Below are positions 1 through 46,596 of a DNA stretch of 46,596 nt, piece after piece (the first letter of the stretch is position 1; every line of letters begins with the position of its first letter). The DNA lies in assembly GCA_017465665.1 (NCBI GenBank), contig JAFTVU010000031.1, positions 1 to 46,596 of the forward strand, read 5' to 3'. The notes beneath the pieces are model-generated. The model did not search any database, had not been told where the DNA came from, and was given only the letters and a program-made list of their open reading frames with translations. This DNA comes from Oscillospiraceae bacterium (GTDB lineage Bacteria; Bacillota; Clostridia; Oscillospirales; Ruminococcaceae). Made by a program: the position numbers and the translations under genes.

Positions 1-12
1 AAGGCGGTAAAA

Positions 13-99
13 ATGATTAAGGATATTATAAAAGGTTTCGGGCGCGGTCTTGGTTACGGTCTGAGCCGTATCGTATTGCGTATATTTACAAGGCGGTGA
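13..99 (+). CDS. Tiny basic glycine-rich peptide (28 aa), unknown
   Basis: I do not recognise this gene. The reading frame encodes 28 residues with an alternating Gly/hydrophobic centre (FGRGLGYGLSRIV) and a strongly basic end (FTRR), so it could form an amphipathic, membrane-associating helix. A Shine-Dalgarno-like AAGGCGG sits at bases 1-7, five bases before the ATG. The same AAGGCGG word precedes the next small ORF and lies inside the end of this one, which suggests the two are translated as a pair. Possible roles (small membrane peptide, toxin-like peptide, or the edge of a small-ORF cluster left of the window) cannot be told apart. Its reality rests only on the ribosome binding site and the tight pairing. 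Confidence 0.4.
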   Translation: MIKDIIKGFGRGLGYGLSRIVLRIFTRR

Positions 100-103
100 T
101 ACT

Positions 104-226
104 ATGATGTATTTTAAATGCGTTAGCTGTGGTATGTATAAGGATGACGGAGATCCACGTACAAAGGTCTGTGCAATGTGCTTGTTAATGCTTAACAATG
201 AGCGTGCATTAACTCGCGGTAGGTAG
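104..226 (+). CDS. Small two-CxxC zinc-ribbon-like protein (40 aa), unknown
   Basis: This 40-residue ORF begins with a double ATG and has two CxxC knuckles, CVSC at residues 6-9 and CAMC at 23-26. Their 13-residue separation is right for a single structural zinc site. The ribosome binding site AAGGCGG overlaps the last codons of the preceding 28-aa ORF, and the gap between the ORFs is only 4 bases, so translational coupling is likely. Zinc ribbons of this size occur in phage, plasmid and housekeeping small proteins, and nothing here fixes a function. The stop codon directly abuts the -35 region of the recombinase promoter, so the two small genes belong to a separate upstream transcription unit. 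Confidence 0.5.
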   Translation: MMYFKCVSCGMYKDDGDPRTKVCAMCLLMLNNERALTRGR

Positions 227-255
227 TTGATTTTTGCCATGGGGAATGGTATAAT
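227..255 (+). promoter_or_regulatory. Extended -10 sigma-A promoter of the recombinase gene
   Basis: A -35 box TTGATT (227-232) is followed by a 17-bp spacer and TATAAT (250-255), preceded by TG one base upstream (extended -10). Transcription should start near 262, placing the palindrome at 280-307 in the 5' leader of the mRNA. Confidence 0.7.
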
Positions 256-279
256 ATTATAGAAAGTGTACAATAACTA

Positions 280-307
280 ATTTCGTAAAATAAAAATTTT
301 ACGAAAT
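280..307. repeat. 28-bp dif-like perfect palindrome (11-6-11) in the recombinase leader
   Basis: Two 11-bp arms, ATTTCGTAAAA (280-290) and TTTTACGAAAT (297-307), are perfect inverted repeats around a 6-bp centre, TAAAAA. The pairing can be extended to 12 bp with a 4-nt loop. The 11-6-11, 28-bp geometry is that of Xer recombination (dif) sites, and the next gene is a Xer-type recombinase whose start codon is 15 bp away. It could instead be a leader hairpin or an operator that controls the recombinase gene. No ribosome binding site is hidden in the arms; GAGAGGAGCGG follows immediately. Confidence 0.6.
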
Positions 308-321
308 AGAGAGGAGCGGAA

Positions 322-1365
322 ATGCCTAAAAAACCTAATTACGATAATGCGCCGCCTTTATTGAGAGATTTTATCGTATATTTGCAGCTGGTAAAGAATC
401 GTTCAGAACTGACTGTATTGAATTATTATACCGATCTTAGAACGTTCCTGCGTTATTATAAGATCAAATTAGGAAGAGCTTCGGATGATCCTGACGAGTT
501 CACAAAAATAGATATCAGTGATATTACCGAAGCTGAGCTGAAAGCTGTTGATCTCATGCTGGTACAGGAATTCCTTATATTTACTAAGACTGAAAAAGCA
601 AATGATCATAAAGCGAGGTATCGTAAGGCTGTTGCTTTGAGACAGTTTTTTAAGTTCCTTACAAATAATAAAGGCCTTTTTGATGTCAATCCGATGACTA
701 ATCTGGAATTACCGTCGCCAAAGCCTGCATTGCCAAAGTATCTTACGCTGGAGCAATCTCTGGAAATGCTTACGCATATAGATACTCCTGATCAGAAGCG
801 CGATTATTGTATCGTGGTGTTTTTCCTAAACTGTGGCATGCGATTAAGTGAATTGGTAGGAATTAATATCAGTGATATCAGATTCACTCATGATATTGAC
901 GGTAATGTGATCTATTCGTTAAAAGTACTCGGTAAAGGCAGCAAAGAACGTATCGTATATCTTAACAACGCTTGTGTAAACGCTTACATGGATTACATAG
1001 ATCCAAGCGAAACAGATGAGGAAAAGCGCCGTCAGAAAGGACTCAGGTGTATGACAGCAAAAACAGATGCTTTATTTCTGAGCCGTCGAGGAACAAGAAT
1101 ATCGAACAGGCGTGTGCAGCAGATCGTTGAAGACTGCTTCAAAAGCTGTGGCCTTGATAATATGGGATTATCAGTTCATAAGCTTCGTCATACTGCCGCA
1201 ACTCTTATGTATCAGAATGGCGTTGACGTGCGAGTTCTGAAAGACGTATTAGGTCATGAGAATTTAAATACCACACAGATTTATACTCATGTTTCCAATG
1301 CTCAGATGCAGGATGCAATGCGTAATAATCCTCTCAGCAATGTCACAAATAATAAAAAAGAATAA
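322..1365 (+). CDS. Xer-type tyrosine recombinase
   Basis: This is a site-specific DNA recombinase of the lambda-integrase/Xer family (347 aa), expected to cut and rejoin DNA through a 3'-phosphotyrosine. The N-terminal SAM-like core-binding domain spans about residues 10-120. The catalytic domain shows the full set: Arg174 (CGMRLSEL), Lys205 (GKGSKER), His286-x-x-Arg289 (HKLRH), His312 (GHENLNTTQ) and nucleophile Tyr321 (QIYTHV). It is longer than E. coli XerC/XerD (about 298 aa), with extra segments near residues 50-75 and 225-245. It has no AP2-type arm-binding domain as seen in many conjugative-element integrases, so a resident chromosome-dimer or cell-cycle role fits best. The start follows GAGAGGAG with good spacing. 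It has its own promoter and convergent terminator. An integrase of an element left of the window is the alternative. Confidence 0.88.
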   Translation: MPKKPNYDNAPPLLRDFIVYLQLVKNRSELTVLNYYTDLRTFLRYYKIKLGRASDDPDEFTKIDISDITEAELKAVDLMLVQEFLIFTKTEKANDHKARYRKAVALRQFFKFLTNNKGLFDVNPMTNLELPSPKPALPKYLTLEQSLEMLTHIDTPDQKRDYCIVVFFLNCGMRLSELVGINISDIRFTHDIDGNVIYSLKVLGKGSKERIVYLNNACVNAYMDYIDPSETDEEKRRQKGLRCMTAKTDALFLSRRGTRISNRRVQQIVEDCFKSCGLDNMGLSVHKLRHTAATLMYQNGVDVRVLKDVLGHENLNTTQIYTHVSNAQMQDAMRNNPLSNVTNNKKE

Positions 1366-1368
1366 ATC

Positions 1369-1412
1369 ATAACGGTATCGCAGATAATCTACGATACCGT
1401 TATTGTTATATT
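1369..1412. terminator. Bidirectional terminator between recombinase and cotJC
   Basis: AACGGTATCG (1371-1380) pairs perfectly with CGATACCGTT (1392-1401), and flanking AT bases extend the stem. It sits between convergent genes and ends in ATTGTTAT, so it can serve both strands. Confidence 0.75.
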
Positions 1413-1434
1413 ACAGGTCTTCCCTGTTTGATCA

Positions 1435-1995
1435 TCAGCATCTGATCTTTTTCTGGTAGCAATCAAGCAGCTCGCCGAAGCGCTGGAAGTGTACTATCTC
1501 ACGCTCGCGGAGAAATTTCATTACCTCGTTTACGTCAGGGTCATCTGAAAGGCGAAGAATGTTATCATAGGTAGCGCGAGCTTTCTGCTCAGCTGCGAGA
1601 TTTTCCATCAGATCGGCAATGGGATCGGCTTTTGATTGGATATACGCAGCAGTAAAAGGTACTCCCGAAGCATTTGCAGGATAAACAGCGTTAGCGTGAT
1701 CTACATAATAATCAGCCTTACCATATCGGTCAAAGCTCTTTGCGCCCTCGCCGTCAGTCAGCTGTCCTACTACGCTGCCGATTATTTCAAGATGCGCCAG
1801 CTCCTCGGTGCCGATATCTGTAAGTAGCGCCTTGCCCATGTTGTCGGGCATTGTAAAGCGCTGGGAGAGATATCGGAGCGATGCTGCAAGCTCACCGTCG
1901 GGGCCGCCGTACTGGCTAAGAATGATACCTGCAAGCTTTGGATTCTTGTTCCTGATATTCACAGGGATCTGCGTTCTCTTTTCAAATATAAACAT
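1435..1995 (-). CDS. cotJC: Spore coat protein CotJC, manganese-catalase family
   Basis: CotJC is a ferritin-like di-metal protein of the manganese catalase family found in the coat of endospores. The 186-aa length is close to that of Bacillus CotJC. The N-terminus (MFIFEKRTQIPV) and the metal-ligand helices are recognisable: an EELAHLE segment near residues 65-71, AAEQKARATY around 135-144, and EIVHFQRFGELL near 165-177, which supply Glu/His ligands. It is the last gene of a minus-strand cotJA-cotJB-cotJC operon, 15 bp after cotJB, with its own GGAGG ribosome binding site. In Bacillus the operon is made in the mother cell under sigma-E. No promoter is visible inside the operon. Confidence 0.93.
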   Translation of the reverse strand: MFIFEKRTQIPVNIRNKNPKLAGIILSQYGGPDGELAASLRYLSQRFTMPDNMGKALLTDIGTEELAHLEIIGSVVGQLTDGEGAKSFDRYGKADYYVDHANAVYPANASGVPFTAAYIQSKADPIADLMENLAAEQKARATYDNILRLSDDPDVNEVMKFLREREIVHFQRFGELLDCYQKKIRC

Positions 1996-2010
1996 ACTAC
2001 ACCTCCGTTG

Positions 2011-2322
2011 TTACAGACTCTTTGGAGGCCATACGCCATCCGTCCAGTCCCAGCAATCGTCATCCATACCCGCACTGCAAGCTGTCAGAGGCCAGAAGCA
2101 ATCTTCAAATGCGGCTTTACAAGCCTTGTATTGCTTGCAGGCTTCGCGATACATTTCGATAGCCCGCTTATCATCAGGATGAGTATCCAGATACAGCTTT
2201 AGATCCTGAGCAAAGAAATCTGCTTCCATTATTGCTTTCATAAGCTCTGTGCTGTTTGCAGAGCTCGGTGTGTTGACTTTCTGGTGAGCCTGTTGGCGGC
2301 GATAATTAGTGTTATTTACCAT
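2011..2322 (-). CDS. cotJB: Spore coat protein CotJB
   Basis: CotJB is a small coat-assembly protein made with CotJA and CotJC. Family marks are the LMKAIMEADFFAQDLKLYLDTHP helix region and the Trp-rich tail WDWTDGVWPP, close to the usual WDWVNGPWPWE ending. I choose the start at 2322 (103 aa) because GAAAGGGG lies 8 bases upstream. An in-frame ATG 24 bases earlier (2346) lacks such a site and would put the ribosome binding site inside the gene. At this start the coding region overlaps the end of cotJA by 11 bases, the usual translational coupling in this operon. The extra cysteines (CKQYKACKAAFEDC, CSAG, DDCWD) could form disulfide links in the coat, which is an inference. Confidence 0.9.
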   Translation of the reverse strand: MVNNTNYRRQQAHQKVNTPSSANSTELMKAIMEADFFAQDLKLYLDTHPDDKRAIEMYREACKQYKACKAAFEDCFWPLTACSAGMDDDCWDWTDGVWPPKSL

Positions 2323-2485
2323 TGTACAGACCCCTTTCATATTCATCTATAGTTATATTCAGTTCAGGAAAGATAGTGCCTGCTTTAAGAGCATTGTTGG
2401 GTGAATATACCTTATCCATCTTCTGGACAGGAACATACGCATAGCCCTCTCTCATTACAGGATGCATTTTGGATTCGTATTCCAT
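2312..2485 (-). CDS. cotJA: Spore coat-associated protein CotJA (57 aa)
   Basis: This is the first gene of the cotJ operon, only 57 residues long. The family signature is clear: AYVPVQ at residues 16-21, then Y-S-P, then ALKAGTIFPEL at 32-42. Bacillus CotJA is about 80 aa, so this is a short version that lacks much of the tail. The start follows AAGGAG with a 6-base spacing. The stop codon lies 11 bases inside cotJB in another frame. In Bacillus CotJA is needed for CotJC to assemble into the coat. The upstream region is shared with the divergent yabM-like gene. Confidence 0.88.
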   Translation of the reverse strand: MEYESKMHPVMREGYAYVPVQKMDKVYSPNNALKAGTIFPELNITIDEYERGLYNGK

Positions 2486-2523
2486 CTGTAGCTCCTTTCG
2501 TCTTATGTGAAGTAATGCCTGAG

Positions 2524-2545
2524 GCTCACTTTATTATATGTGAGC
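2524..2545. repeat. GCTCAC...GTGAGC inverted repeat between cotJA and the yabM-like gene
   Basis: GCTCAC (2524-2529) and GTGAGC (2540-2545) are perfect inverted arms around an AT-rich 10-bp centre that contains a TATTAT/ATAATA -10-like element. It lies in the 134-bp divergent interval between a coat operon and a flippase gene, so it may be an operator or a hairpin. No defined regulator can be assigned. Confidence 0.4.
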
Positions 2546-2619
2546 GACAGTTTTTGGTTACATTATCATATATACCTTTCACGATTAATAATATTAGAGT
2601 GAAAGGACAGGTACACAAG

Positions 2620-4347
2620 ATGAACAACAAGACATATATACGAAATACCGCTGTTTTGTTTGCGGCAATGGCAGTTACAAAAATCGTTGGAGCAATATTT
2701 AAAATACCATTGGCAAATGTATTGGGCGGCACAGGAATGGGATATTTTTCAGCTGCCTATGGTCTGTATTCGCCAGTTTTTGCTGTAACTGCTGCAGGCA
2801 TACCGACAGTATTAATGAGAAGGACAGCACAGAATATCGCTACAGGACGGTGCAGGAATGCCGAAAAAACAAAGCATACAGCTTTGTTGATCTTTTCCTT
2901 GATAGGAACAGCGGGAATGCTGATAATATGGTTATTATCAGGCTTTTTTGCCGATAATATAGCGTGCTCTCCGCAGAGCCATACCGCGATAATATTCATT
3001 GCTCCTGCTGTACTTTTTTGTTGTATAGCGTCAGTGTACCGTGGGTATTACGAAGGTAATCTGAATGTTATTCCGACAGCGATGGCAAACGTTACTGAAG
3101 CAGTATCAAGAGCTGTGATCGGGCTTGCACTGTCATACGGAATACTGATGTATGCAAAGTACTGCTATAACAACGGCTTGGCATTTCTCGGCACTGAATA
3201 TAATACTTACAACGAAGTATATGAGGCAGCACTACCTATAGCCGCAGCAGGAGCGATATTAGCGGTAACGTTGAGCGAGGTATGTGGATTGATAGCTCTT
3301 CTTATACATGATAAGAGAAGCTGTAAAAAAACGTCTGATCTCGGCTCTGACAACACTGTTGACCGCACGCGTGATATAATTTCATCGCTCATGCGCGATA
3401 TATTGCCAATAGCAGTATTTGCGCTGGTAATGAACTGTTTTTCCTTTATCGATCTGATCACTGTTACAAGAACTCTGGAGCTCTCTCTTGCAGAAGACCA
3501 GGCGTTTTATGACAGAGCTTTCAGAGATGTGTTTGCATCGGGGATAAGCAGAGATGAATTTGCTAATTTTGCTTACGGAAGCTATACAGGTATAGCTATG
3601 TCGCTGTTCATGATAATACCATCATTTGCAGGTATGACAGAAAAGACATCTATACCGGAGATAGCATCTGCGTGGGAAAAAAAGAACTCACAACTGATAT
3701 CGGAAAGGATAAACACGCTTTTTAAGGCAGCTGCACTGATAGGCTGTCCTGCCTGCTTCGGAGCAGCGGTATTGGCAGAGCCCATATTATCGATGCTGTA
3801 TGCTGACAGAGCCGCTGAGATCTCGGTGTGCTCAGAAAGCTTTATGATATTGTGTGCAGGTGGTCTGTTCATGGTATTTGCATCTGCATTATCAGGAATA
3901 TTTCAGGCGATCGGCAGGGCTGATATACCTTTATGGCTGATGGGCGGCGCAGTAGTTATTAAAGCCGTACTTAATCCGTTGCTGATATCGATCCCGCAGC
4001 TTAATATCTCAGGTGCAGCGCTTGCTACAGTTGCAGGTTACATATTTGCAAGTGCTGCAGGTATGGTATTGCTGAAAAAAAATAAAATTCATATCAGCTT
4101 GCTGCGCTCGACGTTTCATATAGTTATATGTGGAACCGCTTGTGCTTTTGCAGCGGGAATGGTTTATAGCATACTGTCAGGTCGGTTGATACAGCCGTTT
4201 GTTACAGTTGTTTCGGTATTTACAGGCGGTTTAGTTTATGTAATATTACTAATAACGATGGGCGTTTTTCGTACAAGTCCAATAATTAAATCAGAAAACC
4301 AAAAAAAATACCGAAAAGGGCTTGAAAAATCTGCAAAAATAGGGTAA
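2620..4347 (+). CDS. YabM/SpoVB-like polysaccharide flippase (MOP superfamily)
   Basis: This is a polytopic membrane protein (575 aa) of the MOP exporter superfamily, in the branch with SpoVB, YabM and MurJ, which moves lipid-linked sugars (peptidoglycan or polysaccharide precursors) across the membrane. The N-terminal segment (NTAVLFAAMAVTKIVGAIFKIPLANVLGGTGMGYFSAAYG) is typical of SpoVB-like proteins, and I can see about 14 hydrophobic segments. I place the start at 2620 because GAAAGGA precedes it and the N-terminus then aligns with the family; an open frame continues upstream to 2401 but has no family character. The next genes are mazG, hup, rqcP and yabP, matching the Bacillus yabM-yabN-yabO order. 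A role in spore cortex precursor transport is therefore likely but inferred. Confidence 0.85.
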   Translation: MNNKTYIRNTAVLFAAMAVTKIVGAIFKIPLANVLGGTGMGYFSAAYGLYSPVFAVTAAGIPTVLMRRTAQNIATGRCRNAEKTKHTALLIFSLIGTAGMLIIWLLSGFFADNIACSPQSHTAIIFIAPAVLFCCIASVYRGYYEGNLNVIPTAMANVTEAVSRAVIGLALSYGILMYAKYCYNNGLAFLGTEYNTYNEVYEAALPIAAAGAILAVTLSEVCGLIALLIHDKRSCKKTSDLGSDNTVDRTRDIISSLMRDILPIAVFALVMNCFSFIDLITVTRTLELSLAEDQAFYDRAFRDVFASGISRDEFANFAYGSYTGIAMSLFMIIPSFAGMTEKTSIPEIASAWEKKNSQLISERINTLFKAAALIGCPACFGAAVLAEPILSMLYADRAAEISVCSESFMILCAGGLFMVFASALSGIFQAIGRADIPLWLMGGAVVIKAVLNPLLISIPQLNISGAALATVAGYIFASAAGMVLLKKNKIHISLLRSTFHIVICGTACAFAAGMVYSILSGRLIQPFVTVVSVFTGGLVYVILLITMGVFRTSPIIKSENQKKYRKGLEKSAKIG

Positions 4348-4355
4348 GATATTAA

Positions 4356-4388
4356 AGCGAGCCGTATTACAAAGCGGCTCGTTGTATT
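4356..4388 (+). terminator. Possible terminator after the flippase gene
   Basis: CGAGCCG (4358-4364) pairs with CGGCTCG (4375-4381), followed by a weak T-rich tract (TTGTATT). It lies 10 bp after the flippase stop. The poor T tail suggests partial read-through into mazG. Confidence 0.5.
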
Positions 4389-4418
4389 GCGTGATATCAT
4401 TCTCAGGAGTTCAGAAAG

Positions 4419-5198
4419 ATGTTTGAGTTTAAAGAAAAATATAATATTGATGATCTTCTGGAAATTATGGCGCTGCTGCGTTCCGAGAACGGCTGTCCTT
4501 GGGATAAAGTGCAGACGCATGAAAGTATCCGCACAGATCTTATCGAAGAGGCTTATGAGGTATGTGAGGGCATTGATAACAACAGCCCCGAAATGCTTCG
4601 CGAAGAGCTTGGCGATCTGTTGCTGCAGATAGTCTTTCACTCGCAGATCGAGCGCGAGAGCGGTAATTTTACTTTTGAGGATGTATGTAATGATATATGC
4701 CAGAAGTTGGTTTACCGTCACCCACACGTTTTCGGAGAGGTCAAGGTCAACGGAAGCGACGATGTGCTCAGAAACTGGGATCAGCTGAAAAAGGAATCCA
4801 AGCATCAGGAAACCTATACAGATACTTTGGAAAGTGTTCCTAAGAACTTCCCTGCCCTGCTGAGAGCGGAGAAGATATGTAAGAGAACTTCCAGAGCAGG
4901 ACTTGCTGTGAATGATGCTGAGATCTGTCTTGATGAGCTAAATGAACTTGTTAAGCAGCTTGATATCACTGAAAACGAGGAAAGTAATTCGCAAAATAAC
5001 CATATTATGGGAAAAATTTTGTTAACAATTTGCAATTTAAACAGAATTTTGAAAATAGATGGTGAAAAAGCCTTGACATATTCTACAAATCAGTTTATAA
5101 TGATGTTTAGGGCGCTTGAACAACAGGCTCTCTCTGATGGAAAGTCACTTGAAGATCTTTCCGATGAGGATTTCCGTTCCCTCTTGAAACGGATATGA
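4419..5198 (+). CDS. mazG: Nucleoside triphosphate pyrophosphohydrolase MazG
   Basis: MazG hydrolyses (d)NTPs to monophosphates and pyrophosphate, cleaning the nucleotide pool. The 259-aa length matches E. coli MazG with its two half-domains. The N-terminal domain starts LRSENGCPWDKVQTH and carries the all-alpha NTP-PPase metal motif EEAYE (about residues 47-51) followed by EELGD (65-69). A second domain begins near KNFPALLRAEKICKRTSRAG. It stands where Bacillus has yabN, although the Bacillus protein carries an extra methyltransferase domain that is absent here. The start follows AGGAG by 11 bases. The 3' part of the gene also carries a near-consensus promoter for hup. Confidence 0.92.
   Translation: MFEFKEKYNIDDLLEIMALLRSENGCPWDKVQTHESIRTDLIEEAYEVCEGIDNNSPEMLREELGDLLLQIVFHSQIERESGNFTFEDVCNDICQKLVYRHPHVFGEVKVNGSDDVLRNWDQLKKESKHQETYTDTLESVPKNFPALLRAEKICKRTSRAGLAVNDAEICLDELNELVKQLDITENEESNSQNNHIMGKILLTICNLNRILKIDGEKALTYSTNQFIMMFRALEQQALSDGKSLEDLSDEDFRSLLKRI
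5073..5101 (+). promoter_or_regulatory. Consensus sigma-A promoter inside mazG, driving hup
   Basis: TTGACA (5073-5078), a 17-bp spacer and TATAAT (5096-5101) match the vegetative consensus perfectly, although they lie inside mazG codons. The nearest start downstream is hup at 5254, giving a leader of about 145 nt. Confidence 0.75.
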
Positions 5199-5253
5199 TT
5201 TAGTTTTCAGCGGTCTTTGACCGTTAGATAGATATTTTTGGAGGTTTAAAATT

Positions 5254-5529
5254 ATGACAAAGGCAGAATTAGTTACAATGGTAGCATCCAAGTCTGGTCT
5301 TTCCAAGAAGGACACTGAGAAGGCAATTGCAGGTATGATCGATACTATCACAGAGACACTTGCTAAGGGTGAGTCCATCCAGCTCGTTGGCTTTGGTACA
5401 TTTGAGGTTCGTGAGCGTGCAGCTAGAACAGGTATCAATCCCCGCACAAAGGAGAAGATCGAGATCGCTGCTACTAAGGTTCCCGCATTCAAGGCTGGCA
5501 GAGCTCTCAAGGATGCTGTTGGCGAGTAA
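5254..5529 (+). CDS. hup: HU family DNA-binding protein
   Basis: HU is the small dimeric histone-like protein that bends and compacts DNA. The 91-aa length is standard. The dimerisation helices (MTKAELVTMVASKSGLSKKDTEKAIAGMI region), the GFGTFEVRERAARTGINPRTKEKIEI segment with the beta-arm Asn-Pro tip (INPRT) and the closing AFKAGRALKDAV helix are all recognisable. It has a strong TGGAGG ribosome binding site, its own promoter inside mazG, and a terminator directly after it, so it can be transcribed alone at high level. hup between mazG and the yabO homologue is a recurrent order in Clostridia, while Bacillus lacks it there. Confidence 0.95.
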   Translation: MTKAELVTMVASKSGLSKKDTEKAIAGMIDTITETLAKGESIQLVGFGTFEVRERAARTGINPRTKEKIEIAATKVPAFKAGRALKDAVGE

Positions 5530-5551
5530 TTCGTACTGATTTAGCATTAAT

Positions 5552-5583
5552 AGCGGCAGGCATTGTGCCCGCCGCTTTTGATT
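5552..5583 (+). terminator. Rho-independent terminator of hup
   Basis: AGCGGCAGG (5552-5560) pairs, with one mismatch, with CCCGCCGCT (5568-5576), followed by TTTTGATTTT. Confidence 0.75.
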
Positions 5584-5596
5584 TTAGGAGGTTAAT

Positions 5597-5836
5597 ATGA
5601 GATTGGATAAATATCTTAAGGTCTCCCGTCTGATAAAGAGAAGAACGGTTGCAAATGAAGCCTGTGACGCGGAAAAGGTCACTGTAAACGGAAAGGTAGC
5701 ACGTGCTTCCTATGATGTGAAGCTTGGAGATATCATTGAGATAAATATAGGCGCAAAACCGCTTAAAGTCCGCGTACTTGAAGTCAAGGAATATACTAAA
5801 AAAGAGGATGCTGCTGCTTTGTATGAGGTAGTCTGA
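5597..5836 (+). CDS. rqcP: S4-domain RNA-binding protein RqcP (YabO/Hsp15 type)
   Basis: This 79-aa protein consists almost entirely of one S4 RNA-binding domain (MRLDKYLKVSRLIKRRTVANEACD, then VTVNGKVARASYDVKLGDIIEI). In Bacillus the equivalent YabO, now RqcP, binds stalled 50S subunits and works with RqcH to add alanine tails to incomplete proteins. Length and gene position (after mazG/hup, before yabP) agree with RqcP rather than with Hsp15 of proteobacteria, which has a longer tail. The ribosome binding site AGGAGG lies 7 bases before the ATG. Confidence 0.88.
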   Translation: MRLDKYLKVSRLIKRRTVANEACDAEKVTVNGKVARASYDVKLGDIIEINIGAKPLKVRVLEVKEYTKKEDAAALYEVV

Positions 5837-5905
5837 AATACAGTAATAACTGCCCTTTTCTGTGAATATTATGTACAAACATAATTTGACAGGAGGGCAT
5901 TTTTT

Positions 5906-6178
5906 ATGAATAAGCCGATCAGTACACTGCCACAGAATATTATTCTTGAGGAACGAAAGAAGCTGCGTATCACGGGAGTAAAGGATATTGACAGTTTTTC
6001 CGAAACCAAGGTCGTGCTCAATACTTCGCTTGGCGAGCTTGTTATCAAGGGCGGGGATCTGCATATCATTATGCTTGAGACTGAAACAGGCGATTTTTCA
6101 TTGACCGGCACTGTAAGCTCTCTGATATACAGCGGCTTTGCTACCAATGCTAATATTTTCCGCAGATTGTTCAGGTGA
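5906..6178 (+). CDS. yabP: Sporulation protein YabP
   Basis: YabP is a 90-100 aa mother-cell sporulation protein that in Bacillus is produced under sigma-E and is needed for cortex formation together with YabQ. The family pattern is visible: HN/Q-I-I-x-E-R-K-x-L-x-I-T-G-V at residues 12-25 and a beta-rich centre (TSLGELVIKGGDLHIIMLETETGDFSLTG) ending in an ILY-SG type motif. The stop codon overlaps the yabQ start (ATGA-type, 4 bases). AGGAGGGC is the ribosome binding site. I looked for a sigma-E promoter in the 69-bp upstream gap and found no convincing one. Confidence 0.92.
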   Translation: MNKPISTLPQNIILEERKKLRITGVKDIDSFSETKVVLNTSLGELVIKGGDLHIIMLETETGDFSLTGTVSSLIYSGFATNANIFRRLFR

Positions 6179-6732
6179 GCGATATGGAATTTGGTATCTT
6201 TGATTGTTTTATGATAGCTTTCGTATGCGGTTTGGCCTTTGGTCTTGTATATGAACTGCTCAGGTCTGTGCGCAGGCTGTTTGACCATAGGATAATTATA
6301 TTCATATGCGACGTCAGCTTTTTTATCGCCGCAGGATTTTTTGTTTTTCAGCTTTCAATGTATCTTGGGAATTATATACGCTTGTATACCTTGCTTGGGT
6401 TTGGTGCAGGTCTGTTTGCTTATATACAGACAGTTGGACGGCTTCTTGGCGGTATTATAATCGTTCTTATCCGCGGTTTAAAGGCTGTTTTCGGTAAGGT
6501 GTTCACAGCTATCGGCGGAGTTTTTAAGAAGTCTGTTGGAGTATTTGCACATAATGTATCAGCCGCTTTTGTTCGTTTCAACGATTTTTTAAAAAGAAAG
6601 AAGAAAACTTCTGTTTCCCTATTGCATTTTGACACCAAAAGAGTGTATAATGTAAAAAGAAATATAATACAATCCGGGGAAGATATTGGGGGAAAATATG
6701 TCATTCAAGCTAAGGTCAGGCGAAGTCCATGA
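6175..6732 (+). CDS. yabQ: Spore cortex biosynthesis membrane protein YabQ
   Basis: YabQ is a polytopic membrane protein of the outer forespore membrane needed for cortex synthesis in Bacillus. This 185-aa product has hydrophobic spans at about residues 5-24, 40-62 and 66-100, followed by a basic cytoplasmic tail. The start overlaps the yabP stop by 4 bases and its 3' end overlaps the divIC start by 35 bases in another frame. The tail-coding sequence also contains a vegetative-type promoter and the divIC ribosome binding site, so the last third of the gene carries regulatory signals for the next gene. Confidence 0.88.
   Translation: MSDMEFGIFDCFMIAFVCGLAFGLVYELLRSVRRLFDHRIIIFICDVSFFIAAGFFVFQLSMYLGNYIRLYTLLGFGAGLFAYIQTVGRLLGGIIIVLIRGLKAVFGKVFTAIGGVFKKSVGVFAHNVSAAFVRFNDFLKRKKKTSVSLLHFDTKRVYNVKRNIIQSGEDIGGKYVIQAKVRRSP
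6622..6651 (+). promoter_or_regulatory. Sigma-A promoter inside yabQ, driving divIC
   Basis: TTGCAT (6622-6627) and a perfect TATAAT (6646-6651) are 18 bp apart, within yabQ codons and 46 bp before the divIC start. A vegetative promoter here would free divIC from sporulation control. An upstream TTGACA at 6629-6634 is too close (11 bp) to be the -35. Confidence 0.6.
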
Positions 6733-7024
6733 AAAGAGTAATCATGGTTTTATAAGAACTCTGGTTTATATTGCCGGCTCTATTCTTGTCGGTTTTATTG
6801 TGTTCTCTATTATTACTACCAATATGCAGATAAATGAGGACAAGCAGAAATATGAAGAGCTTCTCCAGCAGACAGAAGCTGTTGAGGAAGAAAATGCTTC
6901 TATAGAGCGCTATCTGGTTGATGGTGCTGATATGGATGAGTATATCGAGGCTATGGCTCGTGATAAGCTCAATTATGCAAATCCCGATGAGCGTGTTTAT
7001 TATATCGTTCCATCAGGTGATTGA
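6698..7024 (+). CDS. divIC: Cell-division protein DivIC/FtsB family
   Basis: DivIC is a bitopic septum protein that pairs with FtsL and DivIB in the divisome. From the ATG at 6698 the product has 108 residues: a short basic cytoplasmic tail, one membrane span (about 20-40), then a coiled coil (about 45-72, DKQKYEELLQQTEAVEEENASIERY) and a small C-terminal domain with RDKLNYANPDERVYYIV, the usual FtsB/DivIC ending. I prefer this ATG, which follows GGGGGA with good spacing, over the in-frame TTG at 6686. It overlaps yabQ by 35 bases and has its own likely promoter there. The order yabP-yabQ-divIC is conserved in spore-formers. Confidence 0.9.
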   Translation: MSFKLRSGEVHEKSNHGFIRTLVYIAGSILVGFIVFSIITTNMQINEDKQKYEELLQQTEAVEEENASIERYLVDGADMDEYIEAMARDKLNYANPDERVYYIVPSGD

Positions 7025-7035
7025 TATGAATATTT

Positions 7036-7063
7036 AAAGGACGCAAAAGCGTCCTTTTGTTTT
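7036..7063 (+). terminator. Rho-independent terminator of the yabP-divIC unit
   Basis: AAAGGACGC (7036-7044) and GCGTCCTTT (7049-7057) form a perfect stem with a 4-base loop, followed by a T-rich tract. Confidence 0.85.
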
Positions 7064-7112
7064 AATATTTTATATTTACGGCGGATATAATATAGTAAAA
7101 AAGGAACAATCT

Positions 7113-8636
7113 ATGAAACTCTTTTCTACTATACAAAAGATCATATTCAGCCGTATTTCTTTTTGCGCTGTCGGCATTATTATGCAGCTGTTATATTTAC
7201 TGGCGCTGTTCTGGATGCTTGGTACAATGTTTTCGTATTCCTATTTTGTTTTTTTAGTTATCGGTCTTCTGGTTGCACTGTATATCATCAACAGAGATAT
7301 AAGTCCCGGGTATAAGCTGATATGGGTATTTGTCGTGCTCTCCTTCCCTGTTTTCGGCTGTGTATTCTATTGGTTTTACGGAAAGCATGGTCTGTACAGA
7401 AACACGATATTGCACAGTGCATATAATGAGTTTCTGTATGATGATGACGGTATTGCTGACAATATACTCAAAGAAGATGAGCACGCAGCAAAGCAGGCTC
7501 ACTATATCAGGCGCAACGGAGATCTGCGGATCTATTCAGATACCGATACGAAATACTTCCGCAATGGTGAGACCTTTTTCCCGATACTTCTTGAAGAGCT
7601 TGAAAAAGCAGAACGCTCTATTTTCCTTGAATTCTTTATAATTGATAAAGGCTATATGTGGGATAGTATCATTGAAATACTGGAGCGTAAGACCAGAAGT
7701 GGCGTGGATGTGCGTATCATATATGATGATTTCGGATGTCTTATGACTCTCCCCCGCAATTATGATGCCACGCTTCGCAGAAAAGGCTTAAAATGCGCTG
7801 TATTCAGCCGTTTAAGACCGTACTGGTCAAGTAAGCTGAATAACCGTGATCACCGTAAGATCATCGTTATAGACGGAAATACAGCGTTTACAGGCGGTAT
7901 CAATCTGGCGGATGAATATATCAACAGGTTTGAAAAGCACGGCTACTGGAAGGATTCTGCTGTTATGCTGAAGGGTGAAGCTGTTAAAGGGTTCACTGCT
8001 ATATTCCTTGGAATGTGGAAATATCTGAATGAAACGTCAGTTGATGTTCATGAAGAGGCTTTCTTTCCTCATTGTGAAGTAAGCGGCAGCGGATATGTAA
8101 TACCGTATGCAGGATATCCCTCCGAGGATGGCGTGCTTGCGGAAAATGTATATATCAATATCCTTAACAGTTCATCGAGATACGTCTATATCACAACGCC
8201 ATATCTTATATTAGACAGTGAGATGCAGGAGGCGCTTATTCTTGCCGCTAAGAATGGGATAGATGTAAGGATAATCACACCTCATATTCCCGATAAACGC
8301 GCTGTGCACGCTGTTACGAGAGCCAATTACCGTATACTGCTTATGAGCGGCGTCAGGGTATATGAGTTTCTTCCCGGATTCATCCATGCCAAAAATTTCG
8401 TGTGTGATGATAAGATCGCTGTAGTAGGCACAGTAAATCTTGATTTCAGAAGTCTGTATCTTCACTATGAATGCGGTGTGTGGATGTATGATACAAGCTG
8501 CGTCAGTGATATCCGTGAGGATTTTATTCTCACACTGGAGCAATGCAAGGAGATAAGCATAGATGACACTTACGAGCGAAATATATTTAAAAGGATCTTC
8601 TGGTCGGTTATACGGATTTTTTCACCCCTGATGTAG
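7113..8636 (+). CDS. cls: Cardiolipin synthase (phospholipase D family)
   Basis: This enzyme joins two phosphatidylglycerol molecules into cardiolipin and glycerol at the membrane. The 507-aa protein has two N-terminal membrane spans (about residues 10-65), a short PLDc_N-like segment (SPGYKLIWVFVVLSFPVFGCVFYW) and two PLD half-sites. The first is NNRDHRKIIVIDGNTAFTGG (about 246-265) and the second FIHAKNFVCDDKIAVVGTVN (about 422-441), each with the HxK catalytic pair. Length and layout match bacterial Cls of Firmicutes. The gene stands alone between two terminators. The start follows AAAAAGGAACAATCT. The upstream TATAAT at about 7086 lacks a clear -35. Confidence 0.93.
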   Translation: MKLFSTIQKIIFSRISFCAVGIIMQLLYLLALFWMLGTMFSYSYFVFLVIGLLVALYIINRDISPGYKLIWVFVVLSFPVFGCVFYWFYGKHGLYRNTILHSAYNEFLYDDDGIADNILKEDEHAAKQAHYIRRNGDLRIYSDTDTKYFRNGETFFPILLEELEKAERSIFLEFFIIDKGYMWDSIIEILERKTRSGVDVRIIYDDFGCLMTLPRNYDATLRRKGLKCAVFSRLRPYWSSKLNNRDHRKIIVIDGNTAFTGGINLADEYINRFEKHGYWKDSAVMLKGEAVKGFTAIFLGMWKYLNETSVDVHEEAFFPHCEVSGSGYVIPYAGYPSEDGVLAENVYINILNSSSRYVYITTPYLILDSEMQEALILAAKNGIDVRIITPHIPDKRAVHAVTRANYRILLMSGVRVYEFLPGFIHAKNFVCDDKIAVVGTVNLDFRSLYLHYECGVWMYDTSCVSDIREDFILTLEQCKEISIDDTYERNIFKRIFWSVIRIFSPLM

Positions 8637-8657
8637 ATGAATTTTTCTAAAAAGCGG

Positions 8658-8686
8658 TTGCAATTTGGGTGCGGATGTGATAAAAT
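8658..8686 (+). promoter_or_regulatory. Promoter of tRNA-Arg
   Basis: TTGCAA (8658-8663), 17-bp spacer, TAAAAT (8681-8686). The mature tRNA begins 18 bp after the -10 box. Confidence 0.65.
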
Positions 8687-8703
8687 ATATAGGTATTACA
8701 GAT

Positions 8704-8780
8704 GCGCCTGTAGCTCAGCTGGATAGAGCAATAGCCTCCGACGCTATGTGTCGTGCGTTCGAATCGCATCAGGCGTACCA
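8704..8780 (+). tRNA. tRNA-Arg, anticodon CCG
   Basis: A complete cloverleaf can be drawn. The acceptor GCGCCTG pairs with CAGGCGT, the D stem is GCTC/GAGC, the anticodon stem is ATAGC/GCTAT around loop CTCCGAC (anticodon CCG, reading CGG), and the T stem GTGCG/CGCAT surrounds TTCGAAT. CCA is encoded at 8778-8780. A strong terminator follows 10 bp later. No integrated element is seen at its 3' end. Confidence 0.96.
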
Positions 8781-8790
8781 TATCAATTCA

Positions 8791-8816
8791 AACCGTCCAT
8801 TGGGCGGTTTTTTTAT
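8791..8816 (+). terminator. tRNA-Arg terminator
   Basis: ACCGTCC/GGGCGGT hairpin with loop ATT (G-U pair included), followed by seven to eight T residues. The loop region CCGTCCATTGG recurs in the tRNA-Pro terminator at 38908-38931. Confidence 0.85.
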
Positions 8817-8928
8817 TGCAAAAATATCAGGGAAAAATATACTCCGCAGCAGTTTTAGTCAAACTGCACAAAACCTTTTCCGTACTATGCATTAAACCGA
8901 TTAAAACCACGTTTTTTTGTTACCGCTC

Positions 8929-8957
8929 TTGTAGACTTGCCGAAAAAGTTGTATAAT
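8929..8957 (+). promoter_or_regulatory. Sigma-A promoter of typA
   Basis: TTGTAG (8929-8934), 17-bp spacer and perfect TATAAT (8952-8957), 41 bp before the typA start codon. Confidence 0.7.
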
Positions 8958-8998
8958 ATCATGTGGTAAAAAATAAATTCAGAAAAGAGATGTTGAAC

Positions 8999-10825
8999 AT
9001 GGTAAGAGAGGATCTAAGAAACATAGCGATCATCGCCCACGTTGACCACGGTAAGACTACACTGGTTGATGAAATGCTTAAGCAGGGCGGCGCATTCCGC
9101 GATAATCAGGTCGTGAATGACCGCGTAATGGACAGCAATGATATCGAGCGTGAGCGCGGTATCACAATTCTTGCAAAGAATACTGCCTGTATGTATAACG
9201 GCGTAAAGATCAATATAGTTGATACTCCCGGACATGCTGATTTCGGCGGTGAGGTAGAGCGTATCCTTAAGATGGTAAACGGTGTTCTGCTGCTTGTTGA
9301 CTCCTTTGAGGGTACTATGCCACAGACACGCTTTGTACTTCAGAAGGCGCTGGAGCTCGGTCATAAGATCATTGTTGTAGTCAATAAAACAGATCGTCCC
9401 GATGCTCGTAATAAGGAAGTTGTTGACGAGGTGCTTGAGCTTCTGCTTGATCTCGATGCTACCGAAGAGCAGATCGACAGCCCTGTTGTATTCTGTTCGG
9501 GAAGAATGGGTGTTGCTTCTTTCTCCCCCGATCACATGGGCACTGATTTCAAGCCTCTGTTTGATAAGATAGTTGAGCATATAGATCCGCCTGAGGGTGA
9601 CGCTGAGGGTGAGCTTCAGGTACTCGTTTCCTCTATTGACTACAATGAGTATGTAGGCCGTATCGCTATCGGACGTATCGAGCGCGGCGTGATGAAGCAG
9701 AATCAGGAGGTCATGGTGTGCGATTACCTTGGCAGAACAGAACCTTTCAAGGCAAAGATCGTTTCCCTGTACCAGTTCGAGGGACTTAATCGTGTGCCTG
9801 TTACTGAAGCAAAGGTTGGCGACATCGTATGCTTCTCAGGTATCGAGGGAGTTACTATCGGTCAGACCATTACTTCCCTGTCCTGCCCTGAGCCTCTTCC
9901 CTTTGTTAAGATATCCGAGCCTACTGTTGAGATGACTTTCTCTGTAAATACAAGCCCATTCGCAGGACGCGAGGGTAAGTTCGTTACATCACGTCAGATC
10001 AGAGAGCGTTTACAGCGTGAGCTTTTAAAGGATGTTTCTCTGCGTGTTACAGACAGCGATACTCTTGACGCATTTAATGTTGCAGGTCGCGGTGAGATGC
10101 ATCTGTCCATTCTTATCGAGAATATGCGACGCGAGGGCTATGAGCTTTCTGTAAGCACCCCCAGAGTTCTTTATAAGGAGATAGATGGCGTTAAGTGCGA
10201 GCCTGTTGAGCGCCTTGTTATCGATGTTCCTGAGGCATGTGTAGGTTCTGTTATGGAAAAGATAGGTCAGCGTAAGGGCGAAATGCTTGATATGCAGCCT
10301 GTAGGCAGCCGTACACGTCTTGAATTCCTTATCCCCTCCCGTGGACTTTTCGGTTACAGAAGTGAGTTCATGACAGATACCAAGGGCGAGGGTATCATGA
10401 ACTCTGTATTCGACAGCTACCAGCCATATTTCGGTGATATTCCCAGACGTACAGTCGGCTCTCTTGTTGCGTGGGAGAACGGTAATGCTATCACATACGG
10501 TCTCTTTAATGCACAGGAACGCGGTACACTGTTTATCGGTGCGGGTGTTCCTGTATACGAGGGTATGATCGTAGGTGTATCTCCCAAGGCAGGAGATATC
10601 GTGGTAAATGTCTGCAAGAAGAAGCATCTTACCAATACAAGAGCCAGCGGTTCTGATGACGCGCTGCACCTTATTCCTCCCAAGGTAATGAGCCTTGAGG
10701 AGAGCCTTGAATTTATTCAGGATGATGAGCTTGTTGAGGTTACTCCCAAGAGCATCCGTATCCGCAAGGTGATCCTTGAGCGTGATCTTCGTCTTAAGGC
10801 TGAGGCTAAGGCAAAGAAATCCTGA
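8999..10825 (+). CDS. typA: Ribosome-associated GTPase TypA/BipA
   Basis: TypA (BipA) is a translational GTPase of the EF-G family that binds ribosomes and helps 50S assembly under stress and cold. From 8999 the product is 608 aa, the normal size. Motifs seen: Walker [11 protein letters not shown] (about residues 12-21), switch [14 protein letters not shown] (about 74-85), NKTDRPDAR (G4, about 130) and the BipA-specific C-terminal domain (for example [25 protein letters not shown]). I choose 8999 over in-frame GTG (8963) and ATG (8990) because the N-terminus [18 protein letters not shown] fits the family and AAAAGAG is correctly placed. Codon use (GTATC, GAG-rich) suggests high expression. 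Confidence 0.97.
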
Positions 10826-10833
10826 TACAACAA

Positions 10834-10862
10834 AAGCCGTACCTTATGGGTACGGCTTATTA
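10834..10862 (+). terminator. Terminator of typA
   Basis: AAGCCGTACC (10834-10843) pairs perfectly with GGTACGGCTT (10849-10858), followed by ATTATT. The MATE gene starts 17 bp after the stem. Confidence 0.75.
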
Positions 10863-10874
10863 TTGAGGTGAATA

Positions 10875-12209
10875 ATGGTCAAGGATCTGACAAAAGGAGC
10901 GGTTACTCCCCTGCTGCTCAAATTCTCTGTGCCGCTGCTGATAAGCGTTATATTTCAGCAGCTTTACAGCATTGCGGACAGTGTTATCGCAGGCAATTTT
11001 ATTAATAAGGACGCTCTTGCCGCTATCGGTGCTTCGTATCCGATCACGATGATTTATCTTGCTATCGGTACAGGCATGAATATAGGCTGTTCGGTAGTGA
11101 TATCCACTTTTTTTGGTGCAAAGGATAACCGCAATATGAAAACTGCGGTGTTCACTTCGCTGATATCCACTCTTGTTATGTCAGTTGCGCTAACTATATT
11201 CGGACTTCTGACCAGCGGACTGCTACTGGAGCTCCTCAAAACAGAGCAGTTGGTTTTCGATGATGCAAAAGCATATCTGAATATATATGTTCTGGGACTT
11301 ATCTTTATGCTGATGTACAATATCTGCACAGGTATATTCACTTCGCTTGGTGATTCCAGAACTCCGCTGTATTTTCTCATCGGTTCTTCAATCGGCAATA
11401 TACTGCTTGATATTCTGTTTGTAGTGGTATTTCAGATGGGTGTTCCGGGCACTGCATGGGCAACGTTTATATGTCAGGCTATATGCGCCGTACTTGCGTT
11501 TATCGTGCTTATGAAGCGTATCTCTGCAATTGAATGCGAGAAGTTCCGCTTTTTTGAATGGAGCATGCTTGGCAGGATATCACGCTTATCTATACCGAGT
11601 ATACTGCAGCAGAGCTTTGTTTCTGTAGGAAATCTGTTCATACAGGGACTTGTAAACTCCTGTGGTATTGACGTCATGGCAGGCTATTCCTCTGCGATAA
11701 AGCTGAACACATTTGCAGTGACGTGCTTTTCAACAGTCGGAAACAGCGTTTCCAGCTTCTCGGCACAGAATGTAGGCGCAATGCAGTATGAGAGAGTTAA
11801 AAAGGGCTATAAGGTCGGTGCGATGCTTGCTGCCGCTATTGCAGTGCTGTTCTCACTCTGTTATGTTATTTTTTCCGAGCAGCTTATCTACATATTCATG
11901 GACAGCGCGGATGCAAATAATATTGCCGCTGCCGAAGCAGGAATGCACTTCCTTACAATTGTATCGCCATTTTTCCTTGCTGTCGGACTCAAGCTCAACA
12001 GTGATGGCGTTCTGCGTGGCTGCGGCAACGTAACAGCTTTTATGATAACAACGTTTTCTGATCTGATATTGCGTGTTCTCATTGCTTTCGTCCTCTGCCC
12101 TGTTTACGGTGCTACGGGTATATGGCTCTCATGGCCGATAGGCTGGTTTATATCCTCGGTGATATCAAATGTGCTTTTTTTCAGGCACTACAGGAAGCTA
12201 ACAAAATAA
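10875..12209 (+). CDS. MATE family multidrug/cation efflux transporter
   Basis: This 444-aa integral membrane protein has about 12 hydrophobic segments in two homologous halves. The N-terminus (LTKGAVTPLLLKFSVPLLISVIFQQLYSIADSVIAGNFINKDALAAIGASYPI) is the classic MatE start of NorM/DinF-type proteins, with the VG/GA-like switch region and the AxNxG-like segment (FSAQNVGAMQYERVKKGY) in the second half. MATE transporters expel cationic drugs using Na+ or H+ gradients; the substrate cannot be read from sequence. It sits just behind the typA terminator with a TGAGGTG ribosome binding site and is followed 24 bp later by a GNAT gene, probably in one transcript. Confidence 0.9.
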   Translation: MVKDLTKGAVTPLLLKFSVPLLISVIFQQLYSIADSVIAGNFINKDALAAIGASYPITMIYLAIGTGMNIGCSVVISTFFGAKDNRNMKTAVFTSLISTLVMSVALTIFGLLTSGLLLELLKTEQLVFDDAKAYLNIYVLGLIFMLMYNICTGIFTSLGDSRTPLYFLIGSSIGNILLDILFVVVFQMGVPGTAWATFICQAICAVLAFIVLMKRISAIECEKFRFFEWSMLGRISRLSIPSILQQSFVSVGNLFIQGLVNSCGIDVMAGYSSAIKLNTFAVTCFSTVGNSVSSFSAQNVGAMQYERVKKGYKVGAMLAAAIAVLFSLCYVIFSEQLIYIFMDSADANNIAAAEAGMHFLTIVSPFFLAVGLKLNSDGVLRGCGNVTAFMITTFSDLILRVLIAFVLCPVYGATGIWLSWPIGWFISSVISNVLFFRHYRKLTK

Positions 12210-12233
12210 GTTTACATACAGGAGGCAAAAACT

Positions 12234-12746
12234 ATGGGATTGAGATTAAGACAATACAAGCCGTGTGATGCTGATATTATCATCGGTTGGATAAAGGACG
12301 AAGAGGCTCTGCGTAAATGGAGCTCTGACAGGTTTGGCGATTATCCCATTACAGGCTCTGACATCAATGACAAGTACCTTGAACACAACGGCGACTGCAC
12401 AGAAGCAGATAACTTTTATCCGCTGACAGCGTTTGACGAAAGCGGAGTTGTAGGTCATCTGATACTGCGATACACCGATGCTGAAAAGAAAGTAATCCGT
12501 TTTGGTTTTGTAATAGTTGATGATGCAAAACGCGGTAAGGGCTACGGCAAACAAATGCTCACACTTGCACTCAGATATGCGTTTGATATATTCGGAGCGG
12601 AAAAGGTAACGCTTGGAGTATTTGACAACAACAAGCCTGCATATATTTGCTACAAGGCGGCAGGCTTTACCGAAACAGGAGAAGAAATGTTCTGTGAGCT
12701 ATTCGGTGAGCAATGGCGTATCATTGAGATGGAAGTAAACAGATAA
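12234..12746 (+). CDS. GNAT N-acetyltransferase (RimJ/RimL-like)
   Basis: This 170-aa acetyl-CoA-dependent acyltransferase has the GNAT fold. It starts LRLRQYKPCDADIIIGWIKDEEALRKWSSDRF, typical of the RimJ/RimL-like branch, and holds the acetyl-CoA pyrophosphate loop at RGKGYGKQMLTLAL (about residues 101-114) followed by GAEKVTLGVFDNNKPAYICYKAAGF, the usual N-x-x-A-x-x-x-Y-x-x-x-G-F motif. The acceptor (amino-terminal residue, polyamine, sugar or antibiotic) is unknown. The gene is 24 bp after the MATE gene with an AGGAGG site and ends at a strong bidirectional terminator. Confidence 0.88.
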   Translation: MGLRLRQYKPCDADIIIGWIKDEEALRKWSSDRFGDYPITGSDINDKYLEHNGDCTEADNFYPLTAFDESGVVGHLILRYTDAEKKVIRFGFVIVDDAKRGKGYGKQMLTLALRYAFDIFGAEKVTLGVFDNNKPAYICYKAAGFTETGEEMFCELFGEQWRIIEMEVNR

Positions 12747-12766
12747 GAATCGTTCTCTACATATAT

Positions 12767-12804
12767 AAAAACATCCTAAAGAAACTGATCTTTAGGATGT
12801 TTTT
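12767..12804. terminator. Strong bidirectional terminator
   Basis: AAAAACATCCTAAA (12767-12780) and TTTAGGATGTTTTT (12791-12804) form a perfect 14-bp stem with A and T tracts on both sides, between convergent genes. Confidence 0.9.
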
Positions 12805-12805
12805 G

Positions 12806-14221
12806 TTATATGCCAATCCCATAGGAATGTAATACTTCAATGTTCAAGCGTTTTCTTTTTTCAAGTTCGAGTTCAACAAGATTGTAGAATTTGCTATCAT
12901 TTTTGAGGTTTTGCATATTGGTAATGCTTTGCTGTTTGTAGTCATTAATTTTAGCACAAAACTCCTCAAAATCCTCTTTGGAGTATTTATCAAAACTATA
13001 TTCTACACGTTGGCTGTAAATGTTTTTGCGGTACTCCATGCTCCAATCGACATAACTCGAATATGCGTCTACTTTAAAAAGTACAAGACCATCGTCATCA
13101 ACATCATTGGGATTAAGGTCTCCCCCATTAATTACACCAAAATGTCGTTCGGGATAAAGCTCATCTTGCATCATACAACGAAAGCGTGCAAATGAATCAA
13201 AATCAACGATCTGGTTTAGTGCTGGGATAACAATATCCAGCGTTTGCTTTAAAGCAAGTTTCATGACTTCGGATTGTGATTCAAAACTGTTTTCAATATA
13301 AGATAATTTAGAAAAACTGTCTGCTGATTTGGAATCAAAACCGAAACGATCCATGCCTATATATGTTGACATAATATCTGAAAGCCATCGAGTATTATGC
13401 TTTGGAGCTTTTGATAAATCTATTTTAGGTCTATATACTGTTGCTGCTCCACTTAAAATGGAAAAACCCTCACGATCGATTGCATGTAAATATGAAAACG
13501 ATTTTTGTACCGATATGACATGAATGATCTCATTTCCGACAACCCTTACAAAATAAGGATATTTACTCTTGATCAGCTTAAATCCAAGCGGTTCGAGAGC
13601 TTCTCTGAATACCTGTTTGAATGCCGTATTTAAGGTCATAACTATTTCTTTAGCTTCAGCTTTTTTGAAATACAGCTGAACTACTTTTTCGGTGTCCGCT
13701 AGTTCTGAATAATCAGCACAAATCAACTCAGGAGAAATGCCTAAAATAACAGCAAGTTCAGATAAAGTATCCTCAACAAAAGCGCTGTCTTTTTGGGCGA
13801 TTTCAGTGAATTGTTCCCAGGCTTTACCGCTTGTAAGCAACGGTTCCCAATAAATGCGATTACCTCGAGAGGTTTCTTCAATGCCATAGCCCGATCCATC
13901 GCCTACGATCATCTTATCGCCACTATTGTGTGATAAAATAGCAAAATCGCTGTCTACCACCTCAACGGAAAATGCACTTGTTTTCAATTCGTCAGCAAGG
14001 TATTTCAAATCATCCTGTACCCTTTTAGGGTTGTTCATGTAATCTTCATTGACAAGTGTTACCCAACTGTTTTCGCTGAAAGCCAAAGCGTATGACAAAG
14101 CAGCCTCTGTATCTACACAAGGAGTAAAACCACGCTTTTTCATAACATCGCAGAACATATTAATAAACTTCATTCTTCCGACATTGTTTTTGATATGTAC
14201 ATTTGAAAAAAATCTGCCCAT
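12806..14221 (-). CDS. Hypothetical protein with possible DUF4304-like second half
   Basis: I do not recognise a named family with certainty. The 471-aa product is soluble, with no signal peptide or membrane span. Residues 1-190 begin MGRFFSNVHIKNNVGR and contain a VVDSDFAIL...VGDGSGYGI segment. Residues from about 196 (LNTAFKQVFREALEPLGFKLIKSKYPYFVRVVGNEI...VQKS) resemble DUF4304-type domains, small alpha/beta units of unknown role often tied to immunity or contact-dependent loci. I set the start at 14221 because AGGAG lies 6 bases before it; the longer frame to 14293 would run into the upstream gene. Codon use looks more AT-rich than in the neighbouring housekeeping genes, hinting at later acquisition. 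It may be co-transcribed with the metallo-hydrolase 19 bp upstream. Confidence 0.75.
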   Translation of the reverse strand: MGRFFSNVHIKNNVGRMKFINMFCDVMKKRGFTPCVDTEAALSYALAFSENSWVTLVNEDYMNNPKRVQDDLKYLADELKTSAFSVEVVDSDFAILSHNSGDKMIVGDGSGYGIEETSRGNRIYWEPLLTSGKAWEQFTEIAQKDSAFVEDTLSELAVILGISPELICADYSELADTEKVVQLYFKKAEAKEIVMTLNTAFKQVFREALEPLGFKLIKSKYPYFVRVVGNEIIHVISVQKSFSYLHAIDREGFSILSGAATVYRPKIDLSKAPKHNTRWLSDIMSTYIGMDRFGFDSKSADSFSKLSYIENSFESQSEVMKLALKQTLDIVIPALNQIVDFDSFARFRCMMQDELYPERHFGVINGGDLNPNDVDDDGLVLFKVDAYSSYVDWSMEYRKNIYSQRVEYSFDKYSKEDFEEFCAKINDYKQQSITNMQNLKNDSKFYNLVELELEKRKRLNIEVLHSYGIGI

Positions 14222-14240
14222 ATAGTACTCCTGTTTAAAT

Positions 14241-15245
14241 TCAAGCTGCGTTGTCCCTAGAATTAGCTTCAACATATCTGATATCATTGCCATCCGTGAT
14301 AAACACGATATCGCCGCTGTGCATGGTCATAAGTACCTCACAGTTCATTGCGCGATAGAATGCAACTACATCAGTATTCGGGTGGCCGTAAGTATTATCA
14401 GCGCCTACGGAGAAGACCGCATACTTTGGGTCTACGCGCTTGACAAAGCCCACAGAGCTTGAAGACGAGCTGCCATGATGCGGCACTTTTATAACATCTG
14501 CGCTGATATCTATGAGCCATGAATCGGTCAGCACATATTCAGCATCCTTTTCTGTATCACCCGTAAACAGGAAGCTACGGTTGCCGCTGACGAGCTTTGC
14601 AATTACAGAGTAGCTGTTGAGATCGCTGTAGCCTGAACCGATAGGTCCGATGATATCAAGACGTGTACCCTCACACAGCTCTATTGAACGACCGATCTGA
14701 GAGTAATTCAACGCTATTCCCTTTGCTGATACGACATTCATTGCATCTGTATAAAAATCAAGCGTAGGTATCATATCCGAGGGGACGTCAGGCATGATGA
14801 ACTCGCCCACATCAAATGCAGTCATGATCCTGCTCATACCGCCCATGTGATCTGAATGAGGATGCGAAGCAATAATATAATCCAGCTTGCGTACATCATA
14901 TCTGTGAAGATAACGAATTACGCGGCTTGCGTATTCGACCTCGCCGCAGTCTATCAGCATATCCTTATCGGGTGTATCTATAAATATGCAATCACCCTGC
15001 CCTACATCGATAAAGTGAACGGAGATCTCATCCTGCTCTACTATGACCTCGGGATGTCTCTCTATACCTAAAAAGTCAATGATCTTTTCGGTTGAGGGGA
15101 TATATTTACAGTGCAGCCACTTTTCGTTTGCGACTATAAGCGCTGCAAGGAGAATTACGATAGTGATCAGAGTATATAGTACTTTTTTAGCGGCCTCTCT
15201 TGCCTGTTTTCTTCTTTTGCGCGCCTTTCTGCGTTTTTTGGACAT
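14241..15245 (-). CDS. Membrane-anchored MBL-fold hydrolase, ComEC C-terminal-like
   Basis: This 334-aa protein has a very basic N-terminus (MSKKRRKARKRRKQAREAAKK), one membrane span (about residues 23-40) and an extracytoplasmic metallo-beta-lactamase domain from about 75 on. It reads VHFIDVGQGDCIFIDTPDKDMLIDCG, then the metal motif SHPHSDHMGG and later FTGDTEKDAE and VPHHGSSSSSS. These match the ComEC/Rec2 C-terminal domain, which in competence systems may degrade the non-transported DNA strand. Here it stands alone without the channel part. The first 59 bases overlap the end of ygiQ in another frame. The start has AAAGGAAC upstream with rather wide spacing. Confidence 0.87.
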   Translation of the reverse strand: MSKKRRKARKRRKQAREAAKKVLYTLITIVILLAALIVANEKWLHCKYIPSTEKIIDFLGIERHPEVIVEQDEISVHFIDVGQGDCIFIDTPDKDMLIDCGEVEYASRVIRYLHRYDVRKLDYIIASHPHSDHMGGMSRIMTAFDVGEFIMPDVPSDMIPTLDFYTDAMNVVSAKGIALNYSQIGRSIELCEGTRLDIIGPIGSGYSDLNSYSVIAKLVSGNRSFLFTGDTEKDAEYVLTDSWLIDISADVIKVPHHGSSSSSSVGFVKRVDPKYAVFSVGADNTYGHPNTDVVAFYRAMNCEVLMTMHSGDIVFITDGNDIRYVEANSRDNAA

Positions 15246-17076
15246 TGCTGTTTCTGTTCCTTTCGGAGCTGTTGTGTCTGTTGCTCTGAGGTTTATCTGT
15301 TGGTGTTATCAGGCATTCCTTGCCGTAACCGATAAGATCTCTGCGCTTTGCCATGATGAGCGCTTTTTCCACAAGGCGCTTGTTTTCGGGCTTGAAATAC
15401 TGAAGCAGCGCGCGCTGCATAGCCTTGTCCTCAGAAGAACGCGGAACAAATACAGGCTCCATGGTATAAGGATCCAAACCTGTATAGAACATTGCCGTGG
15501 AAATAGTACCGGGTGTTGGGTAGAAATCCTGTACCTGTTCGGGGCGGATGTTGTGTTTTTTGAGGAACAGAGCAAGCTCCACAGCTTCGTTAAGCGTACA
15601 TCCCGGATGCGAGGACATCAGGTACGGCACAAGATACTGCTCCTTGCCGCATTTTCTTGTGGAGGCATAGAACTTCTTCTCGAAATCCTCGTAGACCTCG
15701 ATATGGGGCTTGCCCATGTAATCAAGCACCTTGTTGCTTGCGTGCTCGGGAGCTACCTTAAGCTGACCGCTTACATGGTGCTCTACAAGCTCATCAAGAA
15801 ACTCGGTATTCTTATCAGCAAGGATATAATCATATCGTATGCCTGAGCGGATGAATATCTTCTTGACCTTTTTAATGGAACGCAAACGGCGAAGCAGCTT
15901 CAGATAATCGCTGTGGTCTGCCTTGAGATTCTTGCAGGGTGTAGGGGCAAGGCACTTTCTTCCCTTACACATTCCGTGCTCATCCTGCTTGTCGCAGGAG
16001 GGCTGACGGAAGTTTGCGGTAGGGCCTCCGACATCGTGGATATATCCTTTGAAATTGGGCTTTTCAGAAAGCATCACAGCCTCGTTATATACAGAATCCT
16101 CGCTGCGTGTAGCTATTCTTCTGCCCTGATGAAGTGCGATTGAGCAGAAGTTACAGAAACCGAAGCAGCCGCGGTTATGTGTAATTGAGAACTCGACCTC
16201 CTGTATAGCAGGAACACCACCCTCTTTTTCATACATTGGATGATATGCACGCATATAAGGCAGCTCATAGGTATAATCAAATTCGGATTGAGTAACGCTG
16301 CGCTGAGGTGGATTCTGTACCAGCATCATGCTGCCGTGGCGCTGAACGATAGTTCTGCCATACACTTCATCCTGCTCATCATACTGTTTGCGGCAAGCTT
16401 TTGCATAGGCTTTCTTGTTGGTGGATACTATCTCATAGGAATCGCACTGTACTGCGCCGAGCGGAGTGTTCTCAGGCTTTGTAAGATAGCAGGTTCCGCG
16501 GAGATCATGCATTTCAGAGAGCTTCATTCCTGCTTTGAAATTATTGAGCATCTGAGAAAGAGTTACCTCACCCATGCCGTACATGAGCAGATCTGCGCCC
16601 GTGTCAACGAGGACGGAGGGCATTACGCTGTCGCTCCAGTAGTCATAATGAGCAAAACGGCGCAGCGATGCTTCAAGACCGCCGATGGATATCTCCACAT
16701 CGGGATAAAGCTGCTTAAGCTTGCGACAATATACGGTAAGCGCGCGATCAGGGCGCTTTCCTCCCCTGCCGCCTGCTGAATATGCATCATCGTTACGCTT
16801 TTTGAGCGCAACAGTGTAGTTAGATACCATGCTGTCGATGTTACCACCTGATACCATAAAGCAATATTTCGGCTTGCCTAGTTTTTTATAATCGGCATCT
16901 GTGATTGGCTGCGCAATAACGCCTACTGTAAAGCCTGCGGCTTCGATAAGTCTTGAGATTATCGCAATACCGAATGTGGGATGATCGATATACGCATCAC
17001 CTGTGAACACGATAAAATCAAGCTGTTCTATCCCACGGTCTATCATATCCTGTTTACATACAGGTAAAAAGGGCAT
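15187..17076 (-). CDS. ygiQ: YgiQ family radical SAM protein (UPF0313)
   Basis: This is a large radical SAM enzyme (629 aa) of the YgiQ family; its reaction is not settled. The N-terminus (MPFLPVCKQDMIDRG...DFIVFTGDAYIDHPTFG) is the family's B12-like domain. The iron-sulfur motif is FSITHNRGCFGFCNFCSIALHQGR (CxxxCxxC, cysteines near residues 313-320) and is followed by IATRSEDSVYNEA. The conserved DVGGPTANFRQPSC and CTLNEAVELALFLK...PTPGTISTAMFYTG segments also fit. The tail is Lys/Arg-rich (QKTQKGAQKKKTGKRGR), and its coding DNA also encodes the basic start of the next gene. The start has AAAGGA 9 bases upstream. Confidence 0.94.
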   Translation of the reverse strand: MPFLPVCKQDMIDRGIEQLDFIVFTGDAYIDHPTFGIAIISRLIEAAGFTVGVIAQPITDADYKKLGKPKYCFMVSGGNIDSMVSNYTVALKKRNDDAYSAGGRGGKRPDRALTVYCRKLKQLYPDVEISIGGLEASLRRFAHYDYWSDSVMPSVLVDTGADLLMYGMGEVTLSQMLNNFKAGMKLSEMHDLRGTCYLTKPENTPLGAVQCDSYEIVSTNKKAYAKACRKQYDEQDEVYGRTIVQRHGSMMLVQNPPQRSVTQSEFDYTYELPYMRAYHPMYEKEGGVPAIQEVEFSITHNRGCFGFCNFCSIALHQGRRIATRSEDSVYNEAVMLSEKPNFKGYIHDVGGPTANFRQPSCDKQDEHGMCKGRKCLAPTPCKNLKADHSDYLKLLRRLRSIKKVKKIFIRSGIRYDYILADKNTEFLDELVEHHVSGQLKVAPEHASNKVLDYMGKPHIEVYEDFEKKFYASTRKCGKEQYLVPYLMSSHPGCTLNEAVELALFLKKHNIRPEQVQDFYPTPGTISTAMFYTGLDPYTMEPVFVPRSSEDKAMQRALLQYFKPENKRLVEKALIMAKRRDLIGYGKECLITPTDKPQSNRHNSSERNRNSNVQKTQKGAQKKKTGKRGR

Positions 17077-17109
17077 ATTATACAGTCCTTTCTTTTGATA
17101 AAATTATTC

Positions 17110-17134
17110 CGAGCTGCCCGTGTTGAGCAGCTCG
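17110..17134 (-). terminator. Terminator of ftsK
   Basis: CGAGCTGC (17110-17117) pairs with GCAGCTCG (17127-17134), 7 bp after the ftsK stop. On the minus strand it is followed by GAATAATTTTAT. Confidence 0.7.
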
Positions 17135-17140
17135 TTTATA

Positions 17141-19969
17141 TTACTTCTGCTGGAGCTTTCTCTCGTACCACTCCTGCTTTGTCATGAGTACCTGACGGGG
17201 CTTGCTGCCCTCAAAAGGACCTACAACGCCCATCTTTTCCATAGTGTCGATCAGTCGTGCTGCTCTGCCATAGCCGAGCTTTAAGGCACGCTGCAATGAA
17301 GACGTACTTGCAATTCCTGCTTCAACAACAAGGTCGATAGCTTCTTCCAGCTTCTCATCACTGTCATCGATATCGCCATCACTGCTACCCGACGAGCTAC
17401 CCTTGCCGTCAGCTGCACCGACCATCTCAGTCTGGCGCTCGATCTCTTCGATAATGCTTTCATCGTATTCAGCGGCAAAGGTCTGCTTGATGAACTCGAC
17501 TGTGCGCTCTACTTCCTTATCGGAAACGTAACAGCCCTGTACACGGACAGGCTTCGGCATACCGACAGGCATATACAGCATATCACCGTTACCAAGCAGC
17601 TTTTCTGCTCCGCCGCCATCGAGGATAACACGGCTGTCCATCTGGGAAGCCACCATCAGCGCGATACGGCTGGGAATATTAGCCTTGATAAGACCTGTAA
17701 CTACGTTTACAGTGGGTCTCTGTGTGGCGATAACAAGGTGCATACCTGCGGCACGCGCCATCTGAGCAAGTCTTACGATGCTGTCTTCTACATCCTTGGG
17801 AGAAGCCATCATAAGGTCAGCAAGCTCATCGATAAAGATAACGATATGAGACATCTTCTTCAGACCGCTGTCGGGATCGGCGGCAAGCTCGTTGTAGCCG
17901 CTGAAATCACGCACATTGTTTTCCGAGAACATCTTATATCTGTTGAGCATCTCATTTACTGCCCATGCGAGAGCGCCTGCTGCCTTTTTGGGATCGGTCA
18001 CTACGGGGATGAGCAGGTGCGGAATGCCGTTGTACATCATGAATTCAACCTTTTTAGGATCGACCATTATAAGGCGGACTTCATCGGGAGTGGACTTCAT
18101 AAGTATACTCATGATAATGGAATTTACACATACAGATTTACCTGAACCTGTTGTACCAGCAATAAGCAGATGAGGCATTTTAGCTACGTTACAGGTAACG
18201 GTCTCACCGCTTATATCCTTACCGAGCACAGTTTCAAGCTTCTTATCAAAGCTCTTTTTGAAATCGGGTGTATCTACCAGTTCGCGGAAGTATACAGTAT
18301 CTTTCTGCTTGTTGGGAACTTCTATGCCAACGGCTGCCTTGTTAGGAATAGGCGCTTCTATACGAACACCTGCAGCCGCCAGATTAAGAGCGATATCATC
18401 CACAAGATTTGTGATCTTGGATATCTTAACACCTGGAGCAGGCTGGAGCTCATAGCGTGTAACGGACGGGCCACGGCTGACGCCTACTATCTTTGTCTGA
18501 ACGCCAAAGCTCTTGAGCGTTTCAACAAGTGTATCGGAATTGCGTTTTATCTCGCTTTCGATATCCTGCTGTGTTATCTTCTTTTCAACAGGGTTGAGCA
18601 ATGTTACAGGCGGAAGTGTATACACATCGCTAAGCTTCACCTGCGGATCGTTATCCTTGCTTCTGATAACAGTAGTCGGTTTAGGCTCAGGAGCAGCAAC
18701 CGTCTTTGTCTGCGGCGCAGTTGCAGGCTCGGGCTTCTTATCGATCTGAGGTATCCTGCCTGTCATAGGTGCAACAGGAGCTGCCTGAGGTACTACATCA
18801 TCAATATCAAAGGGTAATTCTGCTTCATCTGAAGTGGAGATATCCGCCTTGGGAGCGTCAACGATCTTCTTGACAGGCTCGGGTGCAGGCTGCTCCTCCT
18901 TGAAGCGGTTGATGGCATCCATAATTGGTACAAGCTCGCCGTCTGTATCCTCAAGCGGATCGCGCTCTTCTGCTTCAGCAGCATCAAGAATAGTCTTGTT
19001 GCGCTGCATCACGAAATCCTGCACGACCTTGAGGTACTCAGTGCTGTCCTCGCTCTGCTCCTGCAGGATGTTTCGTGGCTCAGGCTTCTTCTCTTCAACA
19101 GAGGTAACATTCTGTCCTGCTGCATCGGGAGTAATATCCGCCGCCTTTGCAGCCTTGACATCATCATCTACGCTGTGCGCTATACGCGCAAGACGTTCTG
19201 CATTCTCCTGCTTTGCAACATCGGCTTCTATCTCGGCAAGGATGCGCTCCTGCTCCAGGCGCTCAAACTCCTCTTCAGCCAGCGCTTTTTCCTCTGCGCG
19301 GCGGCGGTGATGCTCAACAGCCTTATCCTTGGTCTTTTTTATCGGATCGGAAAGGTGATGTAAAAGATCTACTACTGTAAGCTTGGAGATAATAAGGAAA
19401 TATACCAGTGCAAGAAGTACGATAATGATACCTGCTCCTACTTTTCCGAGCAGCAACAACGGCGAGCCGATAAAGAGCGCTGCTACGCCGCCGCCGCGGA
19501 AATCAACACCGTTTGTGTAGAGATCCCTGAAGAAATCAAAGAAGCCGTCGGAGGCAGGCGGGCCTACAACAAAGATCTGAACGGCCGCACTTATCATCAG
19601 CACAAGGATCACAAGGCTGATTATAGTGTTCCTGATAATACGCTTAGGCTTGTCAGAGGATATAAGTACAGCTATGTAGATCATTGACGGGCCTACGATA
19701 TAGGCAGAATATCCGAACAGACCATGCATTATCTCGAACAGGATATGCCAGCCCTCTGTGCCGGGAATTATCGCGCACAGTGTAAGAAAGATTCCTACAG
19801 CAAACAGTACCACTGAAGTGATATGGCGGTTTAACTTTTCTTTTCTAAGTGCTTCCTCACGCAGACGCTGCTTTTCCTGCTCCAGCTTTTTAGAGCCTCG
19901 GGTGGATGGTGCTGCACCTTTGTTTGTTTTTGTTGTTGACCTTGTAGAGGTGGTTTTCTTTTCAGCCAT
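17141..19969 (-). CDS. ftsK: DNA translocase FtsK/SpoIIIE
   Basis: This protein pumps chromosomal DNA through the division or sporulation septum using ATP. The 942-aa product has a basic Ser/Thr-rich start, four membrane spans (about residues 50-200), a long acidic coiled/Pro-rich linker (about 210-470), the motor domain with Walker [14 protein letters not shown] (about 597-609) and Walker [14 protein letters not shown], then a winged-helix gamma domain at the end ([41 protein letters not shown]), which reads polar DNA signals. In spore-formers this protein moves the forespore chromosome. It lies with tepA-ylzJ-like genes as in other Firmicutes, but uppP is inserted between. GGGAAG precedes the ATG. 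Confidence 0.95.
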
Positions 19970-19999
19970 TTGAACTTCCCTTTTCCTTATATTGACTAT

Positions 20000-20869
20000 T
20001 TACTTTATTAACGAAATAAGAGTGTTGCCTGTGATGTGTTCCCACAGACCGCCTGCTATACAGGCAAGACCGAGGATGAGCGTATACACGCCGAATATCT
20101 TGAATCTGTCCTTTTTAAGTAACCAGCTTACCATTTTGATTGCAAGGAAGCCAACTACTGCAGAGATCACAAATCCAATTCCGAGAGCTAACCAGTCAAG
20201 CTGCATATCGGAGGCTAAAGCATCACCGAGCTCAAGTACGCTGCCGCCAAGAATAGCGGGAATGCCTAGTATGAACGCGAATGTGACTGCTGTCTGCTTA
20301 TCCAGTCCACAGAAAAGTCCTGCTGCGGTAGTTGTACCTGAACGGGAGACTCCAGGGAAAAGTGCAACGCACTGGAAAAGTCCAACAGTAAGTCCGTCAC
20401 GCAGCTTCATATCCTCACCTTGCTTTATACCGTTGCTGCATTTATCCGATAAGAACAGCAGCATTGCAGTGAACAGGAAAGCTACGCCCTCAAATACGAT
20501 ATCTCCATCGCCCTGACGGCCTGTGAAAAATCCCTCAAACAGATATACAGGAACGAGAATGAGCGTTGCAAATATCACCATGAACATCATCCTGCGAGTT
20601 CCGTTCATATTTTTCCAGGAGAATTTTCCTGTGAAGATATCTCCTATAGTAAGGAAAAACTCCTTTATCATGCCCCATATCGTGCCCCAGAATGCAACAA
20701 ACACCGCAACGAGCGTTCCGAGGTGAAGCACGATGGATAATATCACAGCCGCTTCACCATCAATACCTGTGATATGCTGCAGTACTGAAAGATGACCTGA
20801 GCTGGATACAGGGAGAAACTCTGTAAGTCCCTGTACGATCGCCTGAATTATTACCGTTATGTAGTCCAT
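20000..20869 (-). CDS. uppP: Undecaprenyl-diphosphatase UppP (BacA)
   Basis: UppP removes one phosphate from undecaprenyl pyrophosphate outside the membrane, recycling the lipid carrier for peptidoglycan and other envelope polymers; overexpression gives bacitracin resistance. The 289-aa protein shows the two signature regions: VQGLTEFLPVSSSGHLSVLQ (about residues 13-32) and FPGVSRSGTTTAAGLFCGLD (about 162-181), plus about eight hydrophobic spans. It starts after AAGGGG and ends 30 bp before ftsK, so the two are probably co-transcribed. A small hairpin separates it from the ylzJ-like gene upstream. Confidence 0.95.
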   Translation of the reverse strand: MDYITVIIQAIVQGLTEFLPVSSSGHLSVLQHITGIDGEAAVILSIVLHLGTLVAVFVAFWGTIWGMIKEFFLTIGDIFTGKFSWKNMNGTRRMMFMVIFATLILVPVYLFEGFFTGRQGDGDIVFEGVAFLFTAMLLFLSDKCSNGIKQGEDMKLRDGLTVGLFQCVALFPGVSRSGTTTAAGLFCGLDKQTAVTFAFILGIPAILGGSVLELGDALASDMQLDWLALGIGFVISAVVGFLAIKMVSWLLKKDRFKIFGVYTLILGLACIAGGLWEHITGNTLISLIK

Positions 20870-20891
20870 ATTATTCCCCTTTTATATGTAA

Positions 20892-20905
20892 CCCGCCGAA
20901 GCGGG
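20892..20905 (-). terminator. Short hairpin after the ylzJ-like gene
   Basis: CCCGC TTCG GCGGG on the minus strand, a stable tetraloop hairpin 14 bp after the ylzJ-like stop and 22 bp before uppP. The T tail is poor (TTACATATAAAA), so it may act as an attenuator or processing site. Confidence 0.45.
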
Positions 20906-20918
20906 AAGTTTTACGATG

Positions 20919-21071
20919 TTAAAGCAACAGAAAATCGTGTGGCTTGGTTGAAAAGTGTATTGCTGAGTGCTGCTTAATGCTGTATGTGTCCGTTTTGCAA
21001 TAACCGCAGCCTGTAAGCGTTTCGCAGCTTGCAAACACATCTTCCAGCGGAACTATGGTGTGGATCATCAT
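20919..21071 (-). CDS. YlzJ-like small protein (50 aa)
   Basis: A 50-residue protein beginning [13 protein letters not shown], the hallmark of YlzJ-like proteins (usually I-L-Y-T-I-V-P-x-E-x-I-F). In Firmicutes this small gene lies between the ClpP-like tepA and the ftsK/spoIIIE gene. Here it overlaps the tepA-like stop codon by 4 bases (ATGA) and is followed by uppP and ftsK, so context and sequence agree. Three cysteines (residues 16, 22, 25) are unusual for such a short protein. Its function is unknown, although sporulation links are suspected from context. Confidence 0.78.
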
Positions 21072-21901
21072 TTGTCACCGTTCCTGTCCCTGCTGTAGAG
21101 CGACACTGCAGAAGCTGTGATCTTACGAGGCTTTGAAGGTGTAGCGCTTTTTGCGGTGCTGCCCTTTGGTCTGCCGACGGAACGCTTTGCCGCTTTGTCC
21201 GTTTTCTTAGCAGATACAGGCTTGTTATCACCGCTTTCAATGAGCTCATACAGACATTCAACGGCGTCTGAAAGTCCGCCCAGTCTGTCAATAAGCCCCT
21301 CCTTTACGGCAGTTTCACCGTTAACGACGGAGCCGACATCCATAACAAGCTCATCCTTTTCCATCATAAGCTCCATGAAGCGTTTTGGAGAGATATTGCT
21401 GTTATCCGTAACGAACTTGGTTATACGTTCCTGCATCTTTTCAAAATAAGACATCGTCTGCGGAACGCCGAGTACCATACCATTCATACGGACGGGGTGG
21501 ATAGTCATTGTAGCAGATGGCACTATATAGCTAACTTTTGCGCTGACAGCAAGCGGTACGCCGATCGAGTGACCTCCGCCTACTACGATAGAAACAGTCG
21601 GCTTTGACATACCTGCAATAAGCTCGGATATCGCCAGACCTGCCTCCACATCACCGCCTACTGTATTCAGCACTATCAGAAGCCCTTCAATAGTGCTGTC
21701 CTCCTCGATCGCGACCAAAGCAGGGATGATATGCTCGTATTTAGTAGTCTTATTCTGTGGGGGGAGGATGTAATGGCCCTCTATCTGTCCGATTATAGTC
21801 AGGCAATGGATGTTATGCCGCGCATTGACAGGTGCGCTTATGCCGTTGTCTTCCCTGTCCGACTGCAGTTCTTCAAGGTTTTCGTTGTTTTCTTCACTCA
21901 T
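21068..21901 (-). CDS. tepA: ClpP-like spore protease TepA (YmfB)
   Basis: This is a 277-aa ClpP-fold serine peptidase of the TepA/YmfB branch. In Bacillus the homologue is tied to spore outgrowth and small acid-soluble protein breakdown. The oxyanion/catalytic strand shows [15 protein letters not shown], the Ser lies in [14 protein letters not shown] (about residues 112-125) and the His in [13 protein letters not shown] (about 134-146). The N-terminus is acidic and Asn-rich, and the C-terminus is a basic tail ([20 protein letters not shown]) that resembles an AT-hook (GRPKG), which is an unusual addition. I set the start at 21901 because AAAGGCGG sits 8 bases upstream. It heads a ylzJ-uppP-ftsK transcription unit with its own promoter. 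Confidence 0.87.
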
Positions 21902-21975
21902 GTAGGTACCGCCTTTCATAATAATATTTGTACATATTATTTCAACTGAAAGGACAGTTATGCATACACATATTT

Positions 21976-22004
21976 ATTATAGCACATTATGCTGATTATT
22001 TCAA
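21976..22004 (-). promoter_or_regulatory. Sigma-A promoter of the tepA unit
   Basis: On the minus strand TTGAAA (21999-22004), 17-bp spacer, TATAAT (21976-21981), about 75 bp before the tepA start. Confidence 0.7.
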
Positions 22005-22052
22005 ATGTTTTTTGACGATTTTTCTGCATGTACAGAATTTTTTTCTGATGCT

Positions 22053-22082
22053 ATCATAACGGCATATATACAAGCATATATT
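22053..22082 (+). promoter_or_regulatory. Candidate sigma-E promoter of sipL-spoIVA
   Basis: ATCATA (22053-22058) and CATATATT (22075-22082) with 16 bp between ATA and CATA match the pattern of sigma-E promoters (ATA, 16-18 bp, CATAnnnT). The two genes downstream belong to the sigma-E regulon in Bacillus or Clostridia. A second CATACGAG at 22096 offers a weaker alternative. Confidence 0.45.
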
Positions 22083-22128
22083 GCAGTGAAAGAGCCATAC
22101 GAGCCTTTGAATATGAGGAGGAAAGACC

Positions 22129-23673
22129 ATGGAAGAATTAAGAAGAAGCGTTGGCGCAGTCTGTGTCAGCGAGACTGTTTATGACGGACAGGCAGAACAG
22201 GGCGTTGAGCTGGATTATGTTCTGCCCGACTACTACCCTGAAATATTCAGGATCCTCTGCTGCCGCCTTACGCCGCGTATAATGGCCTACAGCCTTGTAG
22301 GTGACAGCAAGCTGATGATAGATGGCAATGTGGATATAAGGGTCATGTATCTTGCCGAGGACAGCAATGCGGTACACTGCATCGAACAGCGCTATACCTA
22401 CAGCAAAACAGTGGATATCGGAAAGACGGCGGCAGGCAGTGATATCCGTGTAAAGCTCAGCTCAAGAGCAGATTACTGCAATTGCCGTGCAGTGAGCGGC
22501 AGACGTATCGATGTGCGCGGCGCGATCAGTACGAAGATACATATTACTTCTGTACGCTCCGTGGCGCTTCCTGTAATGCCCGATGATATTCAGATAAAAT
22601 CAGCCGAGCTACTCTGCTGCGGAAATATCGTAAGCGCGGATAAGCAGTTTACCGTTCGCGAGGAGATAGAAACGGGTGCTTCGGGAATATGCTGCATTAT
22701 GCGTACAAATGCAATTCCAAAGGTAAATGAAGTCCGTATCATCGCTGATAAGGCGGTAATAAAGGGACAGGTAACAGTAAGTGCGGCTTATGGTATCTAT
22801 AAAGAAGGAGAACAGGGCTGCATTGAGATAGAAAGGATGACGGCGGATATTCCTGTAAGCCAGATCATTGAGCTGACGGGTATAGACGAAGAGCACTCAT
22901 ACACGGCGGATATCGATGTACTTAACTGCGAGCTTGGATGCAGCAACGAAAACGGTATAATCACTTGTAATATGCTTGCAGTATGCAGGATAAGCTGCTG
23001 CAAGGAGGCTGTGGTAAGCGTGCCTGTTGACTTATTCTCTACTGAATTTGAGACCGAACATACGATGAAGCAGCTTCGCGCTGTAAAGAGCTGCAATGAT
23101 CTGAGCCGACAGTTTACGCAGAAAGCTGTCCTCACGAGCGATGGCAACCATATCGAAGCTGTGTTGGATTGTTCTGCTGAGGTGTATAACGTAAGCTGTA
23201 CACCCGCAGACGATGATAGCATTAAGATCAGCGGTGTGATAGGATATCAGGCGATGTGCAGAAACAGCGATGGTGTTCCCTGCTGGCTGGAAAAGCAGGA
23301 GAGCTTTGAACAGATCGTTTCCGTTGAGCGTACAACAAAGGACAGCGCTATGGATATCAGCGTGGTCTGCATCGACACCGATCATTCGATCAGACCCGAC
23401 GGTACTGTGGAGCTTACAGCAATGACAGAGGTAAGCGGTGTGATCACTGATACAGAGGTCGTAGCTGTTACGGATAACGTAACTATCCATGAGGACAGAC
23501 CGAGGAAGCTCGATAGCGGCTATGCTCTGCGGATATGCTATGCAGACGGTAATGAAAGCAGCTGGGATATTGCAAAACGCTATGGTACATCCGTTGAAGC
23601 TATCCTCAGTGAAAATGATATAGCTGACAGGGACGAAGCATTAACAGGCATGGTACTTATTCCAACGGTATGA
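22129..23673 (+). CDS. sipL: SpoIVA-interacting protein SipL (DUF3794, LysM)
   Basis: This 514-aa protein has repeated DUF3794 (SPOCS) domains in the first 460 residues and one LysM domain at the end (about 467-514: YALRICYADGNESSWDIAKRYGTSVEAILSENDI...GMVLIPTV). This is the layout of SipL of Clostridioides difficile, which binds SpoIVA through its LysM region and anchors the coat on the forespore; it stands in for Bacillus SpoVM/SpoVID functions. spoIVA begins 15 bp downstream, a strong supporting context. The ribosome binding site GAGGAGGAAAG is excellent. A candidate sigma-E promoter lies about 45 bp before it. Confidence 0.92.
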   Translation: MEELRRSVGAVCVSETVYDGQAEQGVELDYVLPDYYPEIFRILCCRLTPRIMAYSLVGDSKLMIDGNVDIRVMYLAEDSNAVHCIEQRYTYSKTVDIGKTAAGSDIRVKLSSRADYCNCRAVSGRRIDVRGAISTKIHITSVRSVALPVMPDDIQIKSAELLCCGNIVSADKQFTVREEIETGASGICCIMRTNAIPKVNEVRIIADKAVIKGQVTVSAAYGIYKEGEQGCIEIERMTADIPVSQIIELTGIDEEHSYTADIDVLNCELGCSNENGIITCNMLAVCRISCCKEAVVSVPVDLFSTEFETEHTMKQLRAVKSCNDLSRQFTQKAVLTSDGNHIEAVLDCSAEVYNVSCTPADDDSIKISGVIGYQAMCRNSDGVPCWLEKQESFEQIVSVERTTKDSAMDISVVCIDTDHSIRPDGTVELTAMTEVSGVITDTEVVAVTDNVTIHEDRPRKLDSGYALRICYADGNESSWDIAKRYGTSVEAILSENDIADRDEALTGMVLIPTV

Positions 23674-23688
23674 AAAGGAGAATAATAT

Positions 23689-25164
23689 ATGAGTAATTCG
23701 ATCTATTCCGATATTGCGCGCCGCACAGGAGGAAATATCTACCTTGGTATCGTAGGCCCTGTGCGCTCGGGCAAATCAACTTTTATCAGCAAATTCATGA
23801 ACACGCTCGTTATTCCGAATATCAAGGATGATCATCGCAGAGAGCGTGCAAATGATGAGCTCCCGCAATCCTCGGCAGGAAAGACTATCATGACAACAGA
23901 GCCGAAATTCGTTCCTGAGGAGGCTGTGAAGATAGCGGTTGAGGAGGGCGTTGATATGAACGTGCGCCTTATCGACTGTGTAGGCTATATCATTCCCAGT
24001 GCCATCGGTTATATTGAGAATGAAGCTCCCAGAATGGTGGCGACACCGTGGTTTGACGAGCCTGTGCCTTTCAATATGGCTGCAGAGGTAGGTACCAGAA
24101 AAGTAATTACTGAGCATTCTACGATCGGAATCGTAGTTACAACAGACGGAAGCATCACGGATATTCCGCGTGAGGAATATGAGGAAGCAGAGCAGCGCAT
24201 CATCTCTGAGCTTAATGAGATAAACAAGCCATTTGTTGTTGTGCTCAACTGCAAAGCGCCGAAGTCTGCGGAGAGCATTGCATTGGCTGAGGAGCTCTCA
24301 CAGCGGTACGGTACTTCTGTTGTGCCTGTTAATTGTCTTGATCTGGACGAGGAAAAGATCAAGTCCATCCTGGGTGAGATCCTGCTGAAATTCCCCGTAA
24401 GCGAGGTAAATATAGCAATGCCCAAATGGATAAATTCGCTGGATAAGGAGCATTGGCTGAAAAAGGCTGTTTTTGATAAGATCAAGGAAGCCGCTGCCGA
24501 TGTTCATGGTATCAGCGATATCAGGGCCGCTGCTGAAAGGATGGCAGAATGCGAATTTATTGACGCCACTTCCCTTTCCTCTGTTGATCTGGGAACAGGC
24601 TCAGGTGTTATCAATGTTGCACTGAGAAACGATCTGTTCTTCCGCATCCTCGGTGAGGCGACAGGTCTTGAGATGGCTGATGAGGGCGATCTCATGGCTT
24701 GCATGATCGAACTCGCATCTATAAAAAAGCGTTATGACAGGGTCAAGACAGCGCTGGATGAAGTGGAAGCGACAGGTTATGGTATCGTGCTGCCGACTAT
24801 GGAGGAGCTCAGCCTTGAAGAGCCCGAGATAATCAAGCAGGGCGGTAAATACGGAGTAAGGCTGAAAGCGAGTGCTCCATCCATTCACATGATGTCAGCC
24901 AATATCACAACTGAGATAAATCCTATAGTTGGCAGTGAAAAACAGAGCGAGGAGCTTGTATCCTATCTGCTTACCGATTTTGAAGAAAACCCGACAAAGA
25001 TATGGGAAAGCAATATTTTCGGAAAATCACTGCATGATCTTGTTAATGAGGGACTTCATAACAAGCTGTACCGTATGCCTACAGATGCACGTATGAAGCT
25101 GCAGGAAACTATCCAGCGCATCATCAATGATGGCTGCGGTGGTCTGATCTGCATCATTCTGTAA
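23689..25164 (+). CDS. spoIVA: Stage IV sporulation ATPase SpoIVA
   Basis: SpoIVA is an ATP-hydrolysing protein that polymerises on the outer forespore membrane to form the coat's basement layer. The 491-aa product matches the usual 492 aa. Walker A is GPVRSGKST at residues 23-31 in the typical IYxDIAxRTGGNIYLGIVGPVRSGKSTF-type start. The conserved DCVGYIIPSAIGYIENEAPRMVATPWFDEPVPF segment and the C-terminal RIINDGCGGLICIIL ending, needed for assembly in Bacillus, are present. It is transcribed with sipL and followed by a strong terminator. Confidence 0.97.
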   Translation: MSNSIYSDIARRTGGNIYLGIVGPVRSGKSTFISKFMNTLVIPNIKDDHRRERANDELPQSSAGKTIMTTEPKFVPEEAVKIAVEEGVDMNVRLIDCVGYIIPSAIGYIENEAPRMVATPWFDEPVPFNMAAEVGTRKVITEHSTIGIVVTTDGSITDIPREEYEEAEQRIISELNEINKPFVVVLNCKAPKSAESIALAEELSQRYGTSVVPVNCLDLDEEKIKSILGEILLKFPVSEVNIAMPKWINSLDKEHWLKKAVFDKIKEAAADVHGISDIRAAAERMAECEFIDATSLSSVDLGTGSGVINVALRNDLFFRILGEATGLEMADEGDLMACMIELASIKKRYDRVKTALDEVEATGYGIVLPTMEELSLEEPEIIKQGGKYGVRLKASAPSIHMMSANITTEINPIVGSEKQSEELVSYLLTDFEENPTKIWESNIFGKSLHDLVNEGLHNKLYRMPTDARMKLQETIQRIINDGCGGLICIIL

Positions 25165-25169
25165 TGAAT

Positions 25170-25212
25170 AGCCGCAGCATGGTAAAAATTGCTGCGGCTG
25201 TTTCATTTTTTT
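25170..25212 (+). terminator. Terminator of sipL-spoIVA
   Basis: AGCCGCAGCA (25170-25179) pairs perfectly with TGCTGCGGCT (25190-25199), followed by GTTTCATTTTTTT. Confidence 0.88.
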
Positions 25213-25224
25213 ACTGAGTTAGTA

Positions 25225-25253
25225 TTGACAAACCCCAAAAGCTATGTTATAAT
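25225..25253 (+). promoter_or_regulatory. Sigma-A promoter of the PerR-like gene
   Basis: Consensus TTGACA (25225-25230), 17-bp spacer, TATAAT (25248-25253). The operator-like palindrome begins 3 bp after the -10 and covers the expected start site. Confidence 0.85.
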
Positions 25254-25255
25254 AC

Positions 25256-25274
25256 TGATAATAATTACTATTAT
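25256..25274. promoter_or_regulatory. PerR/Fur-type operator
   Basis: TGATAATAATTACTA (25256-25270) matches 12 of 15 positions of the Fur-family 7-1-7 box TGATAATnATTATCA. It overlaps the inverted repeat ATAATA-ATTAC-TATTAT (25258-25274). Lying on the transcription start of a Fur-family gene, it implies autorepression. Confidence 0.65.
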
Positions 25275-25294
25275 GTTTATCGGAAAGGACGTTT

Positions 25295-25672
25295 ATGAAA
25301 TTTTCAAAGCAACGCGAAATGATACTTAATCAGGTAAAGATGTTCCCTGTTCATCCAACTGCAGATCAGGTATATACTGCTCTTAAAGCGGATAATCCCA
25401 ACCTCAGCCTCGGTACAGTGTACCGTAATCTTAATCTTCTCAGTGAGATGGGCGAGCTTCTGAAGATACGCATTGCTGACGGCAGCGATCGCTTTGATGG
25501 CCGCACTGACAGTCACTATCACATGGTTTGTGATAAATGCTCGCGCGTTTTTGATGTGGAGCTTTCAGAGCTTGATGGACTTAATGATACTGTTTCTCAG
25601 AAATATGGTCATAAGCTGACTATGGTCACTCTCAACCTCAACGGTGTTTGCTGTGAGTGCGCGCGGTGTTAA
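25295..25672 (+). CDS. Fur-family regulator, PerR-like
   Basis: This 125-aa metal-dependent repressor has an N-terminal winged helix (residues 1-75, with HPTADQVYTALKADNPNLSLGTVYRNLNLLSEMGEL) and a metal/dimer domain. The regulatory-site pattern RFD...HYH...FD (around residues 70-90) matches Bacillus PerR Asp85, His91, His93 and Asp104. Two pairs, CDKC and CCECARC, give the structural zinc site. PerR senses peroxide by oxidation of these histidines with bound iron; Fur or Zur remain possible. It has its own promoter, an overlapping palindromic operator and a terminator, so it is a self-regulated single gene. GGAAAGGAC precedes the start. Confidence 0.88.
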   Translation: MKFSKQREMILNQVKMFPVHPTADQVYTALKADNPNLSLGTVYRNLNLLSEMGELLKIRIADGSDRFDGRTDSHYHMVCDKCSRVFDVELSELDGLNDTVSQKYGHKLTMVTLNLNGVCCECARC

Positions 25673-25683
25673 TTAAACGAACA

Positions 25684-25715
25684 GACCTCCCCACTATTGC
25701 GGGGAGGTCATTTTA
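25684..25715. terminator. Terminator after the PerR-like gene
   Basis: GACCTCCCC (25684-25692) pairs perfectly with GGGGAGGTC (25701-25709), followed by ATTTTATT. It lies between convergent genes; the minus-strand side has a weaker T tail. Confidence 0.85.
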
Positions 25716-25732
25716 TTGCTTATTCAGCGTTA

Positions 25733-25933
25733 TCAGCTGTTGGAGGACATTGTGCCGCCGTTAGCCTGCTTGTAGGAGTTGATCATATCCTTAACCATCT
25801 GACCACCGATGGAGCCAGCCTGCTTAGATGTGAGATCGCCGTTGTAGCCGTTGTTCAGTGCTACGCCTACCTCGCTTGCAGCCTGCATCTTAATGCTGTT
25901 GAGTGCGGTTTTATTCTGCTTATTGGAAGCCAT
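25733..25933 (-). CDS. Alpha/beta-type small acid-soluble spore protein
   Basis: Alpha/beta SASPs coat forespore DNA and protect it from UV and heat, then are degraded at germination. The 66-aa product has the family layout: a first helix KMQAASEVGVAL, whose SEVGV segment marks the usual GPR protease cut region, a turn NNGYNGDLTSKQAGSIGGQMVKDMINSYKQ (second helix with the conserved TSxQxGxIGGxMVKxMI), and a short tail. The AAGGAG ribosome binding site is 9 bases upstream. SASP genes are expected under sigma-G, but I could not point to a convincing sigma-G promoter in the 120-bp upstream gap. Confidence 0.95.
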   Translation of the reverse strand: MASNKQNKTALNSIKMQAASEVGVALNNGYNGDLTSKQAGSIGGQMVKDMINSYKQANGGTMSSNS

Positions 25934-26053
25934 AATAATAATCTCCTTAAAAACTTGAATTATCTCAGGAACTTTTCTTTCGTCCCCGCAAAAGTATTAT
26001 TTTCAGGCAGCAGAAAAATATTAAAGGAAAATGTATGAATTTAATTTCCGATT

Positions 26054-27322
26054 TTAACCGCAGATCTCGCGGGCGAGCTTTTCGGCTCTTACGTATACTT
26101 CATCCGCATCAACGGTAAGGAATCTACCGTTTTCGTAAAGCACCTGTCCGTTTACGACTGTCATGCAGACATTCTGCTTGCTTCCAGAGTAAACGAGGTT
26201 TTTTGCGATATTGTGAATGGGCTGCATATTGGGCTGACGGAGATCGATAACGGTAAAATCCGCGCACTTCCCTGCTGCAAGAACATCACAATCCTTAAGA
26301 CCCATAGCAAGTGCGCCGCCCTTTGTAGCCATCTCAAGAACGTCAAAAGCGGGGCACGCAGATGCGTCCATCTCCCTGACTTTCTGTAAAGCTGTTACAA
26401 GGAACATCTCACGGAACATATCAAGGCAGTTATTGGAAGCTGCACCGTCTGTTCCGATAGCGAAATTCTTCATGCCGTGGCGCTTCATCTCACAGATGGG
26501 CGCGATTCCGCTTGCCAATTTGAGATTGGATGAGGGATTTGTGACCATCCACAGATTCTTGTCACGGTATATCTCCATATCCTTTTCGTCAAACCATACA
26601 CAGTGGAAGCCACCGCCGCCGTATTCAAGCATTCCCAGCTTATCAAAAAGCTGAGTGGGTGTAATGCCGTAACGCTCGATACAGCCGTCTACCTCTGATC
26701 TGGTCTCGCTGTTGTGTGTATACATAGCAGCTTTGTACTTCTGTGAAAGCGCTGCCATGCCCTCCAAGGTCTCGCGTTTTGTAGTGTACTCGGCATGGAA
26801 GCCCAGCCGGTAGGAGATAAGATCACTATACGAATTGAACTTGCTGTATTCCTCTTCGATTCCCTCTACAGTGCCGCCGAAATCATTTATAGAGCCACAG
26901 AGTACAGTTCTGTATCCCATATCGACATTGGCTTTAGCGTAACTGTCCAGCTTAAAGTACATATCAAATGATGATGTGATACCACTTGTGAGATACTCCA
27001 TATTGGCAAGCTGTGTGAAGACATATATTGCTTCCTCTGTAAGCTTTGCTTCATGGGGGAATACCTGCTCATACAGCCAGTCGTTGAGCGGAAGATCATC
27101 CGCAAAGGAGCGCAGGAAAGTCATAGCTCCATGAGTATGTGCGTTTTTGAAGCCCGGAATGATGAGGTTTCCGTTGAGATCGATCTCACGGTCAAAGCTG
27201 ATATTATCCTCCTTTGCCGCACCGACATAGGTTATCCTGCCGCCGTCTGTGTGAAGCTCGCCATCAATGATGGTATCATCAGTCATGGGCATTATCTTTG
27301 CATTGTAAAACCTTAATTTCAT
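26054..27322 (-). CDS. mtaD: MTA/SAH deaminase-type amidohydrolase
   Basis: This 422-aa metal-dependent deaminase belongs to the amidohydrolase superfamily, in the group with methylthioadenosine/S-adenosylhomocysteine deaminase and chlorohydrolases. Metal and catalytic marks: NAHTHGAMTFLR (HxH, residues about 60-71), GFHAEYT, HNSETRSE, FHCVWF and GTDGAASNN (Asp ligand). It converts MTA or SAH to the inosine analogues. The next upstream gene is mtnA, which supports a role in methylthioadenosine salvage, although other adenosine-like or guanine-like substrates are possible. It has its own promoter and an AGAGGTG ribosome binding site. Confidence 0.85.
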   Translation of the reverse strand: MKLRFYNAKIMPMTDDTIIDGELHTDGGRITYVGAAKEDNISFDREIDLNGNLIIPGFKNAHTHGAMTFLRSFADDLPLNDWLYEQVFPHEAKLTEEAIYVFTQLANMEYLTSGITSSFDMYFKLDSYAKANVDMGYRTVLCGSINDFGGTVEGIEEEYSKFNSYSDLISYRLGFHAEYTTKRETLEGMAALSQKYKAAMYTHNSETRSEVDGCIERYGITPTQLFDKLGMLEYGGGGFHCVWFDEKDMEIYRDKNLWMVTNPSSNLKLASGIAPICEMKRHGMKNFAIGTDGAASNNCLDMFREMFLVTALQKVREMDASACPAFDVLEMATKGGALAMGLKDCDVLAAGKCADFTVIDLRQPNMQPIHNIAKNLVYSGSKQNVCMTVVNGQVLYENGRFLTVDADEVYVRAEKLAREICG

Positions 27323-27358
27323 ACTGCACCTCTTAAGTATAACATTGAATTTAATAAC

Positions 27359-27387
27359 ATTATATCGGATATATACTTTTTAGTCAA
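27359..27387 (-). promoter_or_regulatory. Sigma-A promoter of mtaD
   Basis: On the minus strand TTGACT (27382-27387), 17-bp spacer, TATAAT (27359-27364), 37 bp before the mtaD start. It lies right behind the mtnA stop, so mtaD can be transcribed apart from the upstream genes. Confidence 0.7.
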
Positions 27388-27402
27388 GCAACCGAGCGTT
27401 GC

Positions 27403-28455
27403 TCAGCGGAATAATTCTGCAAGGCTTTCGGTGTAAGGATAACGGGCAATGCCCTTTTCCGTTATGATTGCGGTGATAAGCTCGGCATCGGTCACATCAA
27501 AGGCAGGATTATAGCATTTTACTTCAGGCAGAGCTACGGGAGTTTCAAAGAACAGCGTCTTTATCTCATCACCACTGCGTTCCTCGATGATTATATCATC
27601 GCCGCACTTGCAATCAAAATCTATCGTTGAAGAGGGACAGAACACATAAAACGGTATGTCGTGGTATTTTGCGTTTATCGCAACAGAACGAGTACCTATC
27701 TTATTGGCGGTATCACCGTTTGCTGCTACTCTGTCACATCCCACAAAGCAGGCGTTTATCTTTCCCTGCTTCATGAGAAGTGATGCGGAATTATCGCAGA
27801 TAAGTGTTACATCAATACCCGCTTTGTACAGCTCAAAAGAAGTTAATCTTGCGCCCTGCAGCAGCGGTCTAGTCTCATCAGAGTATACCTTGAAATCATA
27901 TCCAAGCTCTTTTCCGAGCAGCAGAGTGCCAAGGCCTGTGCCGTATTCGGTAGCGGCAAGAGCGCCAGCGTTGCAGTGTGTAAGTATTCCATCGCCGCTT
28001 TTCACAAGGCTCAGACCGTTTTCGGAGATGGCACGGCACATGGCTCTGTCCTCATTGTAGATGTCCATACATTCTTTATAGAGGAGCGGCAAAAGCTCTG
28101 ATCTGACAAGCCCTGTGTGATTATGTACTACGGCAACCATACGTTTTACAGCAAAACTGAGGTTTACAGCAGTTGGTCGGGAGGAGTTCAGATATTCCCC
28201 TGCCCTTTCAAGCTCGGAAAGAAAAACGTCGTAGTCTTCATCGGTTATCTGCTGCGCGAGGACATACATTCCAAAGCCTGCACAGACTCCGATCGCTGGA
28301 GCGCCTCGCACTCTCAGCTTGAATATAGCCTCCCATATATCCTCGGCTTTTGTGAGCGTGAGATATTTTACTGTGTTAGGCAGGAGCGTCTGGTCGAGTA
28401 TCTCTACGGCTGCACCGTCTGCGGAAAGACGTACCGTGAATAGCTTTTCGTTCAT
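27403..28455 (-). CDS. mtnA: S-methyl-5-thioribose-1-phosphate isomerase MtnA
   Basis: MtnA turns methylthioribose-1-phosphate into methylthioribulose-1-phosphate in methionine salvage; relatives also act on 5-deoxyribose-1-phosphate. The 350-aa product shows [13 protein letters not shown] (about residues 50-62), the catalytic Cys in THCNAGALA and the Asp in [18 protein letters not shown] choose the start at 28455 ([10 protein letters not shown]) because a GGAG site lies 9 bases upstream, while the longer frame to 28506 has no family character. mtnK, mtnP and downstream steps are not in this window, so the fate of the product here is unknown. It lies 63 bp after the metal-GTPase group. Confidence 0.92.
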
Positions 28456-28518
28456 AATAATAACTCCATAAACTGATTTGTGCAGCAAAGTATGACAATG
28501 CTGCACAATTGTTGATTT

Positions 28519-29133
28519 TTAAATGATATCGGCTATCTCGTTCACAGCTTCATCAGTGTTGCACTTAGGATTGAGCTTTAGCATATCCTCGGCAGTAATG
28601 TCAGAGCCTGAGTATATCTTCTCTACAATGGAGATATCATATTCCTGCTCATAGTAATATTTTGCCCAATCGCACCAGCTTTCGGCAGTCTGATGTACAT
28701 AGCCCAGCAGAAAATCTCTGCCGCCATCATCGTCATCAGCAGACACTTCATTCTGCTCCCATACGGATGAACCGTTGCAGCACCACATACAAAACGTTGT
28801 ATTGTCGATATCATCCTCACTTAGCAGTGAACTCAATGCTTTCGGCGCACCTGCATAGACACGCTGGAAAAATCCATTATCCCATTCATCAGCCGCAAAC
28901 TGGTTTAGCTCACTTTCGTGATCAAAGCCCTTAAGCATAGCTCCGCTTTCTGTAAACAGAGCAAGCAGGTTGTCGCCTGAGCCATTATCAACAACAGCTC
29001 TGCGACTGTCGGAATCGTTAATGTATACCACAGTCCTGAGGAATGCAGTTTTCTTTGGAATAAGTATGATATCGAGCTTTGCCATAGCTTTAAGGCTGCG
29101 CTCTACAATTTCGGGCGTAACGTACTCAAACAT
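28519..29133 (-). CDS. Hypothetical protein, third gene of the CobW operon
   Basis: I do not recognise this 204-aa soluble acidic protein. It begins with a helical segment (TPEIVERSLKAMAKLDIILIPKK), has a beta-rich middle (FLRTVVYINDSD...LLALFTESGAML) and a Cys/Trp cluster FCMWCCNGSSVW (about residues 114-125) that could bind a metal or form disulfides. It starts 11 bp after the CobW-DUF1980 fusion gene and is almost certainly translated from the same mRNA, so a role beside metal trafficking is reasonable but inferred. The ribosome binding site GGAG lies inside the intergenic gap. No signal peptide or membrane span is visible. Confidence 0.8.
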   Translation of the reverse strand: MFEYVTPEIVERSLKAMAKLDIILIPKKTAFLRTVVYINDSDSRRAVVDNGSGDNLLALFTESGAMLKGFDHESELNQFAADEWDNGFFQRVYAGAPKALSSLLSEDDIDNTTFCMWCCNGSSVWEQNEVSADDDDGGRDFLLGYVHQTAESWCDWAKYYYEQEYDISIVEKIYSGSDITAEDMLKLNPKCNTDEAVNEIADII

Positions 29134-29144
29134 GATCGTTCTCC

Positions 29145-30092
29145 TTAATTAAAGTATACGAGCTCGCTCTCAGCCTTTTCTGTGGGAACGATGGTATTCG
29201 CAACGATAACAGGTCCCTGACCCTTGTATGCGTCATGCTTTTCGGCAATAACGCTGCCGCATACCTCTACCCACTCGCCGCTTTCAAAGTTCTTGCCCTC
29301 AGGTGACTTTACAAGAATTCCGATAACTGCGATATCATCCGCACAGCAGGTCATAGCGCGGCGCGAGATAACAAAGTATCCATCGGGGATGTTGGAGGCT
29401 CTGTATACCATACCTCTGACGCGCATATTTTTGCCCTTGTAACGGGGTGCGTTGCTCATGATATCTATGTACCACAGACCAAAATCGTCATGGATAACAT
29501 CAATAGGATCAGCGTTGACGTCAAAAGGCATCTCATCATCGCCCTGGAAGCCCTGCTCAACGGTGCCGTCGTTGTACTCAAACATCATCTCGATACGAGG
29601 ATTGAGAGCCTTAGTTGTACGGCGAAGACGCTTCTTATCGATGCTGCTCTTATCGCAGCGATTGAATACTAAAATATCAGCGATAGATATGTTATCGGAA
29701 AGGAGCTGACGCATATTATTCATGTAAACTTCAAACTTGGAGTGATCCATGAACATGAATATCTGATAGAACATCCAATCCTTGGGAGCTTTTACAGCCA
29801 TGTTTCTGAGGCTCCACATACCGTTGAACTCAATGAGTATCTGAGAGGGCTTATGCTTTGCAACAAGTGAATTGAGATAATCCTCGTTGAAGTCGTCCTC
29901 GTCCTCAATGAACTCTACAACGGCCTTTGCGGACTTAAGTATCTTCTCCTCATACTCGACCTCGCCGTCCTCGCAGGCGATTATCAGGGTCTTCTTTCCG
30001 CGGTTGAACTGCCTGTCCTGAATGGTATCAAGGATAAAGGATGTCTTTCCGCTCTCAAGAAAGCCTGTTATAAGAAATACAGGTAATTCCAT
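29145..30092 (-). CDS. CobW-type GTPase fused to a DUF1980-like domain
   Basis: This is a 315-aa two-domain protein. Residues 1-175 form a COG0523/CobW G3E GTPase with Walker A GFLESGKTS (10-18), a G3-like EFNG (88-91) and NRCDKS (144-149), but the CXCC metal motif of true COG0523 chaperones is missing; the corresponding place reads IACEDGEVEYEE. Residues about 205-305 (YIDIMSNAPRYKGKNMRVRGMVYR...FVISRRAMTCCADDIAVIGILV) resemble the C-terminal domain of YcgQ/DUF1980 proteins, which in Bacillus lie next to the zinc-starvation gene yciC. It lies 15 bp from a His-rich COG0523 protein, so a partner role in zinc or another metal's delivery is likely. Confidence 0.85.
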   Translation of the reverse strand: MELPVFLITGFLESGKTSFILDTIQDRQFNRGKKTLIIACEDGEVEYEEKILKSAKAVVEFIEDEDDFNEDYLNSLVAKHKPSQILIEFNGMWSLRNMAVKAPKDWMFYQIFMFMDHSKFEVYMNNMRQLLSDNISIADILVFNRCDKSSIDKKRLRRTTKALNPRIEMMFEYNDGTVEQGFQGDDEMPFDVNADPIDVIHDDFGLWYIDIMSNAPRYKGKNMRVRGMVYRASNIPDGYFVISRRAMTCCADDIAVIGILVKSPEGKNFESGEWVEVCGSVIAEKHDAYKGQGPVIVANTIVPTEKAESELVYFN

Positions 30093-30107
30093 AGTACACC
30101 TCTTGAA

Positions 30108-31223
30108 TTAAACGCCGAACAGCGCCTTGATCTTAGCTTCTTCCAGCTTTGCGCCGATAACGCACATTCTTCCTGTTACATCGGCAGAGCCTGTGCGTAC
30201 CTCATATTCCTCAGGAACGAAGTCAAAGTGATACCATACGCCATCGCCTGCAACGATACCCTTGGCACGCAGAACTGCGCCAAATTCTTCATCGGAAAGC
30301 TTGGAGAGCGCAGCTTCAAGCTCATCCTTGGTAAATTTCTTGGCGGTCTCTACGCCGAATGTTGTAAATACTTCATCAGCGTGGTGGTGATGATGGTGAT
30401 GGTCATGATCGTGACAGCCACAGGTGCATTCCTCGCCATGCTCATGATGGTGGTGATGCTCGTGCTCATGATCGTGGCAGTGGCATTCCTCGCCATCCTC
30501 ATGATGGTGGTGATGCTCGTGCTCATGATCGTGGCAGTGGCACTCCTCGCCATCCTCATGATGGTGGTGATGCTCGTGACCGCATACAGGACAGATATCC
30601 TCGCTGTCAAGCAGCTGCTCTGCGAACTTGTCCTGTGCTTCCATAGCCTCAAGTATCTGCTTTCCGTTGATATCATCCCAGGGAGTGGTAACGATAGTTG
30701 CCTTGTCGTTCAGCTCCTTAATCATCTCACCAGCTGCGGCAAGCTTCTCTTCAGAAAGCTTCTGGGAGCGGCTGAGTATGATCGTCTTAGCGGATTCGAT
30801 CTGATTCTTATAGAACTCACCGAAGTTCTTCATATACATCTTGATCTTGGAAGCATCAGCAACTGTTGTGCAGCAGTTGAGCTGGATATCATCGCTCTTT
30901 ACATCAAGAACTGCCTTTATAACATCGGAAAGCTTGCCTACACCCGAGGGCTCGATAAGGATCCTGTCGGGCGCGTACTGCTCCAGCACCTGACCGAGAG
31001 CCTTGCCGAAATCTCCCACCAGTGAGCAGCAGATGCAGCCCTGATTCATCTCGGTGACCTGTATGCCTGCGTCTTTCATGAAGCCGCCGTCAATACCTAT
31101 CTCGCCAAACTCATTTTCAATAAGAACGAGCTTTTCGCCGCTGTATGCCTCACTCAGCAGCTTTTTGATAAGAGTGGTCTTACCTGCACCTAAAAATCCT
31201 GAAAATACATCTATTTTTGTCAT
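30108..31223 (-). CDS. COG0523 metal-chaperone GTPase with His-rich repeat
   Basis: This is a G3E-family GTPase of the COG0523 (CobW/YciC/YjiA) group, 371 aa. Walker A GFLGAGKTTL is at residues 9-18, the metal-binding CXCC motif GCICC at 62-66, and EPSG at 91-94. Residues 211-281 form a metal reservoir that starts with CPVCGHEHHHHH and repeats a 19-residue unit of His runs plus a GEECHCHDHE block, ending HDHDHHHHHHH. The CobW C-terminal domain (FTTFGVETAKKFTKDELEAALSKL...GVWYHFDFVPEEYEVR) follows. Members deliver zinc, nickel or cobalt; zinc is favoured by the neighbours but not proven. It heads the operon, with a promoter at 31261-31289. Confidence 0.92.
   Translation of the reverse strand: MTKIDVFSGFLGAGKTTLIKKLLSEAYSGEKLVLIENEFGEIGIDGGFMKDAGIQVTEMNQGCICCSLVGDFGKALGQVLEQYAPDRILIEPSGVGKLSDVIKAVLDVKSDDIQLNCCTTVADASKIKMYMKNFGEFYKNQIESAKTIILSRSQKLSEEKLAAAGEMIKELNDKATIVTTPWDDINGKQILEAMEAQDKFAEQLLDSEDICPVCGHEHHHHHEDGEECHCHDHEHEHHHHHEDGEECHCHDHEHEHHHHHEHGEECTCGCHDHDHHHHHHHADEVFTTFGVETAKKFTKDELEAALSKLSDEEFGAVLRAKGIVAGDGVWYHFDFVPEEYEVRTGSADVTGRMCVIGAKLEEAKIKALFGV
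30431..30579. repeat. 57-bp in-frame tandem repeat (about 2.6 copies)
   Basis: Copies start with CCTCGCCAT at 30431, 30488 and 30545, exactly 57 bp apart, and encode the 19-aa His/Cys unit of the COG0523 protein. The first two copies are almost identical at the DNA level, pointing to recent expansion. Confidence 0.9.
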
Positions 31224-31260
31224 GATAAACTCCCTTTCTGAAATTAATCGTACAACTTAT

Positions 31261-31289
31261 ATTGTAACACAAATATCTCTTTCAGTCAA
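31261..31289 (-). promoter_or_regulatory. Sigma-A promoter of the metal-GTPase operon
   Basis: On the minus strand TTGACT (31284-31289), 17-bp spacer, TACAAT (31261-31266), 37 bp before the COG0523 gene. A small inverted repeat TACAA...TTGTA (31251-31266) overlaps the -10. I saw no clear Zur box. Confidence 0.7.
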
Positions 31290-31326
31290 GCCTGCATGCT
31301 CGTATTGTAAAATTATTCGTCATGAC

Positions 31327-31355
31327 TTGACATATTGTCCTTTTTGTTATATAAT
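31327..31355 (+). promoter_or_regulatory. Sigma-A promoter of the TetR gene with overlapping palindromes
   Basis: Perfect TTGACA (31327-31332), 17-bp spacer, TATAAT (31350-31355). GACA-TAT-TGTC (31329-31339) overlaps the -35, and GTCATGAC (31319-31326) abuts it; both are candidate repressor sites. Confidence 0.8.
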
Positions 31356-31390
31356 TAATATGTAAAAAATGGAATTGAGGGATATCAGTT

Positions 31391-31978
31391 ATGAACACAT
31401 CACCGCGGCATAATTCTGATAAACGCGTTATAAGGACAAAGAAAGCTATCCGAAATGCGCTTTTCAAGCTGATGGAGACCAAAGAGCTGAGCCATATCAG
31501 CATCAGTGAGCTTACTGCAGGTGCAAATGTCAACAGGCGCACCTTTTATACACACTACAGCGACATTACCGAAATTCTTGATGAGATCGAAGCGGAGCTT
31601 ATTCAGGCGCTTTCCGAAACGCTGGGAACGGTTGAGCCTACAAATTATCAGAAAAACGTTTCCTCTCAGTTCATCAGCTTCTATGAGCTTATTTCAGGTG
31701 AATACGACGATTATTTCCACCTGCTCAAAATAGATACCCGCGGTGTACTGGTCAGCAGACTTCGTAATGCAATAAAGGATTCGGCAGAATCCATATTCAG
31801 ATCTGCAGAACATGAGCTTTCAAGAGACTCCGTTATGGCTGCTGCCTTTGTGGCAGGCGGCTTCATAGCGTACTTCAGCGAGTGGTATTACAGCGATAAC
31901 AGGATACCTCTGGAGGAAGCGGCGCATATCGTCGGTGTAATGGCCGAGGGCAGTATCAAAGCATTTGAGAAAATATAA
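31391..31978 (+). CDS. TetR/AcrR family transcriptional regulator
   Basis: This 195-aa one-component regulator has an N-terminal helix-turn-helix (residues about 15-60: TKKAIRNALFKLMETKELSHISISELTAGANVNRRTFYTHYSDITEI), the usual TetR DNA-binding pattern ending in R-x-T-F-Y-x-H-Y. The C-terminal ligand domain resembles the TetR_C group seen in low-GC Gram-positives (ISGEYDDYFHLLKIDTRG...FVAGGFIAYFSEWYYSDNRIPLEEAAHIVGVMAEG). It is transcribed divergently from the metal-GTPase operon and has palindromes over its own promoter. It may control itself and perhaps the divergent operon. The ligand is unknown. Confidence 0.88.
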   Translation: MNTSPRHNSDKRVIRTKKAIRNALFKLMETKELSHISISELTAGANVNRRTFYTHYSDITEILDEIEAELIQALSETLGTVEPTNYQKNVSSQFISFYELISGEYDDYFHLLKIDTRGVLVSRLRNAIKDSAESIFRSAEHELSRDSVMAAAFVAGGFIAYFSEWYYSDNRIPLEEAAHIVGVMAEGSIKAFEKI

Positions 31979-31982
31979 TATC

Positions 31983-32015
31983 AAAAAGCAGCAACATCTG
32001 AGTTGCTGCTTTTTT
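31983..32015. terminator. Bidirectional terminator between TetR and Nudix genes
   Basis: AAAAAGCAGCAAC (31983-31995) pairs with GTTGCTGCTTTTT (32002-32014), flanked by A and T runs, between convergent genes. Confidence 0.88.
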
Positions 32016-32016
32016 G

Positions 32017-32529
32017 CTATATTTGGGGCTTATTCTTCAATATGCCGATGCAGTTATCAAGGTGGGTTCCTGAATAATTGTCTTCCCTCTCAACCATAGT
32101 GACAGCCGTGTTAAGATCAGCCCACACAAGAGCGTCAACCTCGTTTGAGCTGTTGAACTCGCCTGCCTTGACATAAGCGATAAAGCCTGCCATGATCAGA
32201 TTTTTCGGCGCGAAATAGTAGCTTTGCACATACTCGCAGGTAATTACCTGCTGTCCCGTTTCCTCAAGTACTTCACGAGCAACTGTCTCTTCAAGGGTAT
32301 CGCCCTTTTTCAGGTACCCCGAACAGAGCGTGTAATTATGTTCAGAAATGTAGTTCTGTTTCAGAAGAAGCACCTGATCATTCTCATTGATGATAGTAAC
32401 AAGTACGCAACTTGACGGATTATCAAAATAGAACTTGTTACAGCATTCGCAATATTTCTGCTCACCCTCATCTCCGACCGACTTGTATATAAGCGGTTTG
32501 CCGCACACAGTACAAAAATTGATATCCAT
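32017..32529 (-). CDS. Nudix hydrolase with N-terminal zinc ribbon
   Basis: This 170-aa protein hydrolyses a nucleoside diphosphate linked to another group. An N-terminal zinc ribbon (CTVCG at residues 6-10 and CECC at 27-30) precedes the Nudix domain, as in NADH pyrophosphatase NudC. The Nudix box is GYLKKGDTLEETVAREVLEETGQ-like, with REVLEETG intact; the first Glu of the GX5E pattern is replaced by Asp. The substrate cannot be fixed, and the NudC-specific SQPWPFPxS tail is absent. It ends on the shared terminator with the TetR gene and lies 18 bp after mfd, so it may be the last gene of the pth-mfd unit. Confidence 0.88.
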   Translation of the reverse strand: MDINFCTVCGKPLIYKSVGDEGEQKYCECCNKFYFDNPSSCVLVTIINENDQVLLLKQNYISEHNYTLCSGYLKKGDTLEETVAREVLEETGQQVITCEYVQSYYFAPKNLIMAGFIAYVKAGEFNSSNEVDALVWADLNTAVTMVEREDNYSGTHLDNCIGILKNKPQI

Positions 32530-32547
32530 TATTACACCTCGCTAATA

Positions 32548-35500
32548 TCAGTTGTTCATCGCTGTTATAACACCGCGCATTACATCCAGAGGCTTATCGC
32601 CCTTTGCAAGCCGCACCGCCAAATGAGCTCTGCCCATGGTCTCAAGCTGCATTTTGCTGCCGAATTGCTCAGCCACATTGGCTATGCGCTGCATATCAAA
32701 TTTTGAGATGAAGAACTTTATCAGATCGTCGTTCTGGGTTATCTCAGTGATATCAACTGCGGAAGCCATGTTTCTGAGGCGCGCGACATCAATCAGTCCA
32801 AGCACAGACTTCGGCGGCTCTCCATAGCGGTCGATAAGCTCATCTGTAATATCAAAGCTGTCCTCCTCGGTCTGTATACGGGCTATCTTACGGTAGCAAT
32901 CTACACGCTGAGCCTGATTGGAAATGTAGGTTTCGGGGATATATGCGTCTATGCGGATATCTACAAGGCACTCCTCCTTGTGTACATCCACCTCGCCCTG
33001 CTCTTCCCTGACAGCTTCACCAAGCAATTGCAGATACATATCATAACCGACATTTGCAAGATGACCTGACTGACTTGCGCCAAGAATATTGCCTGCACCA
33101 CGTATCTCCAGATCGCGCAGCGCAATTCTGAAGCCGCTGCCGAACTGCGTAAACTCGCGTATCGCGTCAAGACGCTTCTGAGCTATCTCTGTGAGCACCT
33201 TGCCGCGCTTGAAAGTAAAGTACGCATAAGCGCGCTTGTTTGTTCTGCCGACGCGACCTCTCAGCTGATGCAGCTGTGCAAGACCCATGTGGTCTGCATT
33301 TTCAATAATGAGCGTATTAACATTCGGAACATCCACGCCTGTTTCAATAATAGTGGTGCAGACAAGGATATCAAGCTCGCCGTCAAGCAGCTGTCGCCAT
33401 ATCTCCAGTACCTGATCCTCGCTCATCTTACCGTGAGCAACACCGATACGCGCCTCAGGGATGAGCTTTTTTAGCGATTCAGCACAGCTGTATATGGATT
33501 CTATCCTGTTGTGGATGTAATATACCTGTCCGTTGCGGCGCATTTCCTTTAATATAGCCTGTGCAATGATACCTAGATCGTGCTCAATAACATAAGACGC
33601 TATCGGCTGCCTGTCCTGAGGAGGCTCATCCAGCACGCTCATATCTCGGATACCACTCATTGCCATGTTAAGCGTACGAGGAATAGGTGTAGCTGAAAGA
33701 GTAAGCACATCCACTCCTGAAAAGGCTTCCTTGAATTTTTCCTTATGGGCAACGCCGAAGCGCTGCTCCTCGTCTATAATAGCAAGACCGAGATCTTTGA
33801 ACTTGATATCGTCCTGAATGATACGATGCGTGCCGATGAGCAGATCTATCCTGCCGCTCTTCAGACCTCTGAGTATCTCACGCTGTTCGGCAGGCGATTT
33901 ATGCCTTGAAAGCAGAGCTACATTTACAGGAAATGCTTCCATACGGCTGCACGCAGTCTGGAAGTGCTGCCATGCCAAAACTGTGGTAGGAACTAAAATC
34001 GCGCACTGCTTGCCTGCTTCGATACACTTGAACGCTGCGCGGAGCGCGACCTCCGTCTTACCGAAGCCAACGTCACCGCAGAGCAAACGCTCCATGGGAA
34101 CAGGCTTCTGCATATCAGCTTTTATCTCATCGATGCAGCGAAGCTGAGAGTCTGTTTCGATATAGCTGAAATGCGCCTCGAAATCCTCCTGCATGGAATC
34201 GTCTTCGGGGAATTCAAAGCCCTTGCTGCGCATTCGCTTTGCATACAGCTCGATAAGCTCCGCAGCCATCTCCTTAGCGGCTGCCTTGGCTTTCGCTTTG
34301 GATCTCTGCCATTGCTCTGAGTTGAGCTTATTGAGCTTTACAGTGGATGCGTCACCTGTTCCGATATATCTTGATACAAGATCAAGCTGAGTTACAGGAA
34401 CGTGCAGAACATCCTTTCCAGCATAGCGGATACGGATATAATCCTTGGAAACGCCCTGACTCTCGATCTTATGCACACCATCAAAAACACCGATACCGTG
34501 AGAATAATGTACGACAAGATCGCCAATGGAAATATCAGCAAGAGAGCGTATCTCCTCGCCCTTTTTCTTCTTGGGCGGACGTTTTCTTGCAGCATGAACA
34601 GCCGTGTGAGTAAACACGGCAAGCTTATAATTCAGATATTCGATACCTGCTGTTAGCGTACCCGGGGTAACGATGACTTTCTTGCTGAGCGGTTCAGACG
34701 GTGCGGCGCTGTATACTGCTGCAAAACCGTCATCGATCAGATCGTCGGTAAGGGTCTTTGCGCTTTTTTCGGTACCAGCGTATACTATGCAGCTGAAGCC
34801 GCGGGAAAGGTAGCTACGCAGTTCATCCTCCAGCAGCTTGTACTCGCCGCTCCATGGCGAAGTCTGGACTGCCCCCTGCGAGTCAATGATAACACCGAGC
34901 TTAAGGTCTCCTCCGCGGATAAAGGTATCAAAATATACCGCGGCACGGGCTTCCAGCTCTGAAATGAATTCGCTCTTTGTGAGCATATATCTGTCAAGAC
35001 CCTTGCAGATATGGTGCTCCTCCGTAAGTATCTTGATATCCTCGGTATGCTGTAAGGATGCGCCTCTGTACACTTCGCGCACGGTAACGTTCTCGCAGAT
35101 GAACACAGCGTTAGCATAATCAAAAACAGTTGCTTCTGAGCCGTAGCACAGCGGAAAATACTTATCGTAGCTATGCAGATCAACACCACTTCGCAGCTTT
35201 GAAACATCGTCAAGCAGCTTTTCTCGTGCCCACTCGGCATATTTACCACGCAGTTTTTTAGCAATTGCTTCTATTTTTTCGCAGAGGATTTCCCTGCTGT
35301 CAAACAGAGCTTCAGATGCAGGTGAGATACAGATATAATCAAGATCGTCCGTTCTGCGCTGAGTTTCTGTATCAAAGGCTGAGATACTGTCGATGCTGTC
35401 GCCCCATAGCTCTATTCGGTAAGGGGTCGCAGAGCTGGGCGGAAAAACGTCAACGATACCACCGCGCACGGAAAACTGACCTGCGCCCTCAATCATATCC

Positions 35501-36000
35501 GCTCTTGAATAGCCTGCTGAGAGCAGCTTTTGTATAAGCTCATCCTGAGGAATATCATCGCCAGAAGTAAGTTTGACAGTGCGCTTTTCAAGCTCCTCGG
35601 GCGGTATGGTAAGCTGACCTGCGGCTTCGGGGGAGCAGACTACTACGCTGCATTTGTTCTCCAACATTGCATTCAGTGCGTAGATGCGCTTGTGCTCATA
35701 TTCGCGTGAAGCTGCCTCGTAATTTCCGAGGGCAAGCTCCTTTGCAGGATACAGCAGAGCCTTTTCATCGCCGCACATTGAATTGATATCAAGGCAGAGC
35801 TTTTGTGCCTCGCCCTCGCTCTCAGCAATGACGAGTATAGGATGAAGCTCCACTTTTGAGATCAGCGCGCTTATAAAGTGTGCCTTGTGGATATGCGAAA
35901 GTCCCGTCACAAGGGCGGGCAGTGGGTTATGCTCATCAATATATCTGCACAGCCTGTCAAACTCCTTGTTCTGACGGGCGGCATTCAGAAAAAATTCCAT
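32548..36000 (-). CDS. mfd: Transcription-repair coupling factor Mfd
   Basis: Mfd removes RNA polymerase stalled at DNA damage and recruits UvrA. The 1150-aa length is normal. Order of domains: UvrB-like region (1-about 340), RNA polymerase interaction domain (about 495-560, starting ISIGDLVVHYSHGIGVFDGVHKI), helicase motor with Walker A LCGDVGFGKTEVALRAAFK (about 645-663) and DEEQ box LAIIDEEQRFGVAHKEKF, then ATPIPRTLNMAMSGIRDMS and HQLRGRVGR motif VI, and a TRCF C-terminal domain. It starts 15 bp after pth, as in Bacillus where pth (spoVC) precedes mfd. Ribosome binding site: AGAGGT. Confidence 0.97.
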   Translation of the reverse strand: MEFFLNAARQNKEFDRLCRYIDEHNPLPALVTGLSHIHKAHFISALISKVELHPILVIAESEGEAQKLCLDINSMCGDEKALLYPAKELALGNYEAASREYEHKRIYALNAMLENKCSVVVCSPEAAGQLTIPPEELEKRTVKLTSGDDIPQDELIQKLLSAGYSRADMIEGAGQFSVRGGIVDVFPPSSATPYRIELWGDSIDSISAFDTETQRRTDDLDYICISPASEALFDSREILCEKIEAIAKKLRGKYAEWAREKLLDDVSKLRSGVDLHSYDKYFPLCYGSEATVFDYANAVFICENVTVREVYRGASLQHTEDIKILTEEHHICKGLDRYMLTKSEFISELEARAAVYFDTFIRGGDLKLGVIIDSQGAVQTSPWSGEYKLLEDELRSYLSRGFSCIVYAGTEKSAKTLTDDLIDDGFAAVYSAAPSEPLSKKVIVTPGTLTAGIEYLNYKLAVFTHTAVHAARKRPPKKKKGEEIRSLADISIGDLVVHYSHGIGVFDGVHKIESQGVSKDYIRIRYAGKDVLHVPVTQLDLVSRYIGTGDASTVKLNKLNSEQWQRSKAKAKAAAKEMAAELIELYAKRMRSKGFEFPEDDSMQEDFEAHFSYIETDSQLRCIDEIKADMQKPVPMERLLCGDVGFGKTEVALRAAFKCIEAGKQCAILVPTTVLAWQHFQTACSRMEAFPVNVALLSRHKSPAEQREILRGLKSGRIDLLIGTHRIIQDDIKFKDLGLAIIDEEQRFGVAHKEKFKEAFSGVDVLTLSATPIPRTLNMAMSGIRDMSVLDEPPQDRQPIASYVIEHDLGIIAQAILKEMRRNGQVYYIHNRIESIYSCAESLKKLIPEARIGVAHGKMSEDQVLEIWRQLLDGELDILVCTTIIETGVDVPNVNTLIIENADHMGLAQLHQLRGRVGRTNKRAYAYFTFKRGKVLTEIAQKRLDAIREFTQFGSGFRIALRDLEIRGAGNILGASQSGHLANVGYDMYLQLLGEAVREEQGEVDVHKEECLVDIRIDAYIPETYISNQAQRVDCYRKIARIQTEEDSFDITDELIDRYGEPPKSVLGLIDVARLRNMASAVDITEITQNDDLIKFFISKFDMQRIANVAEQFGSKMQLETMGRAHLAVRLAKGDKPLDVMRGVITAMNN

Positions 36001-36015
36001 TTCAGACCTCTGTTC

Positions 36016-36645
36016 TCAGGAATTATGCTTGTTCATGGCTTCGTTTATCTTATCCTGCACCATTAATTCTATGCACTCGCAGGCGTTGTTCATGCAGGCT
36101 GTCAGCGCCTCGCCGTCTTCTTTCTTGAAATGGCCGAGCACCCAGTCTGCAAGGCTGTAATCAGGATGAGGCTTTGCACCAACACCCATTTTTATGCGCG
36201 GAAAAGTATCCTTGCCTGAAAGGTAGATGATGCTCTTCATGCCGTTATGACCGCCATCGCTTCCCTTTCGGCGGATACGGAGTTTGCCCGGTTCAAGGGA
36301 AATATCATCATACACGATGATCACACGTTCAGGCGCGATCTTATAAAAGCTCATAGCCTCGGTGACTGCCTGACCGCTGTTATTCATAAAGGTCGTAGGC
36401 TTCATGATAAGACAGCGCTTGCCGCCTATCATTCCATCACAGGTCAGTGACTTGAAGCGTATCTTCTTGCAGTTCAGCTTATGCTTTTCACAGAGGGTAT
36501 CGATCGTCATAAAACCGATGTTGTGACGGGTATTTTCGTATTCGGTACCGGGATTACCGAGACCCGCAATGATGTATTCAACAGCACCTGTCGGCTCGGG
36601 TGCTCTTTCGCTCTCCAGCTTCTTGAAAATATCAAAAACGGACAT
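36016..36645 (-). CDS. pth: Peptidyl-tRNA hydrolase
   Basis: Pth frees tRNA from prematurely released peptidyl-tRNA. The 209-aa product has the catalytic signature IIAGLGNPGTEYENTRHNIGFMTID (residues about 25-49, His41 catalytic), then KPTTFMNNSG, VYDDISLEPGKLRIRRKGSDGGHNGMKSI and the lid/C-terminal helices. A 22-residue N-terminal extension (MSVFDIFKKLESERAPEPTGAV) precedes the usual start and is preceded by AAAGGAG, so it seems to be translated. It forms an operon with mfd, has its own sigma-A promoter and carries a hairpin in the leader. Confidence 0.96.
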   Translation of the reverse strand: MSVFDIFKKLESERAPEPTGAVEYIIAGLGNPGTEYENTRHNIGFMTIDTLCEKHKLNCKKIRFKSLTCDGMIGGKRCLIMKPTTFMNNSGQAVTEAMSFYKIAPERVIIVYDDISLEPGKLRIRRKGSDGGHNGMKSIIYLSGKDTFPRIKMGVGAKPHPDYSLADWVLGHFKKEDGEALTACMNNACECIELMVQDKINEAMNKHNS

Positions 36646-36676
36646 AATATTCTCCTTTTTTCTGTACGCACAAACG

Positions 36677-36703
36677 CCACTCCGCGTTCTCAGACGGGAG
36701 TGG
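36677..36703 (-). promoter_or_regulatory. Leader hairpin of the pth-mfd operon
   Basis: CCACTCC and GGAGTGG (36677-36683, 36697-36703) pair perfectly around a 13-nt loop, between the promoter and the pth ribosome binding site. No T run follows, so a stabilising or protein-binding element is more likely than an attenuator. Confidence 0.45.
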
Positions 36704-36723
36704 TTGTCTTTATTACTTCTGAT

Positions 36724-36752
36724 ATTTTAGCACAAACAAGAGGGTTTGTCAA
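36724..36752 (-). promoter_or_regulatory. Sigma-A promoter of pth-mfd
   Basis: On the minus strand TTGACA (36747-36752), 17-bp spacer, TAAAAT (36724-36729), about 80 bp before the pth start. Confidence 0.78.
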
Positions 36753-36769
36753 CAAAAAACAAAAAGAAA

Positions 36770-36791
36770 ACTGCCGATAGATGTCGGCAGT
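36770..36791 (-). terminator. Terminator of the HEXXH membrane protein gene
   Basis: ACTGCCGA/TCGGCAGT (36784-36791 with 36770-36777) followed on the minus strand by TTTTCTTTTTGTTTTTTG, 8 bp after the gene's stop. Confidence 0.85.
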
Positions 36792-36798
36792 ACGATGT

Positions 36799-37266
36799 TT
36801 AATCTATTAAAAGCTGTTCCATCGACTTCTGATGAGTCACATTCTCTCCCAGTGCATTTGCCCAGCTTTCAGTGAAGAACGAAAAATATGACAGCTGACG
36901 CACTTTTCTCAGCTTAGCACAATACGGAAGAAAACCCCACAATGTAGACGGGATACCGATAATTATCAGATAAAGCGGACCTAATAATATCGACTGTATA
37001 GTATGACCGTATTCGTGTACCAGCAGCCGTGAGGAAAGCTCCTCCATGGTATATTCATCTTTCAGCTTGTCATAGAAGAATGGCTCAGCAGTGACGAAAA
37101 CAAACATACCCAGTGAAACGCTGGACTTGTCGCTCCATTCGGTAACGACAGCGCCATGATAAAAATAGTGCTTTTCACGGATATGAAACAGAAACACGAA
37201 CAGCCCGAGCAGCGTCTGGAGTATACCCAGTGTACACTGACATAAGCAATACAGAATATTTCTCAT
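36799..37266 (-). CDS. Putative membrane metalloprotease-like protein (HEXXH)
   Basis: This is a 155-aa protein with an N-terminal hydrophobic helix (about residues 5-27) and a second hydrophobic stretch (94-115). HEYGH at 84-88 is a perfect HEXXH zinc site followed by TIQS, and a conserved-looking ESWANALG lies at 133-140, where the Glu could be a third ligand. I recall similar unnamed proteins in gut Firmicutes and Bacteroidetes, but no experimentally defined family. It may be a small integral-membrane peptidase or a non-catalytic zinc protein. It stands alone with its own terminator, downstream of the SPFH gene. Confidence 0.78.
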   Translation of the reverse strand: MRNILYCLCQCTLGILQTLLGLFVFLFHIREKHYFYHGAVVTEWSDKSSVSLGMFVFVTAEPFFYDKLKDEYTMEELSSRLLVHEYGHTIQSILLGPLYLIIIGIPSTLWGFLPYCAKLRKVRQLSYFSFFTESWANALGENVTHQKSMEQLLID

Positions 37267-37274
37267 ATCTACCT

Positions 37275-37309
37275 CAAAAAAGCCGCTCCCAAACTAACAG
37301 GAGCGGCTT
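37275..37309 (-). terminator. Terminator of the SPFH gene
   Basis: AAGCCGCTCC (37280-37289) pairs with GGAGCGGCTT (37300-37309); on the minus strand six T residues follow. It lies 7 bp after the SPFH stop. Confidence 0.88.
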
Positions 37310-37316
37310 AGCTTAA

Positions 37317-38663
37317 TTATACGATATCGTCAGCGTCAAAGGGATCGCCGCACTCGGGACAGAACTTGGGAGGATTCTTGGGATCCTCAGGCTCCCATCC
37401 GCACTTATCGCACTTGTAGAGAGGGGTACCTGCGGGCTTGGGCTTGCCACACTCGGAGCAGAACTTGCCCTTGTTCTGAGCGCCGCATGCACAGCTCCAG
37501 AAGTTTGTATCTGCAGGCTTGGGTGTACCGCAGTTAGCGCAGAACTTGCCTGTGTTATCTGTGCCGCAGCTGCACTTCCATGTACCTGCCGCAGGAGCTG
37601 CGGGAGCTGCGGGAGCAGCCTGAGGTGCAGGTGCTGCCTGCTGCTGAGCCATAGCCTGTTGCTGCTGCATTGCCATCATATTCTGAGCATTGAAGCCGCC
37701 TGCCTGCTGAGCCATGTTCATGCCCATGAAGCCCATCATAGCGCCGCCCTGATTGCCTGCTGCGATCTTCATTGCATCGCCCTGTGCCTCAACCAGATGA
37801 GCCATGCCCATATCAGCGTTGCGGTAAACTGCCTTACGCTGAAGATCGGTGATCATTGCCTGATCCTCCTTGGAAAGTGTAGGAGGATTCATGTTAAAGG
37901 ACTCGATATGCAGACCACGGAGCTCTCCCCACTTCTTGGAGAGGATCTCGTTAAGCGCATCGCAGATCTCAAGTGTGTGACCGGGCAGACCGCTGGGTCT
38001 TACGCCGAGCTCGGAGATCTTAGCAAGAGCAGGCTGAAGTGCTGTAACTACTTCGGACTTCAGTGTGCTGTCAAGAGTGCTTCTGCGGTATACATCAGGA
38101 ACATTTCCGCATACATTTGTATAGAACAGTACAGGGTTTGTGATACGGTATGTATACTCACCGTTGCAGCGCAGTGTAACATCCACATCCAGACCGATGT
38201 TCTTATCCAGAACACGGAAAGGAATGGGGTTTACTGTGCCGTACTTGTTATCAAGTATCTCCTTGGTGTTGATGTAGTATACGCGCTGATCACGTCCTGC
38301 CTCGCCGCCGTAGGTGATACGGCTGCCGAGATCCTTGAGGGTGTTTATTATAGCGTCACCGAGATCTCCTGCAAATACAGAGGGAGACATATCGGACTTG
38401 TACTCGAATACGCCTGCTTCAGCCGCAACCTCTACTACCTTGCCGTCTGCAACGATAAGAGCACACTGACCCTCGTTTACTGCAATGGCAGAGCCGTTGG
38501 TGATGATATTATCTGCGCCGTTGTTCGTACCCTTGCTGCCTACGCGCTTGCGAGCCTTTGCTGCAAGAATATCTGACGTAAGAGCGTCACAATAGATGTA
38601 TTCCTTATACTGATCCGCAAGAGTGCCGGATACTGCATTTAATGCTGCCTTGATTAATCCCAT
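37317..38663 (-). CDS. SPFH-domain protein with three C-terminal zinc ribbons
   Basis: This 448-aa protein is of the YdjI/virion-core-like SPFH group. Residues 1-about 320 hold the SPFH (band 7-like) scaffold, with KGTNNGADNIITNGSAIAVNEGQCALIVADGKVVEVAAEAGVFEY near 45-90. A Met/Gln/Ala/Pro-rich linker (about 322-357) leads to three zinc ribbons: CSCG...CANCG, CACG...CSECG and CDKCG...CPECG. In Bacillus the related YdjI (YdjFGHI system) is recruited to the membrane under envelope stress. No membrane span is visible, and no PspA-like partner gene lies beside it here. It has its own promoter and terminator. Confidence 0.88.
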   Translation of the reverse strand: MGLIKAALNAVSGTLADQYKEYIYCDALTSDILAAKARKRVGSKGTNNGADNIITNGSAIAVNEGQCALIVADGKVVEVAAEAGVFEYKSDMSPSVFAGDLGDAIINTLKDLGSRITYGGEAGRDQRVYYINTKEILDNKYGTVNPIPFRVLDKNIGLDVDVTLRCNGEYTYRITNPVLFYTNVCGNVPDVYRRSTLDSTLKSEVVTALQPALAKISELGVRPSGLPGHTLEICDALNEILSKKWGELRGLHIESFNMNPPTLSKEDQAMITDLQRKAVYRNADMGMAHLVEAQGDAMKIAAGNQGGAMMGFMGMNMAQQAGGFNAQNMMAMQQQQAMAQQQAAPAPQAAPAAPAAPAAGTWKCSCGTDNTGKFCANCGTPKPADTNFWSCACGAQNKGKFCSECGKPKPAGTPLYKCDKCGWEPEDPKNPPKFCPECGDPFDADDIV

Positions 38664-38696
38664 ATTATTACTCCTTTCAGATTAAAAGATAGTTAT

Positions 38697-38725
38697 ATTT
38701 TACAGCAAAATCACCGAAATGTCAA
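38697..38725 (-). promoter_or_regulatory. Sigma-A promoter of the SPFH gene
   Basis: On the minus strand TTGACA (38720-38725), 17-bp spacer, TAAAAT (38697-38702), 33 bp before the start codon. Confidence 0.8.
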
Positions 38726-38784
38726 TATATAGCGGTATGATTTTTTGTTAAAATTTGCGCTGCAAAATTTTAATGCGCTACATC

Positions 38785-38813
38785 TTGACAAATCGTTACA
38801 ATTGTAGTATAAT
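38785..38813 (+). promoter_or_regulatory. Consensus promoter of tRNA-Pro
   Basis: TTGACA (38785-38790), 17-bp spacer, TATAAT (38808-38813); the mature tRNA begins 11 bp after the -10 box. Confidence 0.88.
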
Positions 38814-38824
38814 ATTAAAGCTAT

Positions 38825-38900
38825 CGGGGTGTGGCGCAGTTGGTAGCGCGCGAAGTTTGGGACTTCGATGCCGCAGGTTCGAATCCTGTCACTCCGACCA
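38825..38900 (+). tRNA. tRNA-Pro, anticodon TGG
   Basis: Acceptor CGGGGTG pairs with CACTCCG, D stem GCGC/GCGC, anticodon stem CGAAG/CTTCG around loop TTTGGGA (anticodon TGG), T stem GCAGG/CCTGT with TTCGAAT. CCA is encoded. A 76-nt cloverleaf with its own promoter and terminator. Confidence 0.97.
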
Positions 38901-38907
38901 TACTATG

Positions 38908-38931
38908 AGCCCGTCCATTGGACGGGCTTTA
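38908..38931 (+). terminator. tRNA-Pro terminator
   Basis: AGCCCGTCC (38908-38916) pairs perfectly with GGACGGGCT (38920-38928) around loop ATT, followed by TT. The inner CCGTCCATTGG word is the same as in the tRNA-Arg terminator. Confidence 0.82.
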
Positions 38932-39011
38932 AGTTGCGTTATGACATATTGAAAATGCAAACGAAATGTGTTATACTTATATCATAATTTGAATATTTGG
39001 TTATTTTGTTG

Positions 39012-39054
39012 AAAGGAGTTGAGTTGTTCATTTATAAAGAACAACATATTGAAC
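39012..39054 (+). promoter_or_regulatory. Ribosome binding site separated from the start by a hairpin
   Basis: AAAGGAG (39012-39018) is 36 bases from the only suitable ATG (39055). Between them GTTGTTC (39023-39029) and GAACAAC (39039-39045) form a perfect 7-bp hairpin. If it folds, the effective spacing falls to about 13 bases. An in-frame TTG at 39019 is too close to AAAGGAG to be used. Confidence 0.5.
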
Positions 39055-40239
39055 ATGCATACCTTTTCTGATAAATTGATTACAGATTATGAGGAAAAAG
39101 CTAATCTCGCAATGGCATTTATCTGCCGCGCAATGATGCTTTTCATGTTGCTGGTCATCGTCCTCAATCTTCTGGGCGTATTCATTATTGAAGACACCAT
39201 TTATCCTGTTCTTATATTTTCAGCGGCTATCATGTTTGTGCCAACGATACTTTATAATTTCTTACATATAAATTCGATAACGGTGCGTTACATTGTTCTT
39301 ACGTTGTTCGTGATAATGTCAGGCATTTTGTATTCTATACTATCCTACCATGTGATAATGATGCTCTGCTTCCCTGTTGTTCTTTCCTGCCTGTACTGCG
39401 ATCTGAAAAGTGTAATATATACTTCAGCTCTTGGAATTCCTGTAATAATCGTATCACATCTTCTGTCTGCCTACTTCAGTGTCGTTCCCGACGAACCGTT
39501 AGTGGAACTTGAAGATATAATAGTATATGGCATATTACCCAGACTTATAGAATATATCGGATTTGTTATCATCTGCTGCAGTATGGCAAGAAAAATACAG
39601 AAGCTGATAAAAGGTCTTGCAGATAAGAACAATGAGCTTTATCATGAGCAGGAAGTAATAGTTACTTCCCTTGCTGAAATGATAGAAGCACAATCACACG
39701 AGACGGGTCAACATGTAAAGCGTGTTTCCGAATACACAAAAATACTCTGCACTGCTCTCAATATGTCTGATGAGGAAACATGGAAAGTCAGCAATGCTGC
39801 TGCCCTGCACGACGTAGGTAAGATAATGATCCCTCAGGAGATCATCAATAAACCTGGCAAACTTACCGCCGATGAATTTGAGATCATAAAAACACATGTT
39901 CAATATGGAAAAAAGCTGCTTGAGAAATCTTCAGGAGAACTGATGAGAGTATCTTCAAACATCGCACATCACCACCACGAAAAGTATGATGGAACAGGTT
40001 ACATGGGTATACAGGGTGATAATATCGATCTGTATGCGCGATGTGTATCTGTTGCAGATGTGTTTGATGCTTTGGTCAGCAAGCGACCTTATAAAAAGGC
40101 CTGGCTACCCGAAGATGCACGAAAAGAGATCGTTTCTCAGAGTGGTCGTCAGTTTGATCCTGTAATCGTAAAAGCATTTGACGATAACTACGATAAATTC
40201 ATAGAAGTGCTGAATAAGTACCCTGATTCTTACGAGTAA
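39055..40239 (+). CDS. Membrane HD-GYP domain protein (putative c-di-GMP phosphodiesterase)
   Basis: HD-GYP enzymes hydrolyse cyclic di-GMP to pGpG or GMP. The 394-aa product has six hydrophobic spans in residues 22-178, a short linker helix (180-200), and the catalytic domain from about 203. The HD residues are His252-Asp253 in AALHDVGK, with further ligands in ETGQHVKR (216-223), KTHVQYGKKLL (His281) and HHHHEKYDGTGY (305-316). The GYP motif reads GYM, a Pro-to-Met change that gives the domain a degenerate name motif while the metal ligands remain. The N-terminal membrane part probably senses a signal. The next gene encodes an EAL phosphodiesterase. Start choice is discussed with the hairpin upstream. 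Confidence 0.87.
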   Translation: MHTFSDKLITDYEEKANLAMAFICRAMMLFMLLVIVLNLLGVFIIEDTIYPVLIFSAAIMFVPTILYNFLHINSITVRYIVLTLFVIMSGILYSILSYHVIMMLCFPVVLSCLYCDLKSVIYTSALGIPVIIVSHLLSAYFSVVPDEPLVELEDIIVYGILPRLIEYIGFVIICCSMARKIQKLIKGLADKNNELYHEQEVIVTSLAEMIEAQSHETGQHVKRVSEYTKILCTALNMSDEETWKVSNAAALHDVGKIMIPQEIINKPGKLTADEFEIIKTHVQYGKKLLEKSSGELMRVSSNIAHHHHEKYDGTGYMGIQGDNIDLYARCVSVADVFDALVSKRPYKKAWLPEDARKEIVSQSGRQFDPVIVKAFDDNYDKFIEVLNKYPDSYE

Positions 40240-40263
40240 TATTTGTACATTACTTTACTACTT

Positions 40264-40297
40264 CTGCCCTGTTTACTTTTGTGGACAGGGCTTCTTT
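40264..40297 (+). terminator. Terminator of the HD-GYP gene
   Basis: GCCCTGT (40266-40272) pairs with ACAGGGC (40285-40291) followed by TTCTTTAT. Confidence 0.7.
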
Positions 40298-40383
40298 ATG
40301 CAACAATGAGTTTACCCGTTCACATGATAAGGATAAAATTATGTCTTTAATGAGAAGTTTTATATGTGGCGCTCTGTAAATAC

Positions 40384-40412
40384 TTGATTTTCCATACAAA
40401 ATATGTTAAAAT
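40384..40412 (+). promoter_or_regulatory. Sigma-A promoter of the EAL gene
   Basis: TTGATT (40384-40389), 17-bp spacer, TAAAAT (40407-40412). The leader would be about 80 nt. I saw no c-di-GMP riboswitch core in it. Confidence 0.65.
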
Positions 40413-40497
40413 CAATATGATTATATATTAATAACACTTCTACACGACATTATATGTTCGGACGTTGTATAAATACTGATCTTAACGGAGGCTCTAC

Positions 40498-42594
40498 ATG
40501 GATAACAGAACGATCAATATGCTGTTTCTTGAAATGCTCTGCAAGCTGCGAAATATAGCAAGCACAGAGGAGCTGGAAGCATTTATCGCTGAATGCACAG
40601 TGAACCTGCAGAACGCCGAAGCTGCTGCAATGAGCGATATCCTGTCTGAATACAGGAGCATAGCAACCGAGCTTATTACCCAGCGCAGGCTGTTAAAGAA
40701 CATAGATACTTCTAACCATGCCGAGCTTACAGAAAAGGAACAGGAAGAGCTTGATGAAGCAAACCGCGTTATAGACGAAAATCTCTTTGATTACCATTTT
40801 CAGCCTATAATCAGTGTAGCAAGCGGCGATATCTACTCCTATGAGGCACTGATGCGCCCCCGCAGCAGTATCTGCCCCAGCCCTTTCCATATTCTTAAGT
40901 ATGCAGAGCTTTCCGATCGCCTTGATGATATAGAGCGTGTGACATTCTTTAACGTTCTTTCTATAGCGGAAGATAAAAAGTCTATCCTTGGAAAAAGAAA
41001 GATATTTATGAACAGTATTCCCGAAGCACGCTTTACAGAGGATGATCTGGCGCGTATAACCGAACTGCTGGAGCGTAATTCCGATACAGTTGTTGTTGAG
41101 ATGACAGAGGAATCCAAGATCACCGATGATTACCTTGAGCTGATAAAGCAGACCTATGAACGACTTAACATACAGGTCGCTGTTGACGATTATGGAACAG
41201 GTTATTCAAACGTTCAGAATCTTCTTCGCTATATGCCTGATTATGTGAAGATAGACCGATCGCTTATCAGCGGTATACAGGGCGATGCTAAAAAGAAGCA
41301 TTTTGTCCGCGAGATAATCGATTTCTGTCATGATAACAGTATCATGGCGCTTGCAGAGGGTGTGGAGACCTCGGAAGAGCTGCACACTGTCATTCATCTC
41401 GGTGCAGATCTTATACAGGGCTACTATACCGCAAGACCTGCCGCAGAGATCATAGATGCAGTTCCCTATGAGATAGCTCAGGAGATCAAATCCTGCTATC
41501 AGGAGCGTGTGGACGGCAGGAGGAAGCATATCTATTCTGCTGAGAACAAAGAGCGTGTTCTTCTTGACAGGCTGATGAATGATAAATATGACTGCATCCA
41601 GATCAATAAAGACTGTCCCGATGTTACAGTATCGGGAGAGATAGGGATGGAAACGCCCATACATATCGATATTAAAAAGGGCTACATCGGTACGCTCGTG
41701 CTGGATAACGCTATTCTTTCAAACATCAAAGACAGACCATGCATTGATATCGAGGATGACTGTGATGTGATAATTATCCTGAGCGGTCAGAATCGCCTCA
41801 GATACGGAGGTATACGCGTTCCGAAAAGCTCTAAGCTCACTATATGCGGCGACGGAATGCTTGATATCCATGTAGAAGCGGGTGCTTTTTACGGAATCGG
41901 CAATGATATCGATTCCGAGCACGGCGAGCTTATCTTTGAACAGGGTGTTGTTATACATAATTTTTCGGCATCCTGCGTAGGTATCGGTTCGGGATCGGGC
42001 GGCAAGATCGTGCTGCGCCGCGGCAAATTCGATATAGATATCCACAGCGCCTACGGCATCGGTATTGGCTCATACTCCTCCAACGCAGAGCTGGAGCTGT
42101 ATGCAGTTGATGTATCGGTCTACGGTGCGCTGGAACGCGGAGCGGCGGTAGGTACGCTTACAGGCTCGCTTCAGCTTAACGCTGAGCATTGTGCGCTTAA
42201 AGTCAGATTATCGGGTAAGGAGGTCGTTGGCTTCGGCTCTCTTTCGGGAGATAACTGTGATATCAGGATATGCGAAGCAGGTGCCAATGTGGATATTTCC
42301 GCTGATATCGCATCGGGCTTTGGTTCTATGAAAGGAAATACCATATTTGAACTCAGCCGCGCTTCCTCGGATATCAAGGTAACCGGTATCAAGGCACTTG
42401 CCATCGGCGGATTTGAGGGAAATACATCCATCACCACAACGTATGCAGATGTTTCAATGAAGCTGAATACACAGCTGAGTGTAGCAGATTATTTTAAACG
42501 TGAAAACATAAATGTTACAGGCGGCAGGCTTGATTTTATACTGAATGACCACCATGTGGAGGATATGGACGCGTTGTGGACTTCCGAGCAGTAA
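40498..42594 (+). CDS. EAL phosphodiesterase fused to a ~28-residue repeat solenoid
   Basis: This 698-aa protein lacks a signal peptide or membrane span. Residues 1-90 are helical. Residues about 92-325 form an EAL domain with every key position present: EAL at 116-118, Asn172 (FMNS), Glu201 (VVVEMTEES), Asp230-Asp231 (VAVDDYGTGYS), Lys251 (VKIDRS), Glu287 (AEGVET) and Gln307 (QGYY). It should hydrolyse c-di-GMP to pGpG. Residues about 350-690 are a repeat domain in which G-I/F-G-S turns recur every 26-29 residues (near 466, 495, 521, 550, 578, 607, 635), resembling the beta-solenoid of secreted GAGIGG-type proteins. This C-terminal fusion in a cytoplasmic enzyme is unusual. A promoter lies upstream and a propeller-like gene 24 bp downstream. 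Confidence 0.88.
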   Translation: MDNRTINMLFLEMLCKLRNIASTEELEAFIAECTVNLQNAEAAAMSDILSEYRSIATELITQRRLLKNIDTSNHAELTEKEQEELDEANRVIDENLFDYHFQPIISVASGDIYSYEALMRPRSSICPSPFHILKYAELSDRLDDIERVTFFNVLSIAEDKKSILGKRKIFMNSIPEARFTEDDLARITELLERNSDTVVVEMTEESKITDDYLELIKQTYERLNIQVAVDDYGTGYSNVQNLLRYMPDYVKIDRSLISGIQGDAKKKHFVREIIDFCHDNSIMALAEGVETSEELHTVIHLGADLIQGYYTARPAAEIIDAVPYEIAQEIKSCYQERVDGRRKHIYSAENKERVLLDRLMNDKYDCIQINKDCPDVTVSGEIGMETPIHIDIKKGYIGTLVLDNAILSNIKDRPCIDIEDDCDVIIILSGQNRLRYGGIRVPKSSKLTICGDGMLDIHVEAGAFYGIGNDIDSEHGELIFEQGVVIHNFSASCVGIGSGSGGKIVLRRGKFDIDIHSAYGIGIGSYSSNAELELYAVDVSVYGALERGAAVGTLTGSLQLNAEHCALKVRLSGKEVVGFGSLSGDNCDIRICEAGANVDISADIASGFGSMKGNTIFELSRASSDIKVTGIKALAIGGFEGNTSITTTYADVSMKLNTQLSVADYFKRENINVTGGRLDFILNDHHVEDMDALWTSEQ

Positions 42595-42618
42595 CATAGT
42601 TCTACCAAGGAGAAACAA

Positions 42619-43749
42619 ATGAAGATATATTGCATAAGCGAGGGTGAGCTTCAGCTCGTAGAAAACGGAAAGAGCGAAAGAGTTGAATGCCAGCGTATCA
42701 CAAATTATCTTGAAACGCTGCAGAGGATGAAGCAGCGTGACGAGTGGAAGACCACAGGCAAGGGCGCTAAATTCATGCAGGTAGAGCAGAAGTATTACGG
42801 TGATGAAACAGCTCACGGCGAGCCGCTGCTGCGCTCTATCGGAAGCTATGGAGATAAGCTGCTGTACTGCACATTTACCGACGGAATGGGCGGAATGTAC
42901 CGCAAGGATACCGAAAGCGGCGATGAAAGCTACATCTTTGCAAACAAGGAATATGACCTTACGGGAATAGCAACAAGAAACGGAAAGTGTGTGCTTACCT
43001 GTGCAATGGGCAGATATGAACGTCATATCGGTATCGTGAACATGGAAAACGGCGATGTCACTCAGATAACAGAGGGCTTTACCAGCGAGACCCACCCGTT
43101 TATTTCAAGACGTGACAGCAGCAGGATACTCTACACCTCAATGGGCTACGCAAGAAACCAGAGCGGCGCTGTTGCAGAGAAGAGCCCCTGTTCCATCTGC
43201 TGTTATGATGAAAGCACAGGCTCTCTTGACGAGCTAATCGCCAACGATGACTTTGATTACATCAAGCCGTCAGATGATAAAGAGGGCAACATCTACTATA
43301 TAAAGAGAAAGTATGAGCCTACCAAACGCGAAAGCAATCTTTTTATGGATATACTCCTCTTCCCTGTCAGGATAGTGAGAGCAATAGGTGGATTTCTCAG
43401 CGTGTTCTCGATGGCTTTCGGTGGTGAGCCTCTTCGCACAGGCGGACATAACCCCGCAAAATCAAGGACTGCGGATGAGCGCGAGCTGTTTGTTGAGGGA
43501 AATCTTATCAAGGCGCAGAAGCTTTCGGATAACTCTGATGAGGGTATAATTCCATCGGATTGGGTGCTTGTAAAATACTCAGACGGTGAGGAAACTGTAC
43601 TGAAAAAGGGCGTTATGGATTACCATCTGACTGATGACGGTGATATCATATACTCAAACGGTAACGCGGTAAGGCTACTGCACAAGGACGGCAAGGATGA
43701 AAAGCTGTGTAAGCTGAAGCTTGCTAATTCCATCACGGTGATTGAATAA
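42619..43749 (+). CDS. Hypothetical propeller-like protein, co-transcribed with the EAL gene
   Basis: I do not recognise a named family. The 376-aa product has repeated short beta-strands with D/N-G turns (GSYGDKLLYCTFTDGMGGMYRKDTESGDESYIF, GIVNMENGDVTQITEG, SRRDSSRILYTS, KEGNIYYIKRKYEP, VMDYHLTDDGDIIYSNGN), which suggests a TolB/WD-like beta-propeller of about six blades. Residues 241-267 are hydrophobic (LFMDILLFPVRIVRAIGGFLSVFSMAF) and could touch a membrane or form an inserted helix. It starts 24 bp after the EAL gene with AAGGAG and is followed by a strong terminator, so the two genes are one transcript. A signalling partner role is an inference. Confidence 0.82.
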   Translation: MKIYCISEGELQLVENGKSERVECQRITNYLETLQRMKQRDEWKTTGKGAKFMQVEQKYYGDETAHGEPLLRSIGSYGDKLLYCTFTDGMGGMYRKDTESGDESYIFANKEYDLTGIATRNGKCVLTCAMGRYERHIGIVNMENGDVTQITEGFTSETHPFISRRDSSRILYTSMGYARNQSGAVAEKSPCSICCYDESTGSLDELIANDDFDYIKPSDDKEGNIYYIKRKYEPTKRESNLFMDILLFPVRIVRAIGGFLSVFSMAFGGEPLRTGGHNPAKSRTADERELFVEGNLIKAQKLSDNSDEGIIPSDWVLVKYSDGEETVLKKGVMDYHLTDDGDIIYSNGNAVRLLHKDGKDEKLCKLKLANSITVIE

Positions 43750-43753
43750 GTTA

Positions 43754-43795
43754 AGGGCTGCTGATTGTGTTTCAGCAGCCCTCACATATTTTTTG
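43754..43795. terminator. Terminator of the EAL-propeller operon
   Basis: AGGGCTGCTGA (43754-43764) pairs perfectly with TCAGCAGCCCT (43772-43782), followed by CACATATTTTTTG. It lies between convergent genes. Confidence 0.88.
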
Positions 43796-43808
43796 ATAGA
43801 AACGTCAA

Positions 43809-44564
43809 CTATAAAAATGAACGGATAATATGCAACAAAAGCATATGTGCAGGATAAAAGGCATAGCAGAAATACCTGAACCATTTACTGTGATAGCCTT
43901 GCCTGCCTCTGTATAACCATATCGGTAAAAGCGAAAGCATTGCAAAGCCCTGCTGTGGGAAATATAACGTGCTGCCAAATAAGCTAAGCTCATATTGCAG
44001 ACCGCTCAGCAGCTCAAAATTGATGAATATAAGCGCAGCTGCCTGCCCGATGTAACACCACCAATTTCTGCCGCGGAAAAAGTAGAACGCAAGCACAGTA
44101 AGAACACCTGCACCGCCATAATCCACAAAAGTGATAGTACCAAGCAGATAGCCAGCAAGGGCAGTACCTGCAGCCGTAAGCATCGACAGCAGGAGCTTTT
44201 TCCTTTTGCGTGCAAGCTCGTTCAGTTGGATCGCTCCCATGCCGATGAGGAATGTCCACATGACATTCTGATGGAACGGAAAGATCGGAGCACCTATGTA
44301 CATAAGATTGAAAGGTATCTCGGCGGCAACGGCAAATATCAGCATACGGAGCAGATATTTTTTCAGGCTTTTCGTGTGAAAACAGCCCTCAACGATCATG
44401 AATGCAAAAATGGGAAACGCTGCCCTGCCAATGCAGGTGAGCCAATCGTTGCCGGGAATGACCGTAGCCCACATATGATCGCACAGCATAAGCAGCATTG
44501 CAATGATATGCAACGTACATGAGCTGAGATCAAACGTAAGCTTTTTTGTGTTTTCGTTAGTCAT
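43809..44564 (-). CDS. TraX family membrane protein
   Basis: This 251-aa polytopic protein has about eight hydrophobic spans. It begins with LHIIAMLLMLCDHMWATVIPGNDWLTCIGRAAFPIFAFMIVEG, the family hallmark of TraX, which in F plasmids N-acetylates pilin. In Firmicutes chromosomes TraX-like proteins occur without conjugation genes and are thought to acylate other envelope substrates, as acyltransferase_3 relatives do. The His of DH (residue 29) is a likely catalytic candidate by analogy. It lies only 4 bp after the GNAT gene and lacks a clear ribosome binding site, so its translation is probably coupled. No conjugation genes are near. Confidence 0.88.
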   Translation of the reverse strand: MTNENTKKLTFDLSSCTLHIIAMLLMLCDHMWATVIPGNDWLTCIGRAAFPIFAFMIVEGCFHTKSLKKYLLRMLIFAVAAEIPFNLMYIGAPIFPFHQNVMWTFLIGMGAIQLNELARKRKKLLLSMLTAAGTALAGYLLGTITFVDYGGAGVLTVLAFYFFRGRNWWCYIGQAAALIFINFELLSGLQYELSLFGSTLYFPQQGFAMLSLLPIWLYRGRQGYHSKWFRYFCYAFYPAHMLLLHIIRSFL

Positions 44565-44568
44565 AATA

Positions 44569-45279
44569 TTATGTTATTGTAATTACAGTTCTTTTTCCTG
44601 CGGAAACAAATCCGCATTTCTCGTAAAAGGGTATCAACGCGGCTTCACACAGTACAAACACATCCGACGGAGCAAGCGCAGATGCGGCAGACATAACGAG
44701 CCTTGCAGCTATTCCCTGCCCTCTGTGTACCTTACCGCAAGCTACCTGTGATATCAGCGCTTCACCATTGATGTTATGCTGTATCACCAGAGCCGCTTTA
44801 TTCTCGAGCGTGCAGCATACGGAGATACCGTGCCGTACTCGGTGTGACATATCCAGATACCATGGTTCAAACGGGATATCAAAGCCCTCGCTGATGATAG
44901 AATATACATCGGAGAGCGATGGCGTTGTATCTATGTTATCTTGCTTAGTTGTACTTCCCTCAAAACGCATCAGATCCACTTCGGAAAATGATGCGGAAAG
45001 CATTTCTGAAAGCGCAGCTCCGATTTCAGCGGTGCAGAATATATCAGCGAAACCGTTCATGCGGAAAAACTGTGCAAGCTCGGAAATATCGACATTCTCC
45101 GAAGCACACACCACAAAAGAGCCGTCCAATGCTGAAATGAACGTATTTTCCTGTCGGTAAAAGCGGCAGAAATCATATTCTGTTCCGTAAGCATTGAACA
45201 GGGCGCGTATCTTCCCCGCTTCAATACCGTGATCTGGCAGTGCTTGCAGCTCATTCGGGTCAGTTATGCGCTTTATCAT
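44569..45279 (-). CDS. GNAT N-acetyltransferase
   Basis: This 236-aa protein has its GNAT core in the second half. The acetyl-CoA loop is VACGKVHRGQGIAARLVMSAAS (about residues 178-199, R/Q-G-x-G-x-A pattern), followed by VFVLCEAALIPFYEKCGFVSAGKR, the usual beta5-alpha4 motif. The N-terminal half (IEAGKIRALFNAYGTEYDFCRFYRQENTFISALDG) resembles a degenerate second GNAT repeat, common in this size class. The substrate is unknown. Its start overlaps the M42 peptidase stop by 4 bases (ATGA) and TraX follows after 4 bp, so it belongs to a four-gene operon. Confidence 0.85.
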   Translation of the reverse strand: MIKRITDPNELQALPDHGIEAGKIRALFNAYGTEYDFCRFYRQENTFISALDGSFVVCASENVDISELAQFFRMNGFADIFCTAEIGAALSEMLSASFSEVDLMRFEGSTTKQDNIDTTPSLSDVYSIISEGFDIPFEPWYLDMSHRVRHGISVCCTLENKAALVIQHNINGEALISQVACGKVHRGQGIAARLVMSAASALAPSDVFVLCEAALIPFYEKCGFVSAGKRTVITIT

Positions 45280-46289
45280 AATTCACAGCAGCGTACCGCC
45301 ATAGCTTCGGAGAGAGCCTTTACAGCGGCATAGTCGCTCTCCTTGATGACACAGGACGGCGAGTGAAGATATCTGCATGGCACGGACAATGCACAGGTAC
45401 GCACTCCGCCACGGCTTATGTGAATAGCTCCGCTGTCATTTCCGCCTGCGACAACGGTTTTGGTCTGAGCAGGGATATCAAGCTCCCTTGCGGTATCAAA
45501 AGCAAGCTGATAAAGAGCGCGGTCATAGATGGTGGAACGATCCATGTAAGAAATAACGCAGCCCTCACCAAGGCAGCACACACGTTTTTCGCCCGAAACA
45601 CCTGCAATATCGCACGCAGTAGTAGTTTCAAGCACGAGGGCGATATCAGGTGCAACGGTGAACGAAGCAGCCTTTGCTCCGCGCGTGCCCACTTCCTCCT
45701 GTACGGTGAAAGCAAACCACATATCATATTCAAGCTCGCTGTTTATCATATCCATCATCATAAGGCAGCCAGCTCTGTCATCGATCGCCTTGCCCTTGAT
45801 ATAGCCGTCACCGAAAGCGAAGAAGTCACTGTCGAAATAAGCACAGGAGCCTCTGCTGACAAACTTTTCAGCCTCTGCCCTGTCTGCTGCACCGATGTCT
45901 ATCAGCATATCATCGAAATCAGGCGCTTTTTTACGCTCTTCTGCAGACTGCTGGTGGACTGCCTTTGTTCCGACAACGCCAAGAGTACCGTTTGCGAAAC
46001 GCACAGCTCTGCCAAGGACCACGCGCGGGTCGATTCCGCCTACAGCCCCGAAGCGCAGGAAGCCCTCATCAGTGATATCGGTCACCATAAAACCGACCTC
46101 ATCCATGTGGGCGGCAAGCATTATCTTATTTTTGGGTGTTTTTCTGCCTTTCCTGAATACGATCAGATTTCCGAGATTATCAACGTGCATTTCATCCGCA
46201 TTGATATTGTTCATTATATATTCACGTACACGGCTTTCATCGCCTGAAGTGCCGTCGATAGTGCATATCTCTCTGAGTCTGTCAAGCAT
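45276..46289 (-). CDS. M42 family metallo-aminopeptidase
   Basis: This 337-aa zinc/cobalt aminopeptidase belongs to the M42 (TET/FrvX-like) family, which assembles into large dodecamers and trims short peptides. Ligand motifs: AAHMDEVGF (His61), IDDRAGCLMMM, the catalytic Glu pair in VQEEVGTRGA, the LETTTACD Asp and the C-terminal PCRYLHSPSCV. I set the start at 46289 because GGGAGGTGAT lies just upstream; the longer frame to 46307 puts that site inside the gene. It overlaps the upstream M42 gene by 8 bases and the GNAT gene by 4 bases. Confidence 0.92.
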   Translation of the reverse strand: MLDRLREICTIDGTSGDESRVREYIMNNINADEMHVDNLGNLIVFRKGRKTPKNKIMLAAHMDEVGFMVTDITDEGFLRFGAVGGIDPRVVLGRAVRFANGTLGVVGTKAVHQQSAEERKKAPDFDDMLIDIGAADRAEAEKFVSRGSCAYFDSDFFAFGDGYIKGKAIDDRAGCLMMMDMINSELEYDMWFAFTVQEEVGTRGAKAASFTVAPDIALVLETTTACDIAGVSGEKRVCCLGEGCVISYMDRSTIYDRALYQLAFDTARELDIPAQTKTVVAGGNDSGAIHISRGGVRTCALSVPCRYLHSPSCVIKESDYAAVKALSEAMAVRCCEL

Positions 46290-46596
46290 TGATATCACCT
46301 CCCACATAAGCCGCTATAAGCTTTGCTGCCGCTTCGATATCCTGTATATCCACAGCTTCGATAGGCGTGTGCATATATCTGATCGGTATCGATACAGTAC
46401 AACACTTCACACCGCTCCTGCTTACGGAAACAGCATCTGCGTTAGTTCCTGTTGAGGACGGCATTACTTCAATGGTATAGGGTATATTGTTCTGCTCTGC
46501 GAGAGATCTCAGAGAATCTGTCATACCTCTGTCAAGAACAGCGGAAACGCCGATCATAGCGCCGCTGCCAAGCTCCGCGGTCTCATGCTGTGCGCT
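46282..46596 (-). CDS. Second M42 family aminopeptidase (5' part beyond the window)
   Basis: This is the C-terminal end of another M42 peptidase, reading in from the right edge (about 104 residues visible). Conserved family marks include the start ELGSGAMIGVSAVLDRGM, the MPSSTGTNADAVSVSRSGV segment that supplies an acidic environment around the metal site, and the closing CTVSIPIRYMHTPIEAVDI with its metal-ligand His. The first codons lie outside the window. Two adjacent and overlapping M42 genes suggest paralogues that may form mixed or different-specificity particles. Confidence 0.88.
   Translation of the reverse strand, partial: SAQHETAELGSGAMIGVSAVLDRGMTDSLRSLAEQNNIPYTIEVMPSSTGTNADAVSVSRSGVKCCTVSIPIRYMHTPIEAVDIQDIEAAAKLIAAYVGGDINA

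Follow-up and report, generated by a model that had tools for sequence, protein, structure and literature searches.

What does a repeat domain of a kind known from secreted, adhesin-like proteins do at the end of a c-di-GMP phosphodiesterase that appears to stay in the cytoplasm? The question is raised by a gene of the window (the whole stretch of DNA that was analysed, 46,596 nucleotides), whose product joins an EAL domain to a long C-terminal repeat array, and which a sequence-only reading had singled out. The features of this gene and of its upstream neighbour are the following:

40498..42594 (+), EAL-solenoid gene: open reading frame with an ATG start, 698 aa plus stop
40487..40491 (+), probable ribosome-binding site GGAGG, read in the sequence 6 bases before the ATG
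40498..40761 (+), N-terminal segment, residues 1-88: without a Pfam domain, apparently helical
40762..41439 (+), EAL phosphodiesterase domain, residues 89-314: by Pfam, none of the ten checked active-site positions being lost
41440..41592 (+), linker, residues 315-365 (its end is an estimate): from the Pfam EAL end to the solenoid-like pattern
41593..42483 (+), putative beta-solenoid, residues about 366-662: by the lag-28 repeat, coil table with shuffles, and profile kinship
41893..42483 (+), seven clearest coils, with motifs at residues 466-635: by self-similarity and motif-run tests
42484..42591 (+), C-terminal end, residues 663-698: probably a solenoid cap, the tail being weakly conserved in alignments
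39019..40239 (+), membrane protein with an HD-GYP-type domain (HD_5): by Pfam, upstream and a possible functional neighbour

The closest relatives in the genus were four proteins of ~700 aa from four genomes, with 43-49% identity over most of their length.

The EAL enzyme itself is ordinary. Pfam EAL matched residues 89-314 of the window protein (E=5e-49, 167.2 bits against a cut-off of 31.3), and NCBIfam matches reached residue 344 at most. The sequence-only reading had held that the catalytic motifs were intact, and this proved true well beyond the window: the ten positions that we take to be those of the active site and the metals (E116, N172, E201, E204, D230, D231, K251, E287, E290, and Q307) were all present and did not vary in any of the 101 aligned EAL-solenoid sequences. 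They point to a catalytically competent c-di-GMP phosphodiesterase, probably of a distinct EAL subfamily.

The C-terminal half showed motifs of the type G-I/F/V-G-S/T/N at residues 466, 495, 522, 550, 578, 607, and 635, and its BLOSUM self-similarity peaked at lag 28 (z=4.33), a value reached in none of 1000 shuffles. In a control stretch, taken from the EAL part, z rose to 3.16 at best (lag 29); therefore, the lag test alone is not full proof, which came instead from the motif run, with seven motifs in register against a maximum of three in 10,000 composition shuffles. The ~28-residue array noticed earlier is thus real, with a spacing of 27-29 residues. Its extent had been placed from residue 330 onwards, across half of the protein; by an estimate from alignments, the solenoid begins near residue 366 instead, and residues 315-365 are linker. 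Residues 366-662 make up 43% of the protein and residues 366-698, 48%. Two earlier coils, at 414 and 438, also fit the pattern in the coil table and, counting the stretch from about 366, the solenoid is estimated at about 10-11 coils, those laid out being 24-29 residues long. No Pfam family matched the C-terminal half of the window protein (E up to 1), and the solenoid had no model in either Pfam or NCBIfam for the window protein, nor in Pfam for eleven EAL-solenoid relatives.

The origin of this domain was approached through its weak profile matches, most of which, when opened, were secreted-type proteins with GAGIGGG repeats. Among six of them, a signal-peptide-like start was found in all four whose start was in view, the other two being cut. 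An alignment of five secreted-type GIGG-repeat proteins matched the solenoid in hhalign at 98.8% (E 7.9e-17, 207 columns), and the match took in the GI-VP...L-I-GEG-L stretch near the helix start. Since it covers a stretch ahead of the regular repeats, it speaks for kinship more than for a shared rhythm, and the likeness to secreted adhesin-like repeat proteins that had been read from the sequence was borne out. Four of these five proteins were scanned, and Beta_helix_3 (PF18889) was found in all four (E 1e-8 and 9.4e-8, both above cut-off, 8.5e-5, and 0.0083), together with SLH domains in one; PF18889 gave no match to the window protein (E up to 1) or to the eleven EAL-solenoid relatives (E up to 10). 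By the profile comparison, the solenoid shares ancestry with proteins carrying PF18889, a family counted among fibrillar-adhesin stalk domains in the part of PMC8286594 consulted. Sequence and profile searches gave no significant match of the solenoid to a solved structure, those to arginase and others being chance matches, and because of this the fold is inferred from the repeats and the remote kinship: a beta-solenoid and, by kinship, probably a right-handed beta-helix.

Profile searches were then used to follow the domain across genomes, taking E below 1e-50 as a strong match; the resulting genome counts are lower bounds, because 5-6 candidates were scored per genome, and many genomes were incomplete. 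In the genus, a solenoid-only profile of 17 rows had strong matches in at least 18 of 43 genomes. At the level of the order, it matched in at least 32 of 394 sampled genomes (18 strongly, all in the window's family, and 14 weakly), and at that of the phylum, in at least 3 of 398 sampled genomes. With a wider profile of 41 rows, matches were obtained in at least 72 of the 297 genomes sampled from the family (61 strong and 11 weak, by our own count) and, for a second family in the class, in at least 30 of 348 (20 strong and 10 weak or cut). Among GTDB named contigs searched with an alignment of the EAL tail plus solenoid, both domains were present in all of the best 80 loci, a pairing that is partly built in because the query contained both; these loci included Ruminococcus flavefaciens, Eubacterium ruminantium, Lachnospiraceae, Saccharofermentans, and others, and many record titles (not counted) named rumen or other gut samples. 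Two EAL-solenoid genes, L134 and L139, lie on contigs labelled as Bacteroidales/Bacteroides MAGs; they group with Lachnospiraceae sequences in the tree, so that misbinning or transfer is possible.

Searches with the solenoid alone are less biased as to pairing. The strong matches were opened in all places except 38 of 77 in the window's family (own count) and 5 of 26 in the other family, and the EAL was found directly in front in 21 of 21 and 50 of 50 cases, the two sets overlapping. Among the 50, 49 showed a full EAL and one, cut by the contig end, its last 30 positions (L243, the same place as L209). Other places were less complete: L241 had a partial EAL, and L239 and L242 were cut by the contig end before any EAL. 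A solenoid fragment lacking an EAL inside its contig was found in L240 (2777-3352, minus strand; a frame of 192 aa). A different frame immediately upstream of it has residues that resemble GGDEF by eye, and the fragment has the appearance of a decayed remnant. Among the weak matches, L199 and L200 were EAL-solenoid proteins whose solenoid was cut by the contig or short. In L200 (1498-3360, minus strand), an EAL preceded by a GGDEF-like stretch (by eye) is followed by about 129 residues of solenoid before the stop, in a shortened or frameshifted form.

The EAL and the solenoid seem to have travelled together. Their distances were correlated over 94 sequences (Spearman 0.83), a single clade of solenoid-bearing EALs was not rejected in a tree test (p-AU 0.659), and the two domains were probably joined once. 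Loss of the solenoid nested inside the family was also considered and set aside: the free trees imply three label changes, yet the one-clade constraint fits no worse by that same test. In five EAL proteins of this kin, the chain ends 2-11 residues beyond the domain, with the ten checked positions intact, so the enzyme domain evidently can do without the solenoid.

The order EAL-solenoid is, as far as these sequences indicate, wider in Clostridia and less isolated than earlier supposed. The sequence-only reading knew of no described family with this order; this holds in that Pfam and NCBIfam have no solenoid model and no paper was found, and it needs amending in that the order is widespread in Clostridia. 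The literature search, which covered open-access articles, returned no paper on an EAL with a beta-helix or solenoid. PMC3584217 was considered as a precedent and rejected, as the beta-helix in the part of it consulted belongs to a different protein from any EAL protein.

The architecture in front of the EAL was variable. The window type, with a short N-terminus, EAL, and solenoid, was represented by 16 of the 80 GTDB proteins, with fewer than 150 N-terminal residues in view. The 64 longer N-termini contained (E up to 0.01) Peripla_BP_3 in 51, GGDEF in 29, GNAT in 2, and NUDIX in 1. A stretch resembling a GNAT acetyltransferase (by eye) was also present ahead of the EAL-solenoid part in L199 (451-1785, plus strand). 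A Kyte-Doolittle scan, which is crude, detected no membrane or hydrophobic segment in the window protein or in 78 of the 80 relatives, in agreement with the earlier statement that an export signal is missing. The two exceptions were L140, with a borderline N-terminal segment, and L106, with a segment inside the C-terminal part. L075 showed two apparent membrane segments (by eye); as they precede the EAL, the solenoid would stay on the EAL side of the membrane. The EAL-solenoid protein is thus predicted to be cytoplasmic, and its C-terminal domain is an offshoot, seemingly an intracellular one, of a known extracellular beta-helix kind.

The length of this domain was nearly fixed. In 70 of the 74 GTDB proteins uncut at the 3' end, 353-380 aa follow the EAL, the other four having 290-340 aa; over 94 sequences, contig-cut rows included, the quartiles of the solenoid span were 343 and 345, with a 5-95% range of 288-352. 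Across region 345-690 in 93 non-redundant sequences, the columns conserved at 90% or more were 16 Gly, 3 Ile, 1 Asn, 1 Val, and 1 Pro; lowering the threshold to 70% added Tyr 346, a linker residue, single Cys, Ser, and Ala columns, and further Gly, Ile, Leu, Pro, and Asn. No charged column was conserved at 70% in this region, and none charged or aromatic at 90%. The solenoid evolves faster than the EAL (median p-distance 0.70 vs. 0.49). Its dN/dS was 0.013-0.166 in five of six pairs, one of the five having a dS of 2.8 and the sixth pair being saturated, and that of the EAL was 0.016-0.060 in the four computable pairs, the pairs sharing sequences. By these measures, the solenoid is under purifying selection, and its surface drifts.

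Regarding the surroundings of the gene, HD-domain genes were found near the four close relatives of the genus, as well as in the window. Counted overall, they were present in 5 of 21 short-type loci (those four included) and in 3 of 73 others, the loci differing in length; because the linkage is weak overall despite the pattern in the genus, it is kept as a lead only. The motif GYP, presumably the usual one of HD-GYP domains, reads GYM in the protein encoded at 39019-40239. This neighbour represents a second type of c-di-GMP phosphodiesterase, and a functional link to the EAL-solenoid gene is possible. Downstream, the gene at 42619-43749 (+) encodes 376 aa with no Pfam domain (E up to 1); NCBIfam gives it a weak match to a TolB-propeller (E 0.00047, far under cut-off). 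Nearby, 37317-38663 (-) encodes an SPFH/Band_7_1 protein whose end weakly matches a double zinc ribbon, below the cut-off. Rfam detected only two tRNAs in the window. The assembly of the window showed 18 GGDEF matches (17 above cut-off), one PilZ match, and 10 matches to the window EAL part, one of them partial and another the window protein itself: many makers and breakers of c-di-GMP and few known receptors. Statements about this genome need caution, given a completeness of 97.92% and a contamination of 8.79%.

These data suggest an active phosphodiesterase whose solenoid would serve as a platform for docking or oligomerisation, a reading to which we give about an even chance. The sequence-only reading had wavered between a scaffold and a sensor; the evidence now leans towards scaffold or docking, short of proof. 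An exchangeable N-terminus (a short segment, a LacI-like sugar-binding domain alone or together with GGDEF, or a GNAT domain) would supply the input, and the EAL would hydrolyse c-di-GMP, the EAL-solenoid pair forming the constant unit. The solenoid, if rigid, would oligomerise the enzyme or dock it on a cytoplasmic partner or surface, and the docked or assembled enzyme would then remove c-di-GMP at a chosen place. Bactofilin-like cytoplasmic beta-solenoids polymerise through their solenoid ends. The domain shows no apparent sign of a catalytic site, and its constant length, structural conservation, and lack of family-wide pocket-like residues fit a platform better than an enzyme or a sensor of a conserved ligand. 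Several observations count against the platform. The fold itself has no significant match among solved structures, the solenoid diverges faster than the EAL, five EALs of this kin manage without it, and a solenoid fragment without an EAL exists. No neighbour family was common to most of the 94 loci (the largest clusters occurred in 21, 11, and 6 loci), so nothing there points to a docking partner, and conservation of structural positions alone would also be expected of a ligand-binding beta-helix with clade-specific sites.

The latter point leads to the main rival, a possible though doubtful one, in which the solenoid is a sensor that binds a cytoplasmic carbohydrate or other ligand and sets the activity of the EAL. 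The presumed beta-helix relatives attach to extracellular polysaccharides, a LacI-like sugar-binding domain is carried by the same chain in many relatives, and gut and rumen are named in the record titles, Ruminococcus flavefaciens and Eubacterium ruminantium being among the GTDB matches. The best solved-structure match to the solenoid was 4peu, which we take to be Cthe_2159, at a non-significant E of 0.045 and with the wide profile only, not the narrow one. Cthe_2159 proteins are described as beta-helices binding cellulose and acid/pectic sugars in the part of PMC6712302 consulted. Against this, the Pfam family of Cthe_2159 matched neither the window protein nor the eleven EAL-solenoid relatives, and an input domain is already present at the N-terminus in 51 of the 64 relatives with a long one. 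The residues of the solenoid speak against it as well, with no charged or aromatic column at 90%, the Tyr kept at 70% lying outside the domain, and a Trp share of 0.09% (the EAL has 0.05%, and five secreted relatives have 0.45%). Clade-specific sites are possible, since at nine positions (346, 415, 469, 480, 498, 538, 566, 643, and 651) a polar or aromatic residue was conserved in 13 or more of 14 short-type sequences.

Another alternative, which we consider unlikely, is that the solenoid only stabilises the protein or acts as a spacer, without a specific partner. It would agree with the fast divergence, with conserved positions that are mostly structural, with the five solenoid-free relatives that keep their ten EAL positions, and with the shortened forms (the four proteins of 290-340 aa after the EAL, and the 129-residue form in L200). 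Arguing against it are the nearly constant length, the purifying selection, and the fact that at least two families have kept the solenoid.

The protein could also be thought of as a c-di-GMP receptor of the LapD/FimX style, with an inactive EAL and the solenoid as its signalling output. Receptors are known among EAL proteins, and the degenerate ones lose some catalytic positions; a remote match to the LapD family was found in NCBIfam (52.4 bits, far under the cut-off of 1020). However, the test for such degeneration detected no loss at any of the ten positions in the 101 sequences, which makes this option very improbable. Least credible of all is an exported or surface-exposed solenoid, which the secreted look of the nearest kin outside the family (four with a signal-peptide-like start) would favour, and which is opposed by the cytoplasmic substrate of EAL domains and by the lack of membrane segments in the window protein and 78 of its 80 relatives.

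Beyond the platform itself, a broader and more tentative picture can be drawn, in which an adhesin-type beta-helix was domesticated inside the cell as a signalling domain of nearly fixed length. The c-di-GMP phosphodiesterase would act as an assembled or docked local sink. Gut and rumen Clostridia would have retained this module over a long time while exchanging the sugar sensors attached to it, and carbohydrate sensing would thereby be coupled to local removal of c-di-GMP. The usual basis for classifying enzymes of c-di-GMP metabolism is the N-terminal sensor. What stays constant in these proteins is a C-terminal repeat domain of ~345 residues, found together with a single EAL subfamily across many Clostridia of gut and rumen. 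The EAL-solenoid pair thus offers a handle on how one phosphodiesterase among many acts locally, and the assembly of the window, which holds relatives with and without the solenoid, makes a comparison possible.

Compared with known systems, the nearest counterparts without a solenoid are proteins of the same bacteria with the order LacI-like, GGDEF, and EAL, which share the EAL subfamily and the ten positions with the window protein and, unlike it, lack the C-terminal domain. Two such paralogues of the window's own assembly, L176 (G000:C3) and L177 (G000:C23), end where the solenoid would begin. As for the solenoid, four of the opened secreted GIGG-repeat proteins start with a signal-peptide-like sequence, whereas the solenoid of the EAL proteins comes without such a start, has a nearly fixed length, and is negative for PF18889; in Pfam, one of the secreted relatives weakly matched Cthe_2159 (PF14262; E 0.035). 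Finally, the EAL domain and the checked catalytic positions are common to the solved EAL phosphodiesterases (PF00563; 6ifq, BlrP1 3gfx, 4rni, and RocR 3sy8). The best stretches of the 47 solved EAL relatives all fell inside residues 54-344, none of them matching the solenoid, and what sets the window-type EAL apart from the solved enzymes is that its constant partner is a C-terminal repeat domain.
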